64,000 nt of DNA. Origin: Phycomyces blakesleeanus NRRL 1555(-) (taxonomy: Eukaryota > Mucoromycota > Mucoromycetes > Mucorales > Phycomycetaceae). Of this stretch, positions 1 through 64,000 are shown in pieces. Position 1 is the stretch's first letter; each line of letters opens with the position of its first letter. The notes beneath the pieces were generated by a model. The model had not been told where the DNA came from. It ran no database searches and saw only the letters and a program-made list of their open reading frames with translations. The translations under genes and the position numbers were made by a program. The stretch lies in assembly GCF_001638985.1 (NCBI RefSeq), contig NW_017265134.1, positions 496,001-560,000 of the forward strand. Reading direction: 5' to 3'.

Positions 1-2
1 GC

Positions 3-773
3 GGCAGTGGAGCTACTACTACAACTACTACTACCACTACCACTACCACCACTACTGCTACATCTACATTCTCTCCGTCTGTCGCATATGCCCCACCTAT
101 ATCAGCGGGACCTACGAATGCGCCAATAGCACAGGCATATCACACCGACCCACATCACCATTCACATCCACATCAACATCAACAACAACATCATCAACAA
201 CATCCACATCCACAACATCAACAACACCCACAACATCATCACCATCAATCTGCACAATCAGCCGCAGTTGGTGGTGTCGGTAGTGGTGGCGTCGGTATAG
301 TAGGTGTAGGAAGTAGTGGAGGTGCCGGAATCGGTCTCAGTATCGGCGGCAGCAGCAGCAGCAATCATGCCAACAATGGAGGAATTCACGGTAGTGGAGG
401 AGGTAATGTTGGAAGAGGCAGTGGAGTAAGAGGAGGAGGAGGAGGTTATGATTATATTTCTGGAATTCCTGCTGAAACTATTCCAGCTCCCCTGGTTGCG
501 GATGTCGGTAAGAAAAAGGCGTCGAAATCCATGTTGATCTACAATCATTCTACCCTGTCTCCGGTAAGTGTGCATTAAATTTGCAAGCCTAACAACCATA
601 ATATATAAAATACACATACACACAAAATACATTACATTACACTACATTATATTACACTACATTACATTACATTACAATACACACGCATATATGGATCTTT
701 TTATCTGACGGGGGAAAGGGAATTTTAGGATGAGCTGCGAGCACAGCTAGAGAAGTATGCTATCAGGATCTAG
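3..773 (+). CDS. 3' end of a low-complexity His/Gln/Gly-rich protein (5' end outside window)
   Basis: The open frame enters from the left edge. It reads a Thr run, then a Pro/Ala segment, then a His/Gln-rich stretch, then a Gly/Ser-rich stretch ending in YDYISG. A conserved-looking tail follows: KKKASKSMLIYNHSTLSP. The likely exon ends at 563 before gtaagtg. Splicing to the ag at 727-728 continues in frame as DELRAQLEKYAIRI and stops at 771-773. The unspliced frame stops at 578-580, so the intron (564-728) matters. The final part (LSPDELRAQLEKY) looks like a short structured C-terminal motif after a disordered region, but I cannot place it in a named family. No start is visible. The exon join is well supported by frame and splice signals; the function is unknown. 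Confidence 0.7.
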
Positions 774-2132
774 AAAGAATGAAAGAATGAAAGAAAGATC
801 ACCAGGAAAACGATACAGACAGATCCATCATCATCATCATCGTCATTATTGTGATTTTTTTCTTGTGGTTTGTAGTAGATAAAACAATAAATGGACCGGT
901 AAGGTGTACTGAAATAAAGAAAAAAAGAGAAAACGAAAGAGAAAAGAATTATGTGATGAACATAAGTATGAATTGTGAATATGGAATGAATGGAGTGAAT
1001 ATGACATATTATGTCAATTTTATTATTATTACCATGGAAACAACAACAAGTAACAACAATAATAATGGGTATAATTATAACCATAGTAACTATAGTAACT
1101 ATAGTAACCATAATGATTATGGTGGAGGAGGTGATGATGAGTATTGCTATTCCATAAATATATAATACTATATGTGTATTTGTGTATATACGTACATATG
1201 CATATATGTTTTAAAAATCTATATATTATGAGATACTATATTATAAGATACTATGACAATTCAATTCGATTCAATTCAACTCAATATAAATAAATAAGTA
1301 AATAATAGGCTTACAACTAAAATCAAAGATCAAAAATCAAAGATCTAAAAAAAAAAAGCAAAGAGTAAGAGAGTGAGCGAGTGAGAGAGTAAGAGGGTAC
1401 ACAAAGAAGCACTATTGGTGACACCCACGCGTCTAAGCAGCAAAAGTAGTGAAGGCCAGGTTGGCTGCTGTTAAAGAAGCTCGTGGTCTCCTTCTTTTTC
1501 TTTTGACTTGAAACCCAGTCTAAGCGGCTCTTCTCCACCCCCCCCCCCCCCCCAAAGGACTGTCTTGGGAAAAATACGACGATGATTCGTCCTAAAACAC
1601 ACCAAGGCCCGCCCAAAGACACTCCAGTCAGGGGGTTGTATATGCTTTTGGTTTTTCGGTTGTTGGTTGTTGGCTTTCGATTTATAGTTTTTTTTTTTTA
1701 TTCTTGTGTACTTTTTTTTTATATGTATAAATATATATATTTGTTGAGACAGTTCCGATCTTGGGGGTCTACAAAGTCTTATTATTTTTTTAATTTTTAA
1801 TTTTTTTTTTTTTTTTTTTACAACAGAGCAGTCTTTTTTTTTTATATATATATACATACTATATCTGTATCTGTATTTGTATCTGTATCTATATATTTAT
1901 ACATTTTGTATTTTTATTTTTTTTATTTTTTATTTATTTATTAAGATTATATTTTTTTATAAAAAAAAATTAATTTCACTTCTTCCTCTTCCTCTTCTTC
2001 TCATTACTACCTTTTGTGTCCTCTATTGCTTATCCATTTTGATTTCTATACACAAATACAATTCATTTCAATTCAATTGAACTCAATTAACAACCTCAAG
2101 TTAAAATAATAAAAAAATAATCAACGAATAAC
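774..2132. other. Intergenic, AT-rich, simple repeats
   Basis: No convincing gene is visible. There are runs of cat, aat and gat trinucleotides near 826-846 and 1050-1140. Pentameric attca-type repeats lie near 640-680 and 1257-1290, and long T tracts at 1690-1980. Open frames here translate to Asn, Tyr or Lys runs only. Confidence 0.7.
1538..1553. repeat. Poly-C run (16)
   Basis: Sixteen consecutive C residues sit between ttctcca and aaaggac. Homopolymer length in such a tract is prone to sequencing error. Confidence 0.9.
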
Positions 2133-3306
2133 ATGCCCACAATTCTCAAGCACCAACCTCGTCGAGTTCTTGCAGTCAATCTTGACCAGACTCTGTCACA
2201 CACCCTCGAAGCCCTCGTTAAATGGCACAACGACACCTATAGCACTCACCTGACAATTGAGGACTTTGATACCTATGACTTTGCCGCAGTCTGGGGCGGG
2301 TCTCAGGAATCTACATGCGATAAGATCCGTGCGTTTTACGACTCTGAATACTTTGAACGCATTCCACCGATCCAAGACTTTGCGCTCGAGGCCCTAAAGA
2401 TGTTCAAGAAGCGTAAATTTACACTGGTAATCATTACCTCTCGTCAGCAATTCGTTGCTGCTCAAACCAAACAGTTTGTTGATCGCCACTATCCAGGTAA
2501 TGCAGTGTAGCCTTAAATTAGAGTTGAATACAAGAAATATACCAAAAATATACATGCATAGATACATATATGTACACATCTATCTATCTATCTATATTAA
2601 TAATAATACTAATAATAATCATTTTCTTTTAGGTCTATTCGAAAGCATTTACTTTTGTAATCTTGGTCTTTCCAATGCTGAGCAATTAGAATACGTTTCA
2701 AAATCAAAGGCCACAATCTGTAAAGAAGTTGGCGTAGATGTCTTAATTGATGATTCCCTTGATCACGCACTGGACTGTGCCCAACTCGGGATCAAGGTGC
2801 TTCTGTATGACCGCAAGGGGCAGTACACCTGGAACCACCTGGAACCCAACACACAAGCATCAGCAGCATCAGCAGCATCACCGGTAGAAGTAGAAGGACG
2901 ACATTCGACAAACTCTCGCTTGACTCTGACGTCAACATCGCGGAAACTCTACCCGCCTACAAAGACAACCGTGCGAGCGCTACCATCCAACGTGAAACGT
3001 GTGACTAGTTGGAAGGACATCTTGGCCCAGCTTCCAAAACCGCGCAGTCCACTTTCGGCCTGCTACTTCCCTGAAGACTTTGAGTGCAATGCTAATGCGG
3101 AATCCGAAGAGTCAGAAGTGTCAGAATATGAAGAAGATTTCTACGATGGGTCTACCTTTGTGGACCAAAGCAACCAAGGCTACGAGACAATTGAAATCGA
3201 TGAACTGACCGAAGATGAGCTAGAAGATGAAGATGAAGATGAAATTTCTCAAGCCAAACATCTTTACGCCGATGACTCTTGGAACGACACCATTGTTTGG
3301 GCTTAA
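2133..3306 (+). CDS. HAD-superfamily-like protein with a substituted nucleophile (probable pseudo-phosphatase)
   Basis: Two exons, 2133-2496 and 2633-3306, join across a 136-nt gt-ag intron to give 345 residues. The N-terminal 185 residues match the HAD-like fold of fungal proteins that usually open with a DxDD/DxDxT motif. Here motif I reads VNLDQT, so the first Asp is Asn16; the second acid, Asp18, remains. Motif II is near IITSR (about residues 105-109). Lys147 and the acidic pair Asp161-Asp162 (LIDDS) fit motifs III and IV. Residues 190-345 are a low-complexity tail with Ser/Thr and then acidic stretches (EDELEDEDEDE). Loss of the nucleophile suggests no phosphatase activity, perhaps a binding role; this is inference. 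The start is the first ATG after an AT-rich leader. Confidence in the gene is high and in the function moderate. Confidence 0.85.
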
Positions 3307-4654
3307 GAAAGAAAGAAAGAAAGAAGAAATATATATATATACTATACTATACATACATACATGCATACATACATACATACAAATTTTATTGTTGTTACTC
3401 TTTATTGAATTATTTAGTTAGTGAAGTCAATTGGTTAGTTAAAAACCAACTTCTTTAACATGTACATTTTACCCATCTTTTTTTTACTTTAAAAAAAAAT
3501 CATTTTATTTTTGTATTATTTTCCTTTTTTTCTTTTCATTCGTCTGCTTCTTTGATTCAATTTTTCTGTAATACATAAAAATCCAAAAAAAAATAATCCA
3601 ATTTTGTGTTTCACTCAACGGTTGGCCTGTAACATGTGTGACACTAAAATCCCAATGACTATCTTTTTCTTTCTTTCTTTCGTTCCTTTCTTGTATATAA
3701 AAAAAAGTAATATATAATATGATATAATATAAAAGTCACTTTTTTATATATATATCTATATAAATAAATAAAATATGTATTTTGTTGTTGTGGGACTACT
3801 CTGCCAAAAATAATAAAATAAAAGCGCCTTACCAAACATTACATTGTTACCCGTTAAAACGAACAGCCTATTGGTGATCGAAATTTTTTGACTTTCTTGA
3901 TAATCATTCTCCTCCCTCTCTCTGTATATATATATATATTTTCTATTTTGTAAATCTTATTGCTATTATTGATTGGCTCATCAAACATACAAATAAATTC
4001 AAATAAATAATAAGACCAAGAGCAAGAACAAGTGTTTTCCTTTTATTATATGGAGACGACACTATTTGCTATTTGTTATGGCGTATGTTTTTTGTGTATT
4101 TGTTTTGTGTGTATTTGAGTGGCAAGCTAAAGAGATAAGACTGAGGTTAGTCTTTTCTTTCTTGGTTGGTGCTGCTGGTCATTTATCACGGTTGTGTTAA
4201 TTGATCTGTTTGGCAGCCTTATCCGACCATGAGCTCAATTTTAGACTCGTTGATCTTCGAAAGAGTAACACGGTTGGCTACTGCTGGAATAAAGGCGCAT
4301 ATATGAAGGAGAGAGAGAGAGAGAACGGGGGTATGCAGACTGGTACGACGAGGATCGTCAACGAGTCTGCCTCTTGGCAAGAAAAAAAATCAATGCCTTT
4401 GAAAGTTTGTGGCCGTGGCATTCACCACCAACTCTGTAAGAAAAGAAAAAAAAAGAAAAAAAAAAAGGTCTCATCAAGATGGCGTTATATTTGATCTTGT
4501 ATGCAGCACATCCTGGACCAAGAGAAAGAATTCTACAACTTCGAAAGTCGATGCCTCTCCATGACAACAAATAGTGTATCCAAATCTTTACGAGCATTTT
4601 CCTTGTACTTTTTTTTTCTTTTTCTTTTTCGTCGAGGCTGTTTCTCAAGACGGA

Positions 4655-4915
4655 TTTGGACATCAGTTCCAAAAACAATACGGACCAAGGTTCGTTGTAT
4701 AGATAGCAAAGCTCTTTGACGTAGAACATGAGATATAAACAAACGGGTGAAATGAATGGTGATTCCGATGGTAATTTCTAAATAAATACCATAGGCAATG
4801 TTCCTTTCTTCTCTCTTTCCTATAGTGGAATGTCAGGTCCAAAACAAGACGGATAAAGGTTTGTTTTATGGTAAAAGATCTTTAATATAAAGCACGAGAT
4901 TTAAAGCAGCGTAAT
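4655..4915 (-). repeat. Two diverged copies of a coding-like segment
   Basis: About 90 bp near 4658-4746 and about 85 bp at 4826-4911 are clearly related (gttccaaaa/ggtccaaaa, acggacc/acggata, aaggttcgtt/aaggtttgtt, aacatgagatataaa/agcacgagatttaaa). Read on the minus strand both encode a pattern R-x-F-x-S-x-x-L-x-x-R then T-x-x-R-x-V. The second copy has a stop in frame. This looks like decayed protein-coding sequence of unknown family. Confidence 0.5.
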
Positions 4916-5126
4916 AACGCAGATTAATAAAAGAAAAGAAGAAGAAAAAAAGGGAGTTCATTTATTGTATATCTTCTTAAAAATTGTCTCTACAGATTTT
5001 CATTTAAATACAGCTATTTAGCAACGTTGTTAATGTTATCATTACTACCGCTGATGATGATGATTATGATGATGTTCTTGGCATTCCAAGCAGTTCCAAA
5101 AGCCTTTTATTTCTATATAAGATCCT

Positions 5127-5127
5127 G

Positions 5128-5170
<43 letters not shown>

Positions 5171-5171
5171 C
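5127..5171. repeat. (CA)n/(TA)n compound microsatellite
   Basis: About 11 CA units are followed directly by about 10 TA units. Confidence 0.9.
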
Positions 5172-6333
5172 AAAAAAAAGAGAGAGAGAAAATGCTATAT
5201 TCTTGCAGCCTCTCAATCTTATTTGTTCTCCATCTTTGTTTTTTGTTTTTTGGGTTTTGGCTTGGAGTTTTATGTTCAAAAGAAGAAGTTGCGAAAAAAA
5301 AGTTGAGATATACTTCTAACTTTGGAACGAGTACACAAAGACTACAGCTGCTTAATGATGTTTTAATTAATCGAGCAAACCATTTCACACATAAATGTCT
5401 GGCAACTAGTATTTCTGTAAAGAGATTATAACAAATACAAGTGTAACTAGACGAAACAACAAGAACATATCCGTGTATTCTGACTCTTATGGTTAGATAC
5501 CCAAATAAAAAGAAATATATATTATTTTGTGCAAATGTAAAAAGGTTTGTATATATATATATATAATTATATACATTGGCTGATCAATATATACAAACAG
5601 GAGAAAACAAGTCATACTTTTTAGTCTAGAGCTTGTCGTTGCCTTTAATGAACAATGCCAAACAAAATATAATAAGGCCTAGGGCTTGTGTACATATTAC
5701 GATCAAGCACAAATTAATATACAGTGTACTTTTCTTGATATTTTGTGTACTGATTATTTATTTATTTATTTATTTTGATCAACAACTCACAACCATAGAA
5801 TACAATACCCATACACACAAATTCATATAAAAATATAGGTAGGTGTAGTGATCGGTTGGAAAGTGGTGTGTTTAATAAAATCCAAGATACAAAAGTAATG
5901 AAATAATGAAACGGGTACAAAACGAATATGAAGCCCCTTTTTTGGTGTGGTATACATATAACATATCTAAGCACCTTTGTAGGAATCATCATATTATAAT
6001 ATGATTAGAAGCCAAAGAGCTATTATAATTGCTATCTATCTATATAATAATAACCATTTGAATAAATTAATAATAATAATTGTTGGCGCCATCTAAAGAT
6101 GTAATTTTGTGTACTCTTTAAATGAAAAAGAAAAAGGAAATTCAATATCGCATGGTGTGAACTTTTTTTTATATATATCTTTTTATTTATGTCAACTGAC
6201 TTTACTGTTTGGAAAACAAGGAGTTTGGAAATACAATATTTCTTATAAAATAGATTGATAAATAGAATTAAGCTTATGCTTATGCTTATAATTATAATTA
6301 TAATTCTAATTCTAATTCTAAATTCTAATTCTA

Positions 6334-6401
6334 AATGTGATTGTAATTGTAACTGTGATTGTGATTGTGATTGTGATTGTGATTGTGATTGTGATTGTGA
6401 T
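6334..6401. repeat. tgtgat hexamer tandem repeat
   Basis: Nine or so tgtgat/tgtaat units lie in tandem. They give a spurious Cys-Asp repeat in one frame. Confidence 0.85.
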
Positions 6402-7827
6402 TTCTTTCTTTTGAATTTAGAGTCACAATTAGAATTACAGTTAGAATTATAAACAGTAACACTTTTCCTATTACTATCATTGTTGTGATTTGTTACTTTT
6501 TTTTTTTAAAAAAAAATCATCTATATAAAATTTTTTTTCCAGGGAATTTCGTTGTACCATCAATCTGGTGTCTGGAAATAAAGCTGACGGCAACTATATT
6601 TCTCTTTTAGATCACCTGTCACAAAGTCTTTAGTCTTTAGTCTTTATTTTATTATTTTATTTTGTATGCCCTTGTCTCACCCCAAAGAAGTATCAAGTAC
6701 AGAATAGAAATAAGAAATACTAATAGACAGAATAACATCCAGAACTGTGATCACAGCTACCATTAATAATAATAATATATATAAAAAAAAAGTACTCTTT
6801 TATTGCCTCCAAAGGCAAGTGCACCGTGCACACTAATGAAAGAAAGGAAGAAAATTCACAATATTATTGATATGTATATGCACACATTCTATAGATAATG
6901 AACACTTGAAGCATGAACTAGCTGTCAATAACCCACGCCTTTTTTATTCTTATTTTGTAGTACCCAACTCATGTATAAGGTGAGTACAAGCCTAGTATTG
7001 TTTTGTTCAAAGGGGAAGTGTGCCAATGACAAATACATCGGTTCGATTACTAGATATAATCTTGACCAAGAAAGAAAGGAAGGGTAAAATGAAGAGCAAT
7101 AGAATGAGATAGAGGCACACAGTCTAAAATATAAATCAACATGTGTTTGTATATACATATATATATAAAGTATACAAATATTACTATAATTATTATAATT
7201 ATTACTATTATCATTATTAGTAAAGTAATAATTATGCTGTATACCTAGGGAAGCCTTATTTATACTATCTATCGGGTGGAATCGCTCACTATAACTAGTC
7301 GCAATAAATGCTTATTATTTAATCTGATTATCAACAGAGAAATAAATTATTAGTAATAGTATATAAATATATAGCTGTACAGAATACTTTATATTTTATA
7401 TTTTATATATAAAATATCTTTCTTCAGTTTAGTCAATTATATCAAGATTGCCTTTTCTGAGTAATGTATTTTTATAAATTTTTTATCCATTAGAAAAAGT
7501 AAATTAACAGTAATTATTATAATTATAATTACAATTACAATGCTATATCTTAATAACTCAAAGGTTATTGGATCTATACAATTATGGAAAGAATGATAAA
7601 AGGCTAAATGCGAAACAACAATAATAATAATATTTTATATATTATATATTATATCTATATTTATCTATATAGGTTATTACTATTAATGCTATCATCATCA
7701 TTATCCTTATCACTATGGTGGGGAAATAGATCAAGGGTTCTTCCCCACCATCATATATACATTCATAGGTTTGTATGTACACCCGTAAACACCCACACCA
7801 ACGCCAATACATAGATATTAGCAATTA

Positions 7828-7881
7828 ATATTAAAGATTAATATTAATATTAACCTTAATATTAATATTAATCTTTAATAT
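7828..7881. repeat. 54-bp perfect palindrome (26-bp arms, 2-nt centre)
   Basis: The left arm 7828-7853 and right arm 7856-7881 are exact reverse complements around a cc centre. The arms are almost pure A/T. Directly after comes a tatcaa, then tatcgg, hexamer tandem tract to about 7937. The structure could extrude as a cruciform or form a hairpin in RNA. Confidence 0.9.
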
Positions 7882-9156
7882 CAATATCAATATCAATATC
7901 AATATCGGTATCGGTATCGGTATCAATGTCAATACCATGATCATTATGTCTATTAGATTATGCTAGTTACTATGGTTACTACTATGATTACTGTTCATAT
8001 TATGATTATCATTCTCATTATATTAAATATTTAAAAGAATAATATTCAAGTCAAGGTACATACAAACTCTATAGAATTGACACACCACTTTAAATCATGT
8101 CAACTAATCTCGGTTAAAAGAATACTGGATTTGCGAGGAGGGAAACGGAACCAAACTTTTAATACCACCCGTGAATATTGTCATTATTTACTGTCCTTCT
8201 CTCTTTCTATATCTTATTGTTATGTTGCTTGTTATCGTTGCTGTACTCTCATGAAACGTGGTCAGTTATCATGAACAAGTTAAGACCGAATAGAAATCAG
8301 AATAATAATAAAAAAGAACCTTTTCGGTAAAGACAGACACACTTCATTAGATTTACAACACAATTGGCTTAAAAAGGGACAAATGATGTAAAGCGATAAT
8401 ATGAATCCAGTTAACAAGGAAACAGCGTGGTTAATGCAGAAACGTGTTTGACAGAAACAAAGGTACAATAAGGATCGCGCCATTTTATAGAAGCTCGAGT
8501 GTTGCTTAATGGACTACCTTGAACAAGAGTTTAACGTTGCACGTTGTACGGAATAGAAATATAAAATAATAAATAATTATAAAAATAAAAAAAAAGAGTA
8601 AAAATATATAAAATATAAAGATATATAAAAAAAAACAACGCCACGTGGAGAACAATAGCTTTTTGTTTTTTTGTTCGAATTGATTTTTTTTCTCTTTTGT
8701 GTGTATGGCAAGAAGTCTTTAAGAAGCTTAGGTTTCTCAGAATAATGGCCGATCGTAAATGGCAAAAGAAGACGCGATGACGGGTAATGTCATTAAAAAC
8801 AATAAGAATCTCCAATAAAGTGACTTGGTTTGATGAGCCGGAATATTGGCTCAAACAATGGACGCCTGCTTCAAAAGGCAAGTCCTACACGCTTCCCGGT
8901 AACACGATGCCACATGGAAAGATAGGACATCTATGGCGTGCCACAAGGAGCATGTTTAAATCACAAAAACATGAACATTATTTAATCATGACCTTGACAT
9001 TGGACAACTGGGCCCTGCTCAGTACTTCTATAGAAAGAAGCCCAAAAAAAAGAGGACGTCTAAAATTAAAAACCGTCAATCCAATAAATACCACTTACAT
9101 CTCATCCAGAAACTGTCTCGTCAGAAACCATCTCTTAAGTTTGTCTTCTTATTCTT

Positions 9157-11969
9157 ATGCCTCCCATGTACAACCAGACCAAAAATTCTCACCACTCGAA
9201 AGCCACTATGCCTAAGCAAACCCGCACCTCTCCAGTCTACTATTGTTCAGTACTCTTACCAGAAAACACCCATGCACGCCTTTTGAATCCTATCGAAAAA
9301 CAGAACAAGATTGAGTTGGCCGAAAGAGTAGCCAAAGCAGAGGTAAAATCCTTTTTATCCTTTTGTCTTGAAAGTATTCACACTCTTTCTCTCTTACCAC
9401 AGGCTATATATCACCAACCAGCCTCTCGATCTAAAGAAGACTTTTATCTCGTCAGTCTACCTCGAGGTGTACATCGAATTCCAATTGTCAACCTGTCAAA
9501 CAGCAAAAAATCCCAACCCTCTTCACCCCCTATAGATTCATGGAAAGATACAAGCTCTACATTAGCTAAAGAGGTACATATAATAAACACACACACACGC
9601 ACACACAAAAGCCCTCTTTCTCTTTTGTGTGTTTGTGTGAATAAGTGGGGGATAAAGTCTAAAGTGCCCTTTTATACTTATATATACTTTTTTTAATAAT
9701 AATAATAATAATAATAATTTATTCATTCTCACAGTCTACACCAAATTCACCTCCTACATCCTATCTTGCATCACCACCACTCGAACCTAAGCAAAACAAC
9801 AAACCATATCACATAAACACTGCTCCATGTTCTCTGGGCCAACGGACCCCGGTCCAGTCACCAGCCGAGTCCTCATTTGATCTATTCCGGCCGAATTCCT
9901 CCCAGACTCTTCCAAAGATCACCCCACCCCAACGATTCAGCTATAACGAGTCCTTACCCGTATCTCCCCTTTGTCCACCACCACATCTCAGACGTGAAAG
10001 ACGAACCTCGAGAGCTGCTTCGGTACCCGAATTTGCCCACCCTCACCGTCCCAGCATAGACTATTCATCTCGACGGGGTAGCCAATCAAGTGTCTCTCAT
10101 AGCATTGTCAACCGACCAAGACCAAAGGTAAAACTATATTTTATAAAAAAAAAAGAAGAAGAAGAGAGAGAGAGAGAGAGACAGAAAGAAATAAGGAATA
10201 CAAAGTACAAGACACAAGGCACAAAAGTACAAAGTACAATTATAGAACGTTGATCATTTAACAAACAATTTTTGTCTTTCTTTTTTCTTATTTAAAATAA
10301 TAATAATAATAATAAAAATAAAATAAATTAGTCAATGTTGTCCAGGATGGCTACACAGGATTTGCCAGAAGAGAGATTGTCGGTGTCACAGAGTATGTGG
10401 CTAGATCAACTTGAACGACAGATCAAGATTAGACTACAGTCAACCGTCTATCCATCCCTGTCTAGTGTCACTCAGATCCAGCAAGAGGCTCGCCAGTTCT
10501 GGGAGGACCAGAGACGAGCCATGCAGGCATTCAGCGATAGCCTTATAGAGAAAATAGAAGACCGTTTCGAATTATCCGAGACAAACCCTTCGCTGCAGAT
10601 TGCATCCAAGCAGACCGAATTAGAAAAGGAAGTCATAGAGAACCGACGCGAAATTCTGCACTTGCAACGCCAGCTGGTAGAATTCGATCTTCTGAAGCCC
10701 CGTCACGCCGAACTAGAAGCACAGTATGAGGCCATGGGGCAACAAGCCGCTTATTTCCAAAAGGAGTGGCAAGAGTCCAGAGTACAGCAGAGCCGAGTTG
10801 TGGAGTTGGAAGCACACCTAAAGATTTTGACCGACGTTGTTGAGGAAGATTGTACCAAGCAGCGATTGGACGAAATCTTGATGGAAAAGGCGCAATGGAA
10901 AGCCGAAATGGACGAACAAATCAAAGCCAAACAGACCCTAAAAGACCGAGTGGATGAATTACAAGTCGAAGTCTGCCGTAACCACAAGGAGATGAACCGG
11001 CTCGGAAGTCGTAATCAGCAGCTCGAGACCGACCTTGAGTGCCACCAGCGAGAGTTGGAGCGACTCCAGGCCAAGTGTGAATACCGCACCGTGGAACGAC
11101 CTGAGATTGGGATGGCCGACTGTGGAGAGGAGTTTGGACAAGGATTGGTAAGCCAGTGTCTACCCCCTCCCACCAATAAGCTCCCAGAAACACCAGCAGA
11201 GATGATGGAAACTATTGGTCGCCTCAAGGAAGAAAACCGAAAGATCAAACAGTCCGAGAGTGTCAACAAGATCCAACTTGACTACATGCAAAGAGAGCTC
11301 AACCAGCTAACTCCTGCCGGACTCAAACGCCACCTGGAGCGTAAAGATGAAGAAATCCTCAAACTTAAGCGAGCACTCGAGAGCCATACTAAGCAAACCC
11401 AACCTACAACCATAAGCTCTATACCTATCAATTCACCCATATCCTTACCCTTACCATCTGTACCTGTATCTGTACCAAGTGAACCTGAACCTGAACATGA
11501 CCATGAACATCAATCTATATCTACAACATCTGTACCTACCGATCTGGCCGTACCTATAGCCGTACCTGTAACTATACCTCTACCTTTATCCACAATTATA
11601 CCTACCCATGTTACTGGATCTACCACACTCGGTGGCAAGAGTTCACCTCAGACAAGTCGAACATGCTCCCCTTGCTCTTCATTCTGCCGAACTCCTCCAC
11701 CAGAGCGCCATCCAGAACGCTTAAGCTATCGAATGGACACATCTGGACCTTCTAATGAATTGGATGGCCATGTGACCTTTATGACACAGATCAACGGAAA
11801 ACTATCCCATTACACAGTAAAAGTATCTAGTAATACACATCCGATGAGTCAAAACACAAATCCTAGACGCCGTAGCCAAAAGCCATTGAATCCAGAAGCC
11901 GCGGCATGGAAACCACCAACTACTTCTAGCCGTTCAGGCAGTAGTCATAAGGGTAGTCCGACTTTGTAA
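9157..11969 (+). CDS. Large coiled-coil protein of unknown function
   Basis: Four exons join with all boundaries in phase 0: 9157-9342, 9403-9573, 9735-10127 and 10332-11969, giving 795 residues. Residues 1-250 are Pro/Ser-rich and probably disordered. About residues 270-510 form long heptad-rich coiled coil (for example DRVDELQVEVCRNHKEMNRL). The 540-795 region is Pro/Thr/Val-rich, with a short ordered-looking segment near GHVTFMTQINGKLSHYTVKV. A TAA lies about 20 nt upstream in the same frame, so the start is ATG 9157, 9169 or 9211. The first intron is only 60 nt, a multiple of three without a stop, so its retention would not break the frame. No catalytic domain is visible. It could be a cytoskeletal or scaffold protein. 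Confidence 0.8.
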
Positions 11970-12431
11970 TAATTACCATATTTTTCATAGACATTATATA
12001 CACTATATACATACAAGTACAACAGTTTAGTTCTTTATACCCCCTCTTTCTATTTCTTCTTTCCATCTTAATAATGACAATAAGGACAATAATAATAATA
12101 ATAATAATTACTTACACTACCATCTAATCCACATTGAACATATATGGACCGATGAGATTGTGCGGAGAAATACCGACCAATAAGAATCGGCGAAAATTGT
12201 GTGCTAGAAGACGCAATGTTCGCAACAAAGCAAACCTCTGCCCATACAGCTTTAGTTTAAACCAGTGTGTGTGTGTGTGGCTTTAAAAGAGGCCAATGAA
12301 AATATATATATAAAAAAAAATAGATGAAACATAAATACTAAACTGGGGTTGCATTTAATAACTTTTTTTTTTCTTTTTATCCTTCCTTTGCTGTACATAC
12401 TTTTTGTAAACACACCCCCCACCTCTTTGCT
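11970..12431. other. Intergenic, 5' region of MET5
   Basis: This segment contains aat repeats at about 12088-12109, a GT run at about 12266-12278 and a pyrimidine-rich stretch just before the MET5 start. I see no clear regulatory palindrome and no CACGTG. Confidence 0.6.
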
Positions 12432-15400
12432 ATGCCGTCAGAACTTCTAAACGGAGACGACGCTACTGCCTTGGTTGCCTTGACCTTGAGCGAGAACGTA
12501 CACGCCTCTAGAACACCTTTGGTCAGCACATCCTACACTCTCTCAGGACAAAATGCCAAGGTCACCTCGGACGTGTCTGTCGATGCCAACCGTGCCGTTT
12601 CAGCTTCACTCTTGTCTTCAGCCGAACTTCTCCAGGCCATTCCTCACCTCTATCAACTCGCTGCTACCCAGACTGGCCAGGTGCTTCACGTATCAGCTGG
12701 AGAATCCACAGAGAAGAGCTTTGGCGATTATTCACACATTATGGCCGTGCGCCAGGCTGGTCTTGGTTTATTGAGCTCTTCAACCGTTCAGGAAGCCTAT
12801 GATCTGGCTATCATTGCTCACGCCGTCGCCATCCAGACCTCGACTCCATTCATTCACTTTTATGACAGCCAGCGTGTATCGAGCGAATACGCAACCGTCC
12901 AGACAGTCGCACCCGAAATTCTCCAACAGCTCATTACCCCTGAACAAATCGAGTCATACAAGCAAAAGTCACTCCCGGCTCCCCAGACAGCCTACCTTCG
13001 CTACAAGGCCTCGCAGGATCAATCAGCAGACGCAGTGGTGGTGGATGTGTCAGAAACTGTCAAAAATGTCATGGCTCAATTTGGAACTTTGACACGCCGT
13101 CACTATTCACCTGTCGAGTACACCGGCCATCCTGATGCTGAGTTGGTGATTGTGGCTATGGGTGCTGGTGCCGCTGTTGTCGAGCAGACCTTGGCTCACC
13201 TCCAGAGCGTCTCTCCTCAGAAGATCGGTGTCCTCAATATCCGCCTCTACCGTCCCTGGTCCGATGCTGATCTCTTGGCTCATTTACCCGAATCAGTTCG
13301 CCGATTGGCAGTTTTGGAACCTGTTCAGGATCACACAGCCACCTGGAACCCTCTTTTCCTTGATATCACCGCCGCATTCCAGTCTTCTCAGCGCGACGAT
13401 GTAGAGATCCTTAGTGGCCAATACGGTGTTCACTCACTCGACTTTAACCCCGCTATGGTCAACGCTGTGCTCCGCCAATTGCGTCAGCCTACTATCGAAC
13501 GTCGTTTTGTTGTTGATGAGATTGTCAAGGCTGAGGATGCTTTGGATATCAAGACCGAGGCAGAGCAGTTTATTATTGTTGGTGATGCTGGTCTCTCCAA
13601 GAAGTATGTCCAGAGTCAGCCCGAGTCAAGCGTCCAGCTCTATACCATCGAAAAGGATGATACCACTCACTCTCACATCCGTATCTCTACTCGCCCTGGA
13701 TCTCTTTTGCCTTCGCTCGTTCAGCAGGCCAAGGCCGTCGTAGTTGTAGATGCTTCTGTCAACTCTGTTGATTCTATCAACCGCCTTGCTCCTCACGGTC
13801 TCGTTGCCTTTGGCGGTGTATCTGCGATCCATCTTGATGTCACACTCTCTTCTGCTGTCAAGAAAGCTGTTGCCACCAAGGGTGCCAAGGTTGTTTTGGT
13901 CGACAGCAAGGCTCTCTCTCACTCCAACTTTGACGAGATCCTCAAGACTGCCGAGTTGGTTGAGGTTCCTGCTTCATGGGCTACTATTGATGTGTCGGCT
14001 CCTCAAGTTCGCTCCAAGGCTCCTCAATCCAAGTTGCCAATCGAGACTCCTTACATTCGTCTTTTGGACCAGGTCTTCCAGGACCGTCTTGAGATTGCCA
14101 ACGCTGTTCACAGTGCCTCCGTTTGGTCCGCCTCTGACGCTCAGCCCTCGGCTTCGTCTCCCGAGTTCGGTTACGGAAAGTTGGTCAGCAAGATTCAGCA
14201 GCAGACACGTCTCATTGATACCGTCGAGAACCTTATCAAGGACACCACTATTCCCAGTGAGACTTTTAAGGCTCTTTCTAACTGGCTTCTCCTTGTCAAG
14301 TCTCCCTCGACTAAGCCTAACCAGCTCACCGATGCAGCCAATGCTGTCGTAAGCGTCCTGTCGGCCAACCCCATCGCTTCCATTTCTGCTGAGGACCAGG
14401 CCGCTCTATTCCCTAAGTCCAACTGGCTTATTGGATCTGACAGCTGGTCTGCTGATCTGGGCGCTTCTGGTGTCCACCATGTCATCTCGAGCGGTGAAAA
14501 CATCAACATGCTTATTGTTGACACCACTTCTTACTCTACCGAAGCCGAGCGCGAACAGCACAAGAAGGATATCGGTCTTTACGCCATGAGCTTCGGCTCC
14601 GTCTATGTTGCCTCTGTTGCCGTCTACTCTTCATACACTGGTGTGCTCCATGCTCTTATTGAGGCTGATGCCTACCAGGGTCCCTCTGTTGTGTTGGCTT
14701 ACCTTCCTGTCGACAACCAGGTGTTTGATCCAGTCAAGACTCTCAAGGAGACCAAGGTTGCTGTTGACTCTGGTGCCTGGCCCTTGTACCGCTGGAACCC
14801 TGTCCTTGAGGCTCAGAACAAGGAAGCCTTTACTCTCGATTCTCAGCGTATCAAGAAGGATCTTGAGAAGTTCCTTGAGCGTGAGAACCACTTTTCTCAG
14901 ATCGTTTTGTCCCAGCCTGCTCTCAGCAAGACTCTTGTCAGCTCCCTTGAATCTGTAAGTATTAATAAAAGAAAAGAAAAGAAAAGAAAAGAAAGGCAAA
15001 AGTGAATTTGAATTGATAACTAATATACTTGTACCTCTATCTCTATCTCTTTTTATTATTATTATTAAAACAATAGGATGTCAAGAAGCGTCAGGAAGAT
15101 TTGAAGCGCAAGGCTCGTGAGGACTATGCCAAGTTGTTGTCTGGTCTCGGTGGTGCTGAGGGTCCTCCTCTTACTGTCTTGTTCGGTTCTGACAATGGTA
15201 ATGCCGAGGGTTTGGCCAAGAAGATCGCTACTCGTGCCAAGGCAAGAAACCTCAAGGTCAAGTTTATGGCTATGGATGACTATGAGGATATCCAGGAGTT
15301 GGCCAACGAGACCAACCTTTTGATTGTGTGTTCCACTGCTGGCCAGGGTGAACTTCCATCCAACGGTCGTGAGTTCTGGAAGGCACTCAATGCTCTTTTG

Positions 15401-17350
15401 GTTGGTGAGGTTCAGCTCAGTGATCTTAACTTTGCTGTATTTGGTCTTGGTGATCGCAACTACTGGCCACGTGCTGAGGATGCCTCGTTCTACAACCGTC
15501 CCGGAAAGATTATCGAGGCCAAGCTCGAGGCCCTTGGTGCTAACCGTCTTCTTGCTCTTGGTCTTGGTGATGATCAGGATGCCGATGGTTATGAGACTGG
15601 TTTCCAGGCATGGCAACCCGAGTTCTGGAAGGCTTTGGGCGTCAAGGATGTTGGTGGTGATGAAGAGCCTCCCAAGATTACCGATGACCAGATGAAGATC
15701 AACTCCAACTATCTCCGTGGTACTATTGCTGAGGATCTTTTGGATACTTCCCGTGGTGACATCTCCGAGACCAACGGCAAGTTGCTCAAGTTCCATGGCT
15801 CTTATGGTCAGGATGACCGTGATCTTCGTGAGGAGCGCAAGAAGATGGGACTTGAAAAGGCTTACAGCTTCATGATTCGTGTTCGCATGCCTGGTGGTGT
15901 TTCTACTCCTGCCCAGTGGATAGTTATGGACAAGTTGGCCGATTCCCACGCCAACGGTGCTATAAAGATGACCACTCGCCAGGCCTTCCAGTTGCACGGT
16001 ATTATCAAATCCAAGTTGCGCGAGACTATCCGTGGTATCAACCATTCTCTCTTGAGTACTCTTGCCGCCTGTGGTGATGTCAACCGTAACATCATGGTTA
16101 CACCTGTCACTGAGATTCCCGAGGTTCACGCTCAAGTCCAGAAGTTCAGTGAAGAAGTTATGCTCCACTTGGCTCCCCGCACCAACGCTTACCACGAGAT
16201 TTGGTTGGCCGATGAATTGGTTGCTGGCCATGCCGTTCAGGATCACGAACCTATCTATGGCCCCACTTATTTGCCCCGCAAGTTCAAGATTGTCATCGCT
16301 GTCCCTCCTAACAACGATGTTGACATTTATGCTCACGATTTGGGTTATATTGCTATTGTTAAAGACAAGAAGGTCATTGGTTACAACGTGATGATTGGTG
16401 GTGGTATGGGTGCTACTCATGGTAACAAGAAGACCTATCCTCGTCCCTCTTCTATGCTTGGTTATGTTCCTGCCGATGTTGCTGTCAAGGTCGGTGAGGC
16501 CGTCATGACCACCCAGCGTGATTACGGAGATCGTACCAACCGTAAGCATGCCCGTCTTAAGTACACTGTTGATACCTATGGTTTGGACTTCTTCAAGTCT
16601 GAGATCGAGAAGCGTTCTGGTGCTACCTTTGCTGAGCCTGCTGAGTATGAGTTTAAGGACAATGCTGATCGTTATGGCTGGACCAAGGGTGAAGATGACA
16701 AGTGGCATTTCTGTATGTTTGTTGAGAACGGTAAGATTAAGGATACTCCTGAGTTCCAGGTCCGTACCGGTCTTCGTGAATTGGCCGAGTGGCACACTGG
16801 TGAATTCCGCCTGTCTCCTAACCAGCACTTGGTTATTGCAAATGTCCCCGAGGCCGATCTGGAAAAGACAAAGGCACATCTGGCCAAGTACAAGATGGAC
16901 AACCTCTCATTCTCTGGTCTCCGTCTTAATGCAATGGCCTGTGTCGCTCTTCCTACCTGTGGTCTTGCTATGGCTGAGTCAGAGCGTTACTTGCCTACAC
17001 TGGTTGGTCTTTTGGAACAGACTATGGAAGAGGCTGGTTTGAAGGATGATGCTATCACGATTCGTATGACTGGTTGTCCTAACGGTTGTGCTCGTCCTTA
17101 CTTGGCTGAACTGGCTTTCGTCGGTAAGGCCCCTGGTGCTTACAACGTGTACTTGGGTGGTGGCCACAAGGGTGAGCGTCTCAACAAGCTGTACAAGGAA
17201 TCCCTTCGTGAGGCCGAGATTCTTGCTGAGATTAAACCTATCATTAAGCGCTACGCACTTGAGCGCAACGCCGGTGAGCCATTTGGTGACTGGGTTATCC
17301 GTGCTGGCTATGTAAAGAAGACGATCACTGGTCTTGACTTCCACGATTAA
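12432..17350 (+). CDS. MET5: Sulfite reductase [NADPH] hemoprotein (beta) subunit, Met5/Ecm17 type
   Basis: Two exons, 12432-14954 and 15077-17350, give 1598 residues; the yeast protein is about 1440. It reduces sulfite to sulfide in sulfate assimilation in the cytosol, paired with the flavoprotein subunit Met10. Domain order matches the fungal beta subunit. Residues about 1-840 are pyruvate-ferredoxin-oxidoreductase-like. A flavodoxin-like domain starts near residue 872 (TVLFGSDNGNAEG, CSTAGQGELPS, FGLGDRNYW). The nitrite/sulfite reductase ferredoxin-like and 4Fe-4S/siroheme domains follow to the C terminus. The cluster cysteines are present: C1463 and C1469 (CVALPTC) and C1508 and C1512 (CPNGC). 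The intron is phase 0 and lies just before the flavodoxin domain. Codon use is strongly biased to C/T endings, as in highly expressed genes. That bias also creates a long antisense open frame which I do not regard as a gene. Confidence 0.97.
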
Positions 17351-17995
17351 AGAGTTTTATTTTTCGTATGCATGTATATTCCCCATTTCATTTCTGTTTG
17401 ATTTTAACTGCATTTTTCTTTTCTTTTATACAACAACAAAAAAATTCTATCTTTATCTCTACCTATCTATTTATCTATATATCTCTTATTTATTTCTACT
17501 TAATAACATTGAACTTGAATTCGCCTATGATCTTTTGACTGTCTTATTGTGTTTCTGTCTGAGGGAATAAGAAGAAAGAGGGATAAAGGGGAAAAGGGGG
17601 AGTAAATAGAAAGTATCCGATTATGTGGAAAATAAGGGGTCTGCGTAGTGTCATGGCCATTCTATACAAGACCAAATGCAAACATCCATCAGCTGAGCTG
17701 AAGATAACAAGTGACAAAAACAAAGGTGTATATTTGGTTGCAACATCAATATTTTCGCCTTGTTCTAAAGGCAAAGGAGACCAAAAAGATATATATATAT
17801 ATATATATATATAATATAATATATATATAATATTACTAGAAATCTAAGCTTTTTTTCTTCTTCTTTTTAATGTATGTATTATGCATTATATATTATATAT
17901 TATATATTTATGTATTTTATATATAATATATGTAAATATGTAAATGTGTGAATGTGGGAGTGTGTGAATAAGGTATATATAATAAGAAATATGTA
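17351..17995. other. Intergenic 3' region of MET5
   Basis: T-rich 3' flank with tct/tat repeats, a (TA)n tract at about 17789-17813 and AT palindromic runs to 17930. No gene is visible. Confidence 0.7.
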
Positions 17996-18463
17996 TCATC
18001 GTTTTAAGCATCGAGCTATGTGTTGTTGAACAATTGCCGCAGCTGCTGCTTCTGGACAGACAGACTGTTCACCTTCGGCCAAAGGTACTCGCCAATGAGT
18101 TGAAGTTCCACAAGTACTTGAGGTGGAACAGGTCTCTGGGTTGGACAAGCGAGAGGGTGCCGAGTGGATCCGTTTCCGAAAAAGCGAGGCTGAGTAAGGT
18201 GAGTGGAGAGCCTGGCGGAAATGAGAGTGTGAACAGTGCTGTCGGTACTTATTCTCTAGACGTCGATCAAGATCGATTGCGTCCACAAGAATATCGAGTG
18301 ATAGAGCCTGTTGTCGTAGTGGCAAAGAAGTTGTCCGGTTGTGATGGTGGCGTACAGGCAACGGTCGCTCGTCGGGACAAACCGATCGAAGCGAAGGTAA
18401 GGTGCAGTGCTTAGCATGTCGGTCCCGACTTAGAGGTGGCAATTGAACAATAGAGAGAGACAT
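17996..18463 (-). CDS. Uncertain small protein, 155 residues
   Basis: One open frame on the minus strand starts MSLSIVQLPPLSRD and ends IARCLKR. It lies in a patch clearly richer in G+C than its surroundings, as coding DNA is here. A TATA-like tatttaag (18590-18581) lies about 120 nt upstream and a CRE palindrome about 220 nt upstream, supporting transcription in this direction. No domain is recognised; the middle is rich in basic, Ser and Cys residues. A second minus frame also looks coding-like over 18010-18410 but has a TAG near 18258, and a plus frame 18034-18414 is open too. The true frame is therefore not certain, and a spliced or decayed gene is possible. Confidence 0.35.
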   Translation of the reverse strand: MSLSIVQLPPLSRDRHAKHCTLPSLRSVCPDERPLPVRHHHNRTTSLPLRQQALSLDILVDAIDLDRRLENKYRQHCSHSHFRQALHSPYSASLFRKRIHSAPSRLSNPETCSTSSTCGTSTHWRVPLAEGEQSVCPEAAAAAIVQQHIARCLKR

Positions 18464-19197
18464 TATAGGCGGGTGATAATTAAAAGGCCAAAAATATAAT
18501 GAAATATAGGAAATATAACAAAATGTGAAAAGATAAAGCAGAAATGAGATAAAAATACAAAATCCAGGTCTGTGTGTGTGCTTAAATACTCTTTTGGCCC
18601 CCATATCCGGATTTCTTTACACCCCTCAAAAAAGCCAGTGCGGTGGGTCGCGCAAAACGAGGAGGCGGCCGTCCAAATATACATGACGTCAGCATATTCA
18701 CAAGACGCTTTTGTCTGGTCCAAGTTCCGTCCAAGCGTGAGCCAATTTCCACCCTCTTACACGGCTTGGCTTCTCTCTCTTTTTTTTTGTCTTTTCGCCA
18801 TCCATCCTTTGCCCTTTTTTCAGGATCTATTCTTTACCCTTTTTTTCTTATCTTCTGTACTCTATTTAGACGCCTATTGGACCAGTAACGGGTATGTATA
18901 GTTTGACTGTCTGAGGGTAGATTAGTGACGATGATGCACTCTTATGCATCCATCACATTGTCTGTGCAGGAGCAAAGTGTGTTACGACAGGAATAGAAAG
19001 AGGAGGTCTGTGGGTCGAGATCACGGCTCAGGAGAATAGTTGTCTTGCTTCTCAAACCTGCACTTGTTCACAAACTAACTGTTTTTATTCTCACTTTATT
19101 ATTTTTACTATTATTGTTATTTGTTGTTGTTGCTATTATTTTGCTGTAGCTAAGCCCATCTCTACTTTCCAACAATACCCTTTTTTTTTTCGTCAGG
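18464..19197. other. Divergent promoter region between the small minus gene and NST1
   Basis: The region separates two genes pointing apart. It contains the CRE palindrome, GC-rich boxes at 18640-18675, and a pyrimidine tract ending tttttcgtcag directly before the NST1 ATG. That tract resembles a splice acceptor, so NST1 may have an upstream exon here. Confidence 0.5.
18684..18691. promoter_or_regulatory. CRE palindrome TGACGTCA
   Basis: This is the exact eight-base consensus for ATF/CREB-type bZIP factors. It sits between two divergent transcription units. Function is inferred from the consensus and position only. Confidence 0.5.
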
Positions 19198-22100
19198 ATG
19201 AAGAAGAAATCAGCCACCACCAAACGCAGTACCGACATTTCCATTCAATTTCCCAGCATAGATTACCACGATTCGCATCATAAGCACAACGACCACAATT
19301 GTGTCTCAGAATCGCCATGCATCGCCCTCTCTTCAAAAAAGAAAAAGAAAAAGAACAGCAAAGGATTCAACGATTTAAAAGAAGAAAGCTCTCATTGGCT
19401 TGTCGACACACGAATATGTAATGCGCGCGCAGCAAAAAAAACTGACCAGTTCTGGTCAACAATGAGCAATAATGAAGAACGACATCAGATCCGAGAGTTC
19501 TGGCTACAGCTTGGTGAAGCTGATCGCCGGTCTCTCGTAAAGGTTGAAAAGGAAGCCGTCCTGCGAAAGATGAAAGAACAACAAAAGCACAGCTGTAATT
19601 GTTCTGTCTGTGGCAAGAAAAGGTTAGCCATAAAAAACAATACATGTATTTCTTTTTATTTTTATTTTAGAGAGAAAAGATAAAGAAAAAAGAAAAAGAA
19701 ATTGACATGACTTGACTTGACCTGATCTGATCTTCTTGGCGTTTATGTACACACACATTCTTCTATAAATCAAATTATGCCTTAACTGATCCAGAACCGC
19801 GATTGAAGACGAACTTGAAGTCCTTTACGATGCTTATTACGAAGAACTTGAGCGTTACGCAAATCATCAGCAACAAACACGTCTTTATGGAGCACCATAC
19901 GGATTGCAGGATCTTACTGCCGCGCCATCTCAATCTTCGGATCCACCAACACGACCTGATGACGAAAACGAAGATTATGAAAGCGAATACGAATACGAAG
20001 ACGAAGAGGATGAAGAGGACGACGAAGAGGACGAGGACGAAGAGGAAGAAAATAATGAAGGGAGTCACTCTGATCATTCCCAACAATCTAAACACTCCCG
20101 GCATTCGGAAAACTCTCATCATTCAATCACTCACACAGGAGAAAGTGCATATAGCGATGTTGCACGTTATGTGGCGACAGATCTGGTTAAGCACGCTGCT
20201 AGACTAAAAAACGTCGAGGAATTTAATTTTGGTAACAGTCTATCCGTAAAAGGTGAGACTCAAACCACCAAGTCTCCAAGGAAAGCACGGCTGGCTGATA
20301 TGGCTCTTTGTGGAGGCGGAATTCTTACCGTAGCAGACGATTTATTGAAAAATGACGGGAAAAAATTTCTTGACATGATGGAACGTCTTGCTGAACGTAG
20401 GATGCAAACAGGCGAAGAGGCAGAAACAGATCAAAACGAAGAGTATTATGAAGAAGGCGAAGACGATGAGGCCTACGAAGAAGAAGAGGAAGGAGAAGAG
20501 GAGGAAGAGGTAAACGAAAAAGTTGATAAAATTTAGCGTCCAGATAATTTATATCCTAAACATATAAAAAAAATAGGATACACGAACAGAGGAACAAAGA
20601 ATGGAAGAAGGCCGGAGGATGTTCCAAATATTCGCGGCTCGTATGTTTGAGCAGCGTGTGTTAGCTGCATATCGAGAAAAAGTAGCTCGTGAGAGGCAAC
20701 AGCGACTTTTGCAAGAAGAAGAAGAAGAGCAGCGACAGCGAGAGGAAAGAGAGCGGAAGAAGCAAGAGGAAAGGGAGCGAAAGAAAGAGCAGAAGCGGTA
20801 AGTCTGATAATTTTTTTATGTATTACAAGTTATAAGTTACTTACAAAAAGAGGGGGGTGATAACTCTGAATAGCCAGTTAAAACAACAGAGAGAAGAAGA
20901 ACGACAGGCCAAAGAGCTCCAAAAGAAGGCAGAAGAAGAGGCTGCAAAGATTGAGAAAGAACGGCAAATGCAAATCGAGCGACAGAAACGAGAGCAGGAA
21001 CGCCAAAAGAGAGAAGAAGAGAAACAGAAGCGAGAAGAAGAGCGGGCACGGAAAGAGGAAGAACGACGAAAACGAGTGCGAGAAGAGAAAGAAAGAGCCG
21101 CAGAAAAGGAACGAGTAGCAGAAAAGGAACGAAAGCGGAAAGAAGAGGAAGATGAACGATTAAGAAAAGAGAAAGAAGAGGAAGATGAACGATTAAGAAA
21201 AGAGAAAGAAGAGGAAGAAGAGCGATTGAGAAAAGAGAAAGAAAAGGAAGAAGAGCGATTAAGGAAAGAGAAAGAAGAACATAGGTTAAAAGAAGAAGAG
21301 CGCTTGGCGAAAGAAAAGGTGGCACGACTGCCTGATCCTGTGATACCATTGAGTGTGCCTACCCAGGACATGTCCGTGCGCGAGTCTACAGAGGAGCGAC
21401 AGCGCGTGCTGATGGACGTACTGATCGGGCCTTTGTGGACAAATCCCACTGTCAGTGCACCAAACCAATTTTCATGTTCTCTCCCTGCGGTAGGCACCCC
21501 TAGTTCAAATATTCTCCCTCATCCTCCCACCCCTCCTACTTCGCTTCCTCTACAGGCCATAGCAGGCCCAAGCTTGCTTCCTAGTACAGGAGAAACAAGT
21601 CCGAAAAAAAGTCGACCTCCTGGAATTGGTATGACACCTTCTCGAAAAATCATTGCCCGACCGTCGACTTCACTTACGCCTATTGGCCAACCTTCAAATG
21701 GACGACGGGCTTCTGCAGCAAGTGCGGCAAGTACACCATCTACATCTACTATTTCCAATGCAGGACCTATTGGATCTAAGGTTGGGCAGGATGCTGCAGA
21801 AGAAGCTGGCCATTCTTTCTTCTCAAACTTTTTGTTTGGCGAGCCTAGTAGAGGTAGATTGAATTGTATAGGACCAAGTGAATTATCTGATGTTAAGCTA
21901 ATTATTATACTTGTAGATACTCGACCTTCTTTTCTTATACCTGAACAACAAGACCCACGCGTAGCAAGAGATTCTATATGTGGTGGTCTAGAGAGACGGT
22001 TTTCGAGTGACAGCAGTGCATTTCATTGGACAAACGGTAAAGCAACTTCGGCAAATAGCAACGTTTTAACAATGGGTGCAGGATGGACGGCGTCGACAGT

Positions 22101-22394
22101 ATTGTCAGACAATGTACACGGCAAGCTTTTTGGCGACGTACTGGTAAGATTTTTTTTCTCTTTTCTTTTTCTTTTTCTTTTCTGGTTCTTATTGCTATTA
22201 CTATTATTACTATTACTGTTATCACTATCATTATTATCATTATCATTGGTTATTTTTTTGTTTGGTTGGCTGGTTTTGGCTTGAACAAAGGCAAAGCGAA
22301 AAAAAAGCCCTTTTGTTATGATTGCTGTTATAGGATGATGATATATTTGTTTCTGTTTTAATAAGACGAACTAATGGGGGTTCAAATAAGTGAC

Positions 22395-22427
<33 letters not shown>

Positions 22428-22941
22428 CAACAATTGTAATTACAATTATAATGACAAAACTTAGGCTGATCGAAGCACAGTTATTCTTGAACGCGCCAAG
22501 ATTGCCTATCGTAAACTAGGTGAAATTACACAACCAAACTACTATGCAGGACCTCCCCAATTCTACACACTTGTGCAGCTGCACCGTATGATGAGCGACA
22601 TGTTTTATGACAATCAAATTGATATACAGGAACTCTATGAAGCACTTTTGCCGCCTCTTAGTGGATTTCAATGTGTAACACATGCGCTCCAAGGTTGCCT
22701 TGTACGATACACTAGTGGAATTTCGATGCAAGACGATGCGTCTCGGAGAGCAAGTCTTGGTGTTCATCCCAACCCACGCTCACCCTTTCCACTCTCTCCC
22801 TCTCACACCTCCCTCTCACATCTACCCCAATCACATCCAGTGCCACCTACATCTCTGCCGCCCCTCGGTACTTCCTCTGCAACCAACACAATTCAACAAC
22901 AGAAAGGAAATACAAATACATTGTTTGGAAGTATGTCATGA
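19198..22941 (+). CDS. NST1: Stress response protein Nst1 homolog
   Basis: Six exons in one frame give 1014 residues: 19198-19622, 19795-20509, 20577-20797, 20874-21853, 21917-22143 and 22465-22941. The Nst1 signature spans the first junction: [18 protein letters not shown], then [29 protein letters not shown] and, after splicing, [19 protein letters not shown]. The family's [19 protein letters not shown] block opens exon 3. Then comes a very long charged Glu/Arg/Lys helix (about residues 400-560) and a Pro/Ser/Thr-rich tail. Acidic runs flank the signature. Fungal Nst1 affects salt-stress tolerance and interacts with splicing or decapping factors. The 21854-21916 intron is 63 nt and stop-free, so it may be retained. 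The start could lie in a further upstream exon. Confidence 0.92.
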
Positions 22942-22948
22942 TATATAC

Positions 22949-22989
<41 letters not shown>

Positions 22990-24008
22990 AAGGAGATATT
23001 GAAATAACAAAGCAAAGCAGAAAAAAATTAACAATCCCATATTCACATCCCATATCCCACATCCACAATTACATTCTCAATATATTCACTCAACACTCAA
23101 ATACACGCAAACTCAATATACAAACACCACATCTCACTCGCACACTCACTCACTCACTCACTCACTCACACATAAACATAAACATAAACACAAACACCAA
23201 TAAATAATTTAATAAAGAAAAACGGTATTAAACGGTAATAGATAAACAATTGGGCATTGTTGGTTTTTTACTGTGTCCTTTTCCCCCCTTTTCACCCCGA
23301 GTGTTTTATGTGGAACATCTACACAGACTCCCCCCCCCCCCCTTTTTTTTTTTTCTCTCTATTGCCTTTATTTTTGTTTTTTGTTTATTTGACCTTGTCT
23401 CCTACATTTGAATGGCACGACTGTTTTAGATGCGGATCGAATATATATATATACATTACATATAATTGCACACACGCACACACACACGCACACACACACA
23501 TAATATATATATATATATATATATATATGTAATAACGTACAAGTGAATAAAGATTGGGTTGAATTGAATCGAATTGAATTGAATCGAATTGAATCGAATC
23601 AAATCATATTGTATTGTATTGTATTGTATTGAGTGGAATGATTCTTTAGATAGAGTGGAATGCAGTAAAATGCAATAATATTCAGTGGAATGCGTTTGTA
23701 TACAATCCAATGTAAAGATATGGCTAAATAAAGTGAAACGGTACAAAAGCTTGTTTTTAAAATAAATTGTCAATACACAAAAAAATGCATATTGCTTATT
23801 ATGAACAGGTGTACTATTGTATTTATTTATTTATTTAATTATTTACTTATATATATATATATGTTTTTTTTATCAATAATAAATAATAAACAATAAAAAA
23901 AAAGAATATTTTGTTTCAACTTTTCAATTTACTTTCTTTTTTTTTCTTTTTTTTGTTTGGCTTGGCTTGGTTTGGCTTGGTTTGGCTTGGCTTGACCTAT
24001 TCAGTTAA
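22942..24008. other. Intergenic between the 3' ends of NST1 and DEF1
   Basis: Two convergent genes end here. The stretch holds (TA)n tracts, ctca and cataaa tandem repeats (23143-23200), C13-T13 at 23330-23355, a CA microsatellite near 23470-23500 and a gaatt/gaatc pentamer tract (23555-23635). No gene is visible. Confidence 0.75.
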
Positions 24009-26184
24009 TTAGTTCCAGTAAGGTTGGTGTCGATTAGCTGATGGTTGTGTTGATTTAGTTTGCTGTTGAGTTTGTTGTGGTTGATTGGAATATTGTTGGT
24101 AGGAGAACATTGGCTGCTGATCAAAATAATTAGCTTGATTTAACAGATAAGCTTGTTGTTGCTGTTGCTGTTGCTGTTTCTGTTTCTGTTGTTGCTGATA
24201 GCTCAAAGATGACTGGGGACCTTGAGAATGCATCACATTGGCAGGGGATGCCTTTTCGTACTTATATAAATCTGCCTTTGTTTGAACTGCAGAAGTCGAT
24301 TGTCCAGAAGACAGGTTTCCAAGGAACCCTCCACCCTGCAGTCCTCCATAAGTTTGTTGTTTGTGATATTCCTGCAATCCTATCGGTTGGAAAGAGTTGT
24401 CCTCATACCCATTATCCATTGTCCCTCCGATTTGACTATAAAAGTTCGATGTGCCGTAGGGGTTTCCGTGCACTGCATAAGGTGAGGTTCCCTGCTTGAC
24501 TGTTGTCTGAGCAGCTGAGTTGGCATATATTGGATAATTTTTGTTCATGTAGTTATGACCATGACTGGGCTGCCCATAAGCAGACTGGTTAGGCATGTAG
24601 TAGTAAGGGTAGTAAGGCATGGATGAAGTATAACCTTGTTGCTGTTGCTGTTGCTGTTGCTGTTGTTGTTGTTGTTGCTGCTGCTGCTGCTGCAACTGCT
24701 GTTGTGTTTGGCTATAATCTTGATGTTTATCACGAGTAAATGCATTCTGATTAGTGGAAGCTTGGAATACTGTATCGTAATATCCCATCGAGGCAGCCAC
24801 TGCAGCTGTTCGCTGCGCATCGTTTCCATACATCCCATAGTCAGGCACAGACATGGGACTTACACCTGCAGGAGGTTGGTTGGGCATGTAAGCGCTGTAG
24901 GCTGACGTAAGATGGTCCATGCCCGACTGAGAATGTGTTTGCTCCTGTTTCATAAACGATGGCGGGAAAGTTACTGGAATTACTGGTGTGGTTAATACAG
25001 ATTCTTTCTGAAGCGCAGGAGCAGTGGCGAGGGTGATGGGAATAATCGAAACAGAAACGGTAGGTAGTGATACAGCAGTTATCTCACTTTTAGTGGCAGA
25101 AGTAGTAGCTAGCATTTCCGGAACACTAGTGGACAGTCGATATGAGAAACCACTATGCTCGTAAAATATATATTCCACTCAACCATAAAAGCAAAATATA
25201 TGTATAAAGATAGGTTACTTCTAGCCTTCTTTCCTTTCTTTTTCTTTTCTTTCTCTTTTCTTTGTTCCTTTTCTTTGCTTCTTCTCTCTTCCTTTTTAAA
25301 TCTCTTCTTTCTTTTTGTTACCTTGGTTCGGATATCAAATCTACCAATCCAGACACAAGTGTTTCTGTATCTTTCTTATCATCAATATCCAAATTTCCAA
25401 ACAATACATCCACTGTAAAGTCAGTAATGTTATTAGCTGGCAGAATTACTGGAGAATCTTGTTTCAAAAGTTGATCAACTGTCTGTCGTAGTTTAGGCTC
25501 TTCATGGAGAGCATCAATTGGTTTCCTGGATTCTTGGATGGGTTCTTCTGCTGTATGCACAGTAGGTGATGCAAGTGTACTATCTGACCATGGATTCTCG
25601 CTTTCTACAGCAACCCCCCAAACAGCTTTGATTGCTTCGATTTCTGCAATTACTTTTGGCTCTTGCTTGTTCTTGTTCTTGTTCTTGTTTACGTCTTGCT
25701 CTTTTGGTGCTATTTCTTCTGAATGTACAGGCTCTTGTTTTGGCTTAAGTAAACTCGCCCATGTTTTTGGCGTGTCTTGAGAATTTAAAGAAGAGGTAGT
25801 TGTGGCTGTAGTTGTGGCTGTAGTTGTGGATGCAATTGTAGAGGATGTTGTGGTCGTAGCAGAAGATGTCGTTATAGTGGAAGTTGTGGTGGTGGTAGAT
25901 CCAATTGCTTTAGAAGACGGCGCGCTCCATGCGTCTGAGCTATCTTGCCAACTTGTACTATCACATGTGTCTACTCCCCGGGATGCATTTGATGCAATAT
26001 ATGCCCAAGTGCTTTGTTCGAATGGCGGTTCTTGCTTTGAACGATACCAGGTTTGTGGCTGTTGTGGTTGTTGTGGCTGTTGCGGTGGTTGTGGTTGTTG
26101 TGAGCCAGATGTGAATGATTGGCGTACACTCGCACCAGTTAATGGTTGTTTACCCGTAGCTTTGTTTTTATATATATTTATACA

Positions 26185-26217
<33 letters not shown>

Positions 26218-26873
26218 GGGTGTGTATGTGTGTCAAGAAGGTGTTTTTTTTTTGGTTTGATTTTATAAGCCTTTGGTATGGATTAATGCAGTATAAAGCC
26301 AAACTTCTTTTTTCTTTATTAAAAAAAGATAGAAAGAAATCAATCTTACTTTTTCCAGATCGACGCTCTGTCAATGATCTTTCGACGGGTTGTCGACTCG
26401 TGCGGTCTTGTCGCTCTCGCGGTAGCTGTGATGCGTATAAAGTGCTATCTTTTGGCTTAACTTCCTTCTTTGATTTTCTTGTTTTTACTTCGCCCCACTG
26501 TGTACAATGACCTATGGATGGAAATTAAAAAACACTATCCAAAGAAGAGGAGAAAGAGGAGGAAAAGTATACATATACAAACACACATATATATGTACAT
26601 GTATGTATATATGTATATATATATATAGTGGTAGACCCTCAAGAACATGCCTTCACTAATCCGATTCACAGCCAGTTCGAGATCACCGTCTGCATCTCGA
26701 ATTGCAAAGAGGAGATCTTCGTCTGACCAATCCGAGAACATCTCTCGAAGTATGTTGAGTGAGGATCCATAGTTGGTCCTGAGCTTCTTAATATCATTCT
26801 GGTCTGAAAAAGATATGTTTTGTTTTGTGCCTATGTTGGCCGTTGAGGTAGCATTTGTAGCGTGGTTAGCCAT
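24009..26873 (-). CDS. DEF1: RNA polymerase II degradation factor Def1 homolog (CUE domain)
   Basis: Four minus-strand exons give 788 residues: 26873-26651, 26511-26350, 26159-25322 and 25152-24009. The N-terminal CUE domain (about residues 26-75) reads IKKLRTNYGSSLNILREMF and ends with RISEG, which splices to HCTQWGEVK. That is the fungal Def1 signature, followed by a basic stretch. Then come Gln/Pro-rich, Thr-rich and finally long polyglutamine segments, as in yeast Def1. Def1 promotes ubiquitylation and removal of stalled RNA polymerase II; in yeast the Q-rich C terminus keeps it cytoplasmic until cleaved. The first intron fits only if the donor is GC (aag|gcatgt). The third exon's acceptor is aaag. 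A CACGTG lies about 340 nt upstream of the start. Confidence 0.92.
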
Positions 26874-28710
26874 TGAGTTGTTTATGGTCTGTTGATTTGA
26901 ATAAGAGAAGTTATGTAGGAGCGTGTTCTTTTTTTTTGTTGATGCCTAACGAATAAAAGAAAAATGATATAAGAGAGAAGGAAAAAAGGGACAGGATTGG
27001 CAACTCAGTTTGGACAAGTCTATATTTTCTTTTGTATGCTTTTTGTTATATTTTACTGTATATATACAGTTGTGGTTTGTAAGATTTTTCTTTATTTCAA
27101 TCTAATAATATAAAAAGAGGTAACGTCTCTTTACCGTTTACACTTGTAAAGAAAGAAAAGAATGACTGAAAGAAGGAGTGAAAGTAGAGTAAAGGCGTGG
27201 GATGTTCCTCACGTGATGCTTGTGAATCAGTGATGCCATTATCGATATTCAACTCCGTGGTCCTCTCTTGCTTGTATCCTCTTTTCTCTCTCTTTGCTCT
27301 TTAATCTCAAAAGTGTACTATACTCCAGGTCAATGAACGACTGTTAAGAAGTGCATGATTTATCAACGACGTTTTAAAAAAAAAGATAAGGAATACAATG
27401 TATTGGTCAGTAAGAGTTAGTAACCAGCTAAATTATATCTATTAAACAGGAGGAAGGAGCGGAGTGTTCCTAAATAGAGAGTGTCAACCTGGCCCCATAT
27501 TGCATACATTGCACGGACTAGATTCATCAAGAGCAGGAACAGTCCAGTAATAATGCTGATTCTGGTACAGATTATCTGCTCTGATGGTTCAAAAGGAAAT
27601 ACATTTCTCCACAAAGTCTCCCATCCCAACCATCAATTCAATTTATCCATTCAAGTTGATCCAAAAAAACCATATGCTCCACCTCATTCTTCATTCGGTC
27701 GCCGTCTTATTCAAGCTTGTGCCGCCTTGCCTCTTCTTATAAGATATTGCATTATGTATGTTCTAAATATATTAGATACAATGTAGCTCAAGCCTCATCA
27801 AAGATCTAATATACGCAGCATTTTGGTGATAATTTATTCAAAGAAGATTAATAAATATGGTGACGTTCAAATATACATAACACTTGTACATATATACAAT
27901 TTCCCCCCTGTGAACTTAACATTCCTTGTCCACAATCACGGTTTTTTTTTAATACACTTGTGGGGTACCACCTTTAATTTTACAAGTATAGATATAAACC
28001 TACAAATAGCACAGTTTCCAGCTGTATATATGTGGGCACATAATTAAAGCCAGGCAATCAATCAATTGATATTTCAAGTATATAAAAATTTGATATTAGA
28101 ATACTTCTCTATATATTTTATTATTTTTAGCACTATAACATATATGTATGTAGATATCCTCAATTTGTCTTGGAACCGCACACTTACAACCATTAAACCT
28201 GATATTCTCCATAAAATAATGCGTGTTTGATATATACATACTTGAGCAACACCTACTTTTATTCCAGAACAACCCATTTACTTTAATTATTTTTATTTCT
28301 AAAGTATCTATATTTATTAATTAATTAATTACAATTTATATTTTATATATTTTATATATATATATTTAATTTGTTTTATTTAGCTGGTTTCCAAGGAAAT
28401 CAAATTATCCAAAAAGAAAAAGAAAAAAGAAAAAAGTTTAAATGAGTATCCATGACAACAACCGGCGACGCATTTCAATAAGCCTCTCTCCACGAGTGCC
28501 TAAAAATAGATACTTCTTCATACAGAAAGGCTGGATTGGTTCCTACTGCCCAGATAATCCCTCCCTCATTCACCCCCCGAGGGGGTCTCCAGTCTAAAAA
28601 GAATCATTTTTGGGGGGTCAAGAAACTTCACAGCGCCGATTTAACCGTTAATTAACATACACTAAAAGAGGGGCATCTCTTTTCTCTTTCTCGCTCCATC
28701 TTCCTCCACC
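26874..28710. other. Intergenic with one ambiguous open segment
   Basis: The region lies between the 5' ends of DEF1 (-) and GLTP (+). CACGTG is at 27210-27215. The segment 27417-27786 is open on both strands. The minus frame would encode a hydrophobic helix (ISIITGLFLLLMNLV) but lacks an in-frame ATG at its beginning. The plus frame has an ATG and a basic/Pro-rich stretch. I recognise neither and do not call a gene. Confidence 0.5.
28573..28585. promoter_or_regulatory. ccccccgaggggg palindromic box upstream of GLTP
   Basis: A C6/G5 inverted repeat about 130 nt upstream of the GLTP start contains AGGGG/CCCCT, the stress-response element core bound by Msn2-type factors in yeast. The role here is inferred only. 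Confidence 0.3.
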
Positions 28711-29658
28711 ATGACTTACTTTGACACCGTTACCCGCTCCTACACTGAAGTTGATACTACCAAGGGTATTGACACTGAGCAGTTCATCGAGGCCACCGAA
28801 GGTCTTGTCAAGATGTTCGGTAAATAACAATTTAAACAACTATCTTTTATTTTATTTTTATCTTTCAAAAATAATAAAAAACAAAACAAAAAGTACGCGA
28901 TGCTCATCTCAATCATCTATAGACTTGCTTGGCTCTACTGCCTTTTCTGTTGTCCAGAATGACATGAACGGTAACATTAAGGTGAGATATTTAAATAAAA
29001 TATAAATGATACCGAGCATTTATTTTAATACATATAACTTTGTAAAATAGAAAATCAGAGAGCGTTACTTGTCCAACCCTACTGCCAACGACACCCTCGA
29101 GAACTTGATGGTTGCCGAATCTCCCGAGAAGAAGCGCGTTGCTACCGAAGGTCTTTTGTGGTTGTCTCGGTAAGGATTTTCTTTAAATATATACGTAAAA
29201 GAAAAAAGAGGGAGGGGCTGCACGCGTTAAATTTTGATGCGTAGACAAATAATCTTACTTATTATTATTACTATTACTTAATTAGTGGTCTCGACTTCAC
29301 TGCTCAGGCTCTTCGTCGCTCTATTGATGACATTAACGAGGAACTCAATGTATCATTCACCAAGTCTTACGAAGTTACCCTTCGTAAGCACCACAGCATT
29401 GTCGTCAGACCCGTGTTCAGTGTAAGTATAAAAAAGGGGTGTTTGTAGATTATAGAATAAAGAAATTAATTATTATTATTTTATCTTTAGCTTGCCATGA
29501 AGGCCTGTCCTTATCGCAAGGACTTTTACGGAAAGCTTGAGGTTGCCACTGAGGAAGACCTTGCTGTCATGAACGCATGGCTCGTTGCTCTCGAGCAGAT
29601 CATTGCTATCATTACTGCTTTCTTCAAAGATCACCCTCTTTTTATCAAGGGCATGTAA
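28711..29658 (+). CDS. GLTP: Glycolipid transfer protein (GLTP fold)
   Basis: Five exons, 28711-28819, 28923-28981, 29051-29169, 29286-29421 and 29491-29658, give 196 residues; the family is about 205-210. GLTPs are soluble proteins that shuttle glycosphingolipids between membranes. The sugar-binding residues of the family are all visible: Asp50, Asn54 and Lys57 in NDMNGNIKK, Trp93 in LLWLSR and His132 in LRKHHS. The C terminus is helical and hydrophobic (LEQIIAIITAFF), closing the lipid pocket. The start is preceded by a pyrimidine-rich leader. Codon use is C/T-ending like MET5, suggesting good expression. The next gene, GPC1, converges on it with 233 bp between stops. Fungal relatives include Podospora HET-C2. 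Confidence 0.95.
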
Positions 29659-29891
29659 ATAACCATAGTCTCTTCTTCTTTACCCAATTCCCCTACTATC
29701 TTCCCCTCCTCCCTCTTTGCATATTAAATTCTTCTTCCTTTTCTTTATCTTGTCTTGAGATATATATATAAAAAGAAAAAAAAGGATAGAAAAATAAATA
29801 TATATATATAAATGAGATAAAAAATTTCTATTTTATTATAATTGAATTAGAGAGAAAAAGATAGAGAAAGGAAATAATTGGGGAGGACTAA

Positions 29892-31154
29892 TCAAGTTGA
29901 TTTCAAATGATCCTGTTTGTTACTGCTTTCGTTGACATGTGTCTTTTGTTCCGTCTCGAGATTATACCGTTTTGAGAATACTTCAATGTAGTAGCTAGCT
30001 CCATTCCAGACACTTGCGGCAAACATGGTCAACAGGAAGCTGCCGTGGAGCCAAAAATGCTGATACAAGTAGTATGTTGGTAGTGTGGTGATGATGTTGT
30101 AGACCAATTGAAGAAGCATGAACATATAGATCTTATACTTTGGACCAAAAATAAATGAAGCATTTTGAATGAATCCTTTTCGGCCATGAGAGTCATCAAG
30201 TAGCCAGGAATAGGATGTCAAGCGCACACCTGATTCAACCTTTTCACGTCTTTTGACCATAATAAAAACGAAATATAGTGTTTGCCACACCAGATAGGCT
30301 GATGTTGAGTAAATAAGAAAATCTTCTAAGCTGATGGTTGATAGAGATTCAAGGGCTGGGAATCGAGTGTTGCGATAGATAGTAGCATCTGATCCTAGTT
30401 GGAGTTCAGGCATCCAGCGAATGGTGTAAGTAACAAGAGCAGGAAAGATGTGGATAAACACAGAGGTAACCTTATCCAGTGAGTGGAACACGAGTGAATT
30501 TCTCCATGTGATGATCGCCCAAACAACAGGACCGTTTGTAAGTGCATATATGGCGATAAAAAGGCCTGTCGAAGATGAAAATACCCAGAGAAACAAGAGA
30601 GTCATAAGGTTGACAAAGTAACAAAGATCAAATATGAAATAATGCCATTGACGCGATTTATAGACTATTCCTCGAAAAGTAATGAGATAAACAGATTGAA
30701 GCGTATAATACAATGGGATCCATTCTGGCACGCGTGAGGTCAAGACCGGAGTCAGGCAAGTGTTGGCCACACCCACGAGGAAGGAAATCTTATCCCTTAA
30801 ATGAATTGTTTTCTCGTCTCGATTTAAACGAGCATTGATTATTCGATACCGGGTGAGTAGCTGGCTCTGGAGGAGTGTCTTTTGGTTTTCGAGTTTTCCT
30901 ATCTGTGCACGGAATGTCTCGGTGGTCAATGTCGTCCAGTCGGAAGAGGTTGTCTGAAGTTCATGTTTTTTGTCATTGAGTTGGTTTGTGATCTGATCCA
31001 AGGCAGTCGAAAGAATATCGATCATGTCTAAGTAGTGATCAGAGTGAAAGTCTGTTTCGTTCCAGTCTTGTAACATGTCAAGATGTTCTTTAGAGAAAGA
31101 ATATAGCTCTTCCGGCTCTAAGATGTTACTCTCGAGAGGGTCCAAGGCAATCAT
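29892..31154 (-). CDS. GPC1: Glycerophosphocholine acyltransferase Gpc1 (DUF2838)
   Basis: Single exon, 420 residues. Gpc1 transfers an acyl chain from acyl-CoA to glycerophosphocholine, making lysophosphatidylcholine for phosphatidylcholine remodelling. Residues 1-125 are soluble and partly coiled coil. From about residue 125 several hydrophobic segments follow. The DUF2838 core is recognisable around residues 168-270: WHYFIFDLCYFVNLMTLLFL, then ALTNGPVVWAIITWRNSLVF and HIFPALVTYTIRW. The C-terminal helices (YNIITTLPTYYLYQ, SVWNGASYYIEVF) also match the family. The tail is polar. The protein is expected in the endoplasmic reticulum membrane. It converges with GLTP. Recognition is by eye. Confidence 0.93.
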   Translation of the reverse strand: MIALDPLESNILEPEELYSFSKEHLDMLQDWNETDFHSDHYLDMIDILSTALDQITNQLNDKKHELQTTSSDWTTLTTETFRAQIGKLENQKTLLQSQLLTRYRIINARLNRDEKTIHLRDKISFLVGVANTCLTPVLTSRVPEWIPLYYTLQSVYLITFRGIVYKSRQWHYFIFDLCYFVNLMTLLFLWVFSSSTGLFIAIYALTNGPVVWAIITWRNSLVFHSLDKVTSVFIHIFPALVTYTIRWMPELQLGSDATIYRNTRFPALESLSTISLEDFLIYSTSAYLVWQTLYFVFIMVKRREKVESGVRLTSYSWLLDDSHGRKGFIQNASFIFGPKYKIYMFMLLQLVYNIITTLPTYYLYQHFWLHGSFLLTMFAASVWNGASYYIEVFSKRYNLETEQKTHVNESSNKQDHLKST

Positions 31155-32863
31155 ACAGGTTTAGTGGACAGAAAAATATGGCAAGTAGTAGAATAGAAAG
31201 AAAGATGAATGTAAAGCAAATAATAAAATTTCAAATGTAAATTGGAGTATTAAATATATATATATAAATGGAAATAAAAATATGAGAACCAAATGGGTCG
31301 ATTAATGAAAACTTTATTTGTATAAAAAAAATTCATGGAAATCATGAGCCATTCAATAATCACAGATAATCTATACATGCATACATACATTTTCTTTAAA
31401 CAATAATATGAAATGAAGAGAGAGAGAGAGGCACACACACATACGCACACGATGTAAACACAAGATCTCTCATTTGATATTATATTCTATTGCTATAAAT
31501 TAATGTAATTTAATTAAACGTAAAGCTAAATTATATATATATCAATGTAAATGGGGTTGCCATGGAAAAGTAGTTGCTTCGGGTCGGATAAGTCCCTTTG
31601 GACAATCATTTTTAGTAATAAATTTCAATATTTACAATTATTGTTTGAGTTTATTGATCGATAGATCAGAAGGAAAAAGAATGTTTGGCTGACACATCCG
31701 CACACAAATTAATACTTTAATTTAGAGTATTGATACTTGAGAGAAATAAAGAGAAAGAGTGTCAGTAAGCTATCTTGGTAATTACCAATCATAAACATAC
31801 ATAAACACACGCACACGCGCACAGCAGAGAAATAATGAGAGAGAAAGGCCAATCACTTCATGTGTTTATTCAAGATTAAAAAAAAACATGTGTTTTTGAT
31901 TCTTGTATGTGTGGATATATTGATTTTAACTGTAAGCAATGTCCCAAGATAATTTGTGGAAAATAAAGGCTCGTCAATATACAGATTTAAAATTCTCGGT
32001 ATATCTATCTTTTTCCTGTTTTTATTTTATTTTGAATAAAGCATTAAAGTTAGCTTGACAGCAACTATAATAATGAATGTATACTTTTTATACGAAGGCG
32101 AATATATATATATACATATACAGTGAAATAATAAAAGAGACTGGATTCTGAGGACGACGTAAATCATTTTTATCCGGGCATATAATAAAAAGAACACAAT
32201 ACTTAGCGATTTAGTAACAGGTAAAATATACTGTTAACAAGGCATTGAATAAAGCAATAGAAGAGAGGGTAGTCAATGTAAAGCCAGAATTAAATAAAAT
32301 AAGGTAGTACGACTTATATAGTAGCTATTAGAAGATTAAAAGAAAACGTACCAATAATTTAAGCGATGTTTGTGATCCTATTCTTGTCAAATATCTTGAA
32401 GCTTTTTTTTTAAAATTTTCCAAGAAATAGATAGCTAGTTGCCAGTGGCTGGGTGGAAAGTGTATGCAGTGTAGTATACGCACCACAATTGAGTGAAATA
32501 CAACCTTCACAGCAAAATTCCGATTTTTTTTCTTGTTAACGAACATGCCAAGTTAATTACATCCAGAACTGTTACGCACCAGACACACATAAACTTCTAT
32601 ATGGGTGAATTAAATTATCGTTGTATTGAGAACTGGTGAAACCCTCTTGATAATTATAATGAATTTTTAATTAGAGGATTTATTAATTAGATGAAACAAG
32701 CATGGTATTTTTTTAAAAAAAAATATTTCTTATTTTGACAGCTTTTATGAGAGGTGGAATCCTTTTCATTATTACTATTGTGATAATCTTGAATTGGAAT
32801 GTATATAGAAATAAATAATCTGTTGGGTGGTCGTTTGAACTTTTATTTTATTTTATTTTATTC
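31155..32863. other. Intergenic, no gene seen
   Basis: AT-rich with short CA runs near 31432-31452 and 31802-31822. Open frames are short and low complexity. Confidence 0.7.
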
Positions 32864-33844
32864 TCATTTAAACCAACCGGTTAATTTATCAAGAGTACTT
32901 GAATGAGACAGTCTTTTTGTAGAGTTATTCTTACGCTTCAACCACCCTTTGAAGGTTGGTTTCCGTACACACAAAGATTCCACTGAAGATTGCGTCAATG
33001 GAGACATTTTAGATCCCAATGATCCAGAGCCACCACTGCCATTAGGTCTGTACAATCCACCTGATCGACTCAGTCCATTCGACAAGTTCATCTTATATAA
33101 TGTGTTGTCGGATTCATGGAGTATACTCAATGTAGTCGACCCATTAAGTTTACTCATCAAACTTGAGGCGCTTCTGGGATATTCATTCATCATACGCTCG
33201 GAAACCCTGTGATTACTATTACTATAATTATTTTTTGCTGTGGTATTTTTTGGAAAGCACATTGAATCCCGAAGTCGTCCAGAATCATACCCTTCTTCTT
33301 CTCCTCTTCTATCTCCATTTCCCTCTTGCTCGCCTGCTGCTGGTGTTGCTATTTTTGTCGTGTGTTTATCAAAGTACGATACTTCATTGGAAAACCCGCC
33401 GGCTCCCTTGTACTTTAGGATTTCGCGCATACCGTGTACTCCAACTGTGCGTACCTGTTCTTGAGCTTTAGAATCCAGAAATGGCAAGCACCTCAACAGG
33501 GTACACCAATGTGCATATTGGCGTCTGAGTGGGTCTTCCGGTTTTTTGTCCTGGAAAGGCTCTATTGGATCAAGCCATGGGACGTCTTTGGCCGGAACGA
33601 CATTGGAAGAACAAGGAGGTCTTTTGTGTGTGCATGAACAAGAAACCTGGAGTCGGTCTAGTAGTGCTGCATAGTGGGTAGGGACGTGGGTTGCCCAAGG
33701 ATCGAGTTCATCTGAAGGTTTGGAAATGTGAGAGTCGAGCGTGTCGATGTGTACGTTGAGACGCTTGACAAGATCTTCAAGGTCATCAAGCGTACTCTTT
33801 TTCTTTTGTTGGATTGGAAAAGGAGAGACGCTTGAGAGGCTCAT
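32864..33844 (-). CDS. Uncharacterised protein, 326 residues
   Basis: Single-exon frame with non-repetitive, varied composition. Residues 18-40 look like a short coiled coil (LDDLEDLVKRLNVHIDTLDS). Residues 45-150 are the most ordered part, with a Cys-rich patch (VSCSCTHKRPPCSS) and a Trp/aromatic region (RRQYAHWCTLLRCLPFLDS, VGVHGMREILKYKGAGGF). The C-terminal half is Ser/Gly/Asn-rich and ends in a basic segment (FKGWLKRKNNSTKRLSHS) closing with LTGWFK. No family is recognised. Local G+C rises across the frame, supporting coding. It may be a fungal regulator with a disordered tail. Confidence 0.7.
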   Translation of the reverse strand: MSLSSVSPFPIQQKKKSTLDDLEDLVKRLNVHIDTLDSHISKPSDELDPWATHVPTHYAALLDRLQVSCSCTHKRPPCSSNVVPAKDVPWLDPIEPFQDKKPEDPLRRQYAHWCTLLRCLPFLDSKAQEQVRTVGVHGMREILKYKGAGGFSNEVSYFDKHTTKIATPAAGEQEGNGDRRGEEEGYDSGRLRDSMCFPKNTTAKNNYSNSNHRVSERMMNEYPRSASSLMSKLNGSTTLSILHESDNTLYKMNLSNGLSRSGGLYRPNGSGGSGSLGSKMSPLTQSSVESLCVRKPTFKGWLKRKNNSTKRLSHSSTLDKLTGWFK

Positions 33845-34316
33845 GTTTTAGTTAGTTAATTAGATAAGATGCAAAACAAAATAAACAGAAATAATAAATA
33901 TTTAGAGATGTCATTACCGATCTATACGATCCTCTCTTGTATATATGTATATTCTACATTCTTAGGATCTTCAATAGAAATACTATGATGAATGAGTAAC
34001 AAGAAGGGACGATCTCTTGGTTCACAGTTGTAATCTCAATAAGCAGAATATCTTTATTTGCTTGTTTGTTTGTTTGCTTGCTTGTATATACGATTGAATT
34101 CATTTATATTCAATTTATATATACAAATACACACACATACACACACACACACACGCATATATATATATAGTATAAGAGACACCATTGAATTCAAAGTATA
34201 TTATACAAAATTAGAGTAAAAAAAAATACACGGTAAGTCTATTATTATTTTTGATAAAGTAAGTTATAAAGTATATCGACTATAAGTAAAAAATAAATAA
34301 AGTATATATGTATATA
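33845..34316. other. Intergenic
   Basis: AT-rich; holds tttg tandem repeats near 34060-34084 and a CA/TA microsatellite at 34128-34168. No gene is visible. Confidence 0.7.
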
Positions 34317-37300
34317 TCAATTGTCCTTTAACCACTTTGTCATTGGACTCACAGATCCTCTTGTAGAGATATCATGGTGAGTTGGTCTTTGAGTCAATTT
34401 ACGTTTCTTCTTGACAACTGGCTCATCGTCGGATGTCTTTTTGGTATTCTTTACAGGTTTGGCCTTTTTACTTGGCTGAGGTTTCTTAGCTGGGAGTGGC
34501 TTAATAAAACTTTTCCTCACATTTGGTTCATCAAACATAGGAAATTCATTTTCCTCATCAGACTCAAAAGCTTTCCCACCCAATATAGGAGAACGAAGAG
34601 GGCTCAAGGATTTTTCTTTTTCAAGAAGAATAAGATCGTCGTCTTGTGTCTCTTTATCAATGACAATTGCTGCTGCTGCTTTTTCTGCTTTTTCTTTTTC
34701 TGCTGCCGCTTTTGCTTTTGCCGCCGCCGCTGCTTCTGTTCTTGTTGTCGTTGTTGTGGAGGTAACTTCTTCTGTTGCCCTTTCTTTTCCCTTTGCGCTT
34801 TGCTTGGTGGCGGTAATGGACTTAGAAGATGGTAGTGAGCTTTTTTGCGTTGTTCGTGATGACGATTGCATGCCCTGGCCAATATTAGATGTTGTTGCTG
34901 TAGGGCCTATGCTTTCTGTCATTTTTTCTTTTCCCTTGGTGCTTCTTTTTGAAGCAACGGGTCTAGACGGTGCTGGTATTTCCACAGGGCCAAGAATAGG
35001 GCTTGGCGATTCTGACAGACGAAATGGAACATGCTGTTTTGATGGAGCAGTAGTACTTTTTGTAGGTATGTATGTAGATCTAGATATGGGTGTAGGTGTA
35101 GAGGTGAATGCCGGTGTAGGTGAAGATTTATATGCAGATGTGCGGGTGGGTGTTGGCTTAAATGTATTTTGGGATACACTAACAGCTTGTGTATTAAGTA
35201 ATACTGGGGCGGCTGGAGTAGGTTGAGCTGGGATTGGTGCTTGAGGAGTTTGGGCTAGATAGTATCGAATTTGGGACAGATATTGCTGTGCTTGTTCTTG
35301 CGCAAATGACAACTCTGCCTGGTGCAACTTCGCATCTCTTTTTCTGTATTCCTAAGTATAGTAAGATATACATTTTATATTATATTCAGCATATTTTGAC
35401 AGTATGTGCCTTGTATTCAAGCCGTAATATTCTCCTACCAGTGAGCGTTCACACTGTTCATTACAAATTTGCAATTCGGTTTTGAGGCTATTGACTTCTT
35501 CCTAAAAATTATACAAATGAGTAATTGTTTCTTTTTTATTTATTTATTTGCAAGCCTTGGCTATTTATTACCTGAAGTACTTTTACATTTGTCTGTTATA
35601 TATACATATATATCAAAAGCGATTGATAAATATTAGATAATGAATTGGTTAATTTGGGATCAAGCCAAATTAATGTAATGTAAGCTTTTTAACTTACATC
35701 CAATTCAGTGTTAGCTTGTTCTAGTGTCTCTTTTTTTACTGTCAGCTTCTTTCGAGCCTTGTTCAATTGTGTTATGATGTGCTCGAGCTCTTTTGATTTA
35801 ATTCGCTCCTTCTTCAGTTTTTCCTGTACAATTTTTGTCAGCGCCCATTTTTTTTTCCAAAACAGGAATATATTTAGATAAATATTAACTTGACTTACTG
35901 TTTTCTTTTTTGCGAGATCAGTATTTTTTTCCAGCATGTACCTTGTAGCGACTAAAATAAGCGGGTAAATAAGTAATGTACATATATCATACTGAGAAGT
36001 TACAAGTCAAACGCACCTAATTCTACTAAAGATTTTCTCTGAAACCCTTCTTGTATTGCCACTGCGGCATTAAAATCGAGGCGTGTAACATTTTCTTGCT
36101 TAATTTTTAATTCCAAGTCTTGTTTGACCTATTTAACATTACACACACGCATATATGTATTCATTTAAACGAATTGCATGGTAAGTAAGTAGGTAAAGTA
36201 AGCGTGCAGATAGATGTAACTCACCCAGTTTAATTTCTTTTCTAATAACTTGCATTTGTTTTTCCATTCTTTGCATTGATCTTCCATTTCACTTAGATCT
36301 TCTCTTGAAGCTAATAATTCTTCATTTAGATCCAATTGTGCTTTCTATACTCTGATATGTTTAGTCTCTCCAGTTATCATTCAACATTTTTTGGTATTTA
36401 TAATTCACCTCTTTTTGTGCAAGTTTACCCTGCTCTAATTCGTACAGATATTTAAAGTCTTCAACGCGGATATCTTTTTGGTTACGCATGGCGTGAAGTC
36501 GAATCTTTTGTAAGGATTTAGAGAACGAAAGCGCCTCTGTAACTTCTTCTACTTTTTTTGAGCGTTCCTAATAACAACGATTCAATTACCAATTGTTATT
36601 TTTATCGATTGACTCGATATTTTGTACAAATTCACTTACATCAAAATACATAAATGTAATACATTTGCTCTTTCCACAAAAATATTCTGATAATAGTTTG
36701 GTAAATAGATTCTTATCAATATCCATGTAGCCATCATATTCTGGGTCCACAACCACGCTGACGAGATCCTCTGTGTAAATTCGATATATAAAAGATAAAA
36801 GTATCAGTAAAGTGTCTATTGCTAGATATAGTCCTTATGTTCTTCTTTTTGCCATACTTAATTTGGAAAATGAATAATGAAAGCTATATCGAGGGGATAT
36901 TTGATTAACAGTTCCCAGAAAGTTTGGTTGCATTAAATCAGCCAAGACAATATTGCCCATAAATGATTCATCGTCCGTGAGCCGTAATTTAACAACAAAA
37001 GGAAATTTGGAACCCTTTTTAACTTCATTCCACATTTCGTCTGTATCTTGAATTCTAATTAACATATGGTCTAAACCATCCTCAAGTACGTAGGATTCTT
37101 TTATATATATAAAATACAAAGAAATACTTTAGATTAATAATTGTATTATTTTTTTGATTAATTAAATGAAAAAAAGACCGGTTGAAGAGGATGCTTAAAA
37201 AAGAAGTACACTTACTTTCGTATCTTTGAGAATTACTAATGTCGTAGCAATAATCGTCCGTTATTCCAAGGTACCTGTGATTACAAAACTTTGTTAATTA

Positions 37301-38149
37301 TGCAACAATTCTTCTTTAATATATATTATCTTTAAAAATACGCACGCATAATCCAATTTGATTGTATTGATTTGACGTTCTTCTCTATTTCTGTTGGCTT
37401 TTTCCAATTCTGTCTTTAGACACAGTACGATCGATTCCATCATTTCCATTCTATATATATATATATATTGGATATCAATAAGAAGGTTAAAAAAGTATTT
37501 GTAACAATTACCTGTGCTCAAATGGATCCTCGACACTTTATTTGAGATCATAGTAATACACACCCATATTAATAGTTAGCACAAATTATGCATATACACA
37601 TAAATATTGCGCTTGCTCACCCAACACTCATGAAAACAGCTGCCGCATTGAATCCTTGTCAAAATAAAATAAAATAAAAACGTATTATTTTATTTATTTA
37701 CTTATTGTTGTTGCCGCTGCTTTTGCATTATTAAATTATTGGTATTATTACCATCTAGAGCAAGATTAACAAGTTCTGCTGCTTGGATGCGACATTCACT
37801 AACTGGTGTACTGGCATGCAAGCATCGCGTAAATGTATAACGTGTTCTACAATCATGTCTAATTAGGACTGGCTGTGGGCAATTCACATGTATGTATATT
37901 TTTTTTAAAAATATTATTAATCGTACTGTTTGCCATGGACATTGTTATCTATGGACGGGGGGGAACTCTCAGCTACTTCGTGTGTAATGTGGAAAAGGAA
38001 CATGAATCTAATTGCTGTAGACTACCTTGACTACTATCAGCGACAATTAGGGAATCATTTCCTCCGACAGTAAGGTGTAGAGTGTCTTTTGGATCGTTTA
38101 GGCTTCTTGGATTCACCAATGCGACAACCTCAAGAGAAGATATATTCAT
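34317..38149 (-). CDS. Kinesin-like protein with degenerate, ATP-loop-less motor domain plus coiled coil
   Basis: Sixteen minus-strand exons keep one frame for 840 residues: 38149-38026, 37868-37752, 37654-37621, 37535-37512, 37450-37346, 37274-37216, 37097-36858, 36770-36640, 36567-36409, 36344-36225, 36128-36017, 35951-35899, 35823-35698, 35592-35572, 35501-35439 and 35351-34317. Residues 1-301 follow kinesin motor order. LEVVALVNPRS fits strand 1. RYTFTRCLHASTPVSE fits YTFDxVF. LVNLALDGFNAAAVF fits LDGYNATIFAYG. GNIVLADLMQ fits LVDLAGSE. LFTKLLSEYFCGKSKCITF fits LTRLLQDSLGGNSKT. ALSFSKSLQKIR fits TLRFAERAKKI. The P-loop GQTGSGKT is replaced by VGVEDPFE, so ATP binding is unlikely. Residues 302-495 are coiled coil; 496-840 a Pro/Ser/Thr-rich then Lys-rich tail. 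Compare Vik1/Cik1, VAB-8 and KIF26. The first splice pair is the least certain. Confidence 0.82.
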
Positions 38150-38777
38150 TATCAATGCTTGCAATCACTATACTAGATTGCTTTACAAGGAAAGTCTCGA
38201 GTTTCTTTTTTTAAAAAAAATAATTGTTTAAAAAACACACCGTTTCAATTAAAACCCAATTCAATGTAAAATTAAACGCCGTGACTTTTCATTTATCAAT
38301 GAAGGATGATCATACCAAGCACAGACACAAGAAAGGCGTAACATGATAATATACAATACATAACACTATTGGTAATTATGAAGATAATATAATTACACTA
38401 AATTATATGAATATACTTGATATTTCTACTCAACTAAAGGCTCAAAAGGAGGAGCAACTCACTGCTGCTGTTTCTTCTGCTTAATTTTTTCTGCGTATGT
38501 AATATATATTTTTAATTATGAATGTTGTTGAAAAGATGGTATCATTTAAATATTTTAAAGAAAAAAAATATATTATATATCCGGTAGTGTACTCTACTTG
38601 GGTATGTACATACTTGAAGTAAAGAAGTAGCTGAGAAGTAAAGGTTTATAGCTTGAAGTACAGAGTTTTGTCCGGTTTCACAAATAAATAAAGCGATGTA
38701 GATTTTGGCTGTGTAAAGCACTTTTTATTTAAAAAAAAAAAGAGATAAAAATAATAAATATATACATTTGGGCTTCC
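38150..38777. other. Intergenic, promoter region of the kinesin-like gene
   Basis: FAO1 ends and the kinesin-like gene begins on the same strand. The segment is AT-rich with poly-A/T at 38207-38220 and 38720-38740. No gene is visible. Confidence 0.65.
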
Positions 38778-41368
38778 TTAAGCAAGCTTAATTGACTTGA
38801 CAATTGAATCAGATACATGGACAGAAATGGCTTCTGTTGTGACCATGGGATTGACACCACTTGCAGTTGGGAAAAGAGATGCGTCACAAACATACAAATC
38901 CTTGATTTCCCAGGTCTCACCAGTTGGTTGAGTGACAGAGGTGTCAGGAGAAACACCCATTCGGCTACACATAAATTGAATAGATATTGTATTTAGTTTT
39001 TCAGACTATCCATGAATAAAAGAAAACCGATTGAACTGTATAATTGACTTACCATGTTCCCAGCTGGTGAGCAGAGAAGTAATTCATAGCGTTATCTGGC
39101 ATTCCGTTCTTATTCAAAGCATCAATCCATTGGAGGAATCTTGGGTTATTCACTTCAGTAGGTTCATTCTTTTCGAATATAAAAGGCTTCATGCCAAAGA
39201 AGCCAGTATGGATCTCTCTAGCACCAGCAGCGACCAAAATCATAGCCGATCTCTCTTCTGCCTTGATAATCGATATTTTGTCTTGGTCAGATAACTTGTA
39301 GTTGACGATAACCTTTCCATCTTTGGTGTGCTCTACACTTCCCACAGAATCCTTGTCACGGACAAGAGCAATGATGGATGATGACTGTCTAAATCTGAGC
39401 ATTCTTTCTTTGTGTTCCTTTCCTCCTTGCCATGGGATGCCAAAGATGTACATATCTGTGGTGTGATGAGGAACCTCAAGCTTAGATCCATAATTTTCAC
39501 CATCTAGGTTTTCAAGACTGTTGCTCAGCTATAGATAAAGAACTTCTAGTTATTATCGACGCCTTATGTTCAACCTTGTTTATATTCAATATTCCATTTA
39601 TATTACTTACAGCAGTCATAAGAGATCCTTCAAAAGGATTAACTTGACGATCTTCAAACAAACCATAGATCACAGTTACAGGATGAAGACGAAGATGCTT
39701 TCCAATATTTTTGTTCTTCAGTCCGCTTCTTGAAAGGATACCAGGAGAATGCAATGATCCAGCAGACACTACTACTCGCGATGCATTGAGAGAGATTGGT
39801 GTATCTGATCCATTGATCTTAAACTCTACACCGGTGGCCTTTCCATCGGTAATGATGACCCGGCTCACAGTGGCTTGATCAACAAAACGGGCGTTGTTGG
39901 CAGCAGCAATACGGAGCCATGAGTTTGATGTACCATTCTTAATGCCATCCTTGCATCCAGTTAGACACCATCCACACTCATGTGATAATCCACCTGTGTT
40001 TTGGGGGATATCCTCAATGTGACATCCGAGTTTTCTATAGAGCTTAGTCAACAAAAAAAATTCATGTAATTTGTCTGAAGCCTTACTTGCAACCATCCAC
40101 AAAAATTTGATTAGGTTCATTGTGTTTGATTCCAGATGTTTCAGCACCGATCCTTTTATAAACCTTGTCCAAATCTTCGGAAAACTATATTTAAGAAGTC
40201 AATAATCATATTTGTGGCTCCTCCTATTTTTATTTATTCAACTAATAATTACCTTTGACGATGTAAAGTGAGTCAAGCCCAATTTTGCCCATTCTTCACG
40301 TACAAAATGCTGAGGCTATTTTTTTTAAAAAAAAAAAAGATCCCCAAAAAAACTAATCAGATCAAAGAGAATTGTGCAACTGCGGCTTTACGCGTTTACC
40401 TTTAAGCTTGCCAAGAAATTTACTGTGGTTGCACCGCCAAAGGTACTACCTGCAAGAATGCTAAGTTCTCCTTTGCGAGAGGCAAAACTTCCACCTTGAA
40501 GGTATAAGTTTTTGTAGGCAGTTGGTACGTCGGAAGTGAATTCACTTTCATGATAGTATTTTCCTTTCTCAATCACAAGGACTGATAAACCTGCTTGAGA
40601 CAGCTCAGCAGCACATACACCTAAAGTTTAAATAAACAAACAAATAAGAATTATTTTCTTGTGCGAGCATCTATAACAATAATGTATTTTTTTTTAACTG
40701 AAATTCACATTACCTCCTCCTGCTCCACTTCCGATGACAATCGCATCAAACTTCAAAGCAGGGTCTCGTAGCTCTTTTTCTGTCATGAACTTGTATCTGT
40801 CGCGGACAATGCAGGGAACATAACCTGGCGCGCTTCTTATAGGATCCTGGCCAGGGTAACCCATTGCAGCTTGATGAGGACTGTCCGACATGTTGTAGGC
40901 AGCACTCAAAATTGCTGTAGAGAAAGTTTTGAAGATACCGACAAGCTGGGGGTTATCTGAGAATTTCCAAGAAAGGCAGACCTCTGTTCTTTGCTCATGG
41001 CTCAAGTCTTCAAATTTGACAGCCTTTCCAGTCAAGCTTTTTGTGCCTTCTGGAGTACCAAGAACATCAAGAAGACCAAATACGCCATCGAGATCCTCTG
41101 GTAGAACTTTAACCGACATAAATTGAAGGAAAGACTCATAGACACCAGGAGTGGACAGACCAAGGTCAGAGATTACATCAATATCTTTCTGAGTGCAGGT
41201 TACACTGGGAATTTCAGACAAGTTCTTCTTTAAAGACTCCTTCTCTTCGGGGGTCAGAGGTGCTAAGATGGTACTGAGAATTGCCTTGAGGGTCTTTTCT
41301 TGGTTTATGCTGATCTTTGATCCAAAATAGCATGAGTTTGCCTGGTTTGTAGCCGAAGAAATTGTCAT
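38778..41368 (-). CDS. FAO1: Long-chain (fatty) alcohol oxidase, GMC flavoprotein
   Basis: Seven minus-strand exons give 707 residues, the usual size: 41368-40714, 40620-40400, 40315-40253, 40184-40087, 40034-39611, 39528-39053 and 38964-38778. The enzyme oxidises long-chain alcohols to aldehydes with O2 and FAD, in alkane/fatty alcohol and omega-oxidation pathways. The FAD dinucleotide motif GSGAGGG is split by intron 1 near residue 218 and followed by VLVIEKGKYY. The family's ECGWCLTGCKDGIKNGT block and AGSLHSPGIL (GMC signature 2) are present. HQLGTCRMG and an FPTASGVNP-type segment close the active-site domain near residues 640-690. The C terminus, SIKLA, is not a standard peroxisomal signal. 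Intron 4 is 52 nt. Frame and motifs continue across all junctions. Confidence 0.94.
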
Positions 41369-44300
41369 GATCAGAGAATAAAAAGCTAAGTACTTTTTTT
41401 TATTTTTGAAAAATATGTAAGCTCAAGTATTTATACTTTTTTCTGCTCTACTAACCCACTCGATATAGTAAAACTCCCCCATTTAGACGACTCTGCTACC
41501 GTAAAATCAGCGTGTAGCTGTTAGGTAGAGGGCTTTAATCAACTGTACCATGTTACATCTGTATTTGCCAAACTAAATACAGGTTGAATCGGCATTGGGT
41601 TTAGGAGTACATGTGAAACTAGAAAAGGGGTTGGGTTCTTAAATATAGAAACCAAAAAATTGGCGCATATTAAACACAAGATGTAGAAAATAGTGATAAT
41701 TTATAGTGTGTGAATCTTTTTTATATTATATTTAACTACTGTGAATGTCGACTAATTCAATCTCATTATATAATACAATTTAACAGGGACAAGGCAATAA
41801 ACTTATGTATAGCTAAAAAAGTTGACAAGCCTTGGGTTGGCTTTTGTATCAAAATAATAAAATTCATATTGTTATTCTTATTAAAATATTTCTTGAACAG
41901 ACATAAACTTTTTTTTTTAAAAAAAAAAGAAAGAAAGAAAGAAGGGGATCTTACTACACAGCTCTAAAAAAACAGCTTAAGATAAATTAGCTATTATGAC
42001 AGTGAACAATGGAAAAATCAATATTCAATTAAGGTGCTTTTTGATATATTTAGTTTATTTTTCTGTAGAGAAAGCTTTACATTAAATCCACGTCTATCAT
42101 GTGATATATTAATAAACACCCTTCTTGTCTATTTAAGCACAGTGTTTCTAATAGACCAGTTTACTGCAGTTAATCTGCAAGTTACATATATGAATCGCTA
42201 ATAATGTACAATTATATATATACCGATAAACAAGCCTGTTTTCAACTTTGTTTTATGGTAATAAACTATTATGTATTACATCTTAATTACACCTACAGCT
42301 TTTATAATACTGTACTCAAATACAACGCACAAGTATAGCTAACTTTTGAATTGATGACAGTCGCATGTATATACCCGCTTATATATAAGAATCAACATGG
42401 TGCTTTAATGATATGGTCAGTTGCAAAATCCAACAGGGTCTTTTGAATATAAACGTTACCTTCACTGAGTAACGGAAACATAGTACAAATAATTAAGACT
42501 CAGGATGGAGCACGAACTACTACCTTATAAAAGTGTCAACCGAGTATCCAAGGCCATCAGGGTTTGAGAATCACTAGACACTAAGCCAATATATGTAAAA
42601 AAAAATTCTTTTCAAAAAGAGTCATTTGACCGCTCCGTAACTCCTCAATATATAATCAAGCTCAGAAGTGGTAGAAACAAAGAAATAACGACAATAATAT
42701 CTGTAAAATGAATATAGCAGAAATATCCATTAATTATTAAGAGACAATTGCTCATATAGAGTGTATTTTTTTAAGAAAAATAAATAAATGAATATATATA
42801 TGTCATCTAGTAATCAAATGTTACCAGTTAATTGGCTATTTCTTTTTCTTTCTATTTTCTATAGTCCTCAAACCACGGTGAGAAGATGAGAAGCCTTGTT
42901 CCACACATCTTTTGTTCCAATTATTTGTTCCAAAATCCGCACGATAATAAGGTTATGTAACGGTAGTATTAAATTCACATTGGTACACCAAACATAATTT
43001 TTGCATAAATCATCTAAATATCTATTATTCAGTTATACAAGACTTTGGTGTTATTAACGAATATTTGGAATATCTTTTGGGGGCATAAGAAGGTGCTGTG
43101 TAGGAGAGTTAGTATAATAAAATGACAGAGAAAATGACAAGGCATTAAGAAAGCACAGTTTATAGATAAATTTTGTAAAGCCGTATTAGTTGTAATACAC
43201 CTGGATAAAGTTTTTTAAATATAAATCACGCCCAGCACATATAATTGTACAACAAAGCGCCAATGTGCCGATCTATGTGTATTTCCGTAGATAGCCATAT
43301 ATGTATATATATAAATATGCTATAGGCCACATTACCAAAATCCACTTGGGTCACCCCAAGCAAAGTATAAAAAAACGCGTTTGTTTACGGATTTTATTTT
43401 ATTTTTTACAAGGATCCCATTGATACTAATAATAATAAACTAACAAAGAGTTACACGACAAGTTTAATGCCAAAGACAAATATCAGTCTAATAGGCACTA
43501 GTTATATACTCTAAGCTACGGATAATTAAAAGTATTAGATCTACTAAATATATATAAATATAATTTCTAAAGAAATATCAACTTCACCAACACCAAAATT
43601 TCTTATATATATATTTTCTCTTGTATTGCTTTACTCAAATGTCCAGTCTCAACTCATACATCTTAGGTTAGAGAACAGCGACACAACTCAATATTCTACA
43701 CACAAGTTGCACAGACGAGAAAGTCTAGGCCAACTTGGATTAAACATTAATACATACATTTACTTTCAGATAGTATTCAAGTTTAATTTTCATAATATCA
43801 ACTTCATATCCAAAGTTTTATGGTTGTGTTAACAGTTATTTGTCGTGTTACTGTTATTTTTATTAAATTTTATGTGTGCCTACTAGTCTGGATCGCTCTT
43901 CTTTATCAAGAGTATTATTTTATGATCAAACGCTCTATTTTTTTAACAAATAAACTCTATGCTCGTCAGGTATCTAGAAAATACGACAAAAAAGTTACTC
44001 GATATAGAGCAAAATCTGGTGACAGATAGTGTTTTTTTTTTGTATAATCTATAGAACCAGTGTATCTCTTGTTTGAGTATCTAAGCTATGACAAAAAAAT
44101 ACTCGGGAATTGAGTATTACATTATCTTGCTTGGCTTTTGAGCTAATGAGCTTGTAATATACCGTGTGGACGTTTGTTCTCTAATCAAAGTCCATGGCTT
44201 ATATACTGATAATAAAAGCTTACATAACCAAAAAAGAAAGAAAGAAAAAACTGATTAATACCAAATAAGAAAATTATAAGAAATGTTTATTTAACTTTAT

Positions 44301-47300
44301 GATTTTATAATCGCGAGATTAAACATTAAACTATATGGATTACATATTATACACCACCAAAAGGTTGTATATTTAAATGTAATATTTATAGATAATACCA
44401 CTTCTTGGTACCACCGATAATTATTAAATCTAGCTGTCCTGTTTAGTATATGATCAATTGAGGGCTTATAGGCTCGTTCTCACAAAGAATGTCTGCTGGC
44501 TCCATATATAAAAACTTTATTTGCCAATATATTCTGAGATAGTTCTCAAACAAGAAAATATATGTGTACCACAAGAAATCAACCCAAGCTAGTTTCTTGG
44601 CTTAGTGCCTAAAAACTTAACAGACCTCGGACTTGATAAAGCAATCTAAGAAAATCTAAACCTAGAATTATTATAATTTTGTATTAAATTAGAGATACAG
44701 TTACGGTTAATTAAGTTTGGATTCCACTATCCCCTTCTATTCAAGTTCAAAAGTACAAACCAGTGCCATATGACTGCACCAAAGGATCAAAACTCGCGTA
44801 TTTACCTATTTGTACTATTATTCTTTGGAGTTATGTCAAATAATCGAACCAGATTTTAATAAGCTTTCTTAAGTTATATACCAGTGATATGTAGCTACCT
44901 AGTAAACATATACCTAATTTAACTGACATGAAGGCTGTAAGGCGTCCACAATCTGCGTCACAATTTCTTTTAATTTTATTTAATTTTTTATAAACTTTTC
45001 TAAGCTACATATAATACTTCATTCTGATAAATATCAATATTATACGAATAACACTCTGAGAAATAATATTATAAAGCCTGCCATACGCACAATGCGAATA
45101 ATCTTTGATGTACACAGCTTTACGGTAGGACATTTACATCACATCACTAGTAGTGGAAATATCGGTATTGTCATTTTTAAATCCATCGATATCTTCATGA
45201 ATATTCGTCTGATATTGATCAAACAAACACTGACCGACATTGATTAACATTTTACACACCTTTACCTAATAAAAAAACAAGACATTTTGATTTTTTAGGT
45301 GTGCGTCCTGAGGGAACTTTGGGATCAAATATGGTCTTGTGGTGTAAATATCCAAAAATTATAAATGTTTTTTTTAGAGTGAAAAAATGGATGTTTTTGA
45401 TCAATATTTAAGCAATCAACATTAGACAACGTTTAGATAGTTGGTTTTAATGTTTTTTATTATGTTACTTAAAAATGTAAAGAGCTTTTACTTAATGTAT
45501 CTTGATGTATAGTAGATTTTCTGTATTTGATTTGCTATTTTGATCAAAACAATCCTTTTTTCCTTATTAAACACTTCTTCATTTCAACAGTAAATTCGAC
45601 AATCTTCAGAGTATATGTATTTGTTTAACTAAGTATATCTAGAACTATGTTAACCATGATACTGAAACTACAATCTAAACTAATATGATTTAGATTAATA
45701 GAATCAACTTCTAATTGACCTACATGGCACCACAATATCCGGATTCTGAACAAAATATGCCAGTATTCAAAAAGGCTCACACGGAGTTGCAGTATCCAAC
45801 TGACCCACAAACAGTACCAGCCTCCAAATGATCCAAACAACGTTGTAGCCTTCAACTGACTCGTAAGATCTATCAGCTGACAATTGGTCTGCGTAATATC
45901 ATGACCTTCAATTGACCTACGTAGCACCATCCCGAAACTAATAAAAAATATTAAATACTGCTTTTTCATCAGTACCTTTTCAAAGCTCATAATTTATACC
46001 TTCAGTTTGTGAGTGTTGTCTTGAAATTTTGCAGCTTGAAAGACTGTGAATGATTCACTCACTATTAACATAATCTATTATATAAATGGACAATAATACA
46101 TATATATTGATCTTCTCTAACAAATCATTAGCCCAAATATTGGCAATCGACAGTTTGTTCTCTTGAAAAAGAAAATTAAACGAAAACAGAAGTAATATGT
46201 AAGTGGAATTTATTGCTTTTATCTTTCGATACTTATAAAGATATTTCCAATATGTTGTGATAAGCTATAGTTCTTTGGATAATTGATAATTAATAAGAGG
46301 GAGAAATGGGAATAGATAAATACAGTTGAGGTTCATTGTTGTAATTTTGAAGACACACTCAACGTACTGCTACAGATACCCTTCTCATACCTCTTCATAC
46401 CTTACTCTTATGTGCTACAAGCATGAATTGGAATACGTATGGTCAAGTATATTGTTAAGAGTAAAGTACACTTATATTAAGACTATACTAACACCTTTTA
46501 TTAAAAACATATATTATTAACGAGAGATATCTGACATGAGGGTGACTATCCAGACAGCAAGTCGGATTGTATTATGAGCAAAGCATATTCCTGCAAAAGA
46601 TAATAAACCCCGACGTTCAAACAGCTTGGAAAGATTGAGGCTCAAAGAAGAAAAATAACCATCAAACGTGTAAAGCAGATATCTTGCCTAGTGATTCCTT
46701 TTGTAAGGCTTTATTAAATCCTATAGAATAAATCAATTTTTTATAAAGACCCTTCTTCTGTGCTTTGTTGTACTTTATATTGTTCACTGTTAAAAGCTAT
46801 ACATATTTTTTAATATCATCCATAAAAAGCTCTCCTATTATTCTTGTAATAGTCAAAACTCTATCATATTTCTAAGAAATCGATCAGACATCGATTGTAT
46901 ATATATATATATACCAGATACGTTAAAGAGCTTAATAATTTTTAAACGCGTGTGTTCTTTGTTTTTTACCCTGAAAACTTTTACTTTCTATCATGAGTGT
47001 TCGTTAAAAGGATGCGCGAATCAACATCGGACGTCAGGCTGAATGAGAAAAATAGAGAATTGATCTTTAATGCGCAATGTTCTGACAAGCTCATTTCTGC
47101 AAGAACATGATGAGAGCTATATATAAGCTAATGAGCTATCCGCATGAACAGAATTGTAGTTCTTGATGGTAAATAAGGTTTTGCATCGTTGTTGCTCGTC
47201 TTTTTCTGTTTTTTGCGTCCTTTTTTGTTTACTTTTTGCTTTTTTCATAGTCTTTAGCTCTAGTAGTCACATGCATATAAAAATAGTCACGCATTTTCCC

Positions 47301-47383
47301 CCTTCCTTTTTTTTCACAGGTGTATGCATCGGCGATAAAAGGATACAAGAGATGTGTAAAGCAGATGGAAGGCTTCATTTACT
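41369..47383. other. Long gene-poor region
   Basis: About 6 kb, AT-rich and less repetitive than other gaps. It contains the degenerate minisatellite near 45700-45935. Open frames such as 43626-44029 have no recognisable domain. At 47329-47400 the plus strand has a good acceptor (ttttttttcacag) followed by a short open segment, on top of the minus-strand exon at 47384. No supported gene. Confidence 0.6.
45700..45935. repeat. Degenerate 28-30 bp minisatellite
   Basis: Repeated units centred on ttcaa(c/t)tga(c/t)c(t/c)ac recur, for example at about 45710, 45795, 45851 and 45907, with other more diverged units between. The minus-strand frame 45625-45990 is open mainly because the repeat keeps phase. 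It encodes a weakly periodic SIEG/SQLK/GQLE pattern. Confidence 0.55.
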
Positions 47384-47600
47384 TTAGTCTTCTTCACTGA
47401 AAAGGAACTCGTAAAACTCAACTCCGTTAAAGTAGTTGAAGTGACGATTGACGTTCTTTAAAAAAACAAAAAATGAAAAAAAAGTGTGTGTTAGGTACCA
47501 CCATACTCGTCCGTAATATTTCTTTTAGAATTGGTTGGAGTTTGACTGTACTGAAGCTCTGATGATACTTTATAGAGTTAGAAATTTCAAAGGAAATCAT
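47384..47600 (-). CDS. Possible small two-exon orphan gene (57 residues)
   Basis: On the minus strand 47600-47499 reads MISFEISNSIKYHQSFSTVK and continues LQPILKEILRTSMV. After a 43-nt AT-rich gap flanked by gt and aag, 47455-47384 continues in frame as NVNRHFNYFNGVEFYEFLF and stops. Composition is non-repetitive. The supposed intron is very short, and the segment could equally be the remains of a larger gene. No homology is recognised. Confidence 0.25.
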
Positions 47601-47754
47601 GACATTCGTAACAACTCATAAAAAATAAAATAAAGGTGTGGTGGTTTCTAGCAGAGAAAAACTCTGACACTTTATGCATAGAGGATACAAAAGTATGGGA
47701 GTTGTATAATACAAATATACATATTTGATGCAATGAATTAATAAAAAAAAAAAA

Positions 47755-47784
47755 GGGGGGGGGGGGGGGGGGGGGGGGGGGGGG
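47755..47784. repeat. 30-G homopolymer
   Basis: Thirty consecutive G residues follow an A12-type run about 230 bp left of the transposon. Such a run can form G-quadruplexes and is also a common place for assembly or sequencing slippage. Confidence 0.9.
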
Positions 47785-48010
47785 CGGCAGAATCCTGTGG
47801 TAGTTTCTGCTTAAAGCTACAGGTCCTTAGTAGCATTCGTGTGTGGGCATATAGGAAACAATATTAGTGTTGTGTCTCGGAAATACAAAATCATATTAAA
47901 GGCTACTGCATCTATATTATCTTGCTAGCACTCTTTACTAAAGAGAATTGCAGAACCTGATATTTACATTAAGAGTTTTTCTTGATTCAAGTATTTTTTG
48001 GCTGTATATA

Positions 48011-48040
48011 CACTCCGACAATAAAAATCATCGATGAACC
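48011..48040 (+). repeat. Left terminal inverted repeat of the Tc1-like element
   Basis: It starts CACTCCGACAATAAAAATCA and continues with cgat. It pairs with the reverse complement of 49328-49357; the shared blocks are CACTCC, AAATCA and CGA. Confidence 0.85.
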
Positions 48041-48117
48041 ACATTATTCATGCTGCTTTTTTTATAACATTCTTTACCTTTCTCTTCCTCACACCTTTAC
48101 CTCAAACTTAACCACCA

Positions 48118-49185
48118 ATGTCAAAAAGTAATAAAAGAATTAAAACTACTCCCTCCAGACACGAGCTGTCAGATTTTGAGCGTGGAGGCATTGTTTGGCT
48201 CTCAAAAGCCGATCATACTCCAACTGACATCGCAAACCGTATGAACATTCCTAGAACTACAGTTTTCGATACAATAAAGCGCTGGGAGACTACTGGAACA
48301 GCCAAGACAAAGACCAGACCTGGGAGACCAAAGAAACTTAGTGTAACAGACGTTACAAGTCTTTGTTTGAGTGTGAGACGTAATCCTTTTGAGAGTTATG
48401 GATACCACCAGGCAAATTTGGGAGCTGCTGGCGTTATTGTCTGTAGACAGACAGTTATCCGATACCTACGAGCAAAAGGCTTCGGTTCTTACACCCCTGT
48501 ATCTAAACCAAAGTTAACCCGTGAGCAGAAAAAGAATCGGTTGCGTTGGGCTAGAGCTAGGGCCAGTTTTAGCATCGAAGACTGGAGCAGAGTGGTGTGG
48601 TCAGATGAGTCGAGGTTCATGGTGAAAGGCAATGATTCTGACCCATCCGTAATTTGTAAACGAGGGGAGAGGCACCAGGAACGCCATACACTAACAACAG
48701 AAAAGTATGGAAAAGGTTCCGTGATGGTATGGGGTTGTTTCTGGGCTGGTGGCATTGGGCCATTATCGTTTATCGAAGGATCTGTAGACCAAGATGCATA
48801 CGTCAATTGTCTGTCTAAGGACTTCAATCCCTGGTACAAACAATTGAATGAAGAACATGACACCATGTTCACATTCCAAGAAGATGGTGCTAGCTGTCAT
48901 ACTGGGTCCTACACGACGTGGTGGAAAAACCGTTGGGAGATTAAACGATTTGACTACTGGCCGTCGCAAAGTCCAGATTTGAACCCAATTGAGCATGTCT
49001 GGCATGCCCTAAAGGCCAAGGTTCAAGAGAGAAAGGCCTCTATTAACAATGTGCAAGAGCTGAAGGCCTGTATTCTTCAGGAATGGGAGTTGCTTGACCC
49101 TGGAGTTCTGCAAACTCTTGTGGCAAGTATGCCTGACAGAGTTAAAGCAGTCATAAAAGCTCGTGGTGATCATACCGTATATTAA
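48118..49185 (+). CDS. Tc1-family DDE transposase
   Basis: Single exon, 355 residues, starting 107 bp inside the left end. The enzyme cuts and pastes the element at TA sites in the nucleus. The N-terminal paired-like helix-turn-helix region includes PTDIANRMNIPRTTVFDTIK. The GRPR-type AT-hook-like linker is present as RPGRPKK. The catalytic core has VVWSDESRF (first Asp), FQEDGASCHT (second Asp) and SPDLNPIEHVWHALK (Glu). Counting residues, 35 lie between the second Asp and the Glu, one more than the usual 34. All three acidic residues are kept. VWGCFWAGGIGPL and the WPSQSPDLNP block are typical of the family. There is no in-frame stop. Confidence 0.95.
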   Translation: MSKSNKRIKTTPSRHELSDFERGGIVWLSKADHTPTDIANRMNIPRTTVFDTIKRWETTGTAKTKTRPGRPKKLSVTDVTSLCLSVRRNPFESYGYHQANLGAAGVIVCRQTVIRYLRAKGFGSYTPVSKPKLTREQKKNRLRWARARASFSIEDWSRVVWSDESRFMVKGNDSDPSVICKRGERHQERHTLTTEKYGKGSVMVWGCFWAGGIGPLSFIEGSVDQDAYVNCLSKDFNPWYKQLNEEHDTMFTFQEDGASCHTGSYTTWWKNRWEIKRFDYWPSQSPDLNPIEHVWHALKAKVQERKASINNVQELKACILQEWELLDPGVLQTLVASMPDRVKAVIKARGDHTVY

Positions 49186-49327
49186 ACCTCATTTTTTTTA
49201 TTTTTATTCTATAATATATATACATTTCTCTATAACAACACAATGTTTGGTTTTATTTTGTCAACTTCTTGAGAAGATATAGCATAATGAAGTTGATGTA
49301 TGGTTTATTCGGGGGTAGAAATCAAAG

Positions 49328-49357
49328 ATTTTGTCGGTGATTTCAGTTTTGGGAGTG
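49328..49357 (-). repeat. Right terminal inverted repeat of the Tc1-like element
   Basis: Read on the minus strand it begins CACTCCCAAAACTGAAATCA and then ccga. It is followed on the plus strand by the TA duplication at 49358. Confidence 0.85.
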
Positions 49358-49692
49358 TACCTTGTTTTCTTTTTTTTTTCTTTTCTCAAAATTCTTTCAC
49401 TATATGTATCTATGACCTTTTCTCTGTCTTGACCACCAGGGTGATTTTTTTTTAACAAGCAAAGAAATGAAAGCTTTTCTTTTGTGAGCCAATCAAAATC
49501 CGGTCAAGTTCCACAAAGACTACTGGGCATTTCATAGAGACCTCTTCGACAAGACCATCCATGTATTGGTACTTCTTTACAAGCACAGATATAATTAAGT
49601 ATAAAACAATGAACTTTTCGAGTATTTTCAAATTGTTATCATACTCTTTTCTTTCAAACGAAACTCCCACCTTTTTCTGCTTATTTTTTGAT
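49358..49692. other. Intergenic between transposon and C2H2 gene
   Basis: Holds T runs. A short minus-strand open stretch near 49452-49562 reads MDGLVEEVSMKCPVVFVELD and beyond; it looks coding-like but is only 36 codons from its ATG. It may be a relic of a gene on the minus strand. Confidence 0.4.
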
Positions 49693-50671
49693 ATGTTCAA
49701 TAATACCTATCCCCAAACCGAAGATACTGGCTTTAACGGTGTCCCTGAGTTGTTTAATACACATCTTTATCAGCTCACCCAAGGTCAACCTGAGTTCTCT
49801 GATACTGTCATGATAGATGCTTCTCTCATCAGTGATGCGCTCAATCCTGCTGTCCTAGGGCAAAACTCTAGATCACAACCCTTGATTTGGCAAGAACTGA
49901 ATAGGCTGGCTTTTTTGAACCTGCAACAATCCAGGGGTTATAGAAGCCCAGACCCACTATACACCGGTGAATTTTTATACAGTCAAAATCTCAGGGCGGG
50001 AGAAAGTTTGCCTTTGAGCCTTGGTACACCCGATTTCAACCAGAGTCCAAACATCAGTAGCTCCTTTTCTCAACCTAGCCTCAGTCCTAGCTCTCACCAA
50101 AGTCAATTGTCAGTTTCTGACTCGTGTTATGAGAGTACTGCTGATGAAATGGTCGAAAGCTTGTTTTCTCGTGCTACCAAGAACCTTAATCAAACTGGTG
50201 GCGATGCTGGTATTGGCTCTTGTACCCAGTCGTCGCGTCATTGTCAAACTCCGGTTTCTTCTTCGGTTTATTCACCATCCTCTGAGTTTCAGCCAGACTG
50301 TCCAAATATTCCCCAAGCTGTGGCAAGAAAGAGTGGTAATTTTTTATTTAATATTAAATAGATCAAAGGTCTATGGTTGCATGTATTAACCCAAATTTTT
50401 GGTTCTGATCAAAAGGCAAACGAAAGAGCAAAGAACCTATTGGGAAAAGCTTTATTAATTATCCATATAATGGAAAGACAGTGATGCATCTGGTGGCTCA
50501 GCAAAACTATACAGATGTAGTCAGTGTGACTTCTCGAATGCTCGTAAAAGGAATATGACAAGGCACGAAAAGAGCCATGATGAAAATCGCAAAAGGTGGA
50601 AATGCAACGACTGTGAAAAAACATACACAAGTAAATTCAATCTTGAAAGACACGCAGACAAATGTTTTTGA
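49693..50671 (+). CDS. C2H2 zinc-finger protein (two C-terminal fingers)
   Basis: Proposed exons 49693-50335 and 50478-50671 give 278 residues. Residues 1-215 are Ser/Gln/Pro/Asn-rich, an activation-domain style region. The C terminus has a classic finger CSQCDFSNARKRNMTRHEKSH (C-x2-C-x12-H-x3-H, positions 50512-50574). A second variant follows, CNDCEKTYTSKFNLERHADKC (C-x2-C-x12-H-x3-C), and the protein ends two residues later. The donor gtaatt at 50336 and an aag acceptor at 50477 restore the frame. An alternative acceptor at 50418 leads to GKRKSKEPIGKSF but then needs a one-base change near 50474 to reach the fingers. Upstream in-frame ATGs exist at 49561 and 49610 in AT-rich DNA; 49693 is chosen as the first in normal composition. 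A sequence-specific transcription factor is likely. Confidence 0.7.
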
Positions 50672-51115
50672 GAAGACAAACTATGCCAACTAATAACAAT
50701 GACAATAACAATAATGCTTAATACTTCTTCTTAGGCAATTATGCCATTTTCTATGTAATATTCTCATCACTTTATTTCTACCTTCACTTATTCATTATGT
50801 ATATGTACCTTTATGACAAGTCCAATGTATATATCATTAAAGGAGAATAAACAATTTTTTATAAAAAAACACTCTAGTTAACATGATAATTTTTTGTAAA
50901 ATATCAAATTCTTTTCTTCACATCCTATTCTCGAATCACACTGATCAAGTAGCTAGTGCCATAGGATAACCGAGTTTCTTAAAACTAAGGATTTCTGTAA
51001 ATAAAAGGTTGAGAATTTCTGGTACCCCAAAGTTGTGCTCAATATATTTTATGACATTTCTCTCTTTCTATCTCTATTTAGAGAGTCAGAGCTAAAAGTA
51101 GAGAACCCGTTGTCG

Positions 51116-51138
51116 AGTGAAAATTCTAAATTTTCACT
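51116..51138. repeat. Short inverted repeat, 10-bp arms, 3-nt loop
   Basis: agtgaaaatt at 51116-51125 pairs perfectly with aattttcact at 51129-51138. It shares the agtgaaa core with the larger hairpin 70 bp downstream. Confidence 0.85.
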
Positions 51139-51208
51139 TACTTTTGCTTTACTCGGCGATTTAAATTACAATGAAAAGATGTAAAATTTTACTGAGGGAG
51201 GCCATTTA

Positions 51209-51265
51209 GTGATGAAATGGAGTGAAAAATTGGGAGTTTTCTAGTTTTTCACTCCATTTCATCAC
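51209..51265. repeat. Perfect inverted repeat, 21-bp arms, 15-nt loop
   Basis: 51209-51229 (gtgatgaaatggagtg plus aaaaa) is the exact reverse complement of 51245-51265. The mixed sequence makes chance or simple-repeat origin unlikely. Confidence 0.95.
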
Positions 51266-51620
51266 CAAGTCTTTATTAAGAATTGAGCTTGTTTTTTCAA
51301 CTTCAAATATAAACATAATATAGTCAAGAGTCGTCTCTATATATCTACTTAAGAGAATAAGTCTTGGAAAGCCAAGTTTATTAAGATGTATCTCTCTTAT
51401 GTTTGTCACAGTATTTATGTTTTCATCAACTATGGTCGAGTTTTTTCTTTTTTTTTTGACTGGGTTTCACTAATAATTCTTTTTTAGCAGTCTAGCAAAA
51501 TATCACATCCCAACGTGTTCTCTAGTAATGGTATATGATGTATTGTTAATCACAATATTAAGCTATATTTGAGTTCTGTATATATATTATCCTTATTGTT
51601 TTGACTATATTTTTCTTCAC

Positions 51621-51923
51621 AATCTATCTAGTGTAGCTTCACATTACTTGAAGGGTTTGCATAGAATTATATGGTTACTGAATCAGCGAATCATTGAACC
51701 CTTATTGGAATGTCAAATCTAGTATCGTTTATCCGTTACAATTAAAGACATCCTTTACGAAAATCCTTTAAGCTACTTGGATGAATACTTAGAGATAGGA
51801 GATTGTTGTATCCGACAAGGACAATATCTTGATTTTCTGCAGATGATTTGCTTTTCAATTTTTATTTTTACATTGAAAAACTGTTTCTATAATGAAGCAT
51901 ATATACGAATCCTAATATATTAA
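51621..51923 (+). pseudogene. Decayed protein-coding fragment with an in-frame stop
   Basis: One frame reads SSVASHYLKGLHRIIWLLNQ and on to ECQI, then TAG at 51720-51722. The same frame continues SVTIKDILYENPLSYLDEYL, EIGDCCIRQGQYLDFLQMI and ends at 51923. Residue composition on both sides of the stop is protein-like, unlike the AT-rich surroundings. No ATG fits the beginning. It is probably a relic of a gene or transposon open frame; the family is not recognised. Confidence 0.45.
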
Positions 51924-52955
51924 AATAAATAATGATAATAATAAAACGAACATACTTTAACTGAAACAAAATAAAAATTCAATAAGCTCTTTTATTGCAA
52001 TACAAAAAAATGACAGGGCAGAACAATCCAATAATATGCCTATACTAATTATAACAACTTTAACTTGCTTAGTTGATTGCCTGGTTGCCTGGTTCTTGGT
52101 TGCTAGGTTGCTTCGTTAATAGGATATTTGCTTAATTATTTATACATCATGCTGCATGTAATCGAAACTTAGTATACAAAATGATTTGGGTGGAGGAGGG
52201 AAAATACTACAAGATAGTTATATAAAGAGGAGAAGTATCTTAAACATCGATATTTCCTCTATTTTGACAAAATATTTTGTACTTTGAATGCTTTCAGGGA
52301 CGCTAATATATATAACGTATATGACGTACATGAAATACAGCGATACTTACTGACATCCAGTACGGTAGTTATGTTATACAAGTATCAAGACCAGTAGCAC
52401 TTAAATTAATACTGCTGTAAAAGATGATTTTAATATAGAAAAATAGCATCAATCAATAACTTTTGTAAAATAAAAATAAAAGACAATTTCCCCAAGAAGT
52501 GCGAGGGGTTAGGCTTGGGATACAATAAATAAATCTTAGATATGTTCAATAAAAACCAGGAAACAAGACTCTTTGGGTACCGAAATATCAAACTTTGTAC
52601 TGAAAAAATAATAATTTGTAGCTGGTACACGAATATTGACAGTTGTTGTGAAACGCACAATTAGATGAATATTTTGTCACGATTTTTAAGTAGCAGAGTG
52701 TTTTTTTTTAAAGTTGTTCGGTGCTAGTCTTAAATGGCTATTGTGTATCAATGAGTGAATTTAAATTTATTAAAAATAAAAAGGGAAGAAGAGAAAGAGA
52801 GAAAAAAATCGGATGAGCGGATGAGCGGATGCTGTTGAGTGGAAAGTAGGTCGTGAAGAGCACTACAAAGCTGCTGTATTTGTGTAAATGGTCTGGGCTA
52901 GATACTCACAACTATGCGAACAAAGGGATCAGTGCGCTTGCCTACATTGGATATT

Positions 52956-53349
52956 CTAATTGACAAAGTCAAACTCGCTCATCATCCGAGATCTAATAAA
53001 AAAAAAGTTAGTCAAAAACAGGGTTAGATGGAAAGTAGGTTGCGGTGGTTAGTTTAAAGATTTAGGCTTTTAGCTTAGAAGAGCAACTTTTCAATAAATG
53101 TCGATACTCCGATATTGTACTAGTGTTTTTTTGTTGTTGTTATAATTGCTTCTTTAACAGTAAGGATATGAAAAAGGTATGGTCATATGAACAGAAAAGA
53201 TACCTGTCCGGGATGGAGAGATATATTTAAAATATTACTTTCGGAAGAGCTTTGTCCAGTATCCCGTTGGCACCGTGAGTTCCTGCGGCTGCACACATAG
53301 TATCTCCGGCTGCAAGAATTTCAGAAGAGAAGCCAAACTGTCGCGGGTC

Positions 53350-53388
<39 letters not shown>

Positions 53389-53534
53389 TTATTTCAAGCA
53401 ATACAGGAAGTGTAGTTGAAACAAAGAAATACTTGTTCGCTAAGAAACAAAAAAGAGAATAACACCTTTTCACGCCACACTGCCGACCCAGATATGGCTT
53501 GAGGGGGCTGATGGTGAAACATGAGCTTATGCAT
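52956..53534 (-). CDS. Possible small three-exon orphan gene (71 residues)
   Basis: Minus-strand exons 53534-53466, 53348-53239 and 52992-52956 join in frame. They read MHKLMFHHQPPQAISGSAVW, then TRDSLASLLKFLQPEILCVQ and QELTVPTGYWTKLF, ending SRMMSEFDFVN and TAG. The donors are gtgtta and gtaata, the acceptors aag and tag. Composition is clearly non-repetitive, and the exons sit in patches richer in G+C than the introns, one of which contains a (TA)n microsatellite. A strong donor (gtaagtat, minus strand near 53690) suggests a 5' non-coding exon. Function is unknown. Confidence 0.4.
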
Positions 53535-53790
53535 CCCTTCTTTGAGTAATGGCGACAATGAGATATCACATCATTTTGAGTGAGTCACGATTGAATGTTC
53601 GAACAATTTACTCGAATAAAAAAAAATGATCGGAAAACTGGATAGGGGTGAGAAACTTCAAGCAAGTTCTAGAAGTACAGTATACTTACCACACAAAGAA
53701 AAGAAAAAAATAATACAACCAAAGCCTGGGAGAGTTTTTATATTGTTTTATACTATTCTAATGTGAATTGATGACAACAGTAGCTAGAAG

Positions 53791-53882
53791 TTAATTTCGA
53801 AATAGTTTACAAAACTCATTGGTTGCGTTAATCTCTCCTGTTGTACGTAAATTGATACGCCTGGGGATGGGACGAGTGGTGA

Positions 53883-53915
<33 letters not shown>

Positions 53916-54399
53916 GTGGATAGGATCGAAGAGGGGTTTTTTTTTCTTACACCTTGCTTTACATATTCTGTAAAGAGGAGTATCGACTGTGAGAAGTACG
54001 ATCCTTCTGTCAACTTGATTTCTCACACTTAAACTATGATCATTGGTGGATACATAAATCAAAGGTTGGTAATTTTAAATATATGTATATTTATATTGTA
54101 AACTCTGGTGTGGATTAGCAGAAAGAGAGCAGGCATACAGTAGATGATTGATCAAATTAATTGTGAGAATAAATAAATCAGTCAATAAGACCAGTTTGAC
54201 TGCGTGAGTATATTATAAAAGCCTGTATAAGTAGTGTATCTTTAAGTATGTTCATGGCTAAAATAATGTCTTTTTCTCTTAACATTTCTTTGGGTGTAAA
54301 CTGTAAAAGTGCTTTATGTTCTTGACTATTGGCTTCTATTATATAACTAATAGTAAATTTTTGGCGCCAAAATGTACAAAACCTTTGGTAGCATATCAA
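53791..54399 (-). other. Coding-like segments of an unrecognised minus-strand gene or relic
   Basis: Segment 53953 upward reads SVRNQVDRRIVLLTVDTPLY and RICKA. It splices naturally (gtgtaag ... ccccag) to 53860-53791, RINLRTTGEINATNEFCKLF then RN and stop. Further upstream 54178-54399 encodes ANSQEHKALLQFTPKEMLRE and KDIILAMNILKDTLLIQAF before a stop. I cannot join the two parts in frame. The first lacks an ATG, so this may be an incomplete model or a pseudogene. The 53954-53861 intron contains an (aat)n run. Confidence 0.25.
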
Positions 54400-57300
54400 A
54401 GAATAATAATTTTAGCTTTTTTATTTATTTATTTTTCTTAGTATCTACAATTTGCCGATGCGGTATGTCAAAGCAAAGATTTTTTCTAATTCATTTTATT
54501 GCCTGCACTTTAGACGTAAAGTAAAGCCTCGGAATACTATAAAGGAGACTGGAGAGAACAACTCTTTTGTATTGAGTTTTGTTTTGTTTGTACGAATGTT
54601 ATCTGTACTAAGAAGTTTGCGGACAAATGCTGAGTAAACCTAATGAGCACAAGCTGTCTTTAGAACTAAAATAAAAAATATTAAAAAAAAAGAAACTTCA
54701 AACAAGCCTATATGATTACATACTACATTGCTATATTAGATTGTTACCTATAGAGGAAAGTAACTTCAATATATATATATAGTAGATTTATCAATACACT
54801 CGGAACTTGATTGTAGAAAAATATATTTTAAATTTGGTAGGTAAAAACAAATCATTTACCTTCAACTACAGTATAGACTATTTTATCAGATACATAAAAA
54901 ATAAACAGGAGATAAGGAAGGGAACACTGCACACATACACACACACATATATATATATATGTATATGAATCTATATAGACACGTTATTCTTGGTGTGTGT
55001 TTTATATAAAGTTGAAGCTTTACAGACCTTTGTTGCAGAAAACGTGGCATATGAACGCGACTGTACAACCCAGCATATACACTCGTTTCACTTCAGTCAT
55101 TATAACTATTACTATTATTATTTGCATTTCACGTGGTTTGAAGTAAATGGTGCTCAATAATGATTTGATTATAGTTCTTGGATGAAGTTAATTGACATTT
55201 TTATTTCAGGACGCTCGGGTAGACATTTTTTTTGCGACTGGCATAATACATACTTTGATTTGCTCTATTAAAATATATAAAAGTTCTACTTTATATATAC
55301 CCATCTTTACTTTATAGAGTTTGATACAAATACCATACTTCAGTAGCTTTTTTCTTTTAAAAAACAGAAGTGATTAGATGGTTAGATAGATACTGAAGAA
55401 TATATATGTATTTCAGTATTATTTGCGAAATTAATATCATCGCCGATATAAATGTACCACAATAAAAGACGCGTATAATTTAAGTCACGATTTTTTTTTT
55501 TAAAAAAAAAAGTAGGTTCCCTACTCTTCTTCATCTTCTCCTTCTTTTCTTTTTGCTTTTATTTGGTCTCATTAAATGATGAGCAAAAAAAAGATAAGTG
55601 TGTATTGATGACGCCTTGAAGAAAGGATGGGGGGGGGTTGCTATGAGAAACCCCTTGTTCTCAGTTTTGCGTTTTCCAAATATGGAATTTCTGCTTTTGT
55701 ACTTTATATACATATCTACTGTAGGTTGTGTTTACAAAGAAAGTTTGTCTTTCTTTGCTTCAATTAGGTTGACACACATATACAATATCATATAATATAG
55801 TATAAACTATTAAACACTATTTACTTGAAAAGAAAAGAAATACAAAAAAAAACATGGCAAGAATAAAGTCAAGGAACAAAAAATGCTTATGGAAATTGTA
55901 AATCTGGGGCGTGACTGATTGAATTCAATTACTCCAAGTCTCTTGAGTTTCCTTTTATTTTCCTTTTCCCTTTTATCGTTGTTGTTGTTGTTTTTGTTGT
56001 TGTTTTTGGATAATGAAGGCAAGATAGTAAAAGCAAAAAAAAAATGAGATATTGTATGTATTTCCCATGGGATACACATTACTTCTATGCTGACGTGTGT
56101 ATATAAATATATATATATATTTCTGGTGTGCGTAGTAGTGTATACATGTATGTATGTATGTATGTATGTGTGTGTGTGTGTTTGTGTGTCTGTAAGAGAC
56201 GAGCTTGAAATGATAAGATATCTGTCTCACAGGAATCTTATAATATACGCATAAATAAAAGTATAAATATAAATTAACACACACTCATACACTCATTCAC
56301 TCTCGCATATATATATATTTATATCAATAGATCTCAATATTCTAAATAAATAAAAGAAAGGGAGAAAGAGATGATCGCCTGTCAAATAGATAAAAAAAAA
56401 ATCTCGTTGTAGAAGGATACCAAACTTCAAGAGAAATGATGAGCCGGAAGATGATGGCCGCCATCCCGATTACCCTGATAAATACAAGCACTGTGGAACA
56501 TCTCCTTGACAACCCAGTCCACTCCGAATTTTGGTCTTGGTTCTTAGCTTCCTTTTTTATTTTTTTATTTTTTTTTATATCCTGCACCCGTGATAATTAA
56601 AAGGTTCCATTAAAAAATGTTAATGAAGTCAGTAGGAACAAAAGCCGAGATGAGGGCCGAAAATTGAAACGTAAAGTAGTAGTGAAAATAAGATAGAGAG
56701 AAAGAAGGGGGGGGGGGGGGGAAAGGAATTTCAGTGTGGCAAAGTGAATAGTTTATTAGAGTTTAATGTGGCGTCCTGCTTGACGATTTATTGATTCAAC
56801 ACTTCAACACTTCAATTAATCAACCAACGTTTCTGGGCATATAAATCAAGGCAATAAAGCAGCAAAGCAATAAATGATGAATGACTAAAGATGTATATAG
56901 GTATCCGCATATTTTCAATGGAGCCAAAGGATGGTCTTCCGAATTCAAACAAGTCCGCTTCACAAGAAAAGAGAGAGAGAGAGAGAGAGGATGTCTGTAA
57001 ATTCAACAAGTTAAAAATAACCAAAGCAAGATAAAAAAAAAAGGCTCGTGCACCCTACAGGGAATTTTATACGCACACCTTTGCCTATCGTTAATATACC
57101 AAGCCAAAACTAGAAATGGATCCTTATAGTCACGAAATCCATTCTTTTGTGCTATTATTACTATTATTACGATTATTATTATTTAGGAGAAAAGCAAGAT
57201 TTAATCTTGACTTGAAAGCCAATATAAAGATAAAGTCAAAGTCAAAGACAAAGACAAAGTCAAAGTCAAAGTCAAAGTGAAGGACAAACAAACAAACAAA

Positions 57301-59113
57301 CAAACAAGTAGGTAGACAGACAGAGATAGATAGATAGATACTTAAATACATGTGTGCATACATGGATACCTTTAAAAAAAAAGGTCTTTAAATATTCTAT
57401 TTGTTGGCATTATTATGCCTCACACATAAATAAGCAGGAAGCCAGAAATTTGACTATTAACAAATAACATAACATAACATAAAATAAATATTTCTTCCCC
57501 TCTCCCTCCCCTTCCATGCTCCCTGATCTATAAATCTATACTTTGCGTATTCTCTCTTTTCTCTCTATATTTAGGGTCCGTCTGAAACAAACGGTGCCGA
57601 TGAGAGGGATATTATGTGGTAAAACAATCCCAATTAGTGAAATGCACGGTCTGGCAGCCGAGACACGCACAAAAGTTCTAATTCGGAAGCTCACCGGTGG
57701 TGAACGGTCATTGGTGTGCCCTTTGAGAATGAAAAATAAAGCAAAAATAATCAAGACATTTGAAAATGATGTACATCTTTTGGAATGAGTTGAAACGAGT
57801 AAAATGGAATAGATCCTTTGCATTGTATTGTATTGTATTGTATCGTCTTGATATCTAATAGAGACAGATTGGTTCCATTTCTGTCTATATACCTATATCT
57901 TTTTTTTTCTGTTGTTGATGATGTGGTGAGCAAGTATGTTCCTTTACATTAAATTACGCATAATAAACTGTTATAAAGTATTAGGGTACATAATGGCTTG
58001 GCTGTAAACTTATTGATTACAAGCAAAGCGGAAGTAATGCCGCCAAGATACTACCTTTTTTACTTTATTTACAAAGGGGGAAGACGGAAGTTAATAATAG
58101 TATATATATATATATATATATATAATATAAAAACTGCTTGTGGTTCTATTCGTTAATTGAAATTAAATGACACGTTGTGGCACCATCAAATTTATAGTGT
58201 CTCTGGTTAAACAAAAAATAAAATAAAATAAAACAAAATCGTATATACATACATAGATACATAGATACATAGATACATAGATACATAAATAAATAACTAA
58301 ATCAATATGAGTTCCACAGTCCTTGAACCTGTCTTCTGGAAGGTTGGTTGGGGAATAGATTGCCCTGAATACCAAAAATAAAAATACACAGAAACTATTA
58401 GTATTAGAATTAAAACTAGTATTTAACATATTCTGCTTGATACACGAATGGTAACCATTTTTTTTTATTATATAATTATTTTGGAAAATAAATTAATACA
58501 AGTATATATTAATTAATTAATATAAATATATAAATATATATTTTTATACTTATATATATATTATATTATAATGAGTTGACTTCATAAAGGTTCTTTAAAA
58601 AAATTTAAAGAAACCCTGCAGAAGTATTAGAGTAAATTAACCAAGAAGTTCAAAGAGAAAGGAAGCCAGAAATCAAAAGAGAAAGAGTCCAGACCAGGTA
58701 GGGTCTCTTTAGACTTGTGGACTGCCAGCAAAATAATAATAACAAAATATATATATATATAATATAAAAAAAAATTAAACTTTTTTTTTGGGTTTTTGTT
58801 TTTATTTTTATTTTATTTTATTTTTTATTTTATATGTACATATATATATATATTTTTTTTTAGTCACAGATTTTTTTGCTTTTGGGTCTTATAAGTTGCG
58901 CACGGGTTAGCTGTATCCATGACAACAACAACAACAAAAAATAATAATATCGAGCAAAGCATGTATTTTTTTATGTATAATATTTTTTTATATATGTATT
59001 ATATATATATATATATACACAAGAAGAAGCGCGGCCCCGTGATCTCAATTTTGTAAGCTTTATCCACAAAGCAGGGCAATATCCGAAAGGCTTATTTTAT
59101 TTTGTATTTTAGG

Positions 59114-59119
59114 TATAAA
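59114..59119 (+). promoter_or_regulatory. TATA box of the bHLH gene
   Basis: tataaa within aggtataaaagcc lies 184 nt upstream of the ATG and is followed by a long pyrimidine-rich leader, a normal fungal promoter arrangement. Confidence 0.5.
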
Positions 59120-59297
59120 AGCCTTTTAAATTATTCGGCATCTTTCTTTTCTTTCCCCTCTCTTCCCCTCAAGTTCGCCTCTCAACTCCAAATATCAATA
59201 TATATTTTTTACACATTTTTTTTTATTTTACTTTATTTTATTTTATTTTATTTCTCTCTATTTATTCATTTCTTTTTGACCATCTTCTTGAAATCGA

Positions 59298-59941
59298 ATG
59301 AGTCCAATGCAACATAACCAATTCCAACCACAGGGTGTAGTCTATCCTATCTACGACCCCAATCCAATCTACGATCCCAACTCTCTGATGTTCTGTGCGC
59401 AACCACCCGTAGCATTGAGCCAGCAACCCAACTACCAATTCGTTTCCAAAAGCCATTCCTCTCCTTTACCCAATCAGTTCCAAATCCAACAAATCCAACA
59501 AACACAACAAGTGCAACAAGTGCAACAAGTGCAACAAGTGCAACAAGTGCAACAAATTCAACAAATGCAACAAATGCAACAAATGCAACAAATGCAACAA
59601 ATGCAACAAATGCAACAAATGCAGCAGCAACAACAACATCAACACTGCATTGAATCTAAAAGACAGCATATCCAGGAACTCCAACGCCAAGCTGTCAAGG
59701 TTCGGCAGGAAGCTGAACGCAATCAAGGTAAATAATGCAGATCATTTTTTGTATAAATTATATTGGCTAATGTATATATTTATTTATTTAAACATAATAA
59801 TAACAAACAAAAACCTGTATTATCTGTATATTATCTTTAATTAGAGCTGTCTGCATTCCAACAACAGAAAATACAACAGCAAATACAACAGCAAATACAA
59901 CAGCAACAACAGCAGCAAATTCAACAGCAACAACAACAGCA

Positions 59942-59987
<46 letters not shown>

Positions 59988-61084
59988 CAGCAGCAGCAAC
60001 AAATTCAACAACAGTATGTTCAACAGCATAGTCCTATTCAGGAGAGCCAGCCGTCATCACCCGACAAAAGGTATATTACTAAAAAAGATTTTTCTATAGA
60101 TATATAAAGAAAGAAGAAGAAAAAAAGTTTATTTTCTTTGGCTGGTTCTATCGGCAGTTCAAAAAAGAAGGGTTCTTGATATTTACAATCCCGATTTGAA
60201 TAGAAATCTTTCCAAAGCAGATCGTCGAGCTGAGCACAACGCAATCGAAAGAGCTCGTCGTGAGAGTTTAAACACTAAGTTCCAGCAACTTGCCCACAAC
60301 CTTCCTAATCTCCAGAATGACCGCCGCCCTTCAAAGGGAACCATTATCGAACGCACTCTTGAATATGTGAAGCAAAGGGTTCACAAGGAAGACCAATACC
60401 GCAGCCAGATTCGTGAACTTCGCAAGAAGAACCGCATACTGTTGAACCAGATTGCTTCCGGAACCACGGACGACGATGAGAACCATAGTGTAGCCATGTC
60501 TGATTTTTCTGACCAGGGCAGTCTCAAGTCCTCGGGATCTTCCCTGTCGGCTCTCTCGGCTTCCTCTTCTGGACATCAAAAGACCCTCAGTCCTGAATTG
60601 AACTTTATTCAATCCGAAGATTATGGTTTCCAAACCGTTGATTCCCCCAAGCCGTGGAATATTAGTGCCCTCCATAAAACCATGCACAACCCAAATCATT
60701 TCTCCCATTCAGTGGACGGAAACAGTGAAGATGACAATAGCATGCTTGAATATGACTCTGTCAATATTTCTTATAACAGTAAGTTTCTATCTATATTATA
60801 TTTTAAATTTTTTAATATTTTTTTATAGTTTGAGTTTTGACTGACAAATCCTATTAATTACCAATAGATGGCTACCCATCTATGATCAATATGCCCTATA
60901 CTGGTTTCGGTAGTCCTGTCAAAGGTAAATATAGATAGATCTTCTAACCATTGGTTTACCACTTGCTTTTCTTTCTTTATATATATATGTAAAATCTAAT
61001 ATATTTTTTTTTATAGCTCACATTCCTTCTACACTTCCTATCACAGACTATCCAATCGATTTCGAAACATCAGTTACTCATTAG
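59298..61084 (+). CDS. bHLH transcription factor with polyglutamine N-terminal half
   Basis: Five exons, 59298-59727, 59845-60070, 60171-60778, 60868-60924 and 61017-61084, give 462 residues. Residues 60-210 are dominated by Gln tracts (VQQ, MQQ and pure Q repeats). The bHLH domain starts near residue 237. Its basic region RRAEHNAIERARR has His241, Glu245 and Arg249, the class B pattern expected to bind CACGTG. The loop and helix 2 read DRRPSKGTIIERTLEYVK, and a zipper-like helix follows (YRSQIRELRKKNRILLNQIA). A Ser-rich region and a short conserved-looking tail end with DYPIDFETSVTH. The second intron needs an aag acceptor at 60168-60170 or 60165-60167. The nearer-consensus cggcag at 60157 would give a stop after a few codons. 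Likely a nuclear regulator; targets unknown. Confidence 0.88.
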
Positions 61085-62304
61085 GATGTCTGTTTCTCAA
61101 GCCATACAAGACCTTCCCACTCGTTCCCATTCAATTTGCCCAAAACCAAAACCAAAACCACTACATTATTTCACATAAGTTTATTTTATTATTTTCTTTG
61201 TTTCAATTTTCCCTTTCTTTATATCTTATATGCTGTATTTTATGTACATATGTGTTACTTTCTATATTTTATCTTTTATCATTTACCCACCCTACTTCTT
61301 TATCTTGTTGTGCTATACGTGTGAACTATCTCATATGACGACAATTCTTCTTCTCACATCATCTTTATTTTTTCTAGTCATCTTGGCTATTATCATTGTT
61401 TCTATTTCTGTAATTCCTTTCGTTTTCTCACTTGCCCATTTTCACTCTTTATTTCTATATCTCTCTCACACACACACACAAATTCTTTCGTTTGCTTGAT
61501 TTATCTTCTATTTATTTATTTATCTATTTCTTCCTTTCTTTTTTCAACTGTTATTTTTTGTATGGATTTTTCTTTTGTCGATAAAATATAATTCTATTTT
61601 TTTTCTCTCTCTCTCTCTCTCTAATTTATTGTTACTATAATATATTTTGTTACCTTTTTAGGCTTTCTGGTCCAACCGTTTTGTACCCAAATTTTTTTTT
61701 ATACTTTATTTTTACACACTATGCTCACTATGCTTTTTTATTTTTTTAAAAAAAAAAGAAAAAAAATTACTATATATATATATATATATATGTGTATATA
61801 GTATTGTTACTATCAAGCAACCCAAAGAAAAAAAAAGAAGAAGAAGAGGAGGAGGAGAATAATAAGGATGATCTTCTTTATTTTATTTATATATATATAT
61901 TATGTGCTCAAAAAAAATATACTCTGTGTTTGTGTATCATTTTGCCACCCAAAATAGTCAAAAGAATACAAAAAGAAGTGGAGAAAAGTAGAAAGAATTA
62001 TGTGACATATTTTTTTAAAAGTCATATTTAAGAGGCGTCACAAAACCCGGCAAACCAGTTTACAGTGTTACATAGAAATTATAACAAGAAAAACCAAAAG
62101 AGAGAATAATTTGAGCAGTTTATCTATATGTGTACAAGTATTTTTTTTACAAGCTTAAAAATAATAGTATATATAAATTAAAAAAAAAAAGGAAAAAATA
62201 TCCCAACAAGAATATTCAAGTACAAAGGAACATCTCCACATTTTGTCCAATATATTTTGTTTGTTATTTATTTTATTTTAATCTTGGCGCTTCATTATTG
62301 TTAC

Positions 62305-62349
<45 letters not shown>

Positions 62350-64000
62350 TGAGAATAAATTAAATATAATCAGTGCACAAAACAATGCAAACCAAATATA
62401 TATATATGTGGCTTAGAATTCACTCTTATCTTCTAGTAGTTTGGTTCTATCTATAACTGCTTGAATCGCGTAAATAAGAATAAGAACGAGAGCATCAAAA
62501 AATCTCATAACATTTTATTGTAAAATAATAATAGTATGAACATCATAAATATTTACATTGCTAATGTTTTGTTTATTTTTGCGCTTGCAGGTCTAAATGG
62601 AATCCTTAATATTTTATATTAAGTAAACTTTTTACACGTTTCAATCGTGTGTACATAAACGTGTGTGTGTAATTTTTTGATACACAGCTGCGCATAATTG
62701 ATCACAGAAAAAAAAAATTAAGACTATCATATCTTTTACGTATATATTCAATACACGCGAAAGTCATACTTGGTACAAGGAAGATCTATATATATATATA
62801 TATGTATGTATGTATTTATGTATGTAAGTAAGTAGGTATCTATATTGTACTGTGTATATGTTTATTACAAAGACTTTCCTTCAAGTTTAGTAGCTAGTAG
62901 CTAGTAGTAGTAGTTACTATATGAATATATTCGATTCATTTCGGCATGTATGTAAGACATTTGAGAATAAAGCTCATACCATCCCGACGTTAAATGGAGT
63001 TTGATGGTTGTAATAATCAGTTCATTTATCTACAGTAAGTGAAACATTCCAACAACAGTGCACCAGGCTTTTACATACAATAATGGTTACTGTGGTTTTT
63101 TTAGAGTTTGGTACTCACATTCAAAAAGAAAATTGATAAAAAAAAATGAGTACCCAGCATCAGTATCCACCATTAGTTTTGATGTGGAAACACATGTCAG
63201 GCATGATTTGTTTTACATGTATTACATCAAAAATATTATTTTTATTTTTAATTTTTATTTATTTAGCTGTTCCAGTATGTAATATCTTTAGGTGTCTTTA
63301 GTAACAACCACTTTAATACTGCTACTACTACTATTACTACTAATAGTAATAGTAATAGTAATAGTAATAAGACAGTCTAACAGAATACATCTCCTCTTTT
63401 TTTTTTCTCCTTGACTTTGTTCCACTCCTTGAAAATAGCCTATTTTCTTATTTTTCTGTTGAAAAATATTTCTTAAAAAATAAATTGATATATAGCTATG
63501 GAATTGCTTGTTTTGGAAAAATGGGATTGTCAAAATAAAAGTCCGTGTTAAGCGGAAAGTGAACACAATAGAAGTAACATATTCTCCGACGTTTACCATC
63601 TTTGTACAGTAATCTTAGGCAAAGGTTTTGAAGAGTATAAAGACTATCGAAACTGGAGATGATCTAAAATAACAATAAAAAAAAAGAAAATAGTCAAGAC
63701 AGCACAAATTAGAGGTACTAGAGAGACTAAAGGAACTAGTAAGATAGTCAACTCAAGGTAGGATATAATATTATCATTTCTGGTTCACTTATAAGAGGGG
63801 GACGTTAAGCGTTAATAAAGGTATAAAACAAGACCAAAGAAAAACAAATCAGTAACGGCGGATATAGAATATTCTGTGTGTATGTGTGTCTATATGTGTG
63901 CTCTGTTCAACATCCTGTAACATAATCTATAGGTAACTAAAGGCTCATTGAAAGTGGGACAGAGCAGGGTGAACCTGGAAAAATAAACTATTCAGGAATT
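61085..64000. other. 3' flank of the bHLH gene and intergenic DNA to the window end
   Basis: T-rich and then AT-rich, with CT and CA runs (61605-61622, 61467-61480), (TA)n near 61775-61790 and 62780-62800, (att)n at 62303-62343, and gta/tac repeats near 62890-62920 and 63325-63370. Open frames are short and repetitive. No gene is supported. Confidence 0.65.

Follow-up and report, generated by a model that had tools for sequence, protein, structure and literature searches.

A gene on the minus strand (34317..38149) of the window, a 64,000-nucleotide stretch of the Phycomyces blakesleeanus genome, is best explained as encoding a non-catalytic, kinesin-14-derived head at the N-terminus, followed by a coiled coil and a basic tail, in a protein that would serve in the nucleus or at the spindle as a dimeric adaptor or tether. 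We put the probability of this reading at about 0.6. Its parts differ in strength. The sequence supports an intact, conserved gene with this order of head, predicted coiled coil and basic tail. The tethering mechanism, for which we infer dimerisation, location and function, is held at somewhat under even odds. Beyond the earlier note on this DNA, the analysis adds the kinesin-14 origin, a paralog in the same genome that shares the loss of the ATP-binding loop, and a relative in P. nitens.

Gene model and protein architecture

Sixteen exons running from 38149 to 34317 on the minus strand form one frame of 840 amino acids plus a stop, as the earlier note had proposed, and all 15 introns (61–157 nt) are GT-AG. 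A 424 aa GenBank model from P. blakesleeanus (P0002, ‘hypothetical protein’) is letter-for-letter identical to residues 101–496 and therefore shares the junctions found here between exon 5 and exon 15. Its start is late, and it runs into the last intron. Exons 1–4 are supported by the corresponding exons of the paralog, not by P0002. All four GenBank models found (P0001–P0004) are truncated hypothetical proteins, meaning that automatic annotation overlooked this case. AlphaFold predictions on truncated GenBank versions are of low confidence (mean pLDDT 49 and 31). P0002 bears the precomputed Pfam label PF28175.1; if that label names this protein family, the claim of novelty made below shrinks.

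The head (residues 1 to about 306, exons 1–9, 36485..38149, minus strand) is kinesin-14-like and has no nucleotide pocket. Its start lies near the position of strand 1 in kinesin-14 heads, and no stalk or neck precedes it. Upstream exons encoding a stalk were considered and set aside: about 630 bases lie between the start and the end of the next same-strand gene, and the paralog and its two GenBank models have the same start (MNIFSL). The upstream neighbour at 39512-40198 (minus strand) is a GMC oxidoreductase (PF00732).

Within the head, the five kinesin landmark strings listed earlier recur in order at residues 52, 77, 202, 256 and 290 of the translation. Exon 2 (37752..37868, minus strand; YTFTRC to LVNLALD) matches the part of kinesin-14 just ahead of the P-loop. 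The site of the missing P-loop falls in exons 3 and 4 (34 and 24 nt; 37512..37654, minus strand), which read GFNAAAVFMSVG-VEDPFEHR. Exons 7 and 8 (36640..37097, minus strand; GNIVLADL and LFTKLLSEYFCGKSK) hold relics of the switch I and switch II regions, helix 4 and helix 5, all named by alignment to kinesin-14.

A coiled coil is predicted at about residues 309–530 (35250..36477, minus strand) from proline absence and heptad periodicity, consistent with the order of N-terminal head and coil described before. Proline is absent across windows covering residues 301–531. The heptad periodicity is significant only in some windows; in those starting at residues 413–476, no more than 3% of shuffles match it. 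The AlphaFold model of a truncated GenBank protein has two long helices in the coil region, predicted with low confidence. By composition, residues 531–840 (34317..35249, minus strand) form the long, low-complexity basic tail that had been reported, with 51 K+R against 30 D+E and 12 S/T-P sites. Near its end stands a nuclear-signal-like KKKRK (residues 810–814, 34398..34412, minus strand). The head has a calculated pI of 5.1 and the remainder of the protein one of 9.9 (6.9 and 9.9 in the paralog).

Nucleotide pocket and microtubule face

The ATP-binding loop is lost, as the earlier note had claimed. GxxxxGK[ST] is absent from every minus-strand frame of 34300-38200, introns included, and a hidden P-loop exon is thereby excluded. 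The loop had been described as replaced by VGVEDPFE. The loss stands but the replacement does not: in pairwise alignment with the genome's kinesin-14, GQTG aligns to MSVG and the six residues after GQTG (SGKTYT) are missing; most of the P-loop has therefore been removed rather than exchanged. At the switch I site, the same alignment places WNEVKKGSKFP opposite TNMNERSSRSH; SSRSH is gone, in line with the reported lack of NxxSSRSH. Switch II was said to lack the DLAGSE pattern, which is correct for AGSE but not for D-L, which is retained (D208 L209) and invariant in three of three sequences. The window protein therefore carries none of the kinesin hallmarks (P-loop GxxxxGK[ST], switch I SSRSH, switch II DLAGSE) intact.

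As a control, 22 kinesin loci were rebuilt from the same genome by spliced profile alignment, an inventory that is a lower bound; the P-loop is kept in all 22 and both switches in 21. The exception (L039, G000:C28:378800-382300) is a third kinesin-1-like copy with GQRGFGKT and a damaged switch I, in which switch II was not found; it looks like a decaying or broken kinesin-1 duplicate. Three other kinesin loci of this mould (L020, L021 and L031; ATCFAYGQTGSGKT, FIDLAGSERGADRG) resemble kinesin-13.

With no P-loop, no switch I SSRSH and no switch II AGSE, the head should be incapable of using ATP by the kinesin mechanism, and with no nucleotide site it should not cycle. The PYRxSKLT contact of kinesin-14 is also lost when the window head is aligned to the genome's kinesin-14. 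In the segment from helix 4 to helix 5, basic and acidic residues number 4 and 7 in the window copy, 3 and 6 in P. nitens, 5 and 4 in the paralog, and 4 and 2 in kinesin-14. The lost contact and the acidic segment argue against ordinary microtubule binding by the window copy. With that contact gone, and with this face acidic in both the window copy and P. nitens though not in the paralog, the head may serve for docking and not as a foothold.

An alternative is an adaptor in which the dead head is a protein–protein module no longer in contact with microtubules and the coil and tail give the function. The model for this is plant KAC1 and KAC2, whose motor domains are described, in the portion of PMC3402901 available to us, as kinesin-14-like and without microtubule binding. 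The missing contact residues and the acidity of the window copy are in its favour. However, the paralog is not acidic there, the window copy matches kinesin-14 best in the very third of the head that spans helix 4 to helix 6, and KAC acts on chloroplasts, which are absent in this mould. We consider an adaptor of this kind possible but unlikely.

Ancestry, paralog and constraint

On the sequence comparisons, the kinesin signal in the window protein is remote but specific. A PDB profile search with the window gene, the paralog and the P. nitens relative returned 27 sequences at E<=10, 25 of them kinesins. The best 19 were kinesin-14 (Kar3, Ncd and KCBP; best E 2.3e-6), and represent a few proteins entered repeatedly. 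With a two-sequence profile, Ncd and Kar3 occupied the first 16 of 20 places. In these counts AGR253Wp is a Kar3 and 1sdm is KCBP; KCBP is a kinesin-14.

The P. blakesleeanus genome compared comprises 53.5 Mb in 60 contigs. Among its 22 kinesins, Smith-Waterman scores were highest for the kinesin-14 (L018), at 80 (z 9.7) for the window copy and 71 (z 8.2) for the paralog; the next-best raw scores, over 22 kinesin rows each, were 52 and 40. None of 200 shuffles matched the L018 score for either copy, and the same was true of the window copy against L023 (score 50). In profile–profile comparison, L018 gave P 1e-5 over 238 columns, and the eight other kinesin groups of the genome scored within or near the range of 40 shuffles. 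The 20 kinesins without L018 and L039, when pooled, scored 29.5, where the highest shuffle gave 22.2, and a 21-kinesin alignment scored 35.6, where the highest gave 24.4 (0 of 200 column shuffles matching). In both copies L018 was the best match to the N-terminal and to the C-terminal third of the head; in the window copy the C-terminal third matched it most strongly.

In a tree, the window gene and paralog join L018 with moderate support (83/82), on long branches and at a fork left open. Among kinesins the head is thus closest to kinesin-14 heads, and its homology to the superfamily is remote, with no kinesin-14 match in the middle third (residues 101–200). The PDB profile, own-genome and profile–profile comparisons agree on kinesin-14, which upholds the kinesin ancestry first suggested from motifs. 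We are highly confident that this is a kinesin-14-derived, non-catalytic N-terminal head. A kinesin-6 or kinesin-8 origin, raised by motifs and a weak single-sequence match to 7tr1, was rejected, as the profile and subfamily tests lead to kinesin-14.

That the nearest sequence is the genome's own kinesin-14 favours a further alternative, in which the protein pairs with the one catalytic kinesin-14 as a heterodimer and supplies a passive second head, as Vik1 and Cik1 do. The numbers agree: one kinesin-14 was found here (lower-bound search) beside two dead kinesin-14-like paralogs, and budding yeast, according to the available portions of PMC4338441 and PMC8950801, has one Kar3 with Vik1 and Cik1. 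The geometry does not. The window head precedes its coil, whereas the L018 motor follows its stalk and neck (LKGNIRVFCRVRPP), so a parallel coil would put the heads at opposite ends; the reversed domain order argues against a side-by-side pair of heads. Vik1-named matches are also absent from both PDB profile-search lists. We think this partnership improbable.

Several results on ancestry were weak or negative. Pfam does not call the kinesin domain (PF00225) in the window copy or the paralog, and single-sequence PDB searches gave E of 0.17 and 0.04. In a spliced gene search with the 21-kinesin profile, neither copy (18.3 and 19.4 bits) scored higher than the background, whose maximum over 48 tiles was 24.5. 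With the kinesin-14 profile, the paralog (26.7) exceeded all 48 tiles (21.9) and the window gene (21.6) did not; the best stretch of the latter, 37839-37744, overlaps exon 2 and is likewise not above background. The part of the P. nitens protein corresponding to the unmatched middle third of the head prefers L023, and the first third of the window copy prefers L018 only narrowly over L024 (52 vs 49). An intron in the DG(Y/F)N codon of the head shares its place and phase with L019, L025 and L026; with so many introns one such coincidence is likely, and we give it no weight. The weak single-sequence scores, the silence of Pfam and the negative pan-kinesin gene search are what an unrelated coiled-coil protein with a chance resemblance would produce. 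But one subfamily is favoured by two separate thirds of the head, two paralogs and two kinds of search, and shuffles fail to reproduce the kinesin-14 signal, which leaves chance resemblance very improbable.

The paralog lies on contig C21 and has 18 exons, 778 residues and one GC donor, in the GC-AG intron after its exon 9. It too has no P-loop. Its head exons are the same sizes as those of the window gene (34, 24, 105, 59 and 131 nt), with an extra intron (L017 6315-6166) dividing the counterpart of exon 2, and it has RKKRK near the C-terminus. The two heads are 39% identical, the coils 23% and the tails 19%. Among head codons, second positions differ in 0.37 and third positions in 0.68, and synonymous sites are saturated. 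The P. nitens protein covers 59% of the query at 77% identity; its model stops short of the P-loop site.

Because the paralog is also without a P-loop, the loss most likely predates an old duplication. The head is the best-conserved part of the protein, so decay is unlikely and the head has apparently been retained since. A decaying kinesin-14 pseudogene would explain why all three catalytic motifs are gone and Pfam makes no call, but it is hardly credible beside an open frame across 16 exons, a second intact copy, the close P. nitens relative and constraint that is strongest in the head.

The downstream neighbour of the window gene (32864..33847, minus strand) has a relative downstream of the paralog (L017 388-1527, minus strand; E 3e-11, 26% over 153 aa), so that a duplicated gene stands beside both dead-kinesin genes. 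The duplicated neighbour has no Pfam match over its cut-off. Together the window gene and this neighbour mark a two-gene duplicated block. No further window frame of at least 40 residues matches the compared 69 kb of C21 at E 1e-5. As synteny with C21 is limited to the next gene, a whole-genome duplication is only a possible source of the pair; genome duplication in Mucoromycota is reported in the available portion of a review (PMC10386755). Protein database searches matched only Phycomyces. Two of them missed a known relative within the length range (P0003), so these searches are no evidence of absence elsewhere.

Proposed role and known systems

Under the preferred reading of a head-first tether, the coiled coil would make the protein a dimer and the C-terminal basic motif would allow nuclear entry. 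The dead head would offer a binding surface that does not depend on nucleotide, serving either as a foothold on microtubules or for docking another protein, and the tail would bind a second partner. The protein could then connect microtubules of the spindle or nucleus with some other structure, and would be a tether and not a motor.

A broader proposal is slightly more tentative than this mechanism. Phycomyces at least, or Mucorales, may have evolved a dead kinesin-14 pair beside a single active kinesin-14, independently of yeast. The head would have been cut at the neck–motor junction and placed before a new coiled coil and nuclear tail, giving an undescribed class of nuclear microtubule-associated pseudo-motor that acts as a head-first tether. 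No such protein appears in a title or abstract opening among the best-ranked matches from the Mucoromycota literature. Budding yeast and plants already provide examples of dead kinesin-14-type heads with a function. If the proposal is true, Phycomyces would add a fungal case that arose independently, with the domain order reversed and an ancient duplication still kept. It would show that the kinesin-14 head can be turned into a passive module repeatedly, and would provide a system for testing which head functions outlast loss of the ATP site.

Smy1, Costal-2, VAB-8 and KIF26 belong outside kinesin-14, and the window head scores with other kinesin groups within or near shuffles. KIF26, like the other three, is a kinesin relative that is divergent or thought to act without motor activity, which is the likeness to the window protein. 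Smy1, Cos2 and VAB-8 are presented as such relatives in the available portion of PMC2867816.

Fungal kinesin-14 (Kar3 and KlpA; here L018 on contig C19) is the nearest sequence among the 22 kinesin loci. It differs in having a P-loop, both switches and the order stalk, neck, motor. The window protein departs from the usual kinesin-14 order of fungi and animals, in which a C-terminal head follows stalk and neck.

Vik1 and Cik1 of yeast share with the Phycomyces pair a motor homology domain without an ATP site, a coiled coil, and two paralogs beside one catalytic kinesin-14. In Vik1 and Cik1 the head lies C-terminal, after the coiled coil, and in Phycomyces it is N-terminal; the window protein does not have their order of coiled coil before motor homology domain. 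The borders of Cik1/Vik1 constructs agree with a C-terminal head in the portion of PMC4338441 available, which also reports that the motor homology domains of Cik1 and Vik1 bind microtubules but not ATP and that the Cik1 head is a ‘foothold’ for Kar3. A non-catalytic head can therefore be functional.

The kinesin-14-like head of KAC1 and KAC2 likewise does not function as a motor on microtubules. Their head is N-terminal and the coiled coil comes next, as in the window protein. They differ as plant proteins that act on chloroplasts through actin. The Phycomyces head is probably a structural relic put to new use, a variant of the yeast and plant cases.
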